Shown here piece by piece: positions 1 to 64,000 of a DNA stretch of 64,000 bases (position 1 is the stretch's first letter; each line of letters starts with the position of its first letter). The notes below the pieces were generated by a model that saw only the letters and a program-made list of their open reading frames with translations, was not told the origin of the DNA and did not search any database. Position numbers and translations under genes: made by a program. The DNA comes from an uncultured Pseudomonadales bacterium. Its GTDB lineage: Bacteria; Pseudomonadota; Gammaproteobacteria; Pseudomonadales; Balneatricaceae. The stretch covers positions 372,001 through 436,000 of the forward strand of contig CALSNA010000005.1 of NCBI GenBank assembly GCA_943787595.1. Direction: 5' to 3'.

Positions 1-390
1 TTTAGCACCAAAATACCAGCATGTTTTATTGAGCCAATACATAACCCAAACGTTATGCTAACGCTGGTTATGGGAGTTATCCACATTAGCTTCGTTAGTT
101 AATATCAATACATTACATATAATCAAGCTGTTAAAAATCAACCATTGATCAACAACATTGCTGGAAGAACACCCTTATTAAGAGCAGTAAATCGATTACA
201 GTGCTAAATAAACTCAGTATAGGGCATGTTTTTAGTGTTCAGATAACCAGCCCTACTTAGGGGTTCATTGGGACTGACCAGACAATCACATAGTAAACTC
301 AAATCAAGATGGCAAACTGAATAATTTAGATCGATCAATATCATAATACCTAGAAACTGTTTACTCATTACCATGAGACTATGCTTGTAT
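1..390. other. Left-edge non-coding stretch
   Basis: I recognise no gene here. Plus-strand frame 1 is open from base 1 to a TAA at 100-102 (33 codons, partly hydrophobic near its end). It could be the tail of a gene starting left of the window, but I do not recognise it and give it little weight. The rest has stops in all frames and no hairpin that stands out. Confidence 0.5.
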
Positions 391-1300
391 TTAAAGCTTA
401 TCCGCCCGAAAGTTATCAACTAACGTCGCTTTGGCCACCATCCGCATTTCCCGCCACGAGATGTAAAAGCCACTCAAACTAACTACCAGCACACCAACCC
501 ATACTTCTATGGTCGGCCAATATCCAAAGACCAAGTAACTGATCACAACAGCGCCTATGATCTCAAAATAATTAAACGGACTCAGCTGAGAGGCAGTGGC
601 ATATTCGCAGGCCTGAATAATCATAAAATGACCAACAGCCGCAAAAAAGCCCATGGCAGCCATCATTACCACAGCTTGCAGGTCAGGCTTTACCCAGACG
701 CTGACAGCTAAAGGAGACAAGATAAGAAAACCAACTACAGCAGTATAAAATATACGTTAGCAAGGGTGCTACAGAGTGACTAAGTTTGCGAGTTATCATG
801 ATATAGCAGGCATAGCTGATACCAGCCACAAGGGCTGGTAAAAGGCTGTACTGGAACTGGTTTGTGGTGGGTTGTAACACTAGCAAAATACCCAAAAAAC
901 CACACAGAACTGCGATACCTCGCTGCCAGTCGAAGGATTCACCGAGCCAAAAAGGCGCCACCATAGCCACGACCAAAGGTGATACAAACAATAATGTTAG
1001 CGCATTGGGAATTGGATTATCCCTGATGGCAATAAAAAATGACAAGGTTGTTACAATTAACAATAAACTACGTATCAACTGGTAACCAAGCTTTACTGGT
1101 AAACACCACCAACGCAACCGCTGCCAGAGTAACAATGGCAATAGCCATAGAGTATGAAAGGCAAACCGTGCCCAGGTAACCTGTAATACCGGATAATCAT
1201 GGGACAGCAATTTAGCAAACAGATCCAGTAGAGGTACCATCATCATGGCCACCAACATCAACATTATTCCTAATAACGGCTTATCTTGATCAACGGACAC
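391..1300 (-). pseudogene. EamA/DMT-family permease, frameshifted
   Basis: This is an inner-membrane drug/metabolite transporter of the EamA family (two five-helix halves), probably an efflux or uptake permease of unknown substrate. The first half reads from a GTG start at 1300, preceded by AGGA with eight-base spacing, through a hydrophobic segment ending in LLTYI. The second half continues in another frame as YTAVVGFLILSPLAV and runs to the stop at 391. The two frames meet at a run of four A (747-750, T on the coding strand). Removing one base there would join the halves into a protein of about 302 residues, the usual size for the family. A one-base insertion in a homopolymer is therefore the simplest reading. 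A sequencing or assembly error is possible, but other broken genes lie close by. Confidence 0.75.
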
Positions 1301-1756
1301 AATCTGCTTTCCTAAAACAAATAATAGGGAGAATAGATATTATTCCCAAAGTACACACTTGTGTGCTCATATATTTTTATATGTATTGAAATATAGTAAA
1401 AAATTAATAATTTTTTATGCGTTCAACTGAGCCTATCAGGGCAGGATTCAAGCATTGTCTATGTATTAGCTGTCTATACGCATCCTTTACCAAGGTTTTG
1501 ATGATCACTAGTTCAGTGCCTAAAACTAAGAAATATTTTAACATAAAGTAAACACGGCTGGGGACAAGCAAAAATTGTCATCATAAGCAGAGCGTTTGCA
1601 ACGCACATGAAACAGGCTCAACCGGCTTAATACAATTAACTTATGCAAATTTTGCGCCGGGTTGTTTAACAATGTATGATCGAACATAATCATCTTGTAG
1701 CAATTACAAGCTTGAGGGTGTTGTTATGATACCAGACCATCACCGGAGATGATTTA
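1301..1756. other. Intergenic region with divergent promoters
   Basis: No gene is recognised. The stretch separates the minus-strand permease from the plus-strand tautomerase, so it should hold both promoters. It is very AT-rich around 1370-1420 and contains a short imperfect inverted repeat around 1351-1360 (CACACTTGTG type). I cannot assign a regulator. Confidence 0.4.
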
Positions 1757-1951
1757 ATGCCACTGATTACAATTGATATGTTTCCTGGCCGAACTGAAGA
1801 GCAAAAGCGCCAGCTTGCTAGGGAACTCACGATGACATTCTGTACTATTGCCAATATCAAACCGGATGCAGTACATATTATTTTTCGTGATGTCCGCAAA
1901 AGTGATTGGTCTTTTGGGGGTAAATTATGCAGCGACCTGTTCCCAGACTAG
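1757..1951 (+). CDS. 4-oxalocrotonate tautomerase family protein
   Basis: This is a small keto-enol tautomerase (64 residues) of the 4-oxalocrotonate tautomerase family. Members work as oligomers and use the amino-terminal proline, exposed after loss of Met, as catalytic base. Pro2 follows the start Met directly, and the protein opens with the usual beta strand PLITIDMFPG. The segment EEQKRQLARELT is the long helix, and HIIFRDV with DWSFGGKL is the typical second half. The start is supported by GGAG about ten bases upstream of the ATG. Length matches the 60-70 residues of the family. No aromatic-degradation genes are adjacent, so the physiological substrate is unknown. It is intact although surrounded by broken genes. 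Confidence 0.88.
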   Translation: MPLITIDMFPGRTEEQKRQLARELTMTFCTIANIKPDAVHIIFRDVRKSDWSFGGKLCSDLFPD

Positions 1952-2004
1952 GCCGCCTATTAAAAACATTTTGTGGAAATCTGAAAATCAGGTTAAAGAT
2001 TGGT

Positions 2005-2022
2005 CCAGTACCCAAGTACTGG
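2005..2022. other. Short hairpin after the tautomerase gene
   Basis: A perfect inverted repeat, CCAGTAC-CCAA-GTACTGG, can be extended by G-T pairs. It follows the tautomerase stop by about 50 bases. There is no T run directly after it, so it would be a weak or Rho-assisted terminator at best, or chance. Confidence 0.3.
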
Positions 2023-2064
2023 GTTAAAATAACAACATCTACTATTAATATCAGTTAATGTATC

Positions 2065-3141
2065 ATGTTAATGTCTTACGTTCATTTTCTGTTCACCGGT
2101 TTAATGTCGGTATCAATTTTATTTTCTGCTGTTGCTAGCGCTACTGATTCATTCAATATTCTGATGTACCACCATGTCAGCTCTGAAACGCCAAGGGCAA
2201 CCTCGCTCACTAAGCAAGAGTTTCATGACCATTTGAAGTTTCTACAGCATAATAACTACCATGTATTGCCACTAAGACAAGCCCTAGATGCTGTGCAACA
2301 AGGTCACGCATTACCAGATCAAGCGGTTGTTATTACCTTTGACGATGCAATGATCAGTATTTATAACAATGCTTTCCCGCTGCTGAAACAGTTCAAATAT
2401 CCTTTCACGGTATTTGTCAATACTGATCCTGTTGATCAAGGGCGCAAGTACGCCATGAATTGGGACATGCTCAGGGAGCTAACTCGTCATAGGGGTAGCC
2501 TAGGAAACCATAGCAAAGATCATGGCTATCTAGTGCGAAAACCCAGCTACAATGAAAAATGGTTAACCACAACTTTGGCCAATATTGACTATGCCCAACA
2601 ACGACTGGAAACAGAAGCCGGACCGCAGCCAAAGTGGCTGGCTTATCCGTTCGGAGAATATAACCTGACCTTACAGCAAGCACTCAAAAAGCGTGGCTAT
2701 ATTGCCTTTGGCCAACAATCTGGAGGTGTTGGCCCACACTCTGACTGGCAGGCCCTGCCCCGATTTGCTGTTACAGGCAACTATGCCACACTGGAATCGT
2801 TAGCAGTTAAACTGGCTTCTAAGCCCCTACCCGTTCACTATAATCAGCTGGGTGATCCTGTACTAAGACCAGATCAACAACAGGACAATCCACCACTACT
2901 GCGGGTCAACCTCGCACAACCATTACATGATACCAGCCGGAAACGCCTAAACTGCTTTATCATGGGACAAACTTATCTACCTCAATGGCAAGATGAGTTG
3001 CACTTTATCGTACAACCAAATCGACCATTACCTGCAGGACGTACTCGGTATAACTGCACAGCACCTATCTGGGGACAAGATAACTACTTTTGGTTTTCTC
3101 ACCAGTGGCTGAATTATCAGCCTAAACCAAGCGCCAACTAA
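2065..3141 (+). CDS. Exported polysaccharide deacetylase family protein
   Basis: This is a NodB-type carbohydrate esterase that removes acetyl groups from N-acetylated sugars and probably acts in the periplasm. Residues 1-26 form a signal peptide with a cleavage-like AVASA-TD site. The deacetylase domain begins with ILMYHHVS. It has the TFDD motif (Asp93, Asp94) and the zinc pair H149-x3-H153 in GNHSKDH, and runs to about residue 230 with the later LAYPFGEYN motif. The remaining 120 residues form a carboxy-terminal extension I do not recognise, ending in a segment with two Cys. The layout (short YHHV start, then deacetylase) resembles the amino half of PgaB-like proteins, but no pga genes are near. 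The start may be 2065 or the second ATG at 2071; neither has a strong ribosome-binding site. The gene appears intact. Confidence 0.85.
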   Translation: MLMSYVHFLFTGLMSVSILFSAVASATDSFNILMYHHVSSETPRATSLTKQEFHDHLKFLQHNNYHVLPLRQALDAVQQGHALPDQAVVITFDDAMISIYNNAFPLLKQFKYPFTVFVNTDPVDQGRKYAMNWDMLRELTRHRGSLGNHSKDHGYLVRKPSYNEKWLTTTLANIDYAQQRLETEAGPQPKWLAYPFGEYNLTLQQALKKRGYIAFGQQSGGVGPHSDWQALPRFAVTGNYATLESLAVKLASKPLPVHYNQLGDPVLRPDQQQDNPPLLRVNLAQPLHDTSRKRLNCFIMGQTYLPQWQDELHFIVQPNRPLPAGRTRYNCTAPIWGQDNYFWFSHQWLNYQPKPSAN

Positions 3142-3467
3142 CGCCAGCACCGATAATGTAATTTAGGTCAAAATATTTAGTTAACCTAAATGTACCGTCA
3201 TACACCCACAAGATACCAGAGGCATCAAGCAATTCATCATAGCTACCAATTTAACTATTACAGCTGCAAATAACCAAATAAATCCATAAACACTTGGCAA
3301 AAAAACGATAGGGAAACTACATAATTACCTACAAAGCATGCTTTGATGCCGATAATGCTATAACACTGGGAACAACTTGATCTTATGGACACAATTAATA
3401 ATCGGTGATTATCACGATATGATCAATATGCTGACTTGACTAACCTTAAACTGGAAATTGCTGATTT
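3142..3467. other. Intergenic region with small inverted repeats
   Basis: No gene is recognised. An inverted repeat (ATTTAGGT at 3161-3168 with ACCTAAAT at 3184-3191) follows the deacetylase stop, without a T run. A 14-base perfect palindrome, CAAAGCATGCTTTG, lies at 3332-3345. Either could be regulatory or chance. Confidence 0.4.
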
Positions 3468-3940
3468 ATGACGTTGCTTAATTGGTTTACATTAGCAGGA
3501 CTTTGTTTTCTGGGTGCCTTAACACCAGGACCTAGTTTGTTGGTTATTGCCCGACATACGATAACCAATGGTCGCTACTATGGCTTGGTTGCTAGTGCCA
3601 GCCACGCCTTAGGCGTGGGGATTTTTGCTATGCTAGCTTTAGTGGGCATAAACACAGTATTGCATCTTTCACCCCTGATATTTAAGCTATTAACATTGTT
3701 TGGTGCCTTTTACCTTGGCTGGTTGGGTTACCAGATTTTCCGGAGTAAACAAACCTCAGTTAGCCACCAAACAGACCAAGGAAAACACGAATCATTGCTG
3801 AGCGCAATCCTAGACGGCCTGCTCATTGTATTGTTTAATCCTAAGATTGCTCTGTTTTTCCTAGCACTGCTAAGCCAGTTTATCAGTCCTGGCCTGAGTT
3901 GGTTAGACTGGGGACTGCTATGGGCCATGATCAGCCTTAT
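3468..3940 (+). pseudogene. LysE-family exporter, 3' end lost
   Basis: This is the amino-terminal three quarters of a LysE/RhtB-family amino-acid exporter. It starts MTLLNWFTLAGL, has the family signature GALTPGPSLLVIARH near residue 17, then further membrane segments and the conserved FNPKIALFFLALLSQF around residue 120. Family homology stops at WAMISLIT (about residue 157), where about 50 more residues with a final membrane helix are expected. From about 3936-3944 onward the DNA is the reverse complement of a beta-hydroxyacid dehydrogenase gene, and the reading frame runs on only ten junk codons. The gene is truncated by a deletion that joined it tail to tail with its neighbour. A complete LysE-family gene exists elsewhere in the window (31251-31883). 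Confidence 0.85.
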
Positions 3941-4350
3941 AACAGTCAAAACACCATTTTTGGCACCTGCCTGACCGCCAGAAACAGGTGCATCCATAAA
4001 ATCTACGCCCAGTTTGTTAGCAATCAATGCTAGTTTCCGAGCCCCTTTGGCTGATGCCGTTGTATGATCTATCAATAAGCTGCCAGGAGCCATAGCAGCC
4101 AGTATGCCCTTGTGCCTAAAGCGATACTGTCCAAATCATTATCATTACCGACACAGCAAAAAACAATGTCCGCATCTGCCACGGCTGCTGCAGGCGTATT
4201 TTCCCAAGCCCCACCATAATGGGCATGCCACTGTACTGCCTTAGCCTGGGTACGGTTATATACACAAACAGCTAAGCCATCATTTGCCAGATGACCAGCC
4301 ATAGGGTAACCCATAACTCCCAAACCAATGAACGCCACTTTACTAATCAT
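3941..4350 (-). pseudogene. Beta-hydroxyacid dehydrogenase fragment (3-hydroxyisobutyrate dehydrogenase family)
   Basis: These are the first 137 or so residues of an NAD-binding dehydrogenase of about 290 residues. The start at 4350 opens with a Rossmann fold (VAFIGLGVMGYPMAGHL), followed by VYNRT and ADIVFCCVGND. The frame is then lost near 4111-4113. One missing base there shifts reading to KGILAAMAPGSLLIDHTTAS and the substrate-binding motif DAPVSGGQAGAKNGVLTV. The sequence stops at about 3941, where the truncated LysE gene begins on the other strand. The catalytic lysine region and the whole carboxy-terminal helical domain are missing. Two independent lesions make this a clear pseudogene. 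Confidence 0.88.
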
Positions 4351-4613
4351 ATTACGATCCTATTTATCAACTTTGCAATTTACTGCGATACCATCATGTA
4401 GCATCAGATAATACCTTGACAGGCGATAAATAATTACCGAGACTGATCATTAATCTAATATAATTAGCCTTGACATAACAACGCCGATAAAACCTTGAAT
4501 GACGTATTTGCAACATGCTGTGATGCAGTAATAAATTAGTTAGCAGAACAGAGCCGTTATGCTTGGTTTGTCATTACTATTGCTGTATTTAGTGCCAAAT
4601 AGAGAACCTTGCC

Positions 4614-6638
4614 ATGCCGTTACGGCTCGGAATAGACACTGGTGGAACCTATACTGATGCCGTACTGATTGATGCACAAAATCAAGTGCGGTTGGCTTTG
4701 AAAAGCCTCACTACTCGCCATAACCTAGCCCTAGGCATTGCTGAAGCCTTGCAGCAAATTCCACCAGAGCAAGTACGTAATATTGAACTGGTTTCACTAT
4801 CCACCACATTGACTACAAATGCGGTAGTAGAAGGGAACGGAGCACCTGTATGCGTTCTATTGGCTGGTTTTACCGAAATGCAGGTAGTAAAAAGCAGATT
4901 ACAGGATATTGTTGCAAAACCTTGCATTGTAAGTCTCAATGGTGGACATGATGCCACTGGACAGGAGCTGCAACCGCTAGATATAGACCAAGCCCAGGCA
5001 TCAATCCTTGGTCTGCAAGAACAAGTTTCAGCATTTGCTATTGCAAGCCAGTTTAGCGTTCGCAATCCCAGTCATGAGCTACGACTACAAAGTTTGGTGA
5101 AACAATTGACCAGAATGCCCGTTACTTGCGGTCATGAGCTAACCACTCATCTAGGCGCACCCAGACGAGCCTTAACTGCTTGCTTAAATGCACGCATGAT
5201 CCCATTTATTCAGCAATTAATTGAAGCAGTAAGGAGCATACTGGGTAATATTGGCATTACAGCGCCACTGATGATTGTTAAAGGTGACGGTTCCATCGTT
5301 AACGCCGATACCGCACTACAATGCCCAGTAACTACAATCCTATCTGGTCCTGCAGCCAGTGTTATCGGCGGCTATGCTCTGTCTGGCTGTCACAATGCCA
5401 TTATTGCCGATATGGGAGGCACTACTACCGACATTGCTATCATGACTGATGGTGAGCCAGAGCTAGCCTCTGCCGGTGCTCAGGTGGGGGATTGGCAGCC
5501 TATGGTGGAGACTGTCAAAGTGTATTCCATCGGTCTAGGTGGAGATAGTGAAGTACACTTTCATGGAGGCAATATTTCGCTTGGGCCACGGCGTGTCATT
5601 CCTCTCAGTTTATTGGCACAACAATACCCTCAACTCATATCACGCCTGGAAACTCAACTTGCAAGTACACCCAGTCCTCGCCATAACCGTTTTATTACAC
5701 GATTGGAATACAACCAAGCACTGATAAATCAACTTAATACAACTGAACTTAAGGCTTGGGAAATGCTTGAACAAGGGCCTGTGGAAATGGAGACACTGGC
5801 TTTCAATGATCAGCCACTGGCCAAAGCGATGGCTCGCCTGGAACGCCTAGGCATAGCAATTTATTCTGGCTTTACGCCTTCCGATGCAGCTCATGTATTA
5901 GGTAAAAGTAATCATTGGAACCAACCTGCAGCAATCTTGGCCGCCAGTATATGGGCACAACAAATGCGCTACCTTTACGGCTATGACAGTTGGGCAGCAA
6001 CAGATATCCAGACAGCCAGTAATCAAGTATTGCAGTTGATGCACCACCATATTTGTCAAGCTTTAATAGAAGCAGGCCTACATCAGGAAGACTTGCTGAA
6101 TCAAACCAAAGTACATGATCTAGCAGTCTTAATGAGTGACTTAATCTTGAAGTACGACCAGGCAGGCCAATCACAAAACGCCCTATTTGGAATTCACTTC
6201 TGCAAAAGTCATACACTTGTAGCTGTTGGAGCAGCTGCAGCTACTTACTATCCTGACGTTGCTAACAGCCTTGGCCTAGAACTAAAGCTACCAGAATATG
6301 GACATGTTGCCAATGCTGTCGGTGCGGTTATGGGATGCATTGTACAGCGCGCTGAAATTACCATTAACCAGCCAAGGGCAGGCGTTTTTCGGGTATTTAA
6401 CCGAGCCATGCCATTTGACTGCAATAATCTTACAGAGGCCTTTAGTAAAGCTGAGGCTATTGTGCTCGCAGAAGCAACTACCCTGGCCAAATCTGCTGGC
6501 GCTGAACGCATCAGTGCACATACAAGACAACATAATAAACACGTGCAATCGGAGCTCAGTGGAGAACTGTTTGTAGAGTCAAAGATTATTGCTGTAGCAA
6601 CGGGTAAACCCAAAATCCGTCTAGTGGACCATACATGA
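4614..6638 (+). CDS. Hydantoinase/oxoprolinase family protein (HyuA-like)
   Basis: This is an ATP-dependent amidohydrolase of the HyuA/oxoprolinase-A family (674 residues), which opens five-membered cyclic amides such as hydantoins or 5-oxoproline. The amino-terminal domain begins LRLGIDTGGTYTDAVL (phosphate-binding motif), with STTLTTNAVVEG near residue 63. The hydantoinase A core follows, with ILSGPAASVIGG and IADMGGTTTDIAIM near residues 245-275, a second ASKHA-type nucleotide motif. The length suits a stand-alone A subunit. The usual partner B subunit (HyuB) is not in the window. An intact aldehyde dehydrogenase converges from the other strand with a 26-base gap. Both flanking dehydrogenase genes are broken, so this may be a survivor of a decaying catabolic cluster. 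The substrate cannot be told. Confidence 0.87.
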   Translation: MPLRLGIDTGGTYTDAVLIDAQNQVRLALKSLTTRHNLALGIAEALQQIPPEQVRNIELVSLSTTLTTNAVVEGNGAPVCVLLAGFTEMQVVKSRLQDIVAKPCIVSLNGGHDATGQELQPLDIDQAQASILGLQEQVSAFAIASQFSVRNPSHELRLQSLVKQLTRMPVTCGHELTTHLGAPRRALTACLNARMIPFIQQLIEAVRSILGNIGITAPLMIVKGDGSIVNADTALQCPVTTILSGPAASVIGGYALSGCHNAIIADMGGTTTDIAIMTDGEPELASAGAQVGDWQPMVETVKVYSIGLGGDSEVHFHGGNISLGPRRVIPLSLLAQQYPQLISRLETQLASTPSPRHNRFITRLEYNQALINQLNTTELKAWEMLEQGPVEMETLAFNDQPLAKAMARLERLGIAIYSGFTPSDAAHVLGKSNHWNQPAAILAASIWAQQMRYLYGYDSWAATDIQTASNQVLQLMHHHICQALIEAGLHQEDLLNQTKVHDLAVLMSDLILKYDQAGQSQNALFGIHFCKSHTLVAVGAAAATYYPDVANSLGLELKLPEYGHVANAVGAVMGCIVQRAEITINQPRAGVFRVFNRAMPFDCNNLTEAFSKAEAIVLAEATTLAKSAGAERISAHTRQHNKHVQSELSGELFVESKIIAVATGKPKIRLVDHT

Positions 6639-6664
6639 ATAACAATTTAACAATATGCACGGTG

Positions 6665-8098
6665 CTAATCGGTGTAATAGCCACTGATTGCCTTGATTTC
6701 CTGAAAATCATGGATGCCATAAGCACCATATTCACGCCCGTTGCCAGATTGCTTATAGCCACCAAATGGTGTGGTATACGCTAGGGTAGCACCATTGATA
6801 TGCACAGTGCCTGCTTTCAGTTGTCGGGCAACACGATGACCACGCTGTAAATCACCAGTGTAAAGGTATGCGCCCAAACCATAGGGGGTATCATTAGCAA
6901 TGGCAATGGCTTCCTCTTCTGTGGCAAACGGAATCAAGACTAGCACTGGACCAAAAATTTCTTCCTGTGCAATTTTCATTTGGTTATTTACATTGCCAAA
7001 TAAGGTCGGCTTAGCATAGTAACCAATGTTCAGCCCGTCTGGTTTGCCAGTACCTCCGGCTAGCAATACTGCACCTTCATCAATACCTATCTGAATCAAT
7101 CGCTGTACCTTATCCCATTGCTGTTGAGACACTAGTGGACCCAAATGATCGCCAGACTGACTGGGGGCACCAGTTTTAATGGCCTTGACTGCTAACCGGG
7201 CCAGGATCTCAGCTTGGGCATACACACTTTGCTCCACCAACATGCGAGTCGGCGCATCGCAGGACTGGCCCGTATTGAACATGCATTCAGAAACACCATG
7301 CCGTATCGCAGCTGACAAGTCAGCATCAGCAAAAATGATATTGGGAGATTTACCTCCAAGTTCCTGAGTAACCCGTTTAACAGTATCCGCTGCTGCCTTG
7401 GCCACTGCTACCCCAGCTCGGGTAGAACCAGTAAAAGACACCATATTCACTAATGGATGACTTGCAAGATAAGATCCGATAACCGAACCTGTGCCATGCA
7501 CCATATTGAATACACCAGCAGGAAATTTAGCAGCAGCCATGAATTCTGCATATAGCTGAGCTGACAACGGGGTCAGCTCACTGGGCTTAAGCACCACTGT
7601 GCAACCAGCCAATAACGCCGGCACTACCTTGCAAACAATCTGGTTAACTGGCCAGTTCCAAGGGGTAATCAATACACATACACCTATGGGTTCACGCACC
7701 ACTTGTACATTATCCTCATGGCGCTGTTCTAGCACCATATTGGCCATAGATTCCAAAAAAGCACGAGTGTGACCTACCCCAGTTTCAGCCTGTATTTCCC
7801 GGGCACTATCAATAGGAGATCCCATTTCAGTACTGATGGCTTGCGCCATATCCTCATAATGAGATTCATATTGCTGCAAGAAATGCTCCACTAAGGACAT
7901 ACGCTGTTCAATTGTAGTTTGGCTCCAGCTGTCCAAAGCCAAAGCAGCTGCCTGCACTGCTGCTTCAGCATCATCTATACCTGCCATGCTAACCTTTGCC
8001 ACAGTCTGTTCCGTAGCTGGATTAGTGACCGCTAATTTAACGGTTTCCATAACTGGAGTGACCCAATGACCGGCAATATAACAACCAAGTTCTCGCAT
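6665..8098 (-). CDS. NAD(P)-dependent aldehyde dehydrogenase
   Basis: This is a cytosolic aldehyde dehydrogenase of the large ALDH superfamily (477 residues), oxidising an aldehyde to the acid. Visible catalytic features are Asn148 in TPWNWP, SFTGSTRAG at about residue 221 (cofactor loop), Glu247 in QELGGKSPN, and the nucleophile Cys280 in NTGQSCDAPTRM. Near the end, EEIFGPVLVLIPF and the FGGYKQSGNGREYG segment are typical. The ATG at 8098 is preceded by AAAGG with ten-base spacing. The gene is intact and ends 26 bases from the convergent HyuA-like gene. The broken dehydrogenase upstream on the same strand (218 bases away) suggests a former catabolic operon. The substrate is not evident. Confidence 0.92.
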   Translation of the reverse strand: MRELGCYIAGHWVTPVMETVKLAVTNPATEQTVAKVSMAGIDDAEAAVQAAALALDSWSQTTIEQRMSLVEHFLQQYESHYEDMAQAISTEMGSPIDSAREIQAETGVGHTRAFLESMANMVLEQRHEDNVQVVREPIGVCVLITPWNWPVNQIVCKVVPALLAGCTVVLKPSELTPLSAQLYAEFMAAAKFPAGVFNMVHGTGSVIGSYLASHPLVNMVSFTGSTRAGVAVAKAAADTVKRVTQELGGKSPNIIFADADLSAAIRHGVSECMFNTGQSCDAPTRMLVEQSVYAQAEILARLAVKAIKTGAPSQSGDHLGPLVSQQQWDKVQRLIQIGIDEGAVLLAGGTGKPDGLNIGYYAKPTLFGNVNNQMKIAQEEIFGPVLVLIPFATEEEAIAIANDTPYGLGAYLYTGDLQRGHRVARQLKAGTVHINGATLAYTTPFGGYKQSGNGREYGAYGIHDFQEIKAISGYYTD

Positions 8099-8317
8099 TG
8101 TGAGTTAACCTTTATGGAATATAAACATTTAAAGTTCTTAATAATGAACATCGTACCAATCTATGGTACTAAAAGCAGCGTACTAAATAGAGCAGTTTGT
8201 TAAACATAACCAACTCAATTACAATTATTCGGTAATAGTAATGAATGTCTTGGGTATTGCATTAACAGCCACTTTATTTAGCCATTGAAGGTAGCTTAAG
8301 GCAGTCGCCTAATTGGT

Positions 8318-9218
8318 TTATTGAACCTGACGCCCTGCAATAACCACTTCGTATCCGGACGCCTCAGGTTCATCATCAGTCATCTGAGCTGGAAAGCCCT
8401 GGCTCAATACTATCACGAAACAGATCAATCAGTATGGGAGCCAGTTCTAGCTTTAAGCCAGCTCGTTCAGCCAAACCATAAAATAAACTTACATCCTTTA
8501 ATACTAAATCCATGGTAAAGCTGATATCACGGCTACCATTTAAAATGACCTGAGATTCGGTTTCATGTACAAATGAATTGCCTGATGAAGCCTTAATAGC
8601 TTCATAAGCTACATTCATATCCATACCCAATACTTTAGCTGTGGTCAGAGCTTCGCTGATAGCGGCTAGGAGAGCTGTGGCAAGGAAATCGGTCAACACT
8701 TTTAACACAGATGCCGAACCTAATACACCTGTATGCAGAACGCGTCGCCCCAGAGTAGTCAATACTGGAAGAACACGTTCAAAGGCAGTTCGAGTACCAC
8801 CAGCAAAAATCGAGATGTTGCCAGTATCCGCTCAGTGGCAACCACCAGATACGGGACAGTCGAGAGGTTCAGCACCTATGGCTCGGACCAATACTCCAAT
8901 ACGTGATACTTCAGCAGCATCAGTCGTACTCATTTCCAGCCAGATTTTGCCTTTAGATAATCCATTGATAATGCTTTGCTCACCTTCCATAACCTCAGCA
9001 CAAGCAGTTGGGGAAGGTAGGCAAGTAATCACTAGATCGCAAATTTCAGCCACAGCTCTGGCACTTTTGGCACTCATTGCACCACGCGCCACAAAATCTG
9101 CTTCCAAAGCCGGATTAAGATCGCGCACTATAAGATCATAGCCACTACGTAGCAGAGTCTCTGCCAGTTTCACACCCAAATTGCCCAAACCAATAAAACC
9201 AATAAAACCAATTTTCAT
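8318..9218 (-). pseudogene. NAD(P)-dependent beta-hydroxyacid dehydrogenase with in-frame TGA and damaged 3' end
   Basis: This is a 3-hydroxyisobutyrate dehydrogenase/GarR-type oxidoreductase. The ATG at 9218 opens the Rossmann fold (GLGNLGVKLAETLLRSGYD). VITCLPSP and LDCPVSGGCH follow, then a TGA at 8832-8834 where the family usually has arginine (CGA to TGA is one transition). The same frame continues with ADTGNISIFAGG, then the carboxy-terminal domain HTGVLGSASVLKVLTDFLAT with the catalytic-lysine region. After LFRDS (about 8412) the frame is lost and about 20 residues seem missing. A family-like tail (QGFPAQMTDDEPE..GYEVV) reads in another frame to a TAA at 8318-8320. The amino end also carries an in-frame 9-base duplication (GFIGFIGLG). 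Several lesions point to a pseudogene. Confidence 0.87.
9190..9207. repeat. 9-bp tandem duplication at the dehydrogenase 5' end
   Basis: CCAATAAAA occurs twice in direct succession, followed by a partial third copy. On the coding strand it turns the usual MKIGFIGLG into MKIGFIGFIGLG, adding three residues to the first beta strand just before the glycine-rich NAD loop. It looks like replication slippage. Confidence 0.8.
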
Positions 9219-9354
9219 CGTATTGCAACCAGTTAATTTATTCCTAAATGCACAGCTTAATGTATGATATCTGACTAATCATACCAGTACAGAGTCTGCA
9301 TCTATGAAAATATAGTCACGAGTTTATTCTGCCCATATAACTGCCAATAGCCAC

Positions 9355-10401
9355 CTAACTGTAAATAGTCTTACTGTTAGATGTTGATTTTGGTCGAGCG
9401 ATGGCTGCGACCATCCGGTCTAGACAAACGGAACCAACCGCTTTACCGTCCTGTGTTACCACACCTTTCGGGGCAGTCATGGCAGATAACCGAGGTAACG
9501 CTTCCTCAATCACCATGTTGATATCAATATCAGGACCATGATCAATCAACTTATCATCCATTACCGAGCTTACCTCAAGTACTCGAGCACGATTAATATC
9601 CTTAATAAAGTCATTCACATAGTCATCCGCAGGATGTAAAACAATCTCCTGTGGAGTCCCTTGCTGCACAACCTCTCCATCTCGCAAAATTGCGATATTA
9701 TCACCAATCCGCAGTGCTTCATCGAGATCGTGGGTAATAAAGATAATGGTTTTATGCAGTTCCTCTTGTAAATCCAGCAGGATATCCTGCATATCAGTCC
9801 TGATCAGGGGATCTAGCGCTGAAAAAGCTTCATCCATCAATAGGATTTCAGCATCAGTTGCCAAAGCCCGAGCTAAACCCACGCGCTGTTGCATACCACC
9901 AGACAATTGCGCAGGATAATTATATTCAAAGCCAGATAAGCCCACACGGTCAATCCATTTTTGGCTACGCTGGCGCGCTTTTTCTATAGGTATATTCTGA
10001 ACCTTAAGACCATAGGCAACATTATCCATTACCGTGTAGTGAGGCAGCAAAGCAAATTTCTGGAATACCATGGACAGTGTATGACGCCTAAAATCACGCA
10101 GTTCATTAATATTCATTTTCAGCACATTTTTACCATCAACAATGATTTCACCATCAGTGGGTTCAATTAGACGGTTAATATGCCGGATTAAAGTGGACTT
10201 ACCAGAACCTGATAAACCCATGATTACTTGTACACCGCGAGCAGGCACATTGATATTGACATCTTTCAAACCCAACACATGACGGTACTGGCTCAGCAGT
10301 TCTTGCTTACTTATACCATTCTTTACATGGTTCACCATGGCGGTTGGATTAGAACCAAAAATTTTATAGAGGTGCTTAATTTTAACTTTAATATCAGACA
10401 T
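9355..10401 (-). CDS. proV: Betaine/choline-type ABC transporter, ATP-binding subunit
   Basis: This is the ATPase subunit of an osmoprotectant ABC importer (ProV/OpuAA family, 348 residues) that energises uptake of glycine betaine, choline or a related compound at the inner membrane. The Walker A is GLSGSGKST (residues 62-70). The Q-loop is VFQKFALLPH, the signature is LSGGMQQRVGLARAL, the Walker B is ILLMDEAFSALDP, and the H-loop is FITHDLDEA. After the ATPase, about 80 residues remain, shorter than a full pair of CBS domains. I chose the second of two adjacent ATG codons (10401), which sits five bases after AGGGTGG. The longer frame upstream lies inside proW. It overlaps proW by eight bases, indicating translational coupling. 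Substrate choice among betaine, choline and proline is inferred from the family. Confidence 0.93.
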   Translation of the reverse strand: MSDIKVKIKHLYKIFGSNPTAMVNHVKNGISKQELLSQYRHVLGLKDVNINVPARGVQVIMGLSGSGKSTLIRHINRLIEPTDGEIIVDGKNVLKMNINELRDFRRHTLSMVFQKFALLPHYTVMDNVAYGLKVQNIPIEKARQRSQKWIDRVGLSGFEYNYPAQLSGGMQQRVGLARALATDAEILLMDEAFSALDPLIRTDMQDILLDLQEELHKTIIFITHDLDEALRIGDNIAILRDGEVVQQGTPQEIVLHPADDYVNDFIKDINRARVLEVSSVMDDKLIDHGPDIDINMVIEEALPRLSAMTAPKGVVTQDGKAVGSVCLDRMVAAIARPKSTSNSKTIYS

Positions 10402-11290
10402 CATGACCACCCTGACGGTGTTTTTGTAGACGCTGGCCATATTTTTGTGATACCCGGTCAAAGATAATAGCCAAAACAACAATAGCTAAGCCATTCATCA
10501 GGCCTAGCGCGAGATACTGATTTGAAATAGCCCGTAATACTGGAACACCCAGGCTCTTTACGCCAATCATTGAGGCAATTACTACCATCGCTAGCGCCAT
10601 CATAATAGTCTGATTGACTCCGGCAAAAATATTTGGCAATGCCAGAGGAATTTGAACATCAAATAGTTTCTGCCGATAGCTGGCTCCAAATGATTCAGCC
10701 GCTTCCAGCACCTCTTTATCCACTAAGCGAATACCCAAGTTAGTCAACCTTACAATAGGCGGCATCGCATAAATACAGACTGCCAGGAGGCCAGGTACCT
10801 TACCGATACCAAGAAGCATGACCACCGGAATCAGGTAGACGAAACTGGGAATGGTTTGCATAACATCCAGTATGGGGGTAACGATTGCCTGCACTCGGTT
10901 GGAACGTGCCATCAAGACCCCAAGCGGTATACCGATACCGATACAAGTTAAAGTTGCTACGGAAATGATCGCTACCGTAGCCATCGTATCTTCCCACATA
11001 CGCAAATAGTAAATTAATGCAAATGAGCAAACAGTACCTAAAACAAGCAATACGCTACGTGATCCGAGCCAAGCTAAGAAGGCAAAAATAAAGACCATAA
11101 CCTGCCAGGGCGCATTAATCATTAGCTGTTCCAACCAGACCATAAAATACATAAGCGGGTCAAAAAATGCTTCGATCGCATCACCATAGGTACGGGAAAA
11201 GTCACGAAAGGCAAAATCGATGCCTTTCTTAAGCTCGCGTAAATCAATTCGATCTATCGGAAAATTCATGTCAAAGCTACTCCATGCCAA
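10394..11290 (-). CDS. proW: Betaine/choline-type ABC transporter, permease subunit
   Basis: This is the inner-membrane channel subunit (ProW/OpuAB family, 298 residues). It has an amino-terminal soluble stretch, then about six or seven hydrophobic segments from residue 60 on. The binding-protein-dependent transport motif is seen as EAAESFGASYRQKLFDVQIPLALPNIFAGVN near residues 195-225, which contacts the ATPase. ATPase gene proV overlaps its 3' end. The binding-protein gene proX lies upstream on the same strand, separated by 85 bases that contain a terminator-like hairpin. It is intact and of normal length. Confidence 0.93.
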   Translation of the reverse strand: MAWSSFDMNFPIDRIDLRELKKGIDFAFRDFSRTYGDAIEAFFDPLMYFMVWLEQLMINAPWQVMVFIFAFLAWLGSRSVLLVLGTVCSFALIYYLRMWEDTMATVAIISVATLTCIGIGIPLGVLMARSNRVQAIVTPILDVMQTIPSFVYLIPVVMLLGIGKVPGLLAVCIYAMPPIVRLTNLGIRLVDKEVLEAAESFGASYRQKLFDVQIPLALPNIFAGVNQTIMMALAMVVIASMIGVKSLGVPVLRAISNQYLALGLMNGLAIVVLAIIFDRVSQKYGQRLQKHRQGGHDV

Positions 11291-11318
11291 CAGCTTGTTC
11301 TCTACTATTTCATAACCT

Positions 11319-11355
11319 AAAAAGCCTACTAAACAAGGGTTATAGTAGGCTTTTT
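11319..11355 (-). terminator. Rho-independent terminator between proX and proW
   Basis: A twelve-base perfect stem (AAAAAGCCTACT with AGTAGGCTTTTT) and a 13-base loop end in T on the minus strand, about 20 bases after the proX stop. Because it lies inside the operon, it probably lets a fraction of transcripts continue into proW-proV, giving more binding protein than channel. The A/T arms make it symmetrical, but no plus-strand gene ends here. Confidence 0.82.
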
Positions 11356-11375
11356 ACACAAAAATAAATTATTAA

Positions 11376-12419
11376 TTAGAGACTCTTTTTAACTTTGGCA
11401 ATAATCTCATCACCGACCCATTGAGTCCAAATATCTTCATGCTTAAGCAGGAACTCAATAGCAGCATCGGCACCTCCAGCCTGATTGTCTGTCATATAGA
11501 CCAACATGCTGTTCATGATTGAACCTGGGAAAACTCGCTGTTTCAGGTATTCAGCAGCACCAGAATCACTGTTCATAAACTTATCTGTGATAACGGTATG
11601 TACCTCAGATTTGGTCCATGCGGAAGGCTGTGGATCAGCACAATCTTGCTCTGCCTTAACAATACAGCCATCCCAATTGTCACTGCCAGCAAATGGCACA
11701 CCAAAATCAACCAACTGCATATCATATTTACCAATCATTGCAGTGGGTGACCAATAGTAGCCGAGCCAGTTCTCACCACGCTCCACTGCTTTGGCCATAG
11801 AACCATCCAGACCAGCTGATGAACCTGGATCCACCAGAACCCAACCTTTAGCTGCCATATCAAAAGCCCGGAATAAATTGGCATTAACCAGCTGACAGCC
11901 CCAGCCAGCTGGACAACCTATAAATGCACCTTTGGATGGATCTTCCGCATCTGGAAACAAGTCAGGGCGCTCCAAAATGTCCATGACTGTCTTTAACTCA
12001 GGATATTTTTCCCGGGTATGCTTGGGAATCCACCAACCTTCTCCCAAGCCCGTAATTGGATTACCATTAACTGAATGCAAGCGGCCCTCATCAAAGGCTT
12101 CTGCAAGTGGTTCACGGACTGCATTGATCCATAATTCCCCAGCAACATCTGGCTGACCTTTTTCATTCATGGAAGCAAAGGTGGTCATAGTAGCACCAGG
12201 TATCAATTCAACCTTGCAACCAAACCCTTGCTCTAAAATTATTTTATCGACATTGGCCATCAATTCAGCAGATGGCCAGTTCATTTCAGCCATCGTGATA
12301 GACTCACAATCAGCATCTATTTGTTTATCAACAGTTAAAAATATAGCTATCTGGCTTAAAGCTACCATGATGACCACTGCTGCAATGATCTTGATACATT
12401 TATTCATACTTATATTCAT
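11376..12419 (-). CDS. proX: Betaine/choline-type ABC transporter, substrate-binding protein
   Basis: This is the periplasmic binding protein (OpuAC/ProX family, 347 residues) that delivers the osmolyte to ProW-ProV. An amino-terminal hydrophobic segment (residues about 9-30, IIAAVVIMVALSQIAIFL) acts as a signal peptide or anchor; no lipobox is seen. The mature part begins near IDADCESITMAEMNWPSAELMA and contains WWIPKHTREKYPEL and several Trp residues of the kind that form the cation-binding cage. Two cysteine-bearing stretches (IGCPAGWGCQL and DGCIVKAEQDC) probably form disulfides. The ATG at 12419 has GGAGAA six bases upstream. A longer frame to 12530 has no such site. A 12-base duplication yields MNISMN with a second possible start at 12407. 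It is first in the operon. Confidence 0.92.
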   Translation of the reverse strand: MNISMNKCIKIIAAVVIMVALSQIAIFLTVDKQIDADCESITMAEMNWPSAELMANVDKIILEQGFGCKVELIPGATMTTFASMNEKGQPDVAGELWINAVREPLAEAFDEGRLHSVNGNPITGLGEGWWIPKHTREKYPELKTVMDILERPDLFPDAEDPSKGAFIGCPAGWGCQLVNANLFRAFDMAAKGWVLVDPGSSAGLDGSMAKAVERGENWLGYYWSPTAMIGKYDMQLVDFGVPFAGSDNWDGCIVKAEQDCADPQPSAWTKSEVHTVITDKFMNSDSGAAEYLKQRVFPGSIMNSMLVYMTDNQAGGADAAIEFLLKHEDIWTQWVGDEIIAKVKKSL

Positions 12420-12799
12420 ACTTACTTCTCCGTGCTTTATTGTTAACTGTTGATAAACAAATAGACAATGACTGAATAGTGCTTTTTTAACAAGTAATGT
12501 TATGGCAACATATAGTAATACAAAGGTCAAGTAATAATGGAATATGTATTTAAGTAATTTATATAATTGAGCAGCTGGTAATTACGGCTATGTTATAGCC
12601 CTAGTCTAAAAGATGTATCATGGCCACACTTGCTAATACAGCGATGAATCATCTGGGATTTGCCTTGCCAAGCCATAGCTGCTAACTGTTATGACGATTA
12701 CTGGCCAGTCCTGCGATGGTCTTGTACTGCGCCCCTAGGCAGATTATTACAGTGCGTGCAGAACCAAATACATTACGCTATTTCTTCTGACCGGCGAGA
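12420..12799. other. Intergenic region between soxG and proX
   Basis: This stretch contains the proX leader and presumably its promoter; all genes here are on the minus strand. It is AT-rich between 12480 and 12600. I see no clear soxG terminator and no additional gene. Confidence 0.45.
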
Positions 12800-13435
12800 C
12801 TAAGTTTGTGCAGATACTTTAGGTCGTGACAAACATGCATCAACTACAGCTAAACCATACTCCGCACTGGCATCTCGCAGCCATAATGTAAAGTAGTCTG
12901 AAAAGCTGCGGCATATAATCAAATCAATAGAACCATCTTCACAACGGCAAAGTGTTACTCCTGTTTTAGCAAAGGTGGTCTGTACAACTTTACCGACTGG
13001 CAAATGGGTTGGATCACAATCATATACAATGGCCTTCTGTAACAACTCTGGCAACTTGACCCCGGATAAATTAACTAATGCCTGAGCGCTGGAAATATCT
13101 ACTACTGCACTATGTTGTCCCATCAGCGAGTCACGCAAATCAGCCGCAACCTGCGATTCAGTACCTATGGGCACCATCAATAGCCAGTCACTGGGACCTA
13201 ACCAGTACACCGAAAACACATCACTGCGTACACTACTACAGGGTATCAGCGGTAAATTCAGAGCCAAAACAGTCTCTATTGAACTAAGAAAAGCCTTATC
13301 TGTTGGATTGCCACGTAAATTTAAGTGACCAAATGTGTTTTCACGCATGTAAATACCAGCATTTGTGTCACTAGTTATAGCCAATACGGCATCGCATAAA
13401 GGAGTTCTTATCGTTTCAGAGTGGCACTTAATCAT
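12800..13435 (-). CDS. soxG: Sarcosine oxidase gamma subunit
   Basis: This is the gamma subunit of heterotetrameric sarcosine oxidase (211 residues), a cytosolic flavoenzyme that converts sarcosine to glycine with transfer of the methyl carbon to tetrahydrofolate. The protein resembles the folate-binding fold of aminomethyltransferases without a catalytic role of its own. WLGPSDWLLMVPIG near residue 80 and VVDISSAQALVNLSG near residue 115 are typical of the family. I place the start at the ATG at 13435, overlapping the soxA stop by eight bases with GGGGAA upstream. The frame extends 46 codons further into soxA, but that part is a soxA shadow. It is last in soxB-soxD-soxA-soxG. Confidence 0.9.
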   Translation of the reverse strand: MIKCHSETIRTPLCDAVLAITSDTNAGIYMRENTFGHLNLRGNPTDKAFLSSIETVLALNLPLIPCSSVRSDVFSVYWLGPSDWLLMVPIGTESQVAADLRDSLMGQHSAVVDISSAQALVNLSGVKLPELLQKAIVYDCDPTHLPVGKVVQTTFAKTGVTLCRCEDGSIDLIICRSFSDYFTLWLRDASAEYGLAVVDACLSRPKVSAQT

Positions 13436-16430
13436 GGTGACGTTCCCCATTTGGATCATAGAATACAGGACTACAAATCTCGGCTGCCAAAGTACGACCA
13501 TCCACCAACGGACAATATACAGTCTCACCCATACGCGAGAAACCTGCCTTGACCGTACCCATGGCAATTCCATGATCTAGGCAGACACTCCAGTAACTAG
13601 AGGTGACATGACCAACCATATCCATAGGAATCTGTTGATTGGGGTCCATAACAATCTGTGAACCCTCAGGAATAATGGCTGCTGGATCTTTTGGCTTTAA
13701 ACCCACCAATTGCTTGCGATCACTACGGGCAGTATCGGAACGGTGGAGGGAACGCTGACCAATAAAGCTGAATGCCTTAGTCTTGCTCACAATCCAGTCC
13801 ATGCCACAATCTTGTGGTGTCAAGGAACCATCAGTATCCTGCCCAACAATGATATAGCCCTTTTCAGCCCGCAAGATATGCATGCTTTCGGTGCCATAGG
13901 GAGTAATGTCATAAGCTTCACCAGCAGCGATGATCTGCTGCCAAACAAAATGGCCCTGGTTGGCTGGCACATTAACCTCAAAGGATAACTCACCCGTAAA
14001 TGAAATACGACAAATACGGGCTGGAATACCAGCTACCGTACCGGCCTTATAGTCCATAAACTTGAATGCCTCTGCTGACAGATCTACATCATTGCACAGT
14101 TGTTCCAGTACTTTACGGCTATTTGGTCCTACTAGAGAATAAGTCACCCAGTGGTCGGTAACGGAGGTAAAATAAACTTCCAACTCTGGCCATTCAGTCT
14201 GCTGCCACAACTCTAACCAAGCCAAGACCTCAGCTGCACCACCAGTGGTGGTAGTCATTAGAAAGTGGTTTTCTGACAAACACGTGGTGACGCCATCATC
14301 AAATACCATACCATCTTCTTTTAGCATCAAACCGTAACGACACTTACCGGGCTTGAGATTACTCCAATCATTGGTATAGATGCGATTAAGAAATTCCCGA
14401 GCATCCGTACCTTGTATATCAATTTTACCCAGAGTAGAAGCATCCATTATCCCAACACTATTGCGTACAGCCAAACATTCACGGTTTAAAGTCTGCTGCA
14501 TAGTTTCTCCAGCTTTAGGGAAATACCATGGCCGTTTCCATTGACCAACATTTTCAAATTTTGCGCCCTGTGCCACATGCCATTGATGGGTAGCAGTATA
14601 GCGAGCCGGGTCAAACAATGATCCCACATCGCGCCCTGCAAGTGCCCCAAAGGTAACGGGAGTATAGGCAGGGCGAAAAATAGTCGTGCCCGTTGCCTGG
14701 ATCGATTGATGTAGCGCTTTGGCAGCAATTGCCACTCCATTAACATTAGCAGTTTTACCCTGGTCAGTACCAAAGCCCATGGCCGTATAGCGCTTAATAT
14801 GTTCAATGGACTCATAACCTTCTCGGATAGCTAGTTCAATGCCTGCTGCTGTCACATCATTTTGGAAGTCAACAAACTGTTTTGGAGCACGACTTACAGA
14901 TTTACTGTGAGGTATCAGGAACAACGCCTGAGCCTGCGCTTCAGTTTCATCACCACAATCAAAATGAATTTCTGGTACTTTAGCACCAGCCGCTTCCGCT
15001 CCCACGGCAGCACCACCACTCAGTGCATGAGCCAATGTGTAGTGGCCAACAACCGCACCAGCACAATATTGTTGCTGTACATTAGGACCCGGGACAAAGC
15101 CAATAAGCTGCTCATCCCATACTGGACGACTACCCGTATGGCAACTTAAGTGGACCACTGGACTCCAACCACCAGCCATAGCAATCAAATCACAGGATAC
15201 ACTGCGCTGCGCACCGGTGATTTGGTCTCCAGCCTGGTCCAGTGGCGCAATCACAGCACCAGTGACAGAATGACTACCACAGGCTTCAATTACACCGTGG
15301 CCAGTGATGACCTCGATACCCGCAGCACGAGCCATTTGCGCGAGGCGACCTTCAGCATGATAGCGGCAATCCACCACAGCAACTACCGTGCGACCGGCGG
15401 ACTGAATATCCAGAGCGGCTTGGTAACCGCTGTCATTGGAAGTCATGATCAACGCACGCTCACCAGGCACCACGGCATAACGGTTGATGTAAGCTGATAC
15501 GGACTGTGCCAACATTACACCTGGCAGATCATTGTTACCAAATACCAATGGCCGCTCTATGGCACCGGTGGCCAAGACTACTGCCTTTGCTCGAATACGG
15601 TGGAGCCGCTGGCGGGTGCCCTTGACAGCTGTTGGGCCTAAATGGTCTGTACGTTGTTCCAAAGCTGCCAAGAAATTATGGTCGTAATAGCCAAAGACCG
15701 TAGTACGAGACAACAGTACCACATTCGCCATGCTGGCTAGTTCCGTAACTGCTGTTCCAAGCCAGTCACTGGCTGATGCACCATTAATATTTTGCTGGCT
15801 GGCCAAGAGGGAGCCACCTAATTCACATTGTTCATCCGCTAGTATCACTCGCTTCCCATTACGTCCTGCCTCTAACGCTGCAGAAATTCCAGCTGGCCCC
15901 GCACCGATCACCATCACATCACAGTAATGGTTAAGCTTGTCATATATATCTGGATCTGGCTGCTGTGAAATATGGCCAAAACCAGCCGCTTTACGAATAA
16001 ATTTTTCATAACGCAACCACCATGCCTGAGGAAACATAAAGGTTTTATAATAAAACCCAGGTGGCATGAACGGTCCTCCCAATTTACCCAGCCAGGCCAT
16101 CAGATCAAATTCAACACTGGGCCAACCATTAGTGCTGGTTGCCACCATACCTGAGTACAACTCTACTTGAGTCGCCTTTGGATTAGGAACGGTGACAGCA
16201 CCTTGCCCTAGCTGCATTAAGGCATTCGCCTCTTCAGCACCATGTCCCATAATGCCTCGGGGCCGACTGTATTTGAAGCTTCGTCCCACCAAGTTGACAC
16301 CATTAGCCAACAATGCCGACGCCAGTGTATCTCCTGCATAGCCTTCATAAGAGCGCTTATTAAAGCTGAACTCAATAGGTTTCGAACGATCAATACGCCC
16401 ACCTACACTAAGTCGGTTTGGCTGGCTCAT
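13428..16430 (-). CDS. soxA: Sarcosine oxidase alpha subunit
   Basis: This is the large subunit of heterotetrameric sarcosine oxidase (1000 residues). The amino-terminal 100 residues form the ferredoxin-like domain that lacks cluster cysteines, with GDTLASALLANGVNLVGRSF. A NAD-binding FAD/NAD fold starts near residue 170 (CDVMVIGAGPAGISAALEAGRNG) and includes AVVLATGAIERPLVF. The carboxy-terminal 400 residues are a GCV_T-type domain (WHVAQGAKFENVGQWKRPWYF, then MDASTLGKIDIQGTDAREFLNRIYTND) that takes the methylene unit onto tetrahydrofolate. It overlaps soxD by four bases (ATGA type) and soxG by eight. It is intact and close to the usual length. Confidence 0.95.
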   Translation of the reverse strand: MSQPNRLSVGGRIDRSKPIEFSFNKRSYEGYAGDTLASALLANGVNLVGRSFKYSRPRGIMGHGAEEANALMQLGQGAVTVPNPKATQVELYSGMVATSTNGWPSVEFDLMAWLGKLGGPFMPPGFYYKTFMFPQAWWLRYEKFIRKAAGFGHISQQPDPDIYDKLNHYCDVMVIGAGPAGISAALEAGRNGKRVILADEQCELGGSLLASQQNINGASASDWLGTAVTELASMANVVLLSRTTVFGYYDHNFLAALEQRTDHLGPTAVKGTRQRLHRIRAKAVVLATGAIERPLVFGNNDLPGVMLAQSVSAYINRYAVVPGERALIMTSNDSGYQAALDIQSAGRTVVAVVDCRYHAEGRLAQMARAAGIEVITGHGVIEACGSHSVTGAVIAPLDQAGDQITGAQRSVSCDLIAMAGGWSPVVHLSCHTGSRPVWDEQLIGFVPGPNVQQQYCAGAVVGHYTLAHALSGGAAVGAEAAGAKVPEIHFDCGDETEAQAQALFLIPHSKSVSRAPKQFVDFQNDVTAAGIELAIREGYESIEHIKRYTAMGFGTDQGKTANVNGVAIAAKALHQSIQATGTTIFRPAYTPVTFGALAGRDVGSLFDPARYTATHQWHVAQGAKFENVGQWKRPWYFPKAGETMQQTLNRECLAVRNSVGIMDASTLGKIDIQGTDAREFLNRIYTNDWSNLKPGKCRYGLMLKEDGMVFDDGVTTCLSENHFLMTTTTGGAAEVLAWLELWQQTEWPELEVYFTSVTDHWVTYSLVGPNSRKVLEQLCNDVDLSAEAFKFMDYKAGTVAGIPARICRISFTGELSFEVNVPANQGHFVWQQIIAAGEAYDITPYGTESMHILRAEKGYIIVGQDTDGSLTPQDCGMDWIVSKTKAFSFIGQRSLHRSDTARSDRKQLVGLKPKDPAAIIPEGSQIVMDPNQQIPMDMVGHVTSSYWSVCLDHGIAMGTVKAGFSRMGETVYCPLVDGRTLAAEICSPVFYDPNGERHHD

Positions 16431-16726
16431 CGTTTGCCTCCAATATCACAGGTAAGTGCTGGTTGCTGGCCAAGCGGATAGGTTTCGTAAATTTCATAGG
16501 TTTGAGTATTGCGGGTTGCATTAAAGTAGCGGCGACAACCTGAAGCGTGATACCACATTTCGTGATGGATTCCACGTGGATTAGTGCGAAAAAACAGGTA
16601 ATCAGCCCATTGCGCATCAGTCAACTGTTGCGGTTCTAACGGCCGCGCTATATGTGCTTCACCAGAGTAGGAAAATTCTGTTTCCTCACGCAGCTCCTGG
16701 CAATAGGGACAATAAATCTGCAACAT
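16427..16726 (-). CDS. soxD: Sarcosine oxidase delta subunit
   Basis: This is the small zinc-binding subunit (99 residues) of heterotetrameric sarcosine oxidase. Cys6 and Cys9 (CPYC), His60 and Cys64 match the spacing of the zinc ligands known for this family. The RTNPRGIHHEMWYHASGCRRYF segment is characteristic. The ATG is preceded by a purine-rich AGGAGA about ten bases upstream. It begins 14 bases after soxB and overlaps soxA by four. Confidence 0.95.
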   Translation of the reverse strand: MLQIYCPYCQELREETEFSYSGEAHIARPLEPQQLTDAQWADYLFFRTNPRGIHHEMWYHASGCRRYFNATRNTQTYEIYETYPLGQQPALTCDIGGKR

Positions 16727-16740
16727 CTCTATCTTCTCCT

Positions 16741-17991
16741 CTAATGAGCCACAGCAGCAGCACCATGTTCGTCAATCAAATGCCCTGTGTTGAATCGATC
16801 TAAATTAAAAGGTGCAGCTATTGGATGAGCTTGATCTTTGGCAATGGTATGCGCAAACACATGACCTGATCCTGGGGTTGCTTTAAAGCCACCCGTGCCC
16901 CAGCCACAATTAAAATAAAGACCTTTAATCATGGTTTTGGAAATAATCGGGCACGCATCTGGAGAAATATCAACAACACCGCCCCAAGACCGGTTCATAC
17001 GCACCCGACTAAACACAGGAAATAATTCACAAATCGCCGACACGGTATGTTCAATAATCTGGAAACTACCTCGCTGGCCATAACCATTATAAGTATCAAT
17101 ACCGGCACCTATGACTAAATCACCCTTATCGGACTGACTAACATAAGCATGTACAGCGTTGGACATGACCACCGTATCAAGAACGGGCTTAATAGGCTCT
17201 GATACCAGCGCTTGCAGTGGATACGACTCCAGCGGCAAACGTATGTCAGCATGGGCTGCCATAACGCCAGAACTACCCGCCACCACGCAAGCAACTTTGG
17301 CAGCAGCAATAAAGCCCAGATTTGTCTCAACACCGACTACAGCACCAGCCTGACGACGAATGCCGGTAACTTCACATTGCTGAATCAAATCTACACCTAA
17401 GCTATTGGCTGCTCTGGCATAGCCCCAAGCAACTGCATCATGGCGAGCTACGCCACCACTAGCTTGCCAAGAGGCGCCATGAACGGGATAACGAATATTG
17501 GGGGAATCATTGATGATAGGCACCAGCTCCTTAACGGCTTTGGTATCCAATACCTCAGCATCAATGCCATTGAGACGGTTGGCATTGACACGCCGTTCAA
17601 TATCCCGCATATCCTGAAGATTATGACCAACATTCAATACACCACGTTGACTAAACATAACATTGTAATTAAGTTCCTGGCTCAGCCCTTGCCATAAAGA
17701 AAGGGAGTGGTCATAAAGTCTAGCGGCTTCGTCCCACAAATAATTAGAACGTACGATGGTGGTATTGCGACCCGTATTACCACCCCCAAGATAGCCTTTT
17801 TCTAACACAGCCACACGAGTTATACCATGCTGTTTAGCCAAATAGTAAGCCGTAGCTAATCCATGGCCACCACCGCCTACGATCACGACATCATAAGATG
17901 GCTTAGGTGCTGGGCTATGCCAAGCTTTTTGCCAGTTTTCATGATGACTAAAAGCGTGTTTAAAAAGACTAAAACCTGAATATCGTTCCAT
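16741..17991 (-). CDS. soxB: Sarcosine oxidase beta subunit
   Basis: This is the FAD-containing catalytic subunit (416 residues) that oxidises sarcosine. The ADP-binding motif [20 protein letters not shown] lies at residues 34-53, followed by [38 protein letters not shown] near residue 184 holds the histidine that by family position is the likely covalent FMN attachment site. [15 protein letters not shown] and [18 protein letters not shown] near the end are family hallmarks. I use the ATG at 17991 ([13 protein letters not shown], the usual family start) rather than the GTG at 18003. It is first gene of the operon, whose promoter must lie in the long gap before fdhD. Confidence 0.95.
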
Positions 17992-18824
17992 CTTAACAAG
18001 CACCTATGTTATTAGAAATCGAAACTTTCCTGTGACTTAAAAACTCAATATTACGCATGATATCTGGTGAACAACACATCCCAGTAATTGTTATAACTGA
18101 AGATGATTTCCCCCAACCAGCCACTACCTCATCAGGCTGGTACTAGCTATTGACTGGGATTATTAATATTGGCTTGAAAAAAGCAATTTGTAACACTGTA
18201 TCAGAATAACTATGCTTACTAAATGTAGCGTTATCATTAATTGAACAGTACAGGGTTCAACATCTCTTCAGCTTAAGCCAACAGCTTAGCAAGGGCCTTA
18301 GTAAACACAATTCAGTATATGCCGGTCAAGTGCTAGATACTGTATTTCTATATTGTAAAATAAAAACAGTCAAACCGGTGTATAGGCACATATCAGTATG
18401 CTAGAACATTGTTTTTAAGACCATCTCTACTGACTGATTTTTAGTAACAAATCGACCATACGTTATTTTGACCGATTTGGGCGAATATGCAATCCAAATA
18501 GAATCATAGCATCGTTAGTAATGCCTTGCGTAACACAGCAGAGACTGTCAAACTCAGCTAGTTAGGATGTTATTAGGGCTGCCTCTAGAAGAGGCTGGAA
18601 ACCCAACTGTCACCCTCATACTGAATGATTGGAAACAAATTAATATATGGAAGTATATACTCTTACCAGTCGGTAAATAGGCAAAGTATCTAGATGGCAT
18701 ATGTGATTATTCATTTCAGTATTATGGAACTCACAGTCACAGTGATCGAACAATTCCATTACCAGGCTGTTTGTAGTCAGCTATAGACTGTGACCCACAT
18801 TATTTAATTCAAGGTAGCATAGTC
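17992..18824. other. Long divergent intergenic region between soxB and fdhD
   Basis: I see no recognisable gene or remnant in this stretch. It must hold the promoters of the sox operon (minus) and the fdhD-mobA pair (plus). A small perfect hairpin, GCCTCT-AGA-AGAGGC, lies at 18581-18595 without a T run. I looked for a riboswitch-like arrangement (glycine, folate, molybdenum cofactor) and could not support one by eye. Confidence 0.4.
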
Positions 18825-19679
18825 ATGAAGACAGCTGATCTATCCAATTATATGCTGCATCCGCAGCTAGATAACGATGCCCTTACCCGTACTTTATCTG
18901 GACAGAATCATGAAGGCCAAGAAATAAGTATTGAAGTAGTTACTGAACGGGATTTGACTCTATATCTGAACAAACAAGAAATTGTCACATTAATGACACT
19001 AGGAGACCATCCGCAATATCTGGCAGTGGGTTTTCTCCTGAATCAAAACATGCTCAAGGACGATGATGTAATCCGTGGTATTGATGTTGATGATGAGCTA
19101 GGTGTTATAATCGTTCGCACTGCACGACAGACCAATTATGAAGTTCAACTACAGCGTAAGGTGCGTACTTCTGGCTGTGCTCAGGGTACGATCTTCGGTG
19201 ACCTGATGGAAAAGTTTACTAGCATCAAGTTGACTGACAATATTTACCTTAAAACTAGTTGGTTACATCACCTGCTGAGACAAATTAATACAACTCCCAG
19301 TATTTACCAAAAAGCTGGTGCAATTCATGGCTGTGTACTATGCCAACAACACCAACCACTGTTGTACATGGAAGATGTTGGACGTCACAACGCCATTGAT
19401 AAGATCGCCGGGTATATGCACTTGCATAAAATCACACCACAGGACAAGATTTTTTATACTACCGGGCGCCTGACCAGTGAGATGGTCATTAAGGCAGTGC
19501 AAATGGAAATTCCTATCTTAGTATCTAGATCTGGTTTTACAGCCTGGGGAGTGGAACTGGCTCGACAGGCAGGCTTGACCCTAATAGGCCGCGCTAGAGG
19601 GCGTCAATTTATGGTGCTTTCTGGTGCCCAGAGACTGATATATGATACTGAAAGCAAAATTGATACAAGGGCAATGTAA
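18825..19679 (+). CDS. fdhD: FdhD-type formate dehydrogenase sulfurtransferase
   Basis: This accessory protein (284 residues) transfers sulfur from a cysteine desulfurase to the molybdenum cofactor of formate dehydrogenase before insertion. Family features include TERDLTLYLNKQEIVTLMTLGD near residue 40, LAVGFLLNQ, YMEDVGRHNAIDKIAGYM near residue 180 and ILVSRSGFTAWGVELARQ near residue 230. Where E. coli FdhD has a C-x-x-C pair, this protein has a single cysteine (Cys118 in TSGCAQGT). A second pair, Cys170-x-x-Cys173, appears in IHGCVLCQ. The start has AAGG about ten bases upstream. It overlaps mobA by one base (TAATG). No formate dehydrogenase gene is in the window. Confidence 0.92.
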   Translation: MKTADLSNYMLHPQLDNDALTRTLSGQNHEGQEISIEVVTERDLTLYLNKQEIVTLMTLGDHPQYLAVGFLLNQNMLKDDDVIRGIDVDDELGVIIVRTARQTNYEVQLQRKVRTSGCAQGTIFGDLMEKFTSIKLTDNIYLKTSWLHHLLRQINTTPSIYQKAGAIHGCVLCQQHQPLLYMEDVGRHNAIDKIAGYMHLHKITPQDKIFYTTGRLTSEMVIKAVQMEIPILVSRSGFTAWGVELARQAGLTLIGRARGRQFMVLSGAQRLIYDTESKIDTRAM

Positions 19680-20329
19680 TGCATGGAACTGGGGAACCAT
19701 CAGAGATAGTTGCTATTATCCTAGCGGGCGGTCAAGCTCGGCGTATGGGTGGTGGAGACAAAGCCTTGGTACACTTAGGTGGACTCAGCCTTTTGCAGCA
19801 TATATTGAATCGACTTGAACCCCAAGTGGATACTATCTTGCTCAATGCCAACGGTGATGCCAAACGCTTCAAAGACTATAACCTGCCGGTACAAGCCGAC
19901 TTGGTAAGCGGCTATGCAGGGCCCCTAGCTGGTGTACTAACCGGTATGGACTGGGTCAGAAAAAACCGACCACTATGCCCATGGTTAATTACAGTGGCGG
20001 GCGACACACCATTTTTTCCATTGAATTATGTGGTGCGCATGTGCACCGCAGCAGGACAGCAGGGCACCTTTCTTGCTTGCGCTCAGTATAACACCCGCAC
20101 CCAACCGGTATTTGGCCTGTGGCCTGTCGCTTTATATGATGCTCTCTATACAGCTCTGGTAGACGAGGGCGTGCGCCGTGTGGATCATTTTACATCCCGA
20201 TATCCTATCAGTCATATTGGTTTTAACGAGCTTGGCTATAATCCGTTTTTTAATATCAACTGTGTAACAGATTTGCAGGCTGGAAACCGGTTATGGCATC
20301 GTTTATCATCCCCAAAAGGATCTCACTAG
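19679..20329 (+). CDS. mobA: Molybdenum cofactor guanylyltransferase MobA
   Basis: This enzyme (216 residues) attaches GMP from GTP to molybdopterin, making the guanine dinucleotide form used by DMSO-reductase-family enzymes such as formate dehydrogenase. The nucleotide-binding signature AIILAGGQARRMGGGDKAL lies at residues 12-30. LSGYAGPLAGVL-type substrate residues follow near 80 and a metal-binding ITVAGDTPFFP near 105. It is coupled to fdhD by a TAATG overlap and converges on the mobB-moeA fusion with a three-base gap, so the set forms a molybdenum cofactor cluster. Confidence 0.94.
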   Translation: MHGTGEPSEIVAIILAGGQARRMGGGDKALVHLGGLSLLQHILNRLEPQVDTILLNANGDAKRFKDYNLPVQADLVSGYAGPLAGVLTGMDWVRKNRPLCPWLITVAGDTPFFPLNYVVRMCTAAGQQGTFLACAQYNTRTQPVFGLWPVALYDALYTALVDEGVRRVDHFTSRYPISHIGFNELGYNPFFNINCVTDLQAGNRLWHRLSSPKGSH

Positions 20330-20332
20330 CGC

Positions 20333-22108
20333 TCAAGGAACACCCATAGTGCTGAAAGGAATAAAATCTACTTGACTACCTGCAGGTAAACTAGTTGTGG
20401 CTTCATCTAGCTCAACCAAACCATCGGCTTGAGTCATAGAAGTCAAGATACCCGAACCTTGAGGAGCGCTTTTTTGCAACACGATCTGGCCACTGTTTAA
20501 CATTGCACGTTTAACCCGCACCCATTCCCGTCGCCCCAGTTTTTTATGCAGGTCAAAACCAAGAGTCTGACGGTAGCGGGCAGGCAGTCGCCAGCAACCA
20601 CCAGCCATAGCATTGATCAATGGACCACCAAACATCAAGCAACAGACAGCAGCTGCCACTGGGTTGCCAGGCAACCCCAAAAACAAAGCGGTTCCAACCT
20701 CACCAAAAGCCAGGGGTCGGCCAGGTTTAATAGCTAAACGCCAAAAATGGATTTGGCCCTGCTTGGCCAGCACTGCACCCACATGGTCATGGCTACCCGT
20801 GGCAGCACCACCGGAAGTAATGATTAAATGGTGTGCGCGACTGGCTTGAGTCAGGGCCTGTTGTATGACGTCTGGATCATCAGCCAGAATACCAAGGTCT
20901 GTGACTTGGCAATGATAATTAGCTAATATGCCTCGCAGAATGTAGCGGTTGACATCATGAATTTGATCTGCAGCCAATATTTCACCCGCGTCACGCAATT
21001 CGTTACCGGTAGAAAACAAAGCCACCTTAAGTGGTTGGTAGACCGTTAGCTTACAGTATCCGGCTGCTACCGCCAAACCGATGTCTTGAGGCCGCAATAC
21101 CTGACCTTGTGACAGGATTACGTCTTCCTGTTTAATGTCCTCTCCCCTAGACCGCCAGTTGATATTGGCTTTAACATCCGTTGGAAATACAATCCACTTA
21201 TCGCGACGAGTTATGGCTTCTTGCATCACCACTGTATCTGCGCCCTGCGGCAGACGGGCACCAGTTAAAATACGGATACACTGACCCGACTGTAGAGCAT
21301 GGTTAGCTGAACTGCCGGCACTGGCCTCAATATCGGCCAATTGTAAACAATAACCATGTTGAATCAGGTCATTATGATTACAAGCATAGCCGTCTACAGC
21401 AGCATTATCAAAGCGGGGACTGTCATTCGTACTGATCAAGTTAACGGCCAAACGTTGGTTATACGCTTCTGTTACGGGCAGCTGCATGGAATCGACCGCT
21501 ACATTCGCTACCTTACGTAATCGCTCATAAGCGGCTGATACAGATAAAAGGTTTTGCGTTTGATTGAAGCAGTCATCTACTTTATTAGTGTGGCTTTTAA
21601 TATCATAATCATTCCTAGTACAGTCAGTATCAAGAATAAATTTAGCAATGGCAGCAGTGTCGTTCAGATCCAATTTTGGTACTGTCAAGTGCAAATCGTG
21701 CTGATCGGTAGCTACAGCTAACACATGACTCAATCGCCGGTGCAAAAAGCCATCTGATCTGGCTTGTCGGATAACTTCCAGTTTATTATGCCCTTCATTT
21801 TTAAAGCCCTCTACCAATACCAAATCACAAGATTGTATTTGATATAATAGTTGTTGCAATGATGGTGCTATATGTCCATGGTGTTCTTGCATTAAAGCCA
21901 TCCGTTCAGCAGTGGCCAGCACAACCTGGCAGGCTCCAGCCTGACGATATCGGTAACTGTCACGCCCAGGCTGATCGAGATCAACCTGATGATGCGCTCG
22001 TTTAATGGCAGAAACGCGCAACCCTTGGGTGCTAAAATGAGCAATTAAACGTTCCATCAAGCTTGTTTTACCTGAGTTTTTCCAACCTACAAGACCAAAA
22101 ACCTTCAT
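20333..22108 (-). CDS. MobB-MoeA fusion protein for molybdenum cofactor synthesis
   Basis: Two enzymes are joined in one frame (591 residues). Residues 1 to about 165 are MobB, a P-loop GTP-binding protein that assists guanylylation, with VGWKNSGKTSLMERL at residues 7-21 and DLVLVEGFKNEGHNKLEVIR near 96. After a short linker, residues about 195-591 are MoeA, which inserts molybdate into adenylylated molybdopterin. Its features are RFDNAAVDGYA near 233, a GARLPQGADTVVMQEA loop, FSTGNELRDAGE, the TSGGAATGSHDHV loop and FLGLPGNPVAA. There is no stop or frame change between the halves. The start follows GGAGG by 11 bases. It converges with mobA. Confidence 0.93.
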   Translation of the reverse strand: MKVFGLVGWKNSGKTSLMERLIAHFSTQGLRVSAIKRAHHQVDLDQPGRDSYRYRQAGACQVVLATAERMALMQEHHGHIAPSLQQLLYQIQSCDLVLVEGFKNEGHNKLEVIRQARSDGFLHRRLSHVLAVATDQHDLHLTVPKLDLNDTAAIAKFILDTDCTRNDYDIKSHTNKVDDCFNQTQNLLSVSAAYERLRKVANVAVDSMQLPVTEAYNQRLAVNLISTNDSPRFDNAAVDGYACNHNDLIQHGYCLQLADIEASAGSSANHALQSGQCIRILTGARLPQGADTVVMQEAITRRDKWIVFPTDVKANINWRSRGEDIKQEDVILSQGQVLRPQDIGLAVAAGYCKLTVYQPLKVALFSTGNELRDAGEILAADQIHDVNRYILRGILANYHCQVTDLGILADDPDVIQQALTQASRAHHLIITSGGAATGSHDHVGAVLAKQGQIHFWRLAIKPGRPLAFGEVGTALFLGLPGNPVAAAVCCLMFGGPLINAMAGGCWRLPARYRQTLGFDLHKKLGRREWVRVKRAMLNSGQIVLQKSAPQGSGILTSMTQADGLVELDEATTSLPAGSQVDFIPFSTMGVP

Positions 22109-22509
22109 ACTCTAATCTACCTCCAATGGCTCTACTCAAACGTGAAAAACGAGCCACTAACGGCTTTTACTGTGCTCACAACAGAACTTTTGTTACCCAT
22201 TTAAAAGTAATTAATACACGCCTTGCTAAAATCTTAATCCATTACTACTGACGATAAATAGCTATGATAAAGTCAGAACTGGCATGCGTTCGCCATAGCG
22301 GTTTACGATACGCCAGAGTCAATATTTCAAACAGTGATTACATTCTCTTATCGTAAATTTTACACTGCTAACTAAGCTAAATTAGTTCTGGGTAAAAATA
22401 AGCCTTTGGTATTAAATTTAAATTATAGCCAGCGTCTCTACAGACAAGTTTTTCTGGACTGTTTGTATAAAAAAAATCCCGACATTCAATGCTACCACAT
22501 TAAATTAGC
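22109..22509. other. Intergenic region between nudC and mobB-moeA
   Basis: No gene is recognised; short open frames here lack family features. The stretch carries the mobB-moeA leader and the 3' flank of nudC. No hairpin with a T run is visible. Confidence 0.4.
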
Positions 22510-23334
22510 CTATCTGAGATTAGTTTCAATGTCGCTTACCAACTGATCAATCAGTTGGCGAGCAATAGAGAACTTAGGTGGCAAAATCGGTAGATTATCA
22601 ATAGAAAACCAGTTAGCTGCGGTAATTTCTTTGCCATCAACCTGAATGACACCACTCTGGTAAAGGGCGCTAAAACCAAGCATGAGAGAATGAGGGAAAG
22701 CCCAAGACTGGCTACCGTGATATTGCAAATCAGTTATTTGAATACCTACTTCTTCATGTACTTCACGATGAACAGCTTGCTCTACACTTTCTCCAGCTTC
22801 AATAAAACCAGCAATCGCACTGTAATAACCTGCAGGAAATTTAGTATTGTGGGCCAATAACAAACGATGATCACGCCTTACCAGTACAATCATACATGGT
22901 GACAAACGTGGATATTGCTCGTATTCACATTGCTGGCACTGTAGAACCATGCCCGCCTCATTCAGGTAAAGTTGTGCTGCACAACGGCCACAAAAACGAT
23001 TATTGCGCAGCCAGTGGGATAATTGTAAACCACGTGCCAAGACTGCTGCCTCAGCAGGTTTTGTATCCAGTAACAATTGTCTCGGTCGCCAAAGTTGATA
23101 ATGCAACATTAATGTTGCATTATCAAGCACCCTAAGGTAAACGTCCTGCTGATCCAAGCTAGCAATATAAAGTGGTTGCAATTCAGCAGAAGATGACACA
23201 GGTAACATAATACTAGCCAGCCAATTAGAACTATTTTGTACAATCTGGCCACGCCAGAGATGGAGGTAACGTCGCTCCAGTGGATAAGATATTCGTTCAC
23301 ACTTTGAACGTAAACGGAATAAAGGGAGCGGCAT
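22510..23334 (-). CDS. nudC: NADH pyrophosphatase (NAD+ diphosphatase, decapping enzyme)
   Basis: This Nudix hydrolase (274 residues) splits NAD(H) into NMN(H) and AMP and removes NAD caps from RNA. The zinc ribbon is C-G-R-C ... C-Q-Q-C at about residues 118-136. The Nudix box is GFIEAGESVEQAVHREVHEEVGI near 175. The motif that defines NADH specificity is SQSWAFPHS, compared with the family's usual SQPWPFPxS: two prolines have changed. The ATG at 23334 starts MPLPLFRLRSK. Inside the coding region lies a perfect 32-base palindrome (23095-23126) encoding DNATLMLHYQ. It stands alone, upstream-divergent to nhaB. Confidence 0.92.
   Translation of the reverse strand: MPLPLFRLRSKCERISYPLERRYLHLWRGQIVQNSSNWLASIMLPVSSSAELQPLYIASLDQQDVYLRVLDNATLMLHYQLWRPRQLLLDTKPAEAAVLARGLQLSHWLRNNRFCGRCAAQLYLNEAGMVLQCQQCEYEQYPRLSPCMIVLVRRDHRLLLAHNTKFPAGYYSAIAGFIEAGESVEQAVHREVHEEVGIQITDLQYHGSQSWAFPHSLMLGFSALYQSGVIQVDGKEITAANWFSIDNLPILPPKFSIARQLIDQLVSDIETNLR
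23095..23126. repeat. 32-bp perfect palindrome inside nudC
   Basis: TTGATAATGCAACATT is followed directly by its exact reverse complement, with no spacer. The symmetry stops at both outer flanks (G on each side). It lies in a poorly conserved stretch between the amino-terminal domain and the zinc ribbon, so it does not break the frame. In the mRNA it would form a long stem. Confidence 0.95.
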
Positions 23335-23455
23335 AGCATTGTTCCATGTAATCAGTTAATATGTATTTGGTATTTGCATATCTTTCGATTGTTAACTTAT
23401 GGCTGTAATCTTGCAACTACAATAAGAGTATACCGATATCCAGCGGGATAAAATC

Positions 23456-24955
23456 ATGTCAAATCAATCTTTACCTCAAGCACTGCTAAAAAACTTTTTA
23501 GGCAATTCACCCACTTGGTACAAGCAAGTTATAATTACTTTTTTATTGCTTAATCCATTGATAGTATGGCAAGCAGGCCCAGTAATTGCTAGCTGGATAT
23601 TAATTTTTGAATTTATCTTTACCCTGGCGCTAGCATTAAAATGTTATCCTCTGCAACCAGGTGGACTGCTCGCACTGGAAGCCATTGTCATCGGGCTGGC
23701 TGATCCCCATGGAGTCTACTACGAGGTTAAATCCAATCTTGCGGTTATTTTACTGTTAATGTTTATGGTAGCTGGCATATATTTCATGAAGGATATGCTA
23801 CTCGATCTGTTTACCCGTATTCTACTGGGAGTAAAATCGAAGCTACTACTGTCAATATTGTTTGTTGTGACAGCTGCATTCTTATCCGCTTTCTTAGACG
23901 CTCTGACCGTAACTGCTGTTCTAATAAGTGTCGGTGTTGGTTTTTATACGGTTTATCACCAAACGGTATCAGGTAGTTCATCAACCTATGATCGTAGTAA
24001 CGATGAGCACGTAAATGAAATTAACAGGGATGATCTAGAGCAATTTCGCGCTTTTCTACGTAACCTGATGATGCATGGTGCAGTAGGCACCGCACTAGGT
24101 GGCGTAACCACTCTAGTTGGTGAACCTCAGAATTTGTTGATTGCCGAAAAAGCAGGGTGGAATTTTGTAGAATTTTTCCTGCTAATGGCACCAATAACCA
24201 TGCCAGTATTTGTTGCTGGCGTAATCACGTGCTGGTTTCTTGAACATTTTAAATGGTTCAGTTATGGTGCCGTGCTGCCGGACAGTGTTCGCGTGATCCT
24301 ACAGGATTTTTCCGACAGAGAAACTGCCAAACGCAGTCGGCAAGATCAAGTTGCCATAATGGTTCAGGTCATAGTTGCTTTAATGCTGATATTTGCCCTA
24401 GCTTTCCACGTAGCAGAAGTGGGCTTAATCGGATTGATGATTATTATCCTATTGACTGCATTCAATGGTGTAACTGAGGAACATGACATTGGCCAAGCAT
24501 TTAAGGAAGCATTGCCTTTTACTGCCTTACTAGTTGTATTCTTTGCAGTAGTTACAGTAATTCATGAACAACACCTGTTCAGTCCCATAATTAACTGGGT
24601 GCTGACTTTGGATATTGACTTGCAACCTCAGGTGTTCTTTGTTGCCAACGGCATTTTATCTGCTATCAGTGATAATGTTTTCGTCGCTACTATCTATATT
24701 AATGAGGCCATGAATGCACTAAATTCTGGCATAATAGATCGTGCTCACTTTAATAACCTAGCAATTGCCATTAATACAGGCACCAATATTCCCAGTGTCG
24801 CAACACCTAATGGGCAAGCTGCATTCCTGTTCCTACTGACGTCAGCATTGGCTCCACTGATTCGTCTTTCTTATGGAAAAATGGTATTTATGGCCCTGCC
24901 TTACACCATTGTTATGAGTTTGGTAGGTTACTCAGCTATAGTATTTATGTTGTAG
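23456..24955 (+). CDS. nhaB: Sodium/proton antiporter NhaB
   Basis: This inner-membrane antiporter (499 residues, about 12 hydrophobic segments) expels Na+ in exchange for H+. The amino end [23 protein letters not shown] is typical. [16 protein letters not shown] and [15 protein letters not shown] near residues 140 and 220 and the late [14 protein letters not shown] and [20 protein letters not shown] near 400 and 440 are ion-transporter hallmarks of the NhaB family. It is intact and near the E. coli length. A long perfect palindrome follows the stop by about 70 bases and may end transcription. Such antiporters are usual in marine bacteria. Confidence 0.95.
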
Positions 24956-25025
24956 AAGCAGGTTTGGCAACGTAAACGCAGATTTCCCATATATCGCCAT
25001 TGATTATAACCTTAACCTTGAACAA

Positions 25026-25061
25026 TACCGTCCAACTGGCAGGCCTGCCAGTTGGACGGTA
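25026..25061. terminator. 36-bp perfect palindrome between convergent nhaB and dnaQ, probable bidirectional terminator
   Basis: TACCGTCCAACTGGCAGG is followed immediately by its exact reverse complement, giving 18 bp arms rich in G and C. It is followed by CTTTT on the plus strand but has no long T run on either side. Its place between two convergent genes suggests a shared terminator or transcript-end hairpin. The absence of any spacer and the perfect match are unusual for a terminator. Confidence 0.65.
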
Positions 25062-25105
25062 CTTTTATGGCATGGTTTTCAATATCAATTCAATATATTG
25101 TATAC

Positions 25106-25837
25106 CTAGAATGCCGTTAACCATTCGCAACGGCCACCTGATATTACCTGAAGTTGCTCCAATTTTCGTTGATGGGCTGCCTGTTCTTCAACAGACGCCC
25201 GAATTACTATTCCAACATCTGTTTTAACTGGACGCTGGCCTTGTTCATGTTCAAGCTGGTTAAGACTTGTCACAGATTCTGGCAGTGACTGTAACTTTAG
25301 ATCAGTCTGGCCACCAGTTATCGCCAGGTAAACATCGGCAAGAATTTTAGCATCCAACAATGCACCATGTAACTCACGGTGAGAATTATTAATGCCGTAG
25401 CGCCGACAAAGGGCATCAAGATTATTTTTTTGCCCCGGATGCTTAGCTCGAGCAAGCATAAGGGAATCAGTAATCTGGCAGTGCTGATCCAAGCTGATTT
25501 TCTGTTGCCGAGATGATTGAGCCCAAAGAGCCAATTCATGGTCAAGAAAGCCGACATCAAAGGGAGCATTGTGCATCACTAATTCAGCACCAGCAATAAA
25601 TTGAAGGAGCTCTTGTGCTACCTTGGCAAATATAGGTTTATCGGCCAAAAAAACATCGGTGATACCATGGATAGCCTGAGCCTCCACAGACACGGCACAC
25701 TGTGGGTTAATATACTGATGATAGGTATGGCCAGTCAGACGACGGTTAAGCAATTCAACACAACCTATTTCAATGATACGATCACCACGTGTATGATCCA
25801 GCCCAGTAGTTTCAGTATCGAGCACTACTAATCTCAT
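25106..25837 (-). CDS. dnaQ: DNA polymerase III epsilon subunit (proofreading exonuclease)
   Basis: This is the 3'-5' proofreading exonuclease of the replicative polymerase (243 residues). Exo I is VLDTETTG (Asp7, Glu9). IIEIGCVELLNRRLTG follows. Exo II is HNAPFDVGFLDHEL near residue 94, and Exo III is the HGALLDAKILADVYL segment near residue 160. The carboxy-terminal part, which tethers to the alpha subunit in the family, contains QLEHEQGQRPVKT and a final GGRCEWLTAF. It lies 28 bases downstream of rnhA on the same strand. In E. coli the two are adjacent but divergent, so this orientation differs while the neighbourhood is kept. Confidence 0.95.
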   Translation of the reverse strand: MRLVVLDTETTGLDHTRGDRIIEIGCVELLNRRLTGHTYHQYINPQCAVSVEAQAIHGITDVFLADKPIFAKVAQELLQFIAGAELVMHNAPFDVGFLDHELALWAQSSRQQKISLDQHCQITDSLMLARAKHPGQKNNLDALCRRYGINNSHRELHGALLDAKILADVYLAITGGQTDLKLQSLPESVTSLNQLEHEQGQRPVKTDVGIVIRASVEEQAAHQRKLEQLQVISGGRCEWLTAF

Positions 25838-25865
25838 GGCTTTACACTCCTAGAAAATAAGCAAC

Positions 25866-26309
25866 TCATCTTGGCATATGTTCAACTGCACCCAGATTAG
25901 CTAATTCATCAGCTATTTCGTTTTCACGATGGCCACTATGCCCCTTGATCCAGTGCCATTCAATCTCATGTTGTTTTGTGCATTGATCAAGCTGTTGCCA
26001 TAAATCAGCATTTTTAACCGGTTGCCGAGCTGCATTAAGCCAATTTTTACGCTTCCATTGATTAATCCACTCCATTATGCCTTTGCGAACATATTGGGAA
26101 TCCGTAGTTAACTTAATCTGGCAAGGACGTTTTAAGCTCGCCAAGCCCTGAATGGCCGCTGTCAACTCCATGCGATTATTAGTGGTCATGAATTCCCCAC
26201 CGTGTAAGCGTTTCTCATGGCCTTGATAACGCAACAACACTCCCCAGCCACCCGGTCCAGGATTACCTTTACAGGAGCCATCAGTAAATAATTCTACCCA
26301 TTTTTTCAT
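25866..26309 (-). CDS. rnhA: Ribonuclease HI
   Basis: This enzyme cuts the RNA strand of RNA-DNA hybrids, removing primers and R-loops (147 residues). All four acidic catalytic residues sit at the same numbers as in E. coli: Asp10 ([11 protein letters not shown]), Glu48 ([10 protein letters not shown]), Asp70 (TTDSQYV) and Asp134 (EIADELAN). The basic handle region (QWKRKNW) is present. It lies 26 bases after the methyltransferase gene and 28 before dnaQ, all on one strand. Confidence 0.96.
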
Positions 26310-26335
26310 TAGTTATACTATTTTACCCATCTTTT

Positions 26336-27112
26336 TTATTTGGCTTCATAATCTGGCGTTGCATTAGCACCAACTAAACTAAACCGTGGCTTACTCATAA
26401 CAGGTTGCCAACGCGGCCTAAGCAAGTGCACTCGAGTTTGTAATTTGACTGCGGAGAGTACATATCCAGCACCCAGTTGTATACCTCGCTTACTGCAAAA
26501 TTGCTCCATGACATTATCACTTTGTAACCTGCTTGCACGGCTAATCGGTAAGTTAAAAAAAAATGGACAACATGCTAGCTGCTGAAAGCTGAGCAAATTT
26601 AGCCAATCTTGCAGGCGCCTCAGTTGTAAGAAGCGACTGCCCCAGGGGACCCCCATCTTAAATCTTAGCAAACGCCATAATCCCCAACTGCTGAGAGGAT
26701 TAAAGCCAGCTATGATTACACGCCCTCCAGGAGCTATGATACGGGCTACCTCACGCAGCAACTGATGGGGGTTATGACTTATATCAAGGCCGTGGTGGAT
26801 AACTACCAAGTCAGTACTACCGTTTGCCAAAGGCAGTTGATCTGGATGAAAAATAACCCGGCGCCAACAGGTATCCAAGTCATACAGGCACATATCTGGC
26901 TGTAATGACAAGCTACACTGGAAGTTACCTAACATTTTTGACAAAAATTGTTTACCCGGACCAAGATGCACACTGTAATGACCAAAAGCATGCACTGCTA
27001 ATGATTCAATAACTTGCTGTTCTCTGGCACAAAACGCTTGGCCCAGGGGTGTTTCAAACCATACTTTAAGCGCCTTGCTTGCATCACTAAAAGCAGTGTC
27101 CCAATTAGCCAT
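26336..27112 (-). CDS. SAM-dependent methyltransferase (YafS-like)
   Basis: This is a class I methyltransferase of unknown substrate (258 residues). The domain starts FGHYSVHLGP near residue 50. Its acidic post-I loop is seen in NGSTDLVVIHHGLDISHNPHQLLREVARIIAPGGRVIIAGFNPLS (residues about 95-140), the usual methyltransferase-11 pattern. The same gene sits beside rnhA and gloB in E. coli (yafS), which supports orthology. I chose the ATG at 27112 because GAGGA lies about eight bases upstream. A TTG five codons earlier has no such site. The rest of the carboxy end is not recognised. Confidence 0.87.
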   Translation of the reverse strand: MANWDTAFSDASKALKVWFETPLGQAFCAREQQVIESLAVHAFGHYSVHLGPGKQFLSKMLGNFQCSLSLQPDMCLYDLDTCWRRVIFHPDQLPLANGSTDLVVIHHGLDISHNPHQLLREVARIIAPGGRVIIAGFNPLSSWGLWRLLRFKMGVPWGSRFLQLRRLQDWLNLLSFQQLACCPFFFNLPISRASRLQSDNVMEQFCSKRGIQLGAGYVLSAVKLQTRVHLLRPRWQPVMSKPRFSLVGANATPDYEAK

Positions 27113-27276
27113 AACGATATTCCTCAATTAATGACATCATACTGCATGCAGCTATTATTGAGCAAATACTCAGCTTAACTTAGAAAAAAATGCCAATAGG
27201 TGAAAAAAATGGCAAAATGTAAACCAATTATACGTAAGCTTTTAAATAGTTAAGTCAAACTGAGAAAATAGCAACG

Positions 27277-28071
27277 ATGACACAATATATACAGATTTAT
27301 CCCCTTCCTGCCTTTGAGGATAACTATATCTGGTGCTTGCGCCAAGGCGATTTGCCAACAGTTGTCATAGTCGATCCAGGTGATGCAGAGGTAGTCTTGC
27401 AGCATCTTGAGAATAAATCATTACAGTTACAAGCCATTTTAGTGACACATCATCATGTGGATCATACACACGGCATTGAACGACTAAAACAAGAATATGG
27501 AACAGTGCCAGTTTTTGGTCCTGCCAACAGTCCTTGCAACAGCATTACACAACCCATGAAACATGGGCAAACCATATCCTTGTTAAATCTGAAGCTAAAA
27601 ATTATTGCAGTTCCCGGACACACTCTGGATCACATTGCTTACTATGCTCAAGAAGATGAGTTTCTTCTTTGTGGCGATACACTTTTCATGGCAGGTTGTG
27701 GACGAGTTTTTGAAGGTACGCCAAGCCAGTTACAGAGTTCGTTAAATCAATTGACTAAACTTCCAGGTACAGTAAGGGTATATCCTACCCATGAATATAC
27801 CCTGGCTAATCTAGCATTTGCTCAGACTGTAGAGCCCTGCAACGAAATGATTGCTACAGTTATACAGCGATGTAAAGCTTTACGTCGCAATGGTCAGCCA
27901 ACCTTGCCAAGTACTATCGCTCAAGAATTGGTAATCAACCCGTTTTTACGCCTAGATGTCACAGCAGTGTTACAACAGGCAATTGACTACGGGGACAAAC
28001 ATCTTGGCATCAAAGTTAAGGACAAAATATCCTGCTTTACAGTGCTAAGGCAATGGAAAAACAATTTTTAG
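27277..28071 (+). CDS. gloB: Hydroxyacylglutathione hydrolase (glyoxalase II)
   Basis: This metallo-beta-lactamase-fold hydrolase (264 residues) turns S-lactoylglutathione into lactate and glutathione, the second step of methylglyoxal detoxification. The metal-binding motif THHHVDHTHG is at residues 57-66. The later ligands appear in VPGHTLDHIAY, LCGDTLFMAGCGRVFEG and YPTHEYTLANLAFA. It is divergent from the methyltransferase-rnhA-dnaQ run, with a 164-base shared upstream region. Confidence 0.95.
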   Translation: MTQYIQIYPLPAFEDNYIWCLRQGDLPTVVIVDPGDAEVVLQHLENKSLQLQAILVTHHHVDHTHGIERLKQEYGTVPVFGPANSPCNSITQPMKHGQTISLLNLKLKIIAVPGHTLDHIAYYAQEDEFLLCGDTLFMAGCGRVFEGTPSQLQSSLNQLTKLPGTVRVYPTHEYTLANLAFAQTVEPCNEMIATVIQRCKALRRNGQPTLPSTIAQELVINPFLRLDVTAVLQQAIDYGDKHLGIKVKDKISCFTVLRQWKNNF

Positions 28072-28257
28072 GATACCCTCAATGCAGTTACAATGGAAAG
28101 CTAATTAGATAATAATATCGCCACATTCATTATAGCATTGTAAATTATTCGCTGATCAAAACTGAACTGCTAGCACAGACTTAAAAAACAGCTTGGTAGG
28201 TGATAAAATCGATTTTTTACATTACATTAAATTAACCTCTGGTAATGACTTAATTGC

Positions 28258-30288
28258 ATGATCACCAATAACCTCACAAGTAAATTCATTAATAACTTCA
28301 TAAATAAATTCACCAATAACCTAGTAAACAAGGGTGGTTTAATAAATAAAAATCGATTTCTTACGTCTAATATGAGCTGGATGCTAGTGATCGTATTATG
28401 CGGTTGCCAGACAGCACAACAATTGCAAACCAACCAACAAAACTATCAAATCAATCAATTTCAGTCGAATGAAGCCACCGATAATACTGCGGCTATACCC
28501 ACAGCAGCTTCGACTAAGACAGTTGTTCTATTTAACATGGATGCTAACCCAGCTAATCGAGAAACATCATCAACGGTTACAACGCGTGATGCACACCAGC
28601 AGCACAATGCCATTTTAGTGACAAAAGATGATGCTACATTCACCAGCCTAGCGAATCCAGTAGTTCAACAAATATCTAAACCGACTCAGGCTATTGCTAA
28701 ACGGGTTAATCAGTTACCATTACATACTTGGTCAGCGTCAGATGGGCAAGCATATAAAAAACTGTCAGTAAAATCCCAAACTGCATTTACATTAACAACG
28801 CCAGAGGCGCAGTTGGCTGATGCAGTTGCCCTGCCACCTCGGCCTATTACCATGCAACCAAAACCACCCGCCCGTGATTTGTGGGAATTAACCAGAGAGC
28901 AATTTCAATTACCAAAACAAACTAATCCCATTGCCTTGCAGAGAATAAAGAAATATTACGATTGGTTAAAGAAAAATCCTAGTTATCTATTAAAAGTAAC
29001 TAAACGCTCTAAACGCTATTACCACCATATTTTCAATACCATTGTAAAAAATAAATTACCCGGTGAAATCGCTCTGCTACCTATTGTCGAAAGTGGATTT
29101 GATCCATTTGCCTATTCCCATAGCCAAGCAGCTGGAATCTGGCAGTTTATTCCTTCTACCGGTCAAATTTATGGCTTGAAGCAAAACTGGTGGTATGATG
29201 GCAGGCGTGATCCAATTGCATCAACTCAAGCAGCTATCAATTATCTAGAGCATCTACACGCGATGTTTAAGGGAGACTGGTTGCTAGCACTCGCCTCCTA
29301 CAATGCCGGACAAGGTACAGTACTCAAGGCTATAAGAAAAAATAAGCGAGCTAACCGCCCAACTAACTTCTGGGCCCTTGATCTACCACGAGAAACCCGA
29401 CAATACGTACCTAAACTTTTAGCAATATCTCAGTTGGTAAAAGAAACTGCCGGTAGTGATAAGGTCACCTCCATAAGCAATACACCTTATTTTGAAATTG
29501 TTAACATCAGATCACAATTAGATCTGGCTCAAGCTGCGAAATTAGCACAAGTCAGTATTTCTGAAATTTATTTACTAAATCCTAGCTTAAATCAGTGGGC
29601 TACAGATCCAGACGGTCCACACAGATTGCTGGTACCTCTGGGACATGGTGACATATTGAGTACAGCACTTGAGCAGTTGCCTGCTGAGAAACGCATGATT
29701 TGGAAAAGGTATAGCATTAAATCTGGTGATACTTTGTTAGAGCTTGCTCATCGATTCAATACTACTGTGGAAGTATTACGTGATACCAATTCTATTAGTG
29801 GAAACCTAATTCGCCAGGGTGAAAAAATCATTATTCCCATAGCTAGTAAGAAAATTGAAGCCTACACACTAAGTGCAGGTCAACGCAATATAAAACTCCA
29901 GAAACGTACGCAAAAAGCAGATAAAAGCAGCAAAGTCATTCACCAGATTCAGTCAGGTGATAGTCTATGGGCTATTGCCAAGCGCTACAATGTAACCACT
30001 AAAGAATTGGCTAGCTGGAATAACCTCAGTAGTAAAAGCGTGCTGCAGGTCAACAATACGCTAGAAATTTTACCCAAAGTGAACATATCCCAGACAGCGA
30101 GTAAGCGCAGCAATGTGCTCAAAAAGGTCAACTACAAAGTACGCCAAGGCGATAATTTATCAATGATCGCTTGGCGCTTTAATGTTAACGTAGCTGATAT
30201 CCGTATCTGGAATCAATCATTGAAAAAATACCTTCAACCTGAACAGTTGTTAACACTTTATGTCGATGTAACCAAAACTAGACAATAA
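28258..30288 (+). CDS. mltD: Membrane-bound lytic murein transglycosylase D with three LysM domains
   Basis: This lipoprotein (676 residues from the first ATG) cleaves peptidoglycan between MurNAc and GlcNAc with formation of anhydro ends. A lipobox-like LVIVLCGC places the lipid cysteine near residue 50. The ATG at 28372 (MSWMLVIVLCGC) would give a standard short signal. With the first ATG, an Asn/Lys-rich stretch of 8-residue repeats precedes the signal. After a low-complexity linker comes the SLT domain (residues about 240-390) with catalytic Glu in LLPIVESGFDPFAYS and GIWQFIPSTG and ASYNAGQGTV. Three LysM repeats start near 482 (YSIKSGDTLLELA), 562 (HQIQSGDSLWAIA) and 625 (YKVRQGDNLSMIA). 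The protein is longer than the E. coli enzyme. Confidence 0.9.
   Translation: MITNNLTSKFINNFINKFTNNLVNKGGLINKNRFLTSNMSWMLVIVLCGCQTAQQLQTNQQNYQINQFQSNEATDNTAAIPTAASTKTVVLFNMDANPANRETSSTVTTRDAHQQHNAILVTKDDATFTSLANPVVQQISKPTQAIAKRVNQLPLHTWSASDGQAYKKLSVKSQTAFTLTTPEAQLADAVALPPRPITMQPKPPARDLWELTREQFQLPKQTNPIALQRIKKYYDWLKKNPSYLLKVTKRSKRYYHHIFNTIVKNKLPGEIALLPIVESGFDPFAYSHSQAAGIWQFIPSTGQIYGLKQNWWYDGRRDPIASTQAAINYLEHLHAMFKGDWLLALASYNAGQGTVLKAIRKNKRANRPTNFWALDLPRETRQYVPKLLAISQLVKETAGSDKVTSISNTPYFEIVNIRSQLDLAQAAKLAQVSISEIYLLNPSLNQWATDPDGPHRLLVPLGHGDILSTALEQLPAEKRMIWKRYSIKSGDTLLELAHRFNTTVEVLRDTNSISGNLIRQGEKIIIPIASKKIEAYTLSAGQRNIKLQKRTQKADKSSKVIHQIQSGDSLWAIAKRYNVTTKELASWNNLSSKSVLQVNNTLEILPKVNISQTASKRSNVLKKVNYKVRQGDNLSMIAWRFNVNVADIRIWNQSLKKYLQPEQLLTLYVDVTKTRQ
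28267..28332 (+). repeat. 24-bp tandem repeat at the mltD 5' end
   Basis: Two full 24-base units and a partial third (28267-28290, 28291-28314, 28315-28332) each begin AATAACCT or AATAACTT. They encode the 8-residue units NNLTSKFI, NNFINKFT and NNLVNKGG. The units lie upstream of the alternative mltD start at 28372, so they are either a lysine-rich extension of the signal peptide or leader DNA. Confidence 0.8.
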
Positions 30289-30337
30289 TTCACTGATGCA
30301 ACTGAATCTAGCTTAATTCATTAATGGCAATTTGGTT

Positions 30338-30343
30338 TATAAT
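30338..30343 (+). promoter_or_regulatory. Candidate -10 element for fabI
   Basis: TATAAT lies about 55 bases before the fabI start. A weak TTAATT at 30313-30318 could be the -35 element, with longer than ideal spacing. This is a candidate from sequence match only. Confidence 0.35.
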
Positions 30344-30398
30344 AGTGGATCATTTCTTACTATCACAACAGAAACTATTGGAACAGAAGGATTAACTC

Positions 30399-31190
30399 AT
30401 GGGGTTTATGACCGGTAAACGAGTACTTATCGTAGGTATTGCAAGCAATCGTTCCATTGCATATGGCATTGCTGATGCCATGCACAGAGAAGGTGCTGAA
30501 CTGGCATTCACATACCAAAATGATAAATTGAAAAACCGAGTGGAAAAATTTGCGGCATCATGGAATTCTAAGCTGATATTTCCTTGTGATGTAGCACATG
30601 ATGATGAAATAGAACATGCTGTTAATGAGCTTGGCCAGCATTGGGACGGTATTGACTGTATTGTCCACTCAGTCGGATTCGCTCCAAGTGATCAACTAGA
30701 TGGGGATTTTACCTCTGTCACCAACCGTGAAGGTTTCCAGATTGCACATGACATTTCTGCCTATAGCTTTATTGCATTAGCCAAAGCAACCCGCGGTATG
30801 ATGCAAGGACGTCGTAGTGCACTACTGACGTTAAGTTATCTTGGTTCAATGCGCACCATGCCTAATTACAATGTTATGGGCATGGCCAAAGCCAGCCTTG
30901 AAGCTGGAGTACGCTATCTTGCTAGTAGCTTGGGACCTGAGGGAATCCGAGTTAATGGAATTTCCGCCGGACCTATCCGTACACTTGCAGCTTCAGGTAT
31001 TAAGAGTTTCCGTAACATGCTCGATTACAATGAGAAACGTACGCCTCTGCGCCGCAATGTCACCATTGAAGAAGTTGGTAATATGGCTGCATTCCTTTGT
31101 TCTGATCTAGCCAGTGGCATCACTGGTGAAGTTAGTCATGTTGACTGTGGTTTCAATATCACCGCTATGGGCCATATTGATCAGAGATAA
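30399..31190 (+). CDS. fabI: Enoyl-ACP reductase (NADH)
   Basis: This is the last enzyme of each fatty-acid elongation cycle (263 residues), reducing trans-2-enoyl-ACP. [23 protein letters not shown] at the amino end is the family start. Catalytic Tyr157 and Lys164 ([11 protein letters not shown]) and Tyr147 match E. coli positions shifted by one. The loop contacted by triclosan-type inhibitors ([13 protein letters not shown]) keeps the sensitive-type glycine. AAGGA lies seven bases before the ATG. It is a single gene. Confidence 0.96.
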
Positions 31191-31250
31191 TAGTGTCTAA
31201 GTTATGATCTATATAGGCAATAATAAACGCCACGCGAATAGAACGAATGA

Positions 31251-31883
31251 TTATTCAACCACGGCATTGTAAAACAAACGCACAGCAACGGCCACCAAGA
31301 AAATACCCATAGTACGCTCCAGCCAATGACTAAAGCGCCTGTAAGCAATTTTTATCGATGCTTTAGTCAGCAAGGTTGCAACCAGTGCAAACCAAATACT
31401 GGTCAAAATAACCACAATCAAGCCGTACAATACCTGAACTTTAACTGGAGTAAGAGGGCTGATTACCAGTGAAAACAACGATATGAAAAAAACCGTTGCC
31501 TTGGGATTTAGCAAGTTGGTAAACAAACCGATCCTGAAAGATACCCAGGATGACTGGCTATTATTAATATTAGAAACCTGCTGGCTGTTGTGTGGCACAG
31601 AACGAAGACAATCCCAAGCTAGATAAAGCATATAAGCTGCACCCAAGTATTGCAATACATTGAACAACCACCGAGATTGAGCTAACAGCAGACCAATTCC
31701 GAACAACGAATAGGTCACATGCACTAGAATACCAACCCCTATGCCCAAGCTAGACCAAAGAGCAGGGACACGACCATAGCCAACTGACTGGCGCACAATA
31801 ATGGCAAAGTCAGGCCCTGGGCTCATAACTGCTAACATGTGGATCAACACCACCATTGCCAACTCGACCAAATAGGGCTGCAT
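31251..31883 (-). CDS. LysE-family amino-acid exporter
   Basis: This inner-membrane exporter of the LysE/RhtB family (210 residues, about six hydrophobic segments) probably exports an amino acid. The signature HMLAVMSPGPDFAIIVRQS lies near residue 16, and FTNLLNPKATVFFISLFS near 125. The start ATG at 31883 shares one base with the ppiD stop (TGATG), so translation is probably coupled. It is complete, unlike the LysE-family fragment at 3468-3940. Confidence 0.88.
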   Translation of the reverse strand: MQPYLVELAMVVLIHMLAVMSPGPDFAIIVRQSVGYGRVPALWSSLGIGVGILVHVTYSLFGIGLLLAQSRWLFNVLQYLGAAYMLYLAWDCLRSVPHNSQQVSNINNSQSSWVSFRIGLFTNLLNPKATVFFISLFSLVISPLTPVKVQVLYGLIVVILTSIWFALVATLLTKASIKIAYRRFSHWLERTMGIFLVAVAVRLFYNAVVE

Positions 31884-33769
31884 CAATTTCTGATAATTTC
31901 AGCATTATCGGTCAAAGCCTGTTTCAATGCTGCTTGATCATAATGGCTATTAATGCGAACTAAGAATTCTGCCAAAACAGCCATGTCTGTGGCAGGCATC
32001 AAGTTTGCTATGGGTTCATTAACAGCATTCAATTGCAACAAGGCCATATCTCCGTTCAGCATGGAAGCCATACCATAAACCGATTCTGGATTTGGTCTTG
32101 GCAATGCGAACAGGACATCACTAAGCTCGGCACTTACTTCATCACTGCGACGTGAAACACCTAAATGTAACTGCCAAGTTAGCCCTATCTGCTGGGCCAC
32201 TGACTCGATAGTATTGCCATCTCTTAATGAGGCAAGCAATGTTTCAACCTGCTGCCGTAAATTTTTCACTGCTTCCTGACGCGTTAACTTGGTGGTAATA
32301 AGTGCTGATACATCATTAAATTCCTGCGGTAACGGTGGACGATGTTGTAATACCCTAACCACCAGAGCGTGATCACTGCTAAGCTCAATTAATTGGCTGT
32401 TATTACCTTGTACTAATACATCATCATTAAAAGCTGCTTTAATGACCTGTGCTTCAGCAGCAATTCCGATACTGCCACCACTACGACTAATCCAATCAGT
32501 AGTATTAACTACTAGACCAAGCTCATCAGCAGCATCAGTTAGATCAGGGCTGGAAAACGAAATATCTGATAGAGTCTCACTAGCTGACACAAATAATTCT
32601 TCAGATCGATCAGCTAGCAATTCATTTCTTAATTGTTTCTGAAGTTCTTTGAAGGTTGGTAACTGGTTTTTCTGAATTCTGTGTAAATAAATCACATGCA
32701 CACCAAATTCACTAATGACTGGTTGTGAATATGTCCCAGCCTGTAATGCAAATAAAGTTGTGTCAAAAGCACCACCAAAATCACCCTTCTGGACCAATCC
32801 CAGATAACCTCCTTCTGAGGCTGAACCAATGTCCTGAGAGTATTGCTTAGCAACTTTAGTAAAATTCTTTCCCTGTTTTAATGCCTGCAAAACGTCTTCT
32901 GCTAGTTGCATTGCTGTTGACTGGTCCTGTTGATTATCAATTCGCAATAGTATATGTGAAGCTTCACGCTCTTCAGTTACGGTAAAGTCAGCAATATACT
33001 GTTGGTAGACCGCCTTTAGTTCGTCATCAGTGATTGTAATCTGGTCATGATAATCACTGCTTTTTAATTCTAGGTATTCCAGTCGTACCTGCTCCCGGGT
33101 CAAAAATTCTTCCACATGCTCATCAAAATATGACCGCACAGCACCAGTTTCCAGAGTGGTTTTTTGTAGCTGTTGCTCCAATGGTAAAGTCAAATAGGCA
33201 AAGTCTCTTTTTTGGTGCTCAAGCCGAGCCAGTTGCTCTACTTCATATGGTAAGCTAAAAGTACTATTGCCCATGCTTCCCAGTAATTGACCAATAATCA
33301 TCTGCTGTTTTAGCTGTTGTCGATAACTCATTGGTGTTAGGCCAATTTGGCGCACCATAGTCTTGAACAGATCTGGATTAAATTGACCGTCAACCTGGAA
33401 TTCGGTAGTTTGACGAATAAACTGATCGACACTTGACTCAGCTATAGTCAGTCCCTGTTTGTTTGCATATTGTAGCATCACTGTTTCATCAATCAGCTGA
33501 TTAAGCGCTGCGTTTTCAATGACCTGCTGATCTAGACTTACTGGATCAAGATCTGGATTAGCAACTAGAATCTGGCGCCGTTGCAATGCTGCATTGCGTA
33601 ATAGCGCTTGTCTAGATACTTCTTCTCCATTAACTTCTGCTGGAGCATTAGTGCCCTGATTTAATAATACCAACGACTCAGCTCCCCACAGTACAAATGT
33701 AAGGGCAATGACACCGACAATAATCTTAACGGCAATACTTTTAGATTTATCTCGAATATTCTGTAACAT
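31883..33769 (-). CDS. ppiD: Periplasmic chaperone/peptidyl-prolyl isomerase PpiD
   Basis: This membrane-anchored periplasmic chaperone (628 residues) assists proteins leaving the Sec translocon. The start at 33769 gives MLQNIRDKSKSIAVKIIVG, the usual PpiD amino end with a single anchor helix (residues about 13-33). A SurA-N-like region follows. The parvulin domain lies near residues 260-360 (ASHILLRID, GGYLGLVQKGDFGGAFDTTLFAL, SEFGVHVIYLH). An earlier TTG at 33787 in the frame is unlikely. It follows hupB as in E. coli, and its stop overlaps the exporter gene by one base. Confidence 0.93.
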   Translation of the reverse strand: MLQNIRDKSKSIAVKIIVGVIALTFVLWGAESLVLLNQGTNAPAEVNGEEVSRQALLRNAALQRRQILVANPDLDPVSLDQQVIENAALNQLIDETVMLQYANKQGLTIAESSVDQFIRQTTEFQVDGQFNPDLFKTMVRQIGLTPMSYRQQLKQQMIIGQLLGSMGNSTFSLPYEVEQLARLEHQKRDFAYLTLPLEQQLQKTTLETGAVRSYFDEHVEEFLTREQVRLEYLELKSSDYHDQITITDDELKAVYQQYIADFTVTEEREASHILLRIDNQQDQSTAMQLAEDVLQALKQGKNFTKVAKQYSQDIGSASEGGYLGLVQKGDFGGAFDTTLFALQAGTYSQPVISEFGVHVIYLHRIQKNQLPTFKELQKQLRNELLADRSEELFVSASETLSDISFSSPDLTDAADELGLVVNTTDWISRSGGSIGIAAEAQVIKAAFNDDVLVQGNNSQLIELSSDHALVVRVLQHRPPLPQEFNDVSALITTKLTRQEAVKNLRQQVETLLASLRDGNTIESVAQQIGLTWQLHLGVSRRSDEVSAELSDVLFALPRPNPESVYGMASMLNGDMALLQLNAVNEPIANLMPATDMAVLAEFLVRINSHYDQAALKQALTDNAEIIRN

Positions 33770-33900
33770 GTGAGTGTGTTCCAGCAAACTTTACAAGGTA
33801 CAAGTCAGTTTATAAGACCTGAAGGCTTAGTTGCTTGCAATAGTTAGTTTTCCAGTTTTTATCCAATGTCTTACATTAACTGGACTAGTGTCGTTGTAAT

Positions 33901-33932
33901 TAAAAAACGCATTCAATGGAATGCGTTTTTTA
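33901..33932. terminator. Rho-independent terminator after hupB
   Basis: A 14-base perfect stem, TAAAAAACGCATTC with GAATGCGTTTTTTA around an AATG loop, ends in a T run on either strand. It sits about 80 bases after the hupB stop (minus strand) and 130 bases before ppiD, separating the two genes' transcripts. Confidence 0.85.
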
Positions 33933-34009
33933 AACCAACGAGTGGTATCAATATATCGACAAAGTTAATGGCATTGTCGGATCTGCCGCCTGTCACTACC
34001 TGTGTAGAC

Positions 34010-34282
34010 TTAGTTAACTGATTCTTTTAAGGCTTTACCGGCTTTAAAAGCTGGTACGTTGGCTGCGCTAATCTCGATGGTAGCGCCAGTTTGAGGATTC
34101 CTACCAGTACGAGCTGAACGCGCTTTAACGGAAAAAGTCCCGAATCCAATCAGTGCGACTGATTCACCATTTTTCAATGCCCCAGTTACCGCTTCAGTGA
34201 ATGCTTCCAGAGCACGACCAGAAGCCGCTTTGGAAATGTCTGCTTTTGCCGCAATGGCATCAATCAGTTCTGATTTGTTCAC
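34010..34282 (-). CDS. hupB: DNA-binding protein HU-beta
   Basis: This is the histone-like nucleoid protein (90 residues), which binds and bends DNA as a dimer. [28 protein letters not shown] is the amino helix region. The DNA-contact arm is [23 protein letters not shown], including the Arg-Asn-Pro tip. It follows lon on the same strand, as in other Gammaproteobacteria, and is followed by a strong terminator. Confidence 0.97.
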
Positions 34283-34458
34283 TGTAATTCCCCTTTTTGA
34301 TATTTGATTAGTAATTTCTTACAGAATAAAGATCAGGCGTAATCAAATTTTTTTGTAATAAATTGTGGCTCTGCAGTCTGTGCATACATGCCAAATGATT
34401 TATACCAATATGGTCAAAGTGTTGTCAAGCAAGGCCTGTCATAATTTATATCCAGTAG

Positions 34459-36861
34459 CTAATGCGTATTAACCAAGTCCTCAGCAGTTAATATTGAGCG
34501 TGAATTTTCAGCCAAAACTTGGCTTTCAGGAGCCATTTCTGGTTGATATTGTAAAGCCACATTGAGTACTTCATCAATCCACTTGACTAACTTAATAGTT
34601 AAATCCGATTTAATGTTATCTGGAATTTCTGTTAAATCACGTTTGTTTTCCTGAGGAATAATGACAGTTTTTATGCCGCTACGATGGGCAGCTAACAACT
34701 TTTCCTTGAGCCCTCCTATGGTCAAGACCTCTCCTCGCAAGGTAATCTCTCCAGTCATGGCCACATCAGCACGTACTGGAATGCCAGTCAATACTGAAAC
34801 CAGTGCGGTACACATACCAATACCAGCACTAGGCCCATCTTTCGGTGTTGCACCTTCAGGCACATGTATATGAATATCATTTTTTTCATGAAAGTCCTGG
34901 CTAATTCCAAAGCCTATCGCTCTGCCTCTGACCACTGTCAATGCAGCCTGGATAGATTCTTGCATAACATCGCCAAGCGACCCAGTCTTTACTAAACGAC
35001 CTTTACCCGGTACCAGTGCAGATTCTATGGTAAGGATATCACCACCTACTTCAGTCCAAGCTAGCCCAGTTACATGACCAATTCGATCATCTGCATCAAC
35101 TTGGCCAAAATTGAATCGCCTAACGCCAGAATATGGCTCCAAGTTATGAGTTTGGATTGACTGTTTAACGAATGCTTTACTATCGCGCTGCGTTAATAAG
35201 CTCTGCTTTACTACCTTACGACATACCTTAGCAATTTCACGCTCCAGGTTTCGCACACCAGATTCACGCGTGTAATAACGGATCAAATCCCGAATTGCAT
35301 CGGTTTCAATCGATAATTCATTAGTATTCAAGCCATTGGCAACTAATTGTTTGGGAATGAGGTAACGGTTAGCAATATTAATTTTTTCATCTTCCATATA
35401 ACCTGGAATACGAATCACTTCCATGCGATCCAACAAAGCACTGGGAATATTCATAGAGTTAGCGGTACAAACAAACATCACTTCCGATAGATCATAGTCT
35501 ACTTCAAGATAGTGATCGTTAAACGTGTTATTTTGTTCAGGATCAAGCACTTCTAGCAAAGCCGATGCTGGATCACCACGATGATCCATACCCATTTTAT
35601 CAATTTCATCCAGCAGAAATAACGCATTGCGAGCTCCACACTTAGCAATTTTCTGCATTAATTTACCTGGCAAAGAACCAATATAGGTGCGTCGATGTCC
35701 ACGGATTTCGGCTTCATCACGAACACCACCAAGTGCCATACGGATATATTTACGCCCAGTAGCTTTGGCAATGGATGCTCCTAATGAGGTTTTACCTACA
35801 CCAGGTGGCCCTACCAAACAAAGTATGGAACCTTTGAGCCGTTTAACTCGCTGCTGGACCGCAAGATACTCAAGGATACGCTCTTTAACTTCAGATAAGC
35901 CATAATGATTCTCATTTAATACGGTCTCGGCATGACCCAAGTTATGCTTCAAACGGCTCTTTTTGCGCCATGGAATGGTTACCATCCAGTCAATATAACT
36001 GCGCACCACTGTTGCTTCTGCCGACATCGGCGACATCATTTTTAACTTATTGAATTCATTAATAGTTTTATTACGAGCTTCTTTAGGCATGCCAGCCGCC
36101 TCGATCCTCGCCTGCAATTCATTCATATCATTGGGAACTGCCTCATCAATATCGCTCAGTTCTTTCTGGATTGCCTTCATCTGCTCATTCAGGTAATACT
36201 CACGCTGGCTTTTTTCCATCTGCTTTTTGACACGGCCTCGTATGCGTTTTTCAACCTTAACCAGATCAATTTCACCTTCTATTCTAACCATCAGGTGCTC
36301 AAACCGCAGACTTAGATCAGTCATTTCCAGAATTTTCTGTTTTTCTTCCAGATTTAGGCTAATCTGCCCAGCAATGGTATCAGCAAGGCGACTTGGCTCT
36401 TCAATACTGGTTATGGAAGACATGACCTCATCAGATACCTTTTTGCCCAAGGTCACATACTGCTGAAATTGAGCTAACAGTGTGTGTGTCAAAGCTTTAC
36501 ATTCACTCTCATTAAGTTCAACTTCTGCAACACTACGGATGTGTGCCATAGAAAATTTATCATTTTCTTCAACACGATCAATGACTACTCGATCTTTACC
36601 TTCGACCAGCACTTTGACTGTCCCGTCAGGTAGTTTAAGCAATTGTAGAATGCGTGCTGAGGTGCCAATAGTAAATATATCCTTAACCTGTGGCTCATCC
36701 GTGCCGGCATTTTTTTGAGCTACCAAAACAATTGATTTTTCATTAACCATGGAAAATTCCAGGGCTTCTATGGACTTCTCCCTGCCAACAAATAGGGGGA
36801 TCACCATATGTGGGTACACAACAACGTCCCGTAAGGGAATAAGAGGCAGTACTGTATGCAT
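34459..36861 (-). CDS. lon: ATP-dependent protease Lon
   Basis: This homo-hexameric cytosolic protease (800 residues) degrades misfolded and regulatory proteins. The LON substrate domain is amino-terminal (LPLIPLRDVVVYPHMVIPLFVGR). Walker A is GPPGVGKTSLG near residue 354, and Walker B is ALFLLDEIDKM. The catalytic Ser678 is in PKDGPSAGIGM and the Lys partner lies in ITLRGEVLTIGGLKEKLLAA near 720. It lies between clpX and hupB. A weak heat-shock-promoter-like sequence lies upstream. Confidence 0.97.
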   Translation of the reverse strand: MHTVLPLIPLRDVVVYPHMVIPLFVGREKSIEALEFSMVNEKSIVLVAQKNAGTDEPQVKDIFTIGTSARILQLLKLPDGTVKVLVEGKDRVVIDRVEENDKFSMAHIRSVAEVELNESECKALTHTLLAQFQQYVTLGKKVSDEVMSSITSIEEPSRLADTIAGQISLNLEEKQKILEMTDLSLRFEHLMVRIEGEIDLVKVEKRIRGRVKKQMEKSQREYYLNEQMKAIQKELSDIDEAVPNDMNELQARIEAAGMPKEARNKTINEFNKLKMMSPMSAEATVVRSYIDWMVTIPWRKKSRLKHNLGHAETVLNENHYGLSEVKERILEYLAVQQRVKRLKGSILCLVGPPGVGKTSLGASIAKATGRKYIRMALGGVRDEAEIRGHRRTYIGSLPGKLMQKIAKCGARNALFLLDEIDKMGMDHRGDPASALLEVLDPEQNNTFNDHYLEVDYDLSEVMFVCTANSMNIPSALLDRMEVIRIPGYMEDEKINIANRYLIPKQLVANGLNTNELSIETDAIRDLIRYYTRESGVRNLEREIAKVCRKVVKQSLLTQRDSKAFVKQSIQTHNLEPYSGVRRFNFGQVDADDRIGHVTGLAWTEVGGDILTIESALVPGKGRLVKTGSLGDVMQESIQAALTVVRGRAIGFGISQDFHEKNDIHIHVPEGATPKDGPSAGIGMCTALVSVLTGIPVRADVAMTGEITLRGEVLTIGGLKEKLLAAHRSGIKTVIIPQENKRDLTEIPDNIKSDLTIKLVKWIDEVLNVALQYQPEMAPESQVLAENSRSILTAEDLVNTH

Positions 36862-36936
36862 AATTGACTCTTGTTAATAGGCGCCTGAACTGGTCTGCTG
36901 GTTTATCGTAAGTACTACTAAGGATAAATCTATATC

Positions 36937-36959
36937 AATGGAATCACAAAATACACAAG
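36937..36959 (-). promoter_or_regulatory. Candidate heat-shock (sigma-32) promoter for lon
   Basis: On the minus strand, CTTGTGT is followed after 11 bases by CCATTGA, about 75 bases before the lon start. This partly matches the CTTGAAA ... CCCATNT heat-shock consensus. The position is right, since lon is a classic heat-shock gene, but the match is partial. Confidence 0.3.
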
Positions 36960-37064
36960 GTTCCGCATCAAAATTGTATAATGGCAACTGGCATTTAATT
37001 GACCCTTAAAAGTCGTGTTATCTATAACTGTTTAATCAGCACATTATTATATTAATGAAAGAAT

Positions 37065-38354
37065 TTATTCATCTGAAGCGGCTTGTGCGATTCCAGCTTC
37101 AGGGTTCTGGTAAATAATCAGCGGCTCACTATTGTCCTTGATATTTCGCTCGTCGACTACAACTTTGGTGGCATGTTTCAAATCAGGTAGTTCATACATG
37201 GTTGGCAGCAAAACTGATTCCATGATGGACCGTAAACCCCGAGCTCCAGCTTTACGGTCCATTGCTTTACGAGCCACAGCACTAAGCGCTTCCTTGCGAA
37301 AGTCGATTTCCACGCCTTCCATCTCAAATAGCTTAGAATATTGCTTAGTTAGAGAATTTTTTGGCTCTGTAAGAATTTTTACCAAGGCATCTTCATCCAG
37401 TTCCTCCAATGTAGCAACTACAGGAAGACGGCCTACAAATTCAGGAATCAAACCGTATTTTACCAAGTCTTCAGCTTCAATGTGCTGCAATAGAACACCG
37501 ACTGATTTCAGGTTACGTTTACTTATGACCTGAGCAGAAAAACCGATACTGCTTTTCTCGGATCGATCCCGGATTACCTTGTCCAAACCAGCAAATGCAC
37601 CACCACAAATAAATAAGACTCCTGAAGTATCCACTTGAAGGAATTCTTGTTGGGGGTGTTTACGCCCACCTTGTGGAGGCACTGATGCTACTGTACCTTC
37701 AATTAACTTTAACAGCGCTTGCTGAACACCTTCGCCAGAAACATCACGAGTAATAGAAGGGTTATCCGATTTACGGGATATTTTATCAATTTCATCAATG
37801 TAAACAATACCTTGTTGTGCTTGCTCAACATCGTAGTCACATTTTTGCAACAATTTCTGGATAATATTTTCAACATCTTCACCAACGTAACCAGCTTCAG
37901 TCAGCGTTGTAGCATCAGCAATAGCAAAAGGAACATTTAACAATCTGGCAAGTGTTTCTGCTAGCAGTGTCTTGCCACTGCCAGTTGGTCCAACTAACAG
38001 GATATTGCTCTTACCCAGTTCTACATCACCTTTATCACCAGTGTAATTAAGGCGCTTATAGTGATTATAAACAGCCACCGACAAAACCATTTTGGCTTTA
38101 TCCTGACCAATTACATATTGGTCTAAAACTGACTGAATTTCCCGCGGAGTTGGCAGTTGGCCATCTTGCTGACTTGGTTTGCTCTCTAGTATTTCTTCAT
38201 GAAGGATATCATTACAGAGATCGACACATTCATCACAAATAAATACTGATGGGCCAGCAATTAACTTGCGGACATCATTTTGGCTCTTGCCACAAAAGGA
38301 GCAATGCAATGATTTATCAACCTTATTACCGGAGTCGCTTTGATTTGTGCTCAT
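37065..38354 (-). CDS. clpX: ClpX, ATPase subunit of the ClpXP protease
   Basis: This AAA+ unfoldase (429 residues) recognises and threads substrates into ClpP. The zinc-binding amino domain has Cys18, Cys21, Cys40 and Cys43. Walker A is [15 protein letters not shown] near residue 117 and Walker B is [11 protein letters not shown] near 180. The IGF-type ClpP docking loop is seen as SSIGFSAQ near 266. It lies 125 bases after clpP on the same strand. Confidence 0.97.
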
Positions 38355-38479
38355 TCAGATGATCCAAAATCATTAATAAAATGACAGTTCAGACTAATAA
38401 TAGTACCGGATGCATATAATTCAAGTGATGATATCATTGGATAGCCCAATCATAGGCTCAACTAGAATTAGTGTGGATT

Positions 38480-39112
38480 TTAGACGGGCCGACTTTCCAA
38501 TACTGAATCAATTAGCCCATACTGGGTGGCTTCAGAAGCAGTCATAAAGTTATCGCGATCCGTGTCTTGAACTATAGTAGCCAGTTCCTGGCCAGTATGA
38601 AGTGCTATCAGTTGGTTAAGTGTTGTACGTATTTTAAGTATCTCACGGGTATGGATCTCGATATCGCTTGCTTGGCCTTGGTATCCACCGAGCGGTTGAT
38701 GAATCATCATACGGGAGTGAGGCAAGCAATAACGCTTTCCTTTAGCTCCACCAGTCAATAACAGTGCTCCCATACTCGCAGCTTGACCGATACACATAGT
38801 GCTTACATCTGGCTTAATAAATTGCATGGTGTCATAAATAGCCATACCGGCAGTGACTGAACCACCTGGTGAATTTATATACAAGTGGATATCTTTTTCC
38901 GGGTTTTCCGCTTCAAGGAATAATAACTGTGCTACGACCAGATTAGCCATATGATCTTCGACTTGTCCAATCATAAAAATTACCCGTTCTTTGAGCAAAC
39001 GCGAGTAAATATCATAGGAACGTTCACCACGCGAAGTCTGTTCAATGACCATGGGAACTAGCGCATTCGTTATATCATTTGTCTTGGGTGATAATAAAAT
39101 CGGAGAATTCAT
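38480..39112 (-). CDS. clpP: ClpP, proteolytic subunit of the Clp protease
   Basis: This serine peptidase (210 residues) forms the double-ring chamber that degrades proteins fed by ClpX. The catalytic triad is visible: Ser113 in [11 protein letters not shown], His138 in [10 protein letters not shown], and an Asp in the carboxy-terminal TDRDNFM segment. An amino-terminal propeptide of about 15 residues is likely, as in E. coli. It follows tig and precedes clpX. Confidence 0.97.
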
Positions 39113-39290
39113 ATATGATCCGCTCTATAAGCCAAAGAAATATCTTTAGTTGGTGAATTACACGCGCAAGTTATGTGAGTGACAGTTGTTGGTACAGTCA
39201 ATAATTAGGGTAACAGATGCACATTAATTGATTCTGCTTTATTATTCAATTTCCAAAGTTAAACACATCAGGATGTTTAAATTCAAATCA

Positions 39291-40607
39291 CTAGCCATGA
39301 TCTTGTTTTTCTAACTCAACTGCTGATTGATAATCCACCTCGATATCAGTAATGCTGGCTGCTGACAAAAGGTAACCAAGCACCTGATTTTCCAACACTA
39401 AGCTCTCAATCTGGGCCAGTTTTTCCTTGTTACCCATATAGTGGCCAATAAATTCTTGTGGTTCATCGTAGCCTTGAGCCATACTTTCCAGCAGTGCCCT
39501 AACCTTTTCAGGTGTAGCTTTGAGGGCATGAATTTTGATAATCTCAGTCACCAGCAAATTCATCTTGACACGATGGATGGCCTGATCAGTGAATATTTCA
39601 TCCGGCAAATTAGATGTATCCAATTTACCAGCAGAGCCACTAAATTGCTTGCTAGACTCTTGCTTCATGTGTTCTATTTCACTATCAATCAGTGTTTTAG
39701 GAGCATCAAATTGGTGTAACTTCAGATAGGCATCCAGAACCTGACGCTTTAGTTTGTTTGTAAGTGTTTGGCTCATTTCCCGAACCATATTGCCTTTAAC
39801 TTCCTTGCGAAAACCTAGCTCACCTTTCTCCTTAGGGTTAAATAAGGCAAAAAATGCGTCATCCAATTCAGGTGTCTCTGCTTCACTGACCTTATTTACC
39901 TTGATTGAGAATCGAGCTTGCTGGCCCTGCAAATGTTCGGCACCGTAATCCTCTGGAAAAACAACCGTTATCTCTTTTTGATCACCAGCTTTCATGCCAA
40001 TAATCCCTGCCTCAAAGCCTGTGATCATGCTGTTTGTTCCCAGCACTAAATCACGACCTTGGCCGGCCCCACCCTCAAAGGCTTCATCACCAATATAACC
40101 AGTAAAATCAATGTTTACTTGATCACCATTAACACTGGATCGATCCACTAAAAACCATTTAACATGTTGCTTTTGCAACAAGGCAACCATATCATCTACG
40201 TCAGCATCCTGAACTGTCCCGAGTTGGCGCTCAACGGACAATGCAGCAGGTTCAACCAAGCTAATCTCAGGGTAGACTTCCACTACAGCAACATAACTGA
40301 AATCCTGCTCTGCGTCACTCTGATGTGGTTCAATGGATGGCATACTCGCTGGATTGATACCCGCTTCAGCGATCGCTTCAAAATAGCTGGCCTCAATTAA
40401 CTCACCTATAATCTCTTGGCGAATACTCCCCCCGTAGCGTTTTTTGACCAAGCTAGCTGGCACTTTACCTTTACGAAAACCATCAATACGAATTGTTTTC
40501 GCTGTCTGACGAACTTTTTTGTCTACAGCATTGTCAATGCGTTCGGATGGCAAACTTACAGTAACTCGCCGCTCCAAGATGGTAGTTGTTTCAACAGAAA
40601 CTTGCAT
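39291..40607 (-). CDS. tig: Trigger factor
   Basis: This ribosome-associated chaperone (438 residues) holds nascent chains. The ribosome-binding domain is amino-terminal with the signature FRKGKVPASLVKKRYG near residues 44-59. The FKBP-type isomerase domain (residues about 150-245) contains DQVNIDFTGYIGDEAFEGG. The rest is the helical carboxy-terminal domain. It is the first gene of tig-clpP-clpX-lon-hupB-ppiD. Confidence 0.96.
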   Translation of the reverse strand: MQVSVETTTILERRVTVSLPSERIDNAVDKKVRQTAKTIRIDGFRKGKVPASLVKKRYGGSIRQEIIGELIEASYFEAIAEAGINPASMPSIEPHQSDAEQDFSYVAVVEVYPEISLVEPAALSVERQLGTVQDADVDDMVALLQKQHVKWFLVDRSSVNGDQVNIDFTGYIGDEAFEGGAGQGRDLVLGTNSMITGFEAGIIGMKAGDQKEITVVFPEDYGAEHLQGQQARFSIKVNKVSEAETPELDDAFFALFNPKEKGELGFRKEVKGNMVREMSQTLTNKLKRQVLDAYLKLHQFDAPKTLIDSEIEHMKQESSKQFSGSAGKLDTSNLPDEIFTDQAIHRVKMNLLVTEIIKIHALKATPEKVRALLESMAQGYDEPQEFIGHYMGNKEKLAQIESLVLENQVLGYLLSAASITDIEVDYQSAVELEKQDHG

Positions 40608-41713
40608 TCAATTGCCCCATTGTTAATTACGATTGCGGATCATATCGCAAATGAAAAACATAATTTATGAATTGATAGTGTACAAAGATTAATTAATAAA
40701 AAATTAGCTGCAAAATACTTTCTGAATATATTCCAATAACAATATCAGAACAATTTTGCAAAAAAATTTAGGATGAAGCAATGCAGTCTCACATGGCAAC
40801 CATTCAGAGACGAGTTGAGCATCCAGGTCTCGCATTGCCAGGCCAAAGTTGGCTACTAATAAGTTTAGCCTGGCCATCCTTGGTCGTAAAAATGGGAACA
40901 TAGCCTCAGTAGCTTACGATAACCTAATGAACGCATATTCCCTGGTGTGGCCCTTTTTGAATTAATAAGGCGGCTCAGAGTTTACACATCACCACAACAC
41001 AAATGCCAATGCACTGATGTAAAAACTTGCGATCATAGACGTTTAAATCGTTCTAACACTGACACCATACATGATCATTCAACGGACATAAACTACTAAA
41101 TATATAACCAGAGCACACAAAAAGGCATTCAAAAAATTAACCTTAAATTTTCCGCTATGACCATCAAATAGTCAAGTAATTCGTGGTTAATGCATACATA
41201 TTTAAGGGAACTCCCACAGGGCAAAGATCTATATGTATATGTAATTTAGCTAGAAGATTCAAAATGGCTGGTTAACCGCGCGACTGTACACAATACAAAA
41301 GGTAAGGACACCCCTCTTTGGGCTGGCAACTCTTAAAAACTGTCATTAGCCAGATAGAATAACTTTTAATCACAACAACACTATACACATAAACAGCACA
41401 CAGCCACCGGTTAGCTAAATATTAACCTTGCCATTGATGTGAGATGTAAACAATTTGCCAACACTAAACCACTTAATGGTCATTCAATCAGAATCTGAAG
41501 CATTTTCTCAATTTACTTGAGTCGAGGCAGTGTATCGACACTTATTTTTCAGATAGAATGGTAAGTAATATCGCAGAAATAAAAAATATCAGTATTACTT
41601 TAATTACAGTTATGGTAAAAAATTAACTCATTTGAATTTCATTGCACAGTTAAAAATTCTTCAGTGGATATAACTTAAGCAATAATATTAACCTCCCAAA
41701 TTTAGGTGAATCA
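40608..41713. other. 1.1-kb gap without recognised genes between tig and pntA
   Basis: I looked on both strands for tRNAs, small RNAs and remnants and recognised none. A minus-strand frame at 40704-40901 (65 codons) has no family features I know. The stretch must hold the divergent promoters of tig and pntA. Its size and lack of coding features suggest an eroded gene. A ribosome-binding AGGTG precedes pntA. Confidence 0.4.
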
Positions 41714-43267
41714 ATGCTAATCGGCATCCCTAAGGAACCTATGGCTGGCGAAACCCGTGTCGCCGCAACCCCGCAAACTGTTAGTCAACTCATTAAACTA
41801 GGCTTTAGTGTCACAGTAGAATCAGGTGCTGGGCTAGCTGCTAGTTTTAGTGACTTAGCTTACGAACAAGCTGGTGCTACAGTCAGTAAAGGGTATCAGT
41901 CTGTCTATCAAAGTGAGTTGTTATTAAAGGTTAACCCATTACAGGAACATCTTCGTGCAGGCCAGTCTGAATTACAACTAGTAAACGATGGTGCCGCCAT
42001 TATCAGCTTTATTGCGCCAGCTCAGCATGAAGCCCAGCTCAAACGCATGGCTGAGCGCCAGCTGACTGTCCTGTCAATGGAATCCGTGCCTCGTATTTCG
42101 CGTTCCCAGTCCATGGATGCACTCAGTTCTATGGCCAATATTGCAGGTTACCGTGCAGTCATCGAAGCGGCTCATCACTTTGGCCGTTTTTTTGCTGGCC
42201 AGATTACTGCGGCCGGCAAAGTACCACCAGCTAAAGTACTGATTATTGGTGCTGGAGTAGCAGGATTGGCAGCCATTGGCGCTGCCGGCAGCTTAGGTGC
42301 TATTGTCAGAGCCTTTGACACTCGCCCTGAGGTAAAAGAACAGATTAATAGCATGGGTGCTGAGTTTCTGGAAGTAGATATTGAAGAGGAAAGTGGAACA
42401 GGTGATGGCTATGCAAAAGTAATGAGCAACGCTTTTATTGAAGCTGAAATGGCTTTATTTGCTGAACAGGCAAAAGATGTTGACATTATCATCACTACAG
42501 CCATGATACCCGGCAAACCAGCTCCAAAATTAATTACTGCTGACATGGTAGCAAGCATGAAACCCGGCAGCGTAATCGTTGATCTGGCAGCCTTAGGTGG
42601 TGGCAACTGTGACCTAACGATTGTTGGCAATGTCAGCACCAGCGACAATGGCGTAACTGTCCTCGGCTACACCGACATGGCAGCTCGTCTGCCTGCCCAG
42701 GCTTCCCAGTTATATGGCAACAATTTGGTTAATCTATTGAAACTACTGTGCCCAAATCAAGATGGCACATTAAATATCAATTTTGAAGATCAAATTATCC
42801 GTGGAGTGACTGTGACTCATGAAGGTGCAGTAACCTGGCCACCACCGGCCATCCAAGTATCAGCCACCTCGAAAGCCACAGCTAAACCAGCTGAAACAAT
42901 GGCAAAACCAGCAAAACAAACCATGCCCAAACCAGTCAAGTATGGTCTGGGCCTAGCAGGGATCGCTTTTACTACCTGGATTGCAGTATATGCACCAACA
43001 GAGTTTTTAACCCATTTTACAGTCTTCGTGCTGGCTTGTATTATTGGCTATTACGTGGTTTGGAATGTCAATCATGCCCTCCATACTCCCTTAATGAGTA
43101 TCACCAATGCGATCTCCGGTATCATCGTAGTGGGAGCATTGTTGCAAGTCTCTGATGAAATGAATCTAATTAGTATCATGGCGCTAGTGGCTATATTGAT
43201 TTCCAGTATTAATATTGCAGGCGGCTTTTCCGTAACTAAACGTATGTTGAAAATGTTCCAAAAATAG
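41714..43267 (+). CDS. pntA: NAD(P) transhydrogenase subunit alpha
   Basis: This is the alpha subunit (517 residues) of the proton-translocating transhydrogenase, which makes NADPH from NADH at the inner membrane. The amino part is the NAD-binding domain I, related to alanine dehydrogenase: [20 protein letters not shown] at the start, then the Rossmann motif [22 protein letters not shown] near residue 175. An Ala/Lys/Pro-rich linker (residues about 385-410) leads to about four membrane helices at the carboxy end. This is the single-chain alpha form of E. coli rather than the split alpha-1/alpha-2 form. pntB follows after nine bases. Confidence 0.96.
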
Positions 43268-43276
43268 GAGGCACAT

Positions 43277-44662
43277 ATGCAATATTCAATGGTTACAACA
43301 GCCTATATTATCGCTGCTGTGTTGTTTATTATGGCATTGGCTGGGCTAGCTCAACAGGAATCAGCTAAGCGTGGCATATGGCTTGGCATGATTGGCATGA
43401 TAATTGCCTTGGCTGCCACAATCTTGAGTCCCGAAGTAATCAAATTGAATACTGGACTAGGCTATATCATCGCCACCATGATCATTGGGTCGATAATTGG
43501 ATTATGGGTAGCTCGACGGGTAGCAATGACAGAAATGCCTGAACTGGTAGCAATACTGCATAGTTTTGTAGGCCTGGCTGCCGTTTGTGTGGGCTATAAT
43601 AGTTACCTGTATCATCACGATCTAACCGGTATCATGCAACAAATCCATCTGGTGGAAGTGTTCCTTGGCATATTTATCGGTTCTGTAACCTTTACTGGTT
43701 CCGTAGTAGCCTTTGCAAAATTACGTGGCTTGATCGCATCCAAACCACTTAATCTACCTCATCGCCATAAACTGAACTTGTTAGCTCTATTAATTAGCAC
43801 AGTACTGATGGTGAACTTTGTGATGCAAGGTGGTAGTACCAATAACCTGCTAATTATGACTCTAATAGCCTTGGTATTTGGCTGGCATCTGGTTGCTTCC
43901 ATTGGTGGTGCTGATATGCCGGTAGTGGTTTCCATGCTTAATTCCTATTCTGGCTGGGCCGCTGCTGCAGCAGGTTTCATGTTAGGAAATGACCTGCTAA
44001 TTATAACCGGAGCACTGGTAGGTTCATCGGGAGCTATCCTTAGCTATATTATGTGCCGCGCCATGAATCGATCGTTCTTTGCGGTTATAGCCGGTGGCTT
44101 TGGTAATGATCCAGTCACTACTGAAACCGGGATAGAAGGTGAAATCATCACTACAACTGCTGAAGAAGTCGCTGCTATGCTAAGCAGTTCTAAACAAGTG
44201 ATTATTACTCCCGGTTATGGGATGGCCGTAGCACAAGCCCAATATCCAGTACATGATATTACCCAAAAGCTGCGCAGTCAGGGAGTCACCGTGCGATTTG
44301 GCATCCACCCGGTAGCAGGACGATTACCAGGACACATGAATGTATTGCTGGCAGAAGCAAAGGTCCCTTATGATATCGTTCTGGAAATGGATGAAATCAA
44401 TGCAGATTTTGCCAGCACCGACACGGTATTGGTGATTGGCGCCAACGATACGGTTAATCCGGCAGCTAAGCAGGCTGGCAGCCCCATCGCTGGCATGCCC
44501 GTACTAGAAGTATGGGATGCAAAACGTATTATAGTATTTAAACGTGGTATGGCCTCTGGTTATGCCGGCGTGCAAAACCCACTGTTCTTTATGGAGCATA
44601 CCCGAATGCTATTTGGCGATGCTAAATCCAGTGTGGAAGAGATTGCCAAGCATCTGCGCTAG
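43277..44662 (+). CDS. pntB: NAD(P) transhydrogenase subunit beta
   Basis: This is the beta subunit (461 residues). About eight or nine membrane helices form the proton channel in the first 270 residues, with the conserved [23 protein letters not shown] near residue 215. The carboxy-terminal NADP-binding domain contains [19 protein letters not shown] near 315 and [13 protein letters not shown] near 385. AGGAGG is present just before the start. The operon appears to continue into pgk after 33 bases. Confidence 0.97.
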
Positions 44663-44695
44663 CAATACTAACAACGAGTATGGCAAAGGCTTATG

Positions 44696-45862
44696 ATGAG
44701 TGTTTTACATATGTCTAAACTTGATCTTGCCGGTCAGCGGGTGCTGATCCGGGAAGACTTAAATGCACCTCTCAAAGATGGGCAGGTAGCCGATGACACT
44801 CGACTCTGGGCAGCTTTGCCCACGATCAGTCGAGCCCTGGATAAAGGTGCCAGAGTCATGGTAATGTCCCACCTTGGCAGACCCATAGAAGGACAGTTTA
44901 CAGAATATTTGTCACTTGCCCCAGTGGTTGCGTGGCTTGATCAACAACTCGACTGTAACGTCCAACTAAAGCACGACTGGTTGACTGGAGTCAATCCAAT
45001 TGCAGGCGAAGTAGTAGTGCTGGAAAACTGCCGTTTCAATGTAGGTGAAAAGACCAACGATGATGACCTGTCGCGACAAATAGCTAGCTTGTGCGACATT
45101 TATGTTAACGATGCCTTTGCCACAGCGCACCGGGCTCATGCCTCGACCCATGGCGTGGCACACTATGCACCTATAGCCTGTGCCGGACCATTAATGATAG
45201 CTGAGTTGGAAGCACTAAGCGAAGCCCTTTACAAGCCTGCCAAACCTCTGATAGCAGTGGTAGGAGGAGCCAAGATTTCCACCAAACTGTCTATATTGAA
45301 ACAGCTTTCTGAACAGGTTGATCAGTTAATTGTGGGCGGTGGTATCGCCAATACTTTTCTGGCTGCCAGTGGCCAGCCAGTGGGGCAATCTCTACATGAA
45401 CCCAATCTGGTAGATACCGCACGCTCACTTATGCAAAGAACCCATATACCCATTCCCGTTGATGTAGTCACTGCCACTGGGCTAAGTGAAAGTGCTGTAG
45501 CCACGATCAAGGACCCTGGCATGGTCACTGACCATGATATGATCCTTGATGTAGGCCCAAAGACAGCACAACAAATAGCGAACCTTATCACTCAGGCAGG
45601 CACCATTATCTGGAATGGACCACTGGGCGTATTTGAGTTTGAACAGTTTGGACATGGCACCAAAGCATTGTCCCATGCAATTGCCACCAGCCACGCATTC
45701 TCCATAGCGGGTGGTGGTGATACATTGGCAGCAGTAAATCAATACGGTATACGTGACCAAGTGTCCTATATTTGCACCGGTGGTGGGGCTTTCCTCGAAT
45801 TTATCGAAGGCAAGAAATTACCAGCCATAACGATACTTGAGCAGCGTGCCGCAGTATATTAA
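44696..45862 (+). CDS. pgk: Phosphoglycerate kinase
   Basis: This cytosolic enzyme (388 residues) interconverts 1,3-bisphosphoglycerate plus ADP with 3-phosphoglycerate plus ATP. The start [29 protein letters not shown] matches the family. [10 protein letters not shown] near residue 60, GGAKISTKL near 186 and the carboxy-terminal [13 protein letters not shown] loop are substrate and nucleotide contacts. I chose the second of two adjacent ATGs, six bases after AAAGG. It lies between pntB (33 bases upstream) and fba. Confidence 0.95.
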
Positions 45863-45916
45863 GAAAGATGCTTTAAGCACAATTTAAAATGTTATGTATG
45901 CGGAGAACCAGAAGAT

Positions 45917-46972
45917 ATGGCCTTGATTAGTTTACGACAGTTGCTTGATCATGCAGCTGAATTTAGTTATGGCATTCCAGCATTTAATGTTAACAACCTT
46001 GAACAAATACGGGCCATTATGGAAGCGGCTGATCAAACCGATAGCCCAGTGATTGTGCAAGCTTCTGCCGGGGCCAGTAAATATGCCGGTTCCCATTTTC
46101 TCAAGCATATGATACTGGCTGCAATTGAAGCATTTCCACATATTCCAGTATGTATGCATCAGGATCATGGCGCCTCCCCAGCTGTTTGCCAAAGATCCAT
46201 TCAGTTGGGATTTTCTTCGGTGATGATGGATGGTTCCTTACAAGAAGATCAAAAAAACCCAGCCAGCTATGATTATAATGTTAAAGTAACCCGCCGCACC
46301 GTTGAAATGGCCCACGCCTGCGGCGTGTCCGTGGAAGGCGAACTCGGCTGCTTGGGATCTCTGGAGACTGGCACTGCCGGTGAGGAAGACGGAGTTGGAG
46401 CTGTTGGCAAGTTGAGTCATGAGCAGTTGCTAACAGACCCAGAGGAAGCCGCTGATTTTGTCGCCAAAACCGGTATTGATGCACTGGCCATTGCCTGTGG
46501 TACCAGTCACGGCGCTTATAAATTCAGTCGTCCACCCACCGGAGATATACTGTCTATTGATCGAATCAGAGACATACATGCCCGTATTCCGAATACCCAC
46601 CTAGTTATGCACGGTTCATCTTCAGTACCACAAGACTGGCTAGCAGTAATTAATGAATATGGCGGTGCCATACCACAGACTTATGGTGTCCCTGTTGAAC
46701 AAATTGTGGCAGGCATTCGCCACGGCGTACGCAAAATCAATGTTGATACTGACCTACGTCTAGCTTCAACAGGAGCAGTAAGGCGTTTCTTATCGCACCA
46801 CCCAAGTGAATTTGATCCACGCAAATTCCTCAAAGTTACTACAACGGCCATGAAAGCAATCTGCGTGGCCCGCTATGAAGCATTCGGTTCTGCCAGCCAT
46901 GCCAGTAAAATTAAGCCAATCAGTCTGGAATCCATGGTGAGCCATTATCAGAGTGGTGAGTTCAAAATATAA
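45917..46972 (+). CDS. fba: Fructose-bisphosphate aldolase, class II
   Basis: This zinc-dependent aldolase (351 residues) splits fructose 1,6-bisphosphate or makes it in gluconeogenesis. [13 protein letters not shown] near residue 18, the catalytic/zinc motif [11 protein letters not shown] near 80, [14 protein letters not shown] near 138, [11 protein letters not shown] near 195 and [10 protein letters not shown] near 233 are all present. The form resembles the CbbA-like subgroup. It follows pgk by 54 bases. Confidence 0.96.
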
Positions 46973-48328
46973 CCTTGAACACTGACAGACCTTATAACAG
47001 ATTTAGCTTTAGCCATACTGTTCATTTATAGCCTTTGAGAAACAGAACGGGGAGTTTCTATGAGTTCACATAGATAAAATCAATATCTATATTATTTCCA
47101 TTAACTCGGACTGAATGTCCAATAAATTATGTAACAAAACGAATTAACATCGCCATTCACTCACTTACAGCGTTACGAATAAATAGGGTCTGAACACCAG
47201 CGATTGCCAGTTAGTCACGCAGCGATGTTATCAAACAAATACCTAATTATTTTCAGGTCCACAATGTTAAATTGATGTGTTGTTTCCATTGATATGCTAT
47301 TTTTTTGATCACCTGATAGCCAACGCGACAGAATAATAATTCAGTATTACATACCGTCATTCTGCAGCAATGAATGTAATAAAAAAACTCCCAGATTTTT
47401 TTTATCAAGCGCCAGAAAAAAACGCATAAAAAGATAGCCATCCACTGTAATTGTCTTAATTCAGCCCTTTTTCAAGACCAATCCGTGATTTTTGCAACAT
47501 AGTAGAGCAGATACATCAGCCGTGGTCTGCAAACCAAAATTTATACTGGCTACCGACTTGACACATTGATGGTATTTGTCGTTTCTCCATTGAGGCAGGC
47601 ACTACATCACCGAGATGAGTAGAAACACTCTGGTAGTCTGGTTGCGACTGTTTATTTCGTTTTGGACAGGTGTTTTAAGCGGCCAGTTGCCCCTGTGTTT
47701 ATAGTAACTGTACTGCCCATAAGCACGGTGCAACAGATTGAAATAAAGCATACTGAGCCTGATTTTTTTTGGCACGGCAAAGTTAAAGTTAACACCATGG
47801 CGAAAAACAGTAGGTATGAATTTATAATGATCCACTGGCGCTTTTGGTATTTTTAGATTGTAAATTTGTTGTTTTAACATTCATAATAAGTTGCTCAGAA
47901 TTACTTACCTTGACTTTGTGTAGTCCAGGTAAGTAACCGCCATCACAGTATAATACGGTGTGCAGTACCAGACAGTAGTCACTAGTTTTTCACAGATGGT
48001 ATCGCAGCAAACCAGCCTAAAGGTAATAAAATTACGGGGATACCAACCCGTCAATGTTCAATCAACTTGCTGGCAGCCATACAAGTTGCGTGTTGTCGTT
48101 GATAATTTTTAGTGGCACACTGATCGGTGCTAAGCCAAGGCAACACCGTCTGATATTGATTGTCAGCAATGTATGCCTTTAGTCCCAAGTAAGTTAAATG
48201 CAGTTATAATGAATCTGAGCAAACGTAAATTATGTAAGTTCATCGTATTACAATATATTATCCATCCTACAGACGTTAAGTAACCACGTTTGAGGGCAAG
48301 CGGCTATACCACCAACAATGGAGATATC
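46973..48328. other. 1.35-kb gap with possible gene remnants between fba and pepA
   Basis: I recognise no gene. Several frames look more protein-like than random. On the minus strand a frame at about 48066-48205 reads ...LGLKAYIADNQYQTVLPW... and stops, then resumes in the same frame as RVGIPVILLPLGWFAAI. Another minus-strand frame, 47602-47880, runs 92 codons. None matches a family I can name. In many Gammaproteobacteria the lptF gene lies divergent from pepA here, but I could not support an LptF match. The most likely content is one or more decayed genes plus the pepA promoter. Confidence 0.4.
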
Positions 48329-49828
48329 ATGAATTTTGTACTTGCCACTAATGCCAGCACCATGCAGGCAGACACCCTGCTGTTGCCACTGTCCCAAGAC
48401 AAGCGCCTTGATGACATAGCCCAGTCCGTTGATCAACTAATGGGCGGAGTTATCAGCCGAGCCATTGCAAGTGGTGATCTCAGCGGTGAATTCAAACGAC
48501 ATCACTTATTTCTTAATGATACACCGCAAGGACCACGGCGCATTTTGGTGATCGGCACCGGAGAACCCGGTAAGTTAACTGCTCGCAAATATCGGTTGCT
48601 GTTGCAGACAAGTTGGAACCTGATCAAACATCACCGCATCAACAACGTACATAATTGTCTTACGCAGGCACAGTCAGTTCACCTTGGCGATACTGCTAGA
48701 ATAAGGCTGACAATTGAAACGTTAACCCATGCTAGCTACACATTCAGACAGTATAAAAGTCAACCTGAACCTGAGTATGGTGCCACTGTAACCATGCAAC
48801 TAAGCAGCACCAGCCAAGATGCACAACAACATCTGGAACTGGGATTTGCCACTGCCCAAGCCATGGATTTATGCCGTAATCTTAGCAACTTGCCTGGCAA
48901 TATTTGCACCCCCAGTTATCTAGCAGAGCAAGCCCAAAAACTAGCTAAAGAAAGTACCAAAGTCAAAACCGAGGTATTGGATGAAACTGCAATGGCACAG
49001 TTAGGCATGCACTGCCTGCTGTCCGTAGGCCAGGGCAGTGCTGAACCATCGCAGCTTATCGTGGTGCATTATCAGGGCAGTGACCAGGCTGAACAGCCCC
49101 ATGTTCTCGTGGGTAAAGGCATTACCTTTGATTCTGGTGGTATCAGTCTCAAGCCCGGGGCTGGCATGGATGAAATGAAATACGATATGTGTGGTGCAGC
49201 CAGCGTGTTAGCCACCATGCAAGCAGTTATTGAACTGGCATTGCCTATTAATGTAATTACAGTAATAGCCAGTGCTGAGAACATGCCGTCTAGCACAGCC
49301 TGCAAACCAGGCGATATTGTCACTACCATGTCAGGCCAGACTGTAGAAATACTTAATACGGATGCCGAAGGAAGACTGGTATTATGTGACGCATTGACCT
49401 ACATAGCACAATTCAATCCAGCCACTGTAGTCGATGTCGCAACCCTTACAGGTGCCTGTATCATTGCCTTAGGGCACCATACCACTGCCCTGTTGAGTAA
49501 TGATGATACGTTTGCCGAGCACTTACTGGCCGCAAGTCAACAAGCACATGATCCAGCCTGGCGATTGCCCTTGGGTGACGAGTATCAAGAACAGTTAGAC
49601 AGTAATTTTGCTGACATGGCTAATATCGGTGGTCGGACCGCAGGAACCATCACTGCTGCATGTTTTCTAGCCCGTTTTACACAACAATATACCTGGGCTC
49701 ATCTGGATATTGCAGGTACAGCTTGGTCCTCAGGCAAACATAAAGGAGCCAGTGGCCGTAGTGTGCCCTTGCTAGTGCAGCATTTGGTTAACCAAGCTAA
49801 CCCAACTGTGACAGCCAGCCAGGCATGA
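48329..49828 (+). CDS. pepA: Leucyl aminopeptidase (cytosol aminopeptidase)
   Basis: This M17-family hexameric metallo-aminopeptidase (499 residues) takes part in peptide turnover. The catalytic half has VGKGITFDSGGISLKPGAGMDEMKYDM near residue 260, the signature NTDAEGRLVLCDAL near 345 that supplies metal ligands, and GGRTAGTITAACFL near 432. I chose the ATG at 48329 (MNFVLATNAST) with GGAGA just upstream. An in-frame ATG 13 codons earlier lacks support. It overlaps holC by four bases. Confidence 0.95.
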   Translation: MNFVLATNASTMQADTLLLPLSQDKRLDDIAQSVDQLMGGVISRAIASGDLSGEFKRHHLFLNDTPQGPRRILVIGTGEPGKLTARKYRLLLQTSWNLIKHHRINNVHNCLTQAQSVHLGDTARIRLTIETLTHASYTFRQYKSQPEPEYGATVTMQLSSTSQDAQQHLELGFATAQAMDLCRNLSNLPGNICTPSYLAEQAQKLAKESTKVKTEVLDETAMAQLGMHCLLSVGQGSAEPSQLIVVHYQGSDQAEQPHVLVGKGITFDSGGISLKPGAGMDEMKYDMCGAASVLATMQAVIELALPINVITVIASAENMPSSTACKPGDIVTTMSGQTVEILNTDAEGRLVLCDALTYIAQFNPATVVDVATLTGACIIALGHHTTALLSNDDTFAEHLLAASQQAHDPAWRLPLGDEYQEQLDSNFADMANIGGRTAGTITAACFLARFTQQYTWAHLDIAGTAWSSGKHKGASGRSVPLLVQHLVNQANPTVTASQA

Positions 49829-50253
49829 CAGAAATATGTCCGCAGGCAGATTTCTATATTCTCCAGTCTAGCGATCATACTAGCCGTTATCGGCCTCTAT
49901 GCCGCTTGCTAGTCAAAGCCTGGCCTCAGCATCAAGTTTACATACACTGCCAAGATGCAGACCAGGCTGGCTACCTAGATGATTTTATCTGGCACTGTCT
50001 GCCTGACAGTTTCTTGCCTCACAACCGCCTCAGTCATGGCACAGCAACAGCTATTGAGCTGGGTTCAGGACTACAGATGCCAAAACATCGCGACGTATTG
50101 GTCAATCTTGCCATACAAACGCCACACTATTATCAGGAGTTCAATCGTATTATTGAATTTGTTACCCAGGATGATCAGATTCTGCGGGCTACTCGAACCC
50201 ATTATAAATTGTATCGCCAGCAGGGTCTTAAATTACAACGCCATGTTCTTTAA
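49825..50253 (+). CDS. holC: DNA polymerase III chi subunit
   Basis: This is the clamp-loader accessory subunit (142 residues), which connects the replication machinery to single-strand-binding protein. ADFYILQSSD at the start, the CRLLVKAWPQHQVYIHCQD segment near 27-45 and LPDSFLPH near 58 are family features. It sits between pepA and valS as in E. coli and other Gammaproteobacteria, which supports the call for this poorly conserved protein. Confidence 0.92.
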   Translation: MTEICPQADFYILQSSDHTSRYRPLCRLLVKAWPQHQVYIHCQDADQAGYLDDFIWHCLPDSFLPHNRLSHGTATAIELGSGLQMPKHRDVLVNLAIQTPHYYQEFNRIIEFVTQDDQILRATRTHYKLYRQQGLKLQRHVL

Positions 50254-50400
50254 ATAAATACTGATGTTCGCCCATCATTACACTAAAGCCGCCGGATTCG
50301 TATATAATCATTATTCTTTATATAAAACACGGCCTACAGCCAGCCAAGGGTTGTAGATACATTGACTGAATCTTTGAGCATTGACAGACCGCCAGCTACT

Positions 50401-53244
50401 ATGGATAAAACGTATAACCCTCGAGCCATTGAACAACAGTGGTACCAACACTGGGAAAACAACCACTACTTCACTCCCTCCGGGTCAGGAGTACCCTATA
50501 GTATTGTCATTCCACCGCCCAATGTGACTGGCAGCTTGCATATGGGACATGCGTTACAAGACACGATTATGGACGCTTTGATCCGCTACCATCGAATGCA
50601 ACAGCATGATACCTTGTGGCAAGTGGGCACTGATCATGCCGGTATTGCTACACAAATGCTAGTAGAGCGTAAATTGTTAGCTGATACCGGCCAAAGCCGT
50701 TATGAACTGGGCCGGGATGCCTTTCTGAAGCAAATCTGGAAATGGAAAGCCGAATCTGGTAACAGGATTACTAGCCAGTTGCGCCGTATGGGAGCCAGTG
50801 TCGACTGGAATCGAGAACGATTCACAATGGATGAAGGTTTCTATGATGCCGTACAAGAAGCCTTTATACGTCTGTATGACGATGGTTTGATCTATCGTGG
50901 CAAACGACTGGTGAATTGGGATCCACAATTACATACCGCCATTTCCGATCTGGAGGTTGTTGCTAGCGATGAACCGGGCCATCTTTGGCACTTGCGCTAT
51001 CCCCTCGCCAACGATGTACATACTGTTGAAGGAATTGATCATATTGTAGTAGCCACCACCCGACCAGAAACTATGTTGGGAGACACGGCAGTGGCAGTGC
51101 ATCCAGATGACCCACGTTACCAGAACCTGATTGGTCAGCAAATGCACCTACCGCTGACTAATCGGCTAATCCCCATCGTTGCCGATGACTACGTGGATGT
51201 AGCCTTCGGTACCGGTTGCGTAAAGATCACCCCCGCCCATGACTTTAACGACTATGCTATGGGCCAACGTCACCAGCTAATGCTAATCAATGTACTCGAC
51301 CAGAACGCCGCCATATTATCGATACCTGAGGTATACGATTATCAGGGCAATGCCAAAGACGACACCACAGCTGCAATTCCCAAAGCTTATCAAGGTCTGG
51401 ATCGTTACCAGGCACGCGAGCTTATCATTGCTGACCTAGCACAGGCAGGACTGTTAGATAAAGTGGAAGACCATGCCTTGAAAGTGCCTCGCGGGGATCG
51501 TTCTGGTTTGGTAATTGAGCCTTTGCTGACTGATCAATGGTTTGTCAGTACCAAGCCACTGGCTGAATCTGCCATTGCGGCAGTGGCAGACGGCCGCATC
51601 AAATTTGTTCCTCAACAATGGCAAAACACCTATTTTTCCTGGATGCATAACATTCAGGACTGGTGTATCTCGCGCCAACTCTGGTGGGGCCACCGGATTC
51701 CAGCCTGGTATGACCAAGCTGGACAATACTATGTTGGCCGTAATGAAACTGAAGTACGGACCAAGTACCAGTTGGGTGACCAGCCCTTGCATCAGGATAA
51801 CGATGTCCTGGACACTTGGTTTTCGTCCAGCCTGTGGACATTTGGCAGCCAAGGTTGGCCTAAGGCCACTACGGCACTGGCACGTTATCATCCCACTGAT
51901 GTTTTGGTAACTGGTTTTGATATTATCTTTTTCTGGGTGGCACGGATGATCATGATGACCCTGCATCTAGTCAAAGATGAACAGGGTACTCCTCAAATTC
52001 CCTTTAAAACCGTTTATGTGACTGGCCTGATTCGTGACGAACGTGGCGATAAGATGTCCAAGTCCAAAGGCAATGTACTGGATCCACTGGACCTGATTGA
52101 TGGCATCACGTTAGAGGATCTGCTGATCAAACGCACCGGCAATATGATGCAACCTCAATTGGCCAAACAAATTGAACAGCAAACACGTGAACATTTCCCC
52201 AACGGCATGGAGGCCTATGGTACTGATGCCTTGCGTTTTACCTTGTGCGCTCTTGCCTCAACAGGCCGTGACATTAAATTTGATCTGGGTCGTATTGCAG
52301 GCAACCGGAACTTCTGCAATAAAATCTGGAATGCCGCCAACTATGTGTTGCTACACTGCGAACAGCAAAACTGTGGTCAGTCGGGCGAACCTGTGGAACT
52401 GGGACTGGCTGAGCGGTGGATTAATTCGCGTCTGCAAGCCGCCCAACAGAAGGTACAGCACGCTTTGGATCACTACCGCTTTGACCAAGCTGCTGTGGCT
52501 CTATATGATTTCATCTGGCATGAATACTGTGACTGGTATCTCGAACTGTCCAAACCTGTACTTTGGGATACTCATTCTTGTGACAAACAGTTACGTGGTA
52601 CACGTCGTACTCTGGTGTGCGTGCTAGAAACTGTGCTGCGTTTAGCACATCCGCTCATGCCTTATATTACCGAAGCCATCTGGCAGAAGGTGAAAGGTCT
52701 GGCTGGCCAGACCGGTGACAGTATCATGCTGCAAACCTATCCAAAACAAAATGCCACTTTAGTGGATGATCAAGCAGAAGCCGACTTAAACTGGGTCCAG
52801 GCGGTAGTTGAGGGGATTCGTAACATACGTGGCACCATGAACTTATCACCAGCCAAACCCATACCAGTACTGTTAGCCAAAGGCTCCTCTGAAGACCAAA
52901 ACCGACTACAAGCCAACCATCAGTTTCTAATCAAACTGGCTAAGCTTGACACGCTTAGCTGGCTTGATGCAACCGCAGCAACGCCACTGTCTGCTACAGC
53001 ACTGGTAGGAAGAATGGAAGTACTGGTGCCCATGGCTGGGTTAATTGACATAGCAGCAGAACAGCAACGTCTGAATAAAAAAATAGCTAAGTTACAACAA
53101 GAAATTAGCCGTCTCGACACGAAGCTGGGCAATGCACGTTTTACTGAAAAAGCACCTGCAGAAGTAGTCGACCGGGAAAAGGCCAAGTTGATCTCGGCAC
53201 AGCAGGCAATGGCCACCTTACAGAAACAAATGACACAGTTTTAA
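50401..53244 (+). CDS. valS: Valyl-tRNA synthetase
   Basis: This class I enzyme (947 residues) charges tRNA-Val and edits threonine. The HIGH-type motif is [15 protein letters not shown] near residue 43, and KMSKS is in [14 protein letters not shown] near 550. The editing domain ([20 protein letters not shown] near 220) is complete. The carboxy end is a coiled coil ([19 protein letters not shown]). I chose the ATG at 50401 ([15 protein letters not shown], like the E. coli start). A TTG 13 codons earlier is the alternative. A TATAAT lies at 50303-50308 upstream. Confidence 0.96.
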
Positions 53245-53494
53245 CCAGAACTGTTAACAAAATTGGTTGTATAATCCTAAAAAGGTAGATTTTTATGCAC
53301 TTTAAATCAGATTAAATTATCAATAAATATATGTAATTAATAGTTTTTAAAAAAACTATTTCATGTCAATATTGACGTGTTAATGGATATCCCTGACAAC
53401 CCCCGCCAAATAATGATCCTGGGTAATTTTAACCACTACAGCAATGTGGATGACTTGCATATCGTGAATATAGAATAATCGCTAATTTATATAG
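53245..53494. other. Non-coding stretch between valS and the serine hydrolase
   Basis: AT-rich DNA with a small inverted repeat, AATAGTTTTT and AAAAACTATT, at 53339-53360. I searched all frames for a signal peptide belonging to the downstream serine hydrolase and saw none. Confidence 0.4.
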
Positions 53495-54574
53495 GTAGTC
53501 AAATGTCCTACCCTTACAGATGATAATCCCAATAACATTACGCCACTTGCAGCCGTACTGTTGCCAGCAGTTGCCAAGGCCATTGCAGCTGGTATGCCCG
53601 GGATCATTGTTTATGCTGGTATCGGTAATGAAGAAGCCAACATTGCTCAAGGCACAGCTAATGTCACTGCTGGCACGCCCATGCGTACTGACCATATGTT
53701 CCGGATTGCCAGTAATTCTAAAACCTATCTTGCAGTGCTCATTGCCCAGCTACATAGTCTGGGAACCTTTTCCCTAGATACACCCATTGCCGAGATATTA
53801 AGTGCAGAAGCTATTGCCGGCATTGCCAATGCAAATCAAGTCACTACACGCCAACTACTCAATCACACAAGCGGTGTTTACGATTACTTCGAGAGTGACA
53901 CCATTTGGCATGCTATGCTAAGAGACCCTACTCATCAATGGACAGCGATGGAAGCCTTGCAATATGCTCGCAATGTACCAGCAAAATTTGCGCCAGGAAC
54001 CGGGTTTGGCTATTCCAATAGCAATTATCTCCTAGCCAGGCTGGTAGTGGATGCCATCACTGGTATGCATCACCCTGCCAGCATTCAGCGTAATATTCTC
54101 AATGCAGCCGATCTCTCACAAACCTACTATGAAGCCCATGGCACACCTATTGGAGAACTCTGTCACGGTTATGGACAATATCAGGGAGATCGTAACATCG
54201 ATGATAGTTTTGCTTTTAATCAGGGCTACGGTATGGCTGATGGTGGTATGGTTGCTACAGCTCGTGACCTTGCAAGATTTTACATGGCTATTCAAGATGG
54301 CACCTTGCTTGATAATGAGGCCAAACATACCCTGTTCGATAATTCCGTACCTGATGGCAACTCACAGGCTGGGCTGGGCATATTTATTGAGACTAAGGAC
54401 GATAAGGAGGTCTGGCTACACGGTGGCGCTTTGGTAGGCTACCTGAGTGATGTTCTTTATTATCCTGCTACTGGCAATGTATTGGTTTTCTTTGATAATG
54501 GCTCCGGGCAAGAGCTCAATGACGTTTACGATACGCTGTCGGAGGAGCTATCAACTGCCTTTAATCAACATTAA
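53495..54574 (+). pseudogene. Serine hydrolase (beta-lactamase/D-Ala-D-Ala carboxypeptidase family) lacking its export signal
   Basis: The penicillin-recognising catalytic domain looks complete: S-x-x-K in FRIASNSKTYLAV, the YSN tyrosine motif in FGYSNSNYLLA, and the HGG triad in WLHGGALVG. The frame is open from just after a TAG at 53492-53494 and begins with a TDDNPNNITPL linker of the sort that follows a lipoprotein signal. No ATG or GTG lies before it and there is no hydrophobic signal. The first standard-type codon is TTG at 53561, without a ribosome-binding site; the next ATG is at 53594. Members of this family act outside the cytoplasm, so a lost 5' end is the simplest reading. It may still be translated as a cytosolic protein of about 337 residues from 53561. 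Confidence 0.62.
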
Positions 54575-54739
54575 GGTCATTACAACCAGATCAGCTGTTA
54601 CCAATGGAGTTAACTGTTTTCGTGTTTATTTTGGATGTTTCAACCACGCAATCGAGTGAGTCAAAACAATAGCTTGCCATTGGCTTTCAAACCACTTTGA
54701 CCAAATCATTTAGCGCAGCTTTCCGGTATCCAGTGCAAT

Positions 54740-56125
54740 TTAACTGGCCTGCTGCAGGCAATGAATCAGGTTATTAATCTTATCAAAGGTTTCCTGATAT
54801 TCATCATTACAATTGGAATCAGCCACAATCCCACCACCAGCCCAGCAGTATATATAACCGACTGGTTGATGATTATATTGCTCGTGGGTAGCCACTAGGG
54901 TGCGAATACAGATGTTGGTATCCATACGCCCATGGCTGCTAATGTAACCGATTGAGCCAGTGTAAGCCGTACGTCGATGCGGCTCCAATTGTTCAATAAT
55001 TTCCATAGCCCGCAACTTTGGCGCGCCGGTTATAGAGCCTCCAGGAAAGGCACCTTTTAGCAAAGATAGCCGCTTATTATCACTAATTCTGCCACGTATG
55101 GTAGTAACAAGATGGTGCACATTGCTGTAGCTTTCAATGGCAAACAGGCGCGGCACCTGCACTGTATTTACATCACAGTGCTTGCTGAGATCATTGCGCA
55201 ATAAATCCACAATCATTAGGTTTTCGGCTCGATCTTTAGGGCTTGCCGCCAACTCATTGTACAGCGCTTTATCCTGTTGTGGCGTTTGTCCCCGCGCTCT
55301 GGTGCCTTTGATAGGTTTGGTTTCCACCTGGCCCTGATTAACCTCTAGAAAGCGTTCCGGCGATAAGCTTAATACAGTAGCACCCGTTAACTGCAAATAA
55401 GCACTGAACGGGGTGGGTGAGACTGTACGTAAACGAAGATAAGCATCCCAGAGATCACCTTGATAGATAGCACGCAGACGCTGTGCTAAACAAACCTGAT
55501 AGCAGTCTCCTGCTACAATGTAATCCATAATCTGCTTAAATTTATGCGCATATTGGTCAGGTGTCATATTGGGCTGAAATGCTTCTAACAAGCTAAATGG
55601 CTTACGACTATGGCTGAAACTGGTCAGCAAACTGTCACGCAAAGCCAGCGTTAACTGGCTTGACAGGTGACTAACCAAGTAGGTTGTCTGCTGTTGGTAA
55701 TCACTGATGATAGCCCATAGATAAATGCCAACACTCATATCGGGAATCGCAATATCGTCTATCGCCTGGCTCGGCAATGTTTCAATGCTGCGACCCAAGT
55801 CATAACCAAACAAGCCTGCAGCACCACCACAAAAAGGCAATTGTTGCCACTTTGGGCTGATGGAATTGGGTAGTAAACGCGTCATGGTCTGCTCTATCAG
55901 AGCGAATGGATCAGCATCACTATTAGTACAGTGGCCAGACTCATGCAAAGTAGTGATACCAGCAGCATGCGTTATCAAGGCTACTGGATCAGCCATGACT
56001 AGATCATAACGACCAAAGCGGCTGGCTGGCTGGTTAGAGTCCAACAATAGGGCATGGTCAAGATGACGAACCCGCTCGAAATAGTTGCAGGCATTCTCAG
56101 TATAGGGAAGGGAAATTACATGCAC
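54740..56125 (-). CDS. pabB: Aminodeoxychorismate synthase component I
   Basis: This enzyme (461 residues) converts chorismate and ammonia to 4-amino-4-deoxychorismate for p-aminobenzoate and folate. The chorismate-binding domain shows the PIKGT motif (QVETKPIKGTRARG), whose lysine and threonine mark PabB rather than TrpE. RAENLMIVDLLRNDLSKHC, GSITGAPKLRAMEIIEQLEP and YTGSIGYISSHG follow. It is divergent from the prp operon. Folate supply is relevant to sarcosine oxidase in this window, but no link beyond that is shown. Confidence 0.94.
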   Translation of the reverse strand: MHVISLPYTENACNYFERVRHLDHALLLDSNQPASRFGRYDLVMADPVALITHAAGITTLHESGHCTNSDADPFALIEQTMTRLLPNSISPKWQQLPFCGGAAGLFGYDLGRSIETLPSQAIDDIAIPDMSVGIYLWAIISDYQQQTTYLVSHLSSQLTLALRDSLLTSFSHSRKPFSLLEAFQPNMTPDQYAHKFKQIMDYIVAGDCYQVCLAQRLRAIYQGDLWDAYLRLRTVSPTPFSAYLQLTGATVLSLSPERFLEVNQGQVETKPIKGTRARGQTPQQDKALYNELAASPKDRAENLMIVDLLRNDLSKHCDVNTVQVPRLFAIESYSNVHHLVTTIRGRISDNKRLSLLKGAFPGGSITGAPKLRAMEIIEQLEPHRRTAYTGSIGYISSHGRMDTNICIRTLVATHEQYNHQPVGYIYCWAGGGIVADSNCNDEYQETFDKINNLIHCLQQAS

Positions 56126-56871
56126 TGGCTGGTAATCTGTTGGTTGAAAAACTGACAGTTTACCTTGCCTTAAGTTACAAACCTAGCATAAAGCATCCTG
56201 GATGATAAACAATGATTTGCAAGTCTTCCAATTAAATGGCTGATTGCCTCTTAATAATTACAGAAAGTATATTTGCATAATGATCAGATTGACGACCCAA
56301 AATAGTGCTCATATAATGAAAAGTAATTAAATTATAAAAAAATAATTTAATTACTTATTTTAAGTCCTGGCTCATCCAATATCAGACGCCATTATCAATA
56401 ACACCGTGACTGGCGTTATTGCCCAGTGACATAAACTCAATGAGCTGTAGTTAATACGTACTAATAAAACCAGCTACCATGCCATTTAGGACATATAATT
56501 AGTCGGTAGTTATTGCTCCTGAACCCAGGTGAACACATCAGACAACATTGAAAACACCTGGCAATTGTGCATATCAATAACCAAGAGGTAATTGAATTAC
56601 ATCAGTGACTGCATATCTGCACAGCACACATTCAGAAAAACAATGTGAATTGCCATTAATGCATTGTCAAGAACGCTTATAAATAAACCATTTTTTTTGG
56701 CTACGCCAGAAGACGATTTTTACCCCCTATTGGGAATATATAGTTACTAATTTAGCTTAACCAAGCGGCTGATATGGAGGCATCACAACGATGTACGTAC
56801 CAATACCATGCCACATACAAACTAATGCGTGTTAACCTCTACGGTAGCCGCCTAATTTGATGGAGATATTG
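56126..56871. other. Divergent regulatory region between pabB and the prp operon
   Basis: No gene is recognised. This stretch must hold the promoters for pabB (minus) and prpB (plus). No prpR or GntR-type regulator gene is adjacent. The most striking element is the AT-only inverted repeat listed separately. Confidence 0.45.
56321..56356. promoter_or_regulatory. AT-only 15-bp inverted repeat upstream of prpB and pabB
   Basis: AAGTAATTAAATTAT and its exact reverse complement flank a six-A spacer. It is about 195 bases upstream of the pabB start and 515 upstream of prpB. The length and perfection exceed what I expect by chance even in AT-rich DNA. It could be an operator for a dimeric regulator or a DNA-bending site. 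No factor can be named. Confidence 0.4.
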
Positions 56872-57762
56872 ATGAACCAGAGCTTATCCCCCGGAGGAAA
56901 ATTTCGGGCTGCCATCACGGCTAACCAGCCATTGCAGATCGTAGGCACTGTTAATGCTTATACAGCTATGATGGCGCAAAAGGTTGGCCACCAGGCTATT
57001 TACCTTTCCGGAGCCGGGGTTGCAAATGCTTCCTATGGGCTACCCGATTTGGGACTTACCAGCCTGCCTGAAGTATTAACAGACGTCAGCCGTATTACCG
57101 CAGTTTCAGATTTGCCACTGTTGGTTGATATTGATACAGGCTGGGGTGGAGCTTTTAACATCGCGCGCACTGTAAAAGCCATAGAGAAAGCTGGTGCAGC
57201 AGCTATCCACATTGAAGACCAGGTATCACAGAAGCGTTGTGGCCACAGACCTAATAAAGCTATCGTGAGCAAAGCTGAAATGACCGATCGGGTTAAGGCT
57301 GCGGTTGATGCGCGTGCAGAAGAGGATTTTTTTGTTATGGCGCGCACTGATGCCTTTCAAAAAGAAGGCCTGGACGCCGCACTGGATCGAGCACAAGCCT
57401 GTGTTGCAGCTGGTGCAGATGCTATTTTTGCCGAAGCAGTACATGAATTAAGCGATTACCATGCCTTCACCCAAGCACTTGAGGTACCCGTGCTAGCTAA
57501 TATCACTGAATTTGGTGCAACACCCCTATACAACTGCGAAACACTGGCTCAAGTGGGTATTCAACTGGTGCTGTATCCTTTGAGCGCCTTTCGCGCTATG
57601 AACAAAGCCGCTCTTAATGTTTATCAGCATCTGCTGGACGATGGGCACCAGCAAGAGGTACTGGATACCATGCAGACCCGTATGGAATTATATGAATTCC
57701 TTGACTATCACGCATTCGAAACCAAGCTAGATCAGCTGTTTGCAGCTGGCAAAAATCTGTAG
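56872..57762 (+). CDS. prpB: 2-Methylisocitrate lyase
   Basis: This enzyme (296 residues, the same length as in E. coli) splits 2-methylisocitrate into pyruvate and succinate, the last step of the 2-methylcitrate cycle. The catalytic Cys123 lies in [10 protein letters not shown], and the metal-binding [11 protein letters not shown] is near residue 87. [19 protein letters not shown] near 43 is typical. I chose the ATG at 56872 with GGAG seven bases upstream; the frame extends five codons further. It is first in prpB-prpC-acnD-prpF. Confidence 0.96.
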
Positions 57763-57793
57763 TACGTACTGCATAATAAGAAGGACAATTAAG

Positions 57794-58921
57794 ATGGCTC
57801 ATAAAAAACTTTCTGGTGCTGGCCTGCGTGGTCAGTCTGCTGGTTCTACTGCCCTTTGCACTGTAGGCAAAACCGGCACTGGCTTGAGTTACCGTGGTTA
57901 TGATATTACTGAATTAGCCGCTAAGGCGCGATTCGAAGAGGTAGCCCACTTATTGCTTAAGGGCCACTTGCCCAGCCAAGGGGAACTGGATGCCTATATC
58001 AGCAAGCTGGTGGCACTGCGCAGTTTACCTGAAGCCTTAAAAGCGGTCCTGGAACAGATTCCTGCGGATGCCCATCCCATGGATGTAATTCGTACGGGCT
58101 GTTCTATGCTGGGAAATCTGGAAATGGAGCAAAGCTTTGCCTATCAACAGACAGTAACAGATCGAATGCTCGGCCTATTCCCTGCCATAATATGTTACTG
58201 GTATCGCTTCAGCCATGATGGCGTTCGTATCAATACCGCAACTGATGATACCTCCATTGGAGCCTACTTCCTGCATCTACTGCATGATCGTAAGCCCAGT
58301 AACTTGCACGAGCAAGTCATGCATGTATCCTTGATACTGTACGCTGAACATGAGTTTAACGCCTCAACCTTCGCGGCTCGAGTTTGTGGCTCAACCCTGT
58401 CTGACATGCATTCTTGTATAACTGCCGCTATCGGTACCCTTAGAGGCCCCCTGCACGGTGGTGCCAATGAAGCCGCCATGGAAATGATTGCAAAATGGAA
58501 TACACCTGATGAAGCTGAAGCAGCCATTATGGCAATGTTGGCTCGCAAGGAAAAAATCATGGGTTTTGGTCATGCCATCTATCGTGAATCCGACCCACGC
58601 AGTATTATTATCAAGCAATGGGCTGAAAAATTGGCAGATGCAGCAGGTGATACCAAGCTTTATCCTGTATCAGTGCGTTGTGAAGAAGTCATGTGGCGGG
58701 AAAAGAAATTATTCTGCAATGCAGACTTTTTTCACGCTGCTACATATAACTTTATGGGCATTCCTACCAAGCTGTTCACGCCTATTTTTGTTATGTCACG
58801 CTTGACAGGCTGGGCAAGCCACGTCATGGAACAGCGTCAAAATAACCGCATTATCCGTCCCAGTGCTGATTACATCGGACTGGATACAGCACATTGGGTT
58901 GATATTGAAGACCGTGTATAG
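57794..58921 (+). CDS. prpC: 2-Methylcitrate synthase
   Basis: This enzyme (375 residues) condenses propionyl-CoA with oxaloacetate. It is a short-form citrate-synthase family member. The amino end LSGAGLRGQSAGSTALCTVGKTGTGLSYRGYDI and the catalytic segments GPLHGGANEAAMEMI near 222 and GFGHAIYRESDPRS near 257 are those of PrpC. AAGGA lies nine bases before the ATG. The longer frame upstream overlaps prpB and is not used. It starts 31 bases after prpB. Confidence 0.95.
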   Translation: MAHKKLSGAGLRGQSAGSTALCTVGKTGTGLSYRGYDITELAAKARFEEVAHLLLKGHLPSQGELDAYISKLVALRSLPEALKAVLEQIPADAHPMDVIRTGCSMLGNLEMEQSFAYQQTVTDRMLGLFPAIICYWYRFSHDGVRINTATDDTSIGAYFLHLLHDRKPSNLHEQVMHVSLILYAEHEFNASTFAARVCGSTLSDMHSCITAAIGTLRGPLHGGANEAAMEMIAKWNTPDEAEAAIMAMLARKEKIMGFGHAIYRESDPRSIIIKQWAEKLADAAGDTKLYPVSVRCEEVMWREKKLFCNADFFHAATYNFMGIPTKLFTPIFVMSRLTGWASHVMEQRQNNRIIRPSADYIGLDTAHWVDIEDRV

Positions 58922-58986
58922 AACCGATATAAACATTTTTGCAGGATTTATTACCACTGTATTCTCAGACGGGATGCTCAAATACT

Positions 58987-61581
58987 ATGAATAGCAATTA
59001 TAAAACCGATCTGCCCAATACAAAACTGAAGTATTTTGATACTCGCGCCGCCATTGATTCAATCCAGCCAGGTGCCTATGCAACGCTACCATACACTGCC
59101 AAAATACTTGCTGAACAACTGGTGCGATGCTGTGATTCAACTGTACTGACCGCAAGCTTACAGCAGATCATTACACGCCAGCGTGAGTTAGATTTTCCCT
59201 GGTATCCAGCCCGAGTAGTATGCCATGATATACTTGGCCAAACTGCACTGGTTGACTTGGCTGGCTTGCGCGACGCCATTGCCAAACAAGGAGGCGATCC
59301 AGCCCAGGTGAATCCAGTTGTACCCACTCAGTTAATCGTCGACCATTCCCTGGCGGTTGAACATGGTGGTGATGACCCAAATGCGTTTGCCAAGAACCGT
59401 GCCATTGAAGATCGTCGCAATGACGACCGGTTTCACTTTATTGAATGGACTAAGACTGCTTTCAAGAACGTACATGTAATTCCAGCTGGCAATGGCATTA
59501 TGCACCAGATTAACTTGGAAAAAATGTCGCCGGTAATTCAACAGCGAGGCGCATTGGCATTTCCCGATACCTGCATTGGCACCGATAGTCATACGCCCCA
59601 TGTGAATGCTTTGGGTGTGATTGCCATTGGTGTCGGGGGTTTGGAAGCTGAAAATGTTATGCTGGGACGAGCATCCATGATGCGCTTGCCAAATATCATC
59701 GGAGTCGAACTGACTGGACAACGACAGTTGGGTATTACGGCTACTGATATTGTCTTGGCTCTAACTGAGTTTCTGAGACAACAACAAGTGGTATCAGCCT
59801 ATCTGGAATTCTTTGGCACAGGTGCCCGCGCACTGAGTATTGGCGACCGTGCAACCATCGCTAATATGACCCCTGAATTTGGTGCTTCTGCCGGGATGTT
59901 CTATATTGATGAAGCAACCATCGACTATTTAAAACTAACAGGTCGTGCGCCAGAGCAAGTGGCACTGGTAGAAAATTACGCCAGGACTGCTGGATTATGG
60001 AGTGACGCGATGGTGAGCGCTGAATACGAACGGGTATTGACCTTTAATCTATCTACAGTGGGCCGTAATATGGCTGGCCCTTCCCATCCTCACCGACGAC
60101 TGCCAACAGCTGAGCTGAAAAGCCGTGGCGTGGCTGGAGACTGGCAACAGCAAGCTGGCCAAATACCCGATGGCGCAGTGATTATTGCCGCCATTACTAG
60201 TTGTACCAATACCAGTAATCCACGTAATGTAGTGGCCGCAGGTTTACTGGCCCGTAATGCCAACCGGCTGGGCCTGGTGCGCAAACCCTGGGTAAAAACA
60301 TCCTTTGCACCAGGATCAAAGGTAGCCAAACTGTATTTGGAACAGTGTAAATTACTAGCTGAATTGGAACAATTGGGATTTGGGATTGTGGGTTATGCAT
60401 GTACCACCTGTAACGGCATGAGCGGCGCTCTAGATCCTGCGATCGAGCAAGAAGTGATTGAGCACGATATCCATACCACTGCCGTGCTATCTGGCAATCG
60501 TAATTTTGATGGCCGCATCCACCCCTATGCCAAGCAAGCTTTTCTGGCTTCACCACCATTAGTGGTAGCCTATGCTATTGCCGGCACGATACGCGTTGAT
60601 ATTGAACGAGATGCACTGGGACAAGATGCACAGGGTAATGCTGTAACTCTGCAAGACATCTGGCCTGATGACGATGAAATTGATGCCATAGTTGCCAGCA
60701 GTGTCAAGCCTGAGCAGTTTAACCAAATTTATATTCCCATGTTTGATCTCGAGACCATAACCCCCGCTGCGAGCCCATTATATGAATGGCGCCCACAAAG
60801 TACCTACATAAGGCGCCCTCCCTATTGGGACGGTGCCTTAACCAAGGTGCGCAGTCTTAAAGGCATGCGTCCACTTGCTATCTTGGGCGACAATATCACT
60901 ACTGATCATCTGTCACCTTCTAACGCTATTTTGGCTGACAGTGCAGCTGGTGAATACCTGACCAAGATGGGTCTGCCAGAAGTAGACTTTAATTCTTATG
61001 CCACTCACCGTGGTGACCACCTAACCGCCCAGCGAGCAACCTTAGCCAACCCCAAACTGATTAATGAAATGTGTTGTGATGACCAGGGCCGGGTTATGCA
61101 AGGTTCGCTGGCACGTATCGAACCGGAAGGACAACAGACACGTATGTGGGAAGCCATAGAAACCTACATGGCACGCCAACAGCCATTGATTGTTGTTGCA
61201 GGGGCAGATTATGGCCAGGGCTCATCACGTGACTGGGCGGCCAAGGGCGTGCGGCTAGCCGGAGTAGAAGCCATTGTTGCTGAAGGATTTGAACGCATAC
61301 ACCGCACTAATCTAGTGGGTATGGGTATACTGCCACTAGAATTCAAACACGGAACCGATCGCCATACCTATCAGATCAATGGTACCGAAACTTTTGACGT
61401 AATTGGTCAGCCAATGCCACAAGCCGATCTGACTCTGGTCATTCATCGAACTGACAGTGCACCTATCGAAGTCCCAGTAACCTGTCGTCTGGATACCGCT
61501 GAAGAGGTCACCGTCTACACTGCTGGTGGCATATTACAGCGTTTTGCCCAAGACTTTCTGGAAACCACATTAGAGCAATAA
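58987..61581 (+). CDS. acnD: Fe/S-dependent 2-methylisocitrate dehydratase AcnD
   Basis: This aconitase-family enzyme (864 residues) dehydrates 2-methylcitrate to 2-methylaconitate and, with PrpF, replaces PrpD. Cluster cysteines are seen in ITSCTNTSNPRN near residue 402 and in ACTTCNGMSG near 469. GTDSHTPHVNALGVIAIGVGGLEAE lies near 197 and the swivelling-domain signature GADYGQGSSRDWAAKG near 739. The first ATG of the family-like start (MNSNYKTDLP) is at 58987. It lies between prpC and prpF with a four-base gap to prpF. Confidence 0.95.
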   Translation: MNSNYKTDLPNTKLKYFDTRAAIDSIQPGAYATLPYTAKILAEQLVRCCDSTVLTASLQQIITRQRELDFPWYPARVVCHDILGQTALVDLAGLRDAIAKQGGDPAQVNPVVPTQLIVDHSLAVEHGGDDPNAFAKNRAIEDRRNDDRFHFIEWTKTAFKNVHVIPAGNGIMHQINLEKMSPVIQQRGALAFPDTCIGTDSHTPHVNALGVIAIGVGGLEAENVMLGRASMMRLPNIIGVELTGQRQLGITATDIVLALTEFLRQQQVVSAYLEFFGTGARALSIGDRATIANMTPEFGASAGMFYIDEATIDYLKLTGRAPEQVALVENYARTAGLWSDAMVSAEYERVLTFNLSTVGRNMAGPSHPHRRLPTAELKSRGVAGDWQQQAGQIPDGAVIIAAITSCTNTSNPRNVVAAGLLARNANRLGLVRKPWVKTSFAPGSKVAKLYLEQCKLLAELEQLGFGIVGYACTTCNGMSGALDPAIEQEVIEHDIHTTAVLSGNRNFDGRIHPYAKQAFLASPPLVVAYAIAGTIRVDIERDALGQDAQGNAVTLQDIWPDDDEIDAIVASSVKPEQFNQIYIPMFDLETITPAASPLYEWRPQSTYIRRPPYWDGALTKVRSLKGMRPLAILGDNITTDHLSPSNAILADSAAGEYLTKMGLPEVDFNSYATHRGDHLTAQRATLANPKLINEMCCDDQGRVMQGSLARIEPEGQQTRMWEAIETYMARQQPLIVVAGADYGQGSSRDWAAKGVRLAGVEAIVAEGFERIHRTNLVGMGILPLEFKHGTDRHTYQINGTETFDVIGQPMPQADLTLVIHRTDSAPIEVPVTCRLDTAEEVTVYTAGGILQRFAQDFLETTLEQ

Positions 61582-61585
61582 ACCA

Positions 61586-62767
61586 ATGGACTTGACACCA
61601 CAAATCCGGGTACCAGCAACCTACATGCGTGGCGGTACCAGCAAGGGGATTTTTTTCCATCTAGACGACTTGCCATTGACCTGCCAAGTACCAGGTCCAG
61701 ACCGTGATGCCTTACTACTGCGGGTAATGGGCAGCCCTGATCCCTACGGAAAACAGATTGATGGCATGGGGGGCGCTACCTCAAGTACCAGTAAAGCTGC
61801 TATCATCTCCAGAAGCGAACGATCTGGGCATGATATCGACTACCTGTTTGGCCAAGTTGCCATTGACAAAGCCCTGGTGGACTGGAGTGGTAATTGTGGT
61901 AATTTGAGTGCTGCAGTGGGTGCCTTTTCGATCTACAGTGGTCTGATTGATAATGATCGTATACCCACCAATGGTTTAGTACACATACGCATCTGGCAAG
62001 CCAATATTGGTAAAACTATTATAGTGCAGGTACCCATTACTGACGGTCAAGTTCAGGAAACAGGCGATTTTATACTGGATGGCGTTACCTTTCCTGCTGC
62101 TGAATTGGAGGTAACGTTTATGGATCCGGCCAGTGGCAATGCCTTATTTCCTACTGGTAATCTAGTGGATCAACTGACAGTTCCTGGACTGGGTATTATT
62201 AATGCCACTCTCATTGATGCTGGGATCCCCACCATATTTATCAATGCCCAAGACATTGACTACAACGGTACTGAATTACAGGACGAAATTAATCGCGATA
62301 GCAAAGCCCTGGAAAAGTTTGAAGCTATTCGTGCTCATGGCGCTGTCACTATGGGATTAATCAAGCATATATCTGAAGCCAGCTACCGCCAGCATATACC
62401 TAAGATTGCTTTTGTTGCTCCACCAGCTGCATATATTGCTTCAAATGGTCAATTGGTTGCGCAAAGTGAAGTGGAACTACTGGTTAGGGCTCTATCTATG
62501 GGCCAGCTTCACCATGCAATGATGGGTACTGCAGCCGTTGCTATTGCCACTGCGGCCACTATTCCCGGCACCTTGGTTAATCAGGCTGCCAGCGGCGACA
62601 GCCTCAACAGTGTGTGTTTTGGACACCCATCGGGCACCCTGAAAGTGGGCGCTGAAACCCATTTTATGAATGGTCGATGGCAAGTCCATCGGGTTGTAAT
62701 GAGCCGTAGCGCACGAATTTTGATGGAAGGCTGGGTCAGGGTGGCCTCAAATACACAATTACATTAA
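61586..62767 (+). CDS. prpF: 2-Methylaconitate cis-trans isomerase PrpF
   Basis: This cofactor-free isomerase (393 residues) of the diaminopimelate-epimerase fold is needed alongside AcnD to give the right 2-methylaconitate isomer. PATYMRGGTSKGIFF at residues 9-23, YGKQIDGMGGATSSTSKAAII near 52 and DWSGNCGNLSAAVGAF near 98 (catalytic cysteine region) are family hallmarks. It starts four bases after acnD and is last in the operon. Confidence 0.96.
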   Translation: MDLTPQIRVPATYMRGGTSKGIFFHLDDLPLTCQVPGPDRDALLLRVMGSPDPYGKQIDGMGGATSSTSKAAIISRSERSGHDIDYLFGQVAIDKALVDWSGNCGNLSAAVGAFSIYSGLIDNDRIPTNGLVHIRIWQANIGKTIIVQVPITDGQVQETGDFILDGVTFPAAELEVTFMDPASGNALFPTGNLVDQLTVPGLGIINATLIDAGIPTIFINAQDIDYNGTELQDEINRDSKALEKFEAIRAHGAVTMGLIKHISEASYRQHIPKIAFVAPPAAYIASNGQLVAQSEVELLVRALSMGQLHHAMMGTAAVAIATAATIPGTLVNQAASGDSLNSVCFGHPSGTLKVGAETHFMNGRWQVHRVVMSRSARILMEGWVRVASNTQLH

Positions 62768-63372
62768 ATGACCGTGTCTTGCCAGATAAACCATATAGCG
62801 TGTCATTTGACTATCATATTTTCCCAAGATTTCTGCAATATGTCCCTAACTGGCACAAAAAATAAAGCTATGGCCTAGCAATGCGGGCAGTTGGCCAGTA
62901 CTGACAACGGTATTTGACCTCAATAGCCCAATTGGCTACAGTGGGCATAATCGTATTGAGTAAATTCATTCAGTCTTGAAACAAACACTGGGCCAGTTCA
63001 AAGCAATGGCAAAAGTCATCTGAAACACGTTAAGCAACCTAGCATTTGGTTTGCTGAACCTAAGCAGGCCAGTTGCTGTAACTACCCAGCCAAGGCTGGC
63101 AGTATGAATTAATATCTACCAATGACCAACTGAGCGATGCACACCGTTTTCGTTAAATGACACATGTACAAGGCGATCAATATCTTTTGAGCCTGATTCA
63201 TTGTGAGATATACACGAACATATTGTCTCTCAACAATGCAGCCAATCAATAATCACGTGCCTCTTGTAACAAAGCAGCAATAAGTGCCATAACCAATGCC
63301 GTGCATAAAGCAACAGTGTCATTACATACCCGTACCATACTACTATTGTGTAGTCTTACTGGGAAAAGAACG
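62768..63372. other. Non-coding stretch between prpF and the acetoacetyl-CoA synthetase gene
   Basis: I see no gene, tRNA or clear terminator. A small inverted repeat, TAGCC-CAATT-GGCTA, lies around 62924-62938 without a T run. The stretch separates prpF from the next gene on the same strand, so it probably carries a new promoter. Confidence 0.4.
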
Positions 63373-64000
63373 ATGTCAACCCCTTTATGGAAACCTGATA
63401 CAACGCGTATTACAACCAGCAACATGTGGCAGTTTATGCTCTCCACAAACCAAAAACATCACTTAGAGTTACAAAATTACGCAGACCTACATGACTGGAG
63501 CGTCACCTGCCCAGAGATATTTTGGAGTGATTGGTGGGACTACGCAGGCATTATTGCACATGGTAAGGGCGATACGATACTGGAAAATGGGCACCTCATG
63601 CCTGGTGCACGCTGGTTTCCAAATAGCCACCTGAATTACGCTGAAAATCTGTTGCAGTACCGTGATCAGCACACCGCATTGGTATTTTGCGGCGAAGACG
63701 GGGTACGCAATAGTATCAGTTATGCGGATCTCTATATCCGGGTAGCACAGTGTACTGCTGGCTTACAACGCCTGCAGTTAAAGCCTGGCGAACGGGTGAC
63801 TGGATTTATGCCCAATATTATTGATACGGTAGTTGCCATGCTCGCCACCACAAGCCAGGGTGGCGTCTGGAGTTCGTGCTCCCCGGACTTTGGTATTCAA
63901 GGGGTACTGGATCGATTCGGCCAAATCAGACCCAGAGTGCTGTTTACCACCGACGGATATCGCTATAACGGTAAGCAGTTCAATTCTCTAAAACGGGTTG
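63373..64000 (+). CDS. Acetoacetyl-CoA synthetase, amino-terminal part (cut by window edge)
   Basis: The first 209 codons are open from the ATG at 63373 to the window end. The protein is an AMP-forming acyl-CoA ligase that activates acetoacetate. The start MSTPLWKPD, WSVTCPEIFWSDWWDYAGI near residue 54, MPGARWFPNSHLNYAENLL near 83, and GFMPNIIDTVVAMLATTSQGGVWSSCSPDFGIQGVLDRFGQI near 140-180 are typical of acetoacetate-CoA ligase rather than acetyl-CoA synthetase. The adenylation motifs lie beyond the window. A purine-rich GGGAAAAGAA precedes the start. The gene would allow use of acetoacetate, for example from polyhydroxybutyrate or leucine breakdown. Confidence 0.88.
   Translation, partial: MSTPLWKPDTTRITTSNMWQFMLSTNQKHHLELQNYADLHDWSVTCPEIFWSDWWDYAGIIAHGKGDTILENGHLMPGARWFPNSHLNYAENLLQYRDQHTALVFCGEDGVRNSISYADLYIRVAQCTAGLQRLQLKPGERVTGFMPNIIDTVVAMLATTSQGGVWSSCSPDFGIQGVLDRFGQIRPRVLFTTDGYRYNGKQFNSLKRV

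Follow-up and report, generated by a model that had tools for sequence, protein, structure and literature searches.

The closest described counterparts of a perfect palindrome between two convergent genes are bidirectional intrinsic (Rho-independent) terminators, i.e., GC-rich hairpins in short gaps between two 3' ends, and the products of template switching (quasipalindrome correction), which are perfect and unique stems. Monttinen and Loytynoja (2022, PMC8794818) described RNA hairpins that owe both their origin and their maintenance to template switching. In the mitochondria of Nematomorpha, genes have been reported to contain long perfect palindromes, and template switching was also proposed there (PMC6649704). 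REP elements are palindromic and high-copy (PMC3733652), and so are, in being palindromic, the elements of Rickettsia that PMC6649704 mentions. An excess of inverted repeats is known in bacteria and is strong in some genera (PMC4060949), and Buchnera and other endosymbionts are reported to have them at very high frequencies (PMC10434271). Judged by titles and the beginnings of abstracts, we found no report on point that joins intrinsic terminators with template switching.

The palindrome studied here lies in a 64,000-nucleotide stretch of DNA from an uncultured Pseudomonadales bacterium (the window). It resembles the bidirectional intrinsic terminators in being a GC-rich hairpin between two closely spaced 3' ends, a slot that holds an A/T-tailed hairpin in many relatives; it differs in that its stem is longer than most and is followed by short U-stretches, with no A/T tract at the base. 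With template-switch products it shares a perfect, unique stem, and two palindromes in coding sequence of the same genome have replaced sequence with no change in length; unlike the events of PMC8794818, a switch at this site would be read from the present sequence and not from an ancestral one. The Nematomorpha mitochondria offer a further parallel, with many unique perfect inverted repeats, including some in protein genes, in one lineage, but their repeats reach 284 bp (PMC6649704), whereas ours come from a bacterial chromosome and have arms of at most 25 bp among those sampled.

Read directly from the window, the 36 bp are identical to their own reverse complement, with no spacer, as an earlier note on this DNA had stated. 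They lie within a 150-bp gap separating the stops of two convergent genes, the stem beginning 71 positions past the end of the first and stopping 45 positions short of the end of the second (Table 1). Six perfect inverted repeats were found in the window (arm of at least 10, loop of at most 10), and this one has the longest arm; four have arms of at least 14, while 20 shuffles of the window under a first-order Markov model gave none with an arm of at least 12. The perfection of the palindrome is far beyond chance. The second perfect palindrome that the same note had placed 1.9 kb away is also there; it falls in a region of the protein that is variable among relatives. The genes, which we take to be nhaB, dnaQ and nudC, were recognised from their sequences rather than by comparison with a family library.

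Table 1. Features at and around the palindrome, in window coordinates.
Feature	Position	Strand	Basis
Perfect spacerless 36-bp palindrome, candidate bidirectional terminator of nhaB and dnaQ	25026..25061		sequence, fold, terminator slot in relatives
Weak short U-tail CTTTTATG after the stem, nhaB transcripts	25062..25069	+	sequence, terminator scan; terminator-type score +1.0
Weak short U-tail TTGTTCAA after the stem, dnaQ transcripts	25018..25025	-	sequence; terminator-type score +9.9
nhaB (Na+/H+ antiporter, by recognition), converging on the palindrome	23456..24955	+	reading frame, relatives' loci
dnaQ (DNA polymerase III epsilon subunit, by recognition), converging on the palindrome	25106..25837	-	reading frame, relatives' loci
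Second palindrome, 32 bp, also perfect and spacerless, within nudC (22510-23334, -); one of the genome-wide set	23095..23126		sequence, inverted-repeat scan

From either strand, the RNA is predicted to form a 16-bp stem with a four-base GGCC loop, at -33 kcal/mol (z -6.93) on the plus strand and -33.2 kcal/mol (z -6.59) on the minus strand, i.e., the stable GC-rich hairpin of an intrinsic terminator. The tails are less typical. The absence of a strong T run, remarked on in the earlier note, was confirmed, but short T stretches do flank the palindrome (CTTTTATGG on the plus strand and TTGTTC on the minus strand). On a d'Aubenton-Carafa-type terminator score, both sides were borderline positive (Table 1). 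For the 12 hairpins of two relatives (G001 and G003), 20 of the 24 strand scores fell within 13.6-56.0, while a tailed hairpin in the window, at 33900-33933, scored +3.2 and +5.9, a range similar to that of our palindrome. This latter hairpin is perfect, and its A and T tracts are those expected of a terminator, so tailed terminator hairpins also occur in this genome. The score is not specific, since a palindrome within a 783-codon frame (L205:15044) reached +14.0/+12.6. A terminator scan of the window listed the palindrome on the plus strand, among a total of 7 sites compared to 5.9 expected from shuffles.

To place the site among relatives, the best 80 of 112 nhaB loci from other bacteria were compared; the nearest named NhaB loci among these 80 belong to Oceanospirillaceae-type metagenome bins, Amphritea, Oceanospirillum and Marinomonas. 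dnaQ was convergent within 600 bp of nhaB at 43 of the 80 loci, after exclusion of one locus with a gap of 1124 bp (L097) and of 36 loci that did not have both genes in convergent order, some of them cut by contig ends. The nhaB gene was likewise convergent at 17 of the 29 loci of a second, partly overlapping set of relatives, a count that takes in one gap of 1029 bp (L036). A perfect hairpin with an arm of at least 8 was present in 30 of the 43 gaps and absent from the other 13, imperfect stems falling outside this count. By our own rule, under which some cases are borderline, 29 of the 30 hairpins carried an A4/T4 tract, either at the base of the stem or next to it; the one tract-free case was Marinomonas piezotolerans (L085). 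Given these hairpins, the nhaB-dnaQ site is a terminator slot, and our palindrome sits where an intrinsic terminator would be expected, close downstream of both gene ends and in a position kept in relatives.

Conservation between relatives, which the earlier note had proposed as a check, thus holds for the hairpin slot but not for the stem: the relatives' hairpins differ from ours in sequence and have the form alone in common. Homology to the GCAGGC..GCCTGC terminators of some relatives (e.g., L024, L031, L057 and L060) was considered, as the centre GGCAGGCCTGCC is similar, and was given no weight because the top-ranked NhaB relatives L047 and L053 carry other stems. The genus is represented by this genome alone in a comparison of 37 genomes, among which the best-scoring DnaQ from another genome was 57% identical. 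Of the readings left open in the earlier note, the atypical terminator is the one that these gaps support. A spacerless stem, by contrast, is nothing odd in this slot, with arms of 14-20 in relatives giving stems of 28 bp (L047, L053), 32 bp (L054) and 40 bp (Marinomonas fungiae, L088). As far as the sequences go, it is by its weak tails that the window's hairpin is set apart from its slot-mates.

Perfect dyad symmetry could also mark a DNA site for a dimeric protein, such as a regulator, a nucleoid protein or a recombinase. The symmetry is all that speaks for such a site; the position between two 3' ends, the single copy in the genome and the differing sequences of the relatives' hairpins, alike only in form, argue against it, and we regard it as extremely improbable.

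The earlier note had further raised the possibility of a mobile repeat unit and proposed a search for more copies of the arm. In a pattern search of the 2.28-Mb genome allowing up to 3 mismatches, the 16-bp arm matched exactly only at its own two arms. A further 14 places had 2-3 mismatches, compared to 4 for a reversed control, and none of them formed an inverted pair. An exact copy of the 24-bp core turned up neither in the genome collection nor among the viral contigs, from which very near records were possibly left out. We also sampled 864 kb of the genome (the window plus 40 further stretches), which held 30 perfect palindromes with an arm of at least 12 and a loop of at most 8. Compared with one another, these 30 showed no common 12-mer family; ten pairs had 8-mers in common, including our palindrome with L136:8183 (CAACTGGC), and the 12-mers of the arms had 0 to 2 additional copies each in the 864 kb, mostly 0. 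Insertion of a mobile palindromic element, REP-like or otherwise, into the nhaB-dnaQ gap would agree with the 36-bp size, the GC-rich stem and the extragenic place, with the CGTC near one end of the palindrome, a tag that PMC3733652 names in its title, and with the surplus of mismatched places over the control. REP elements, however, are high-copy (PMC3733652), while this palindrome, although palindromic and of similar size, has one copy in 2.28 Mb. Because of the single copy and the core with no exact match elsewhere, we rejected a dispersed or mobile repeat, for which the 30 palindromes likewise gave no family; the mobile-element reading is largely refuted, and we give it hardly any credence.

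The hint in the earlier note that two perfect palindromes so close together might matter proved fruitful, as unique perfect palindromes are in excess in the part of the genome sampled. Among the 30, 26 were free of A/T tracts under the rule used here (a slightly different rule gave 27 of 30 as not terminator-like), and 14 of these had a loop of at most 2, compared to 0.7 expected from three order-2 shuffles. The corresponding numbers (all, tract-free, and tract-free with a loop of at most 2) were 33, 9 and 2 in 800 kb from 14 relatives, and 55, 2 and 0 in the nhaB loci (579 kb); the relatives were sampled unevenly and have a GC content of 0.46-0.63, compared to 0.43 here. The binomial p for 14 versus 2 was 0.003, or 8e-5 with the nhaB loci added, both values being post hoc and from genomes that are not independent. 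With the window removed, since it had been flagged for its palindromes, the counts were 13 here and 2 in the relatives, each in 800 kb (p about 0.004, by hand arithmetic). Tract-free palindromes inside crude gene calls were also more numerous, with 11 of the 26 here compared to 3 in the relatives (p 0.017, post hoc). Class assignments follow the rule strictly: the CTTTT of our palindrome counts as a tract, so that it is outside the 14, L128:12139 is tract-free by the rule yet clearly represents a terminator whose stem is extended (a loop of 7 keeps it outside the 14), and L139:6844, one of the 14, consists of A and T only. The sampled palindromes thus have the perfect arms, the unique sequence and the frequency beyond chance of template-switch products.

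Two further cases deserve mention. The longest arm belongs to a 52-bp perfect palindrome (L146:7289-7340; arm 25, loop 2) that lies either immediately before selD or right where it begins. In the relatives, four of the nine tract-free palindromes are one repeat family of G018, with the arm GGGGTCAGAGTAGTCT and four copies in the 140 kb sampled (L158:5652, L158:6174, L160:8267 and L160:9812); this family is unrelated to the window's palindrome.

The excess bears on whether the palindrome could be a plain bidirectional terminator, its stem perfected by selection or chance alone and the genome-wide pattern irrelevant to it. Relatives do reach spacerless arms of 14-20 bp with A/T tails in the same gap, and they do so in nhaB loci that have no tract-free excess (0 with a loop of at most 2 in 579 kb). 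Against this stand the many other unique perfect palindromes of the genome, 11 of the 26 tract-free ones being inside crude gene calls, where termination would have no obvious purpose. We consider this plain reading possible but doubtful.

Palindromes inside genes can be compared with homologs arm by arm. For the argF palindrome (L201:17493-17530, arm 19), the mean identity to 20 homologs was 0.63 for the right arm (KNRVLG) and 0.09 for the left arm (HLIHDS), and the length through the palindrome was equal in 18 of the 20, with L236 being shorter and L237 having an insertion. For the algH palindrome (L193:7458-7492, arm 17), the left arm had a mean identity of 0.56 and the right arm 0.21 across 23 homologs, all 23 of equal length. 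An IolC-like protein (L202:9702-9727, arm 12) aligned to PDB 2qcv with no gap through the palindrome. A weaker algH palindrome (arm 12, loop 3) scarcely differs from the homologous sequences, and the variability of nudC precludes a judgement there. Judged from these alignments, the argF and algH palindromes replace sequence and do not insert it, as template switching between arms predicts (PMC8604942, PMC8794818). Flank conservation was 0.38 (left) and 0.94 (right) in argF and 0.51 (left) and 0.28 (right) in algH. In both genes the arm contrast tracks that of the flanks, so the less conserved arm may have been rewritten or may simply lie in a naturally variable stretch, and the pattern is suggestive, fitting template switching but not proving it. 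The same two genes bear on an assembly or amplification artefact yielding false perfect inverted repeats, which might be suspected because everything comes from one assembly in which palindromes are unusually frequent. Both keep frame and length through their palindromes, however, and the gene order across the nhaB-dnaQ site matches that of relatives, so an artefact seems very unlikely.

A cause of the excess was sought among hairpin-processing and repair proteins. Of the hairpin nuclease SbcCD, SbcD had no match in this genome, and SbcC one stray match only (E 4.9e-4, positions 3-51 of 1043). Of the three relatives sampled most deeply, both searches covered G001 and G003 but not G018. G001 and G003 likewise lacked an SbcD match and gave SbcC matches that were short only, and they had 0 tract-free palindromes with a loop of at most 2 in 120 and 140 kb; loss of SbcCD alone is therefore probably not enough for the excess. 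ExoI, ExoVII (XseA), RecJ, RNase HII and MutS were present by sequence searches, to which point defects are invisible. The crude coding density was 0.74, compared to 0.79-0.96 in relatives, and remnants resembling deoB and, by eye, deoA lie split over several frames at L136:16849-18271 (minus strand). From this low density and these broken genes, the genome seems to be eroding, and palindromes may persist in it under weak selection.

Together, these observations favour, with some reserve, an intrinsic terminator that serves nhaB and dnaQ alike, from both directions, and that probably owes its length and perfection to template switching. RNA polymerase arriving from either side would transcribe the very stable 16-bp hairpin and then a short U-rich stretch, and stop; alternatively, the weak tails would allow a partial stop together with protection of the message 3' end. 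The slot in relatives, the fold, the scan listing on the plus strand and a score just positive on both strands speak for termination at the palindrome, while the weak U-tails, the nonspecific score, a scan total near that of shuffles and the 13 of 43 gaps free of such hairpins speak against it. For its origin, we envisage that the imperfect stem of an older terminator became single-stranded and that the polymerase briefly templated one arm on the other, leaving exact complements; an eroding genome with no detectable SbcCD is a setting in which template switching perhaps perfected the terminator. A broader and more tentative reading, which we rate clearly lower, is that the lineage switches templates over short distances at a raised rate, or tolerates hairpins to an unusual degree, and so goes on producing unique perfect palindromes along its chromosome, in genes and gaps alike, with the nhaB-dnaQ terminator as one product. 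As SbcCD was found neither here nor in the two excess-free relatives, this broader reading needs a further cause.

By itself, the palindrome is most likely one more terminator hairpin, ordinary apart from its weak tails, and the perfect length of its stem may be one sign of a genome rich in template switches or tolerant of hairpins. If the excess holds up, the organism would be a natural case for how perfect bacterial hairpins arise and persist, and each palindrome in its conserved genes would set a conserved arm beside a rewritten one. Terminators would then be seen to be built or repaired by replication errors as well as by point mutation and selection.
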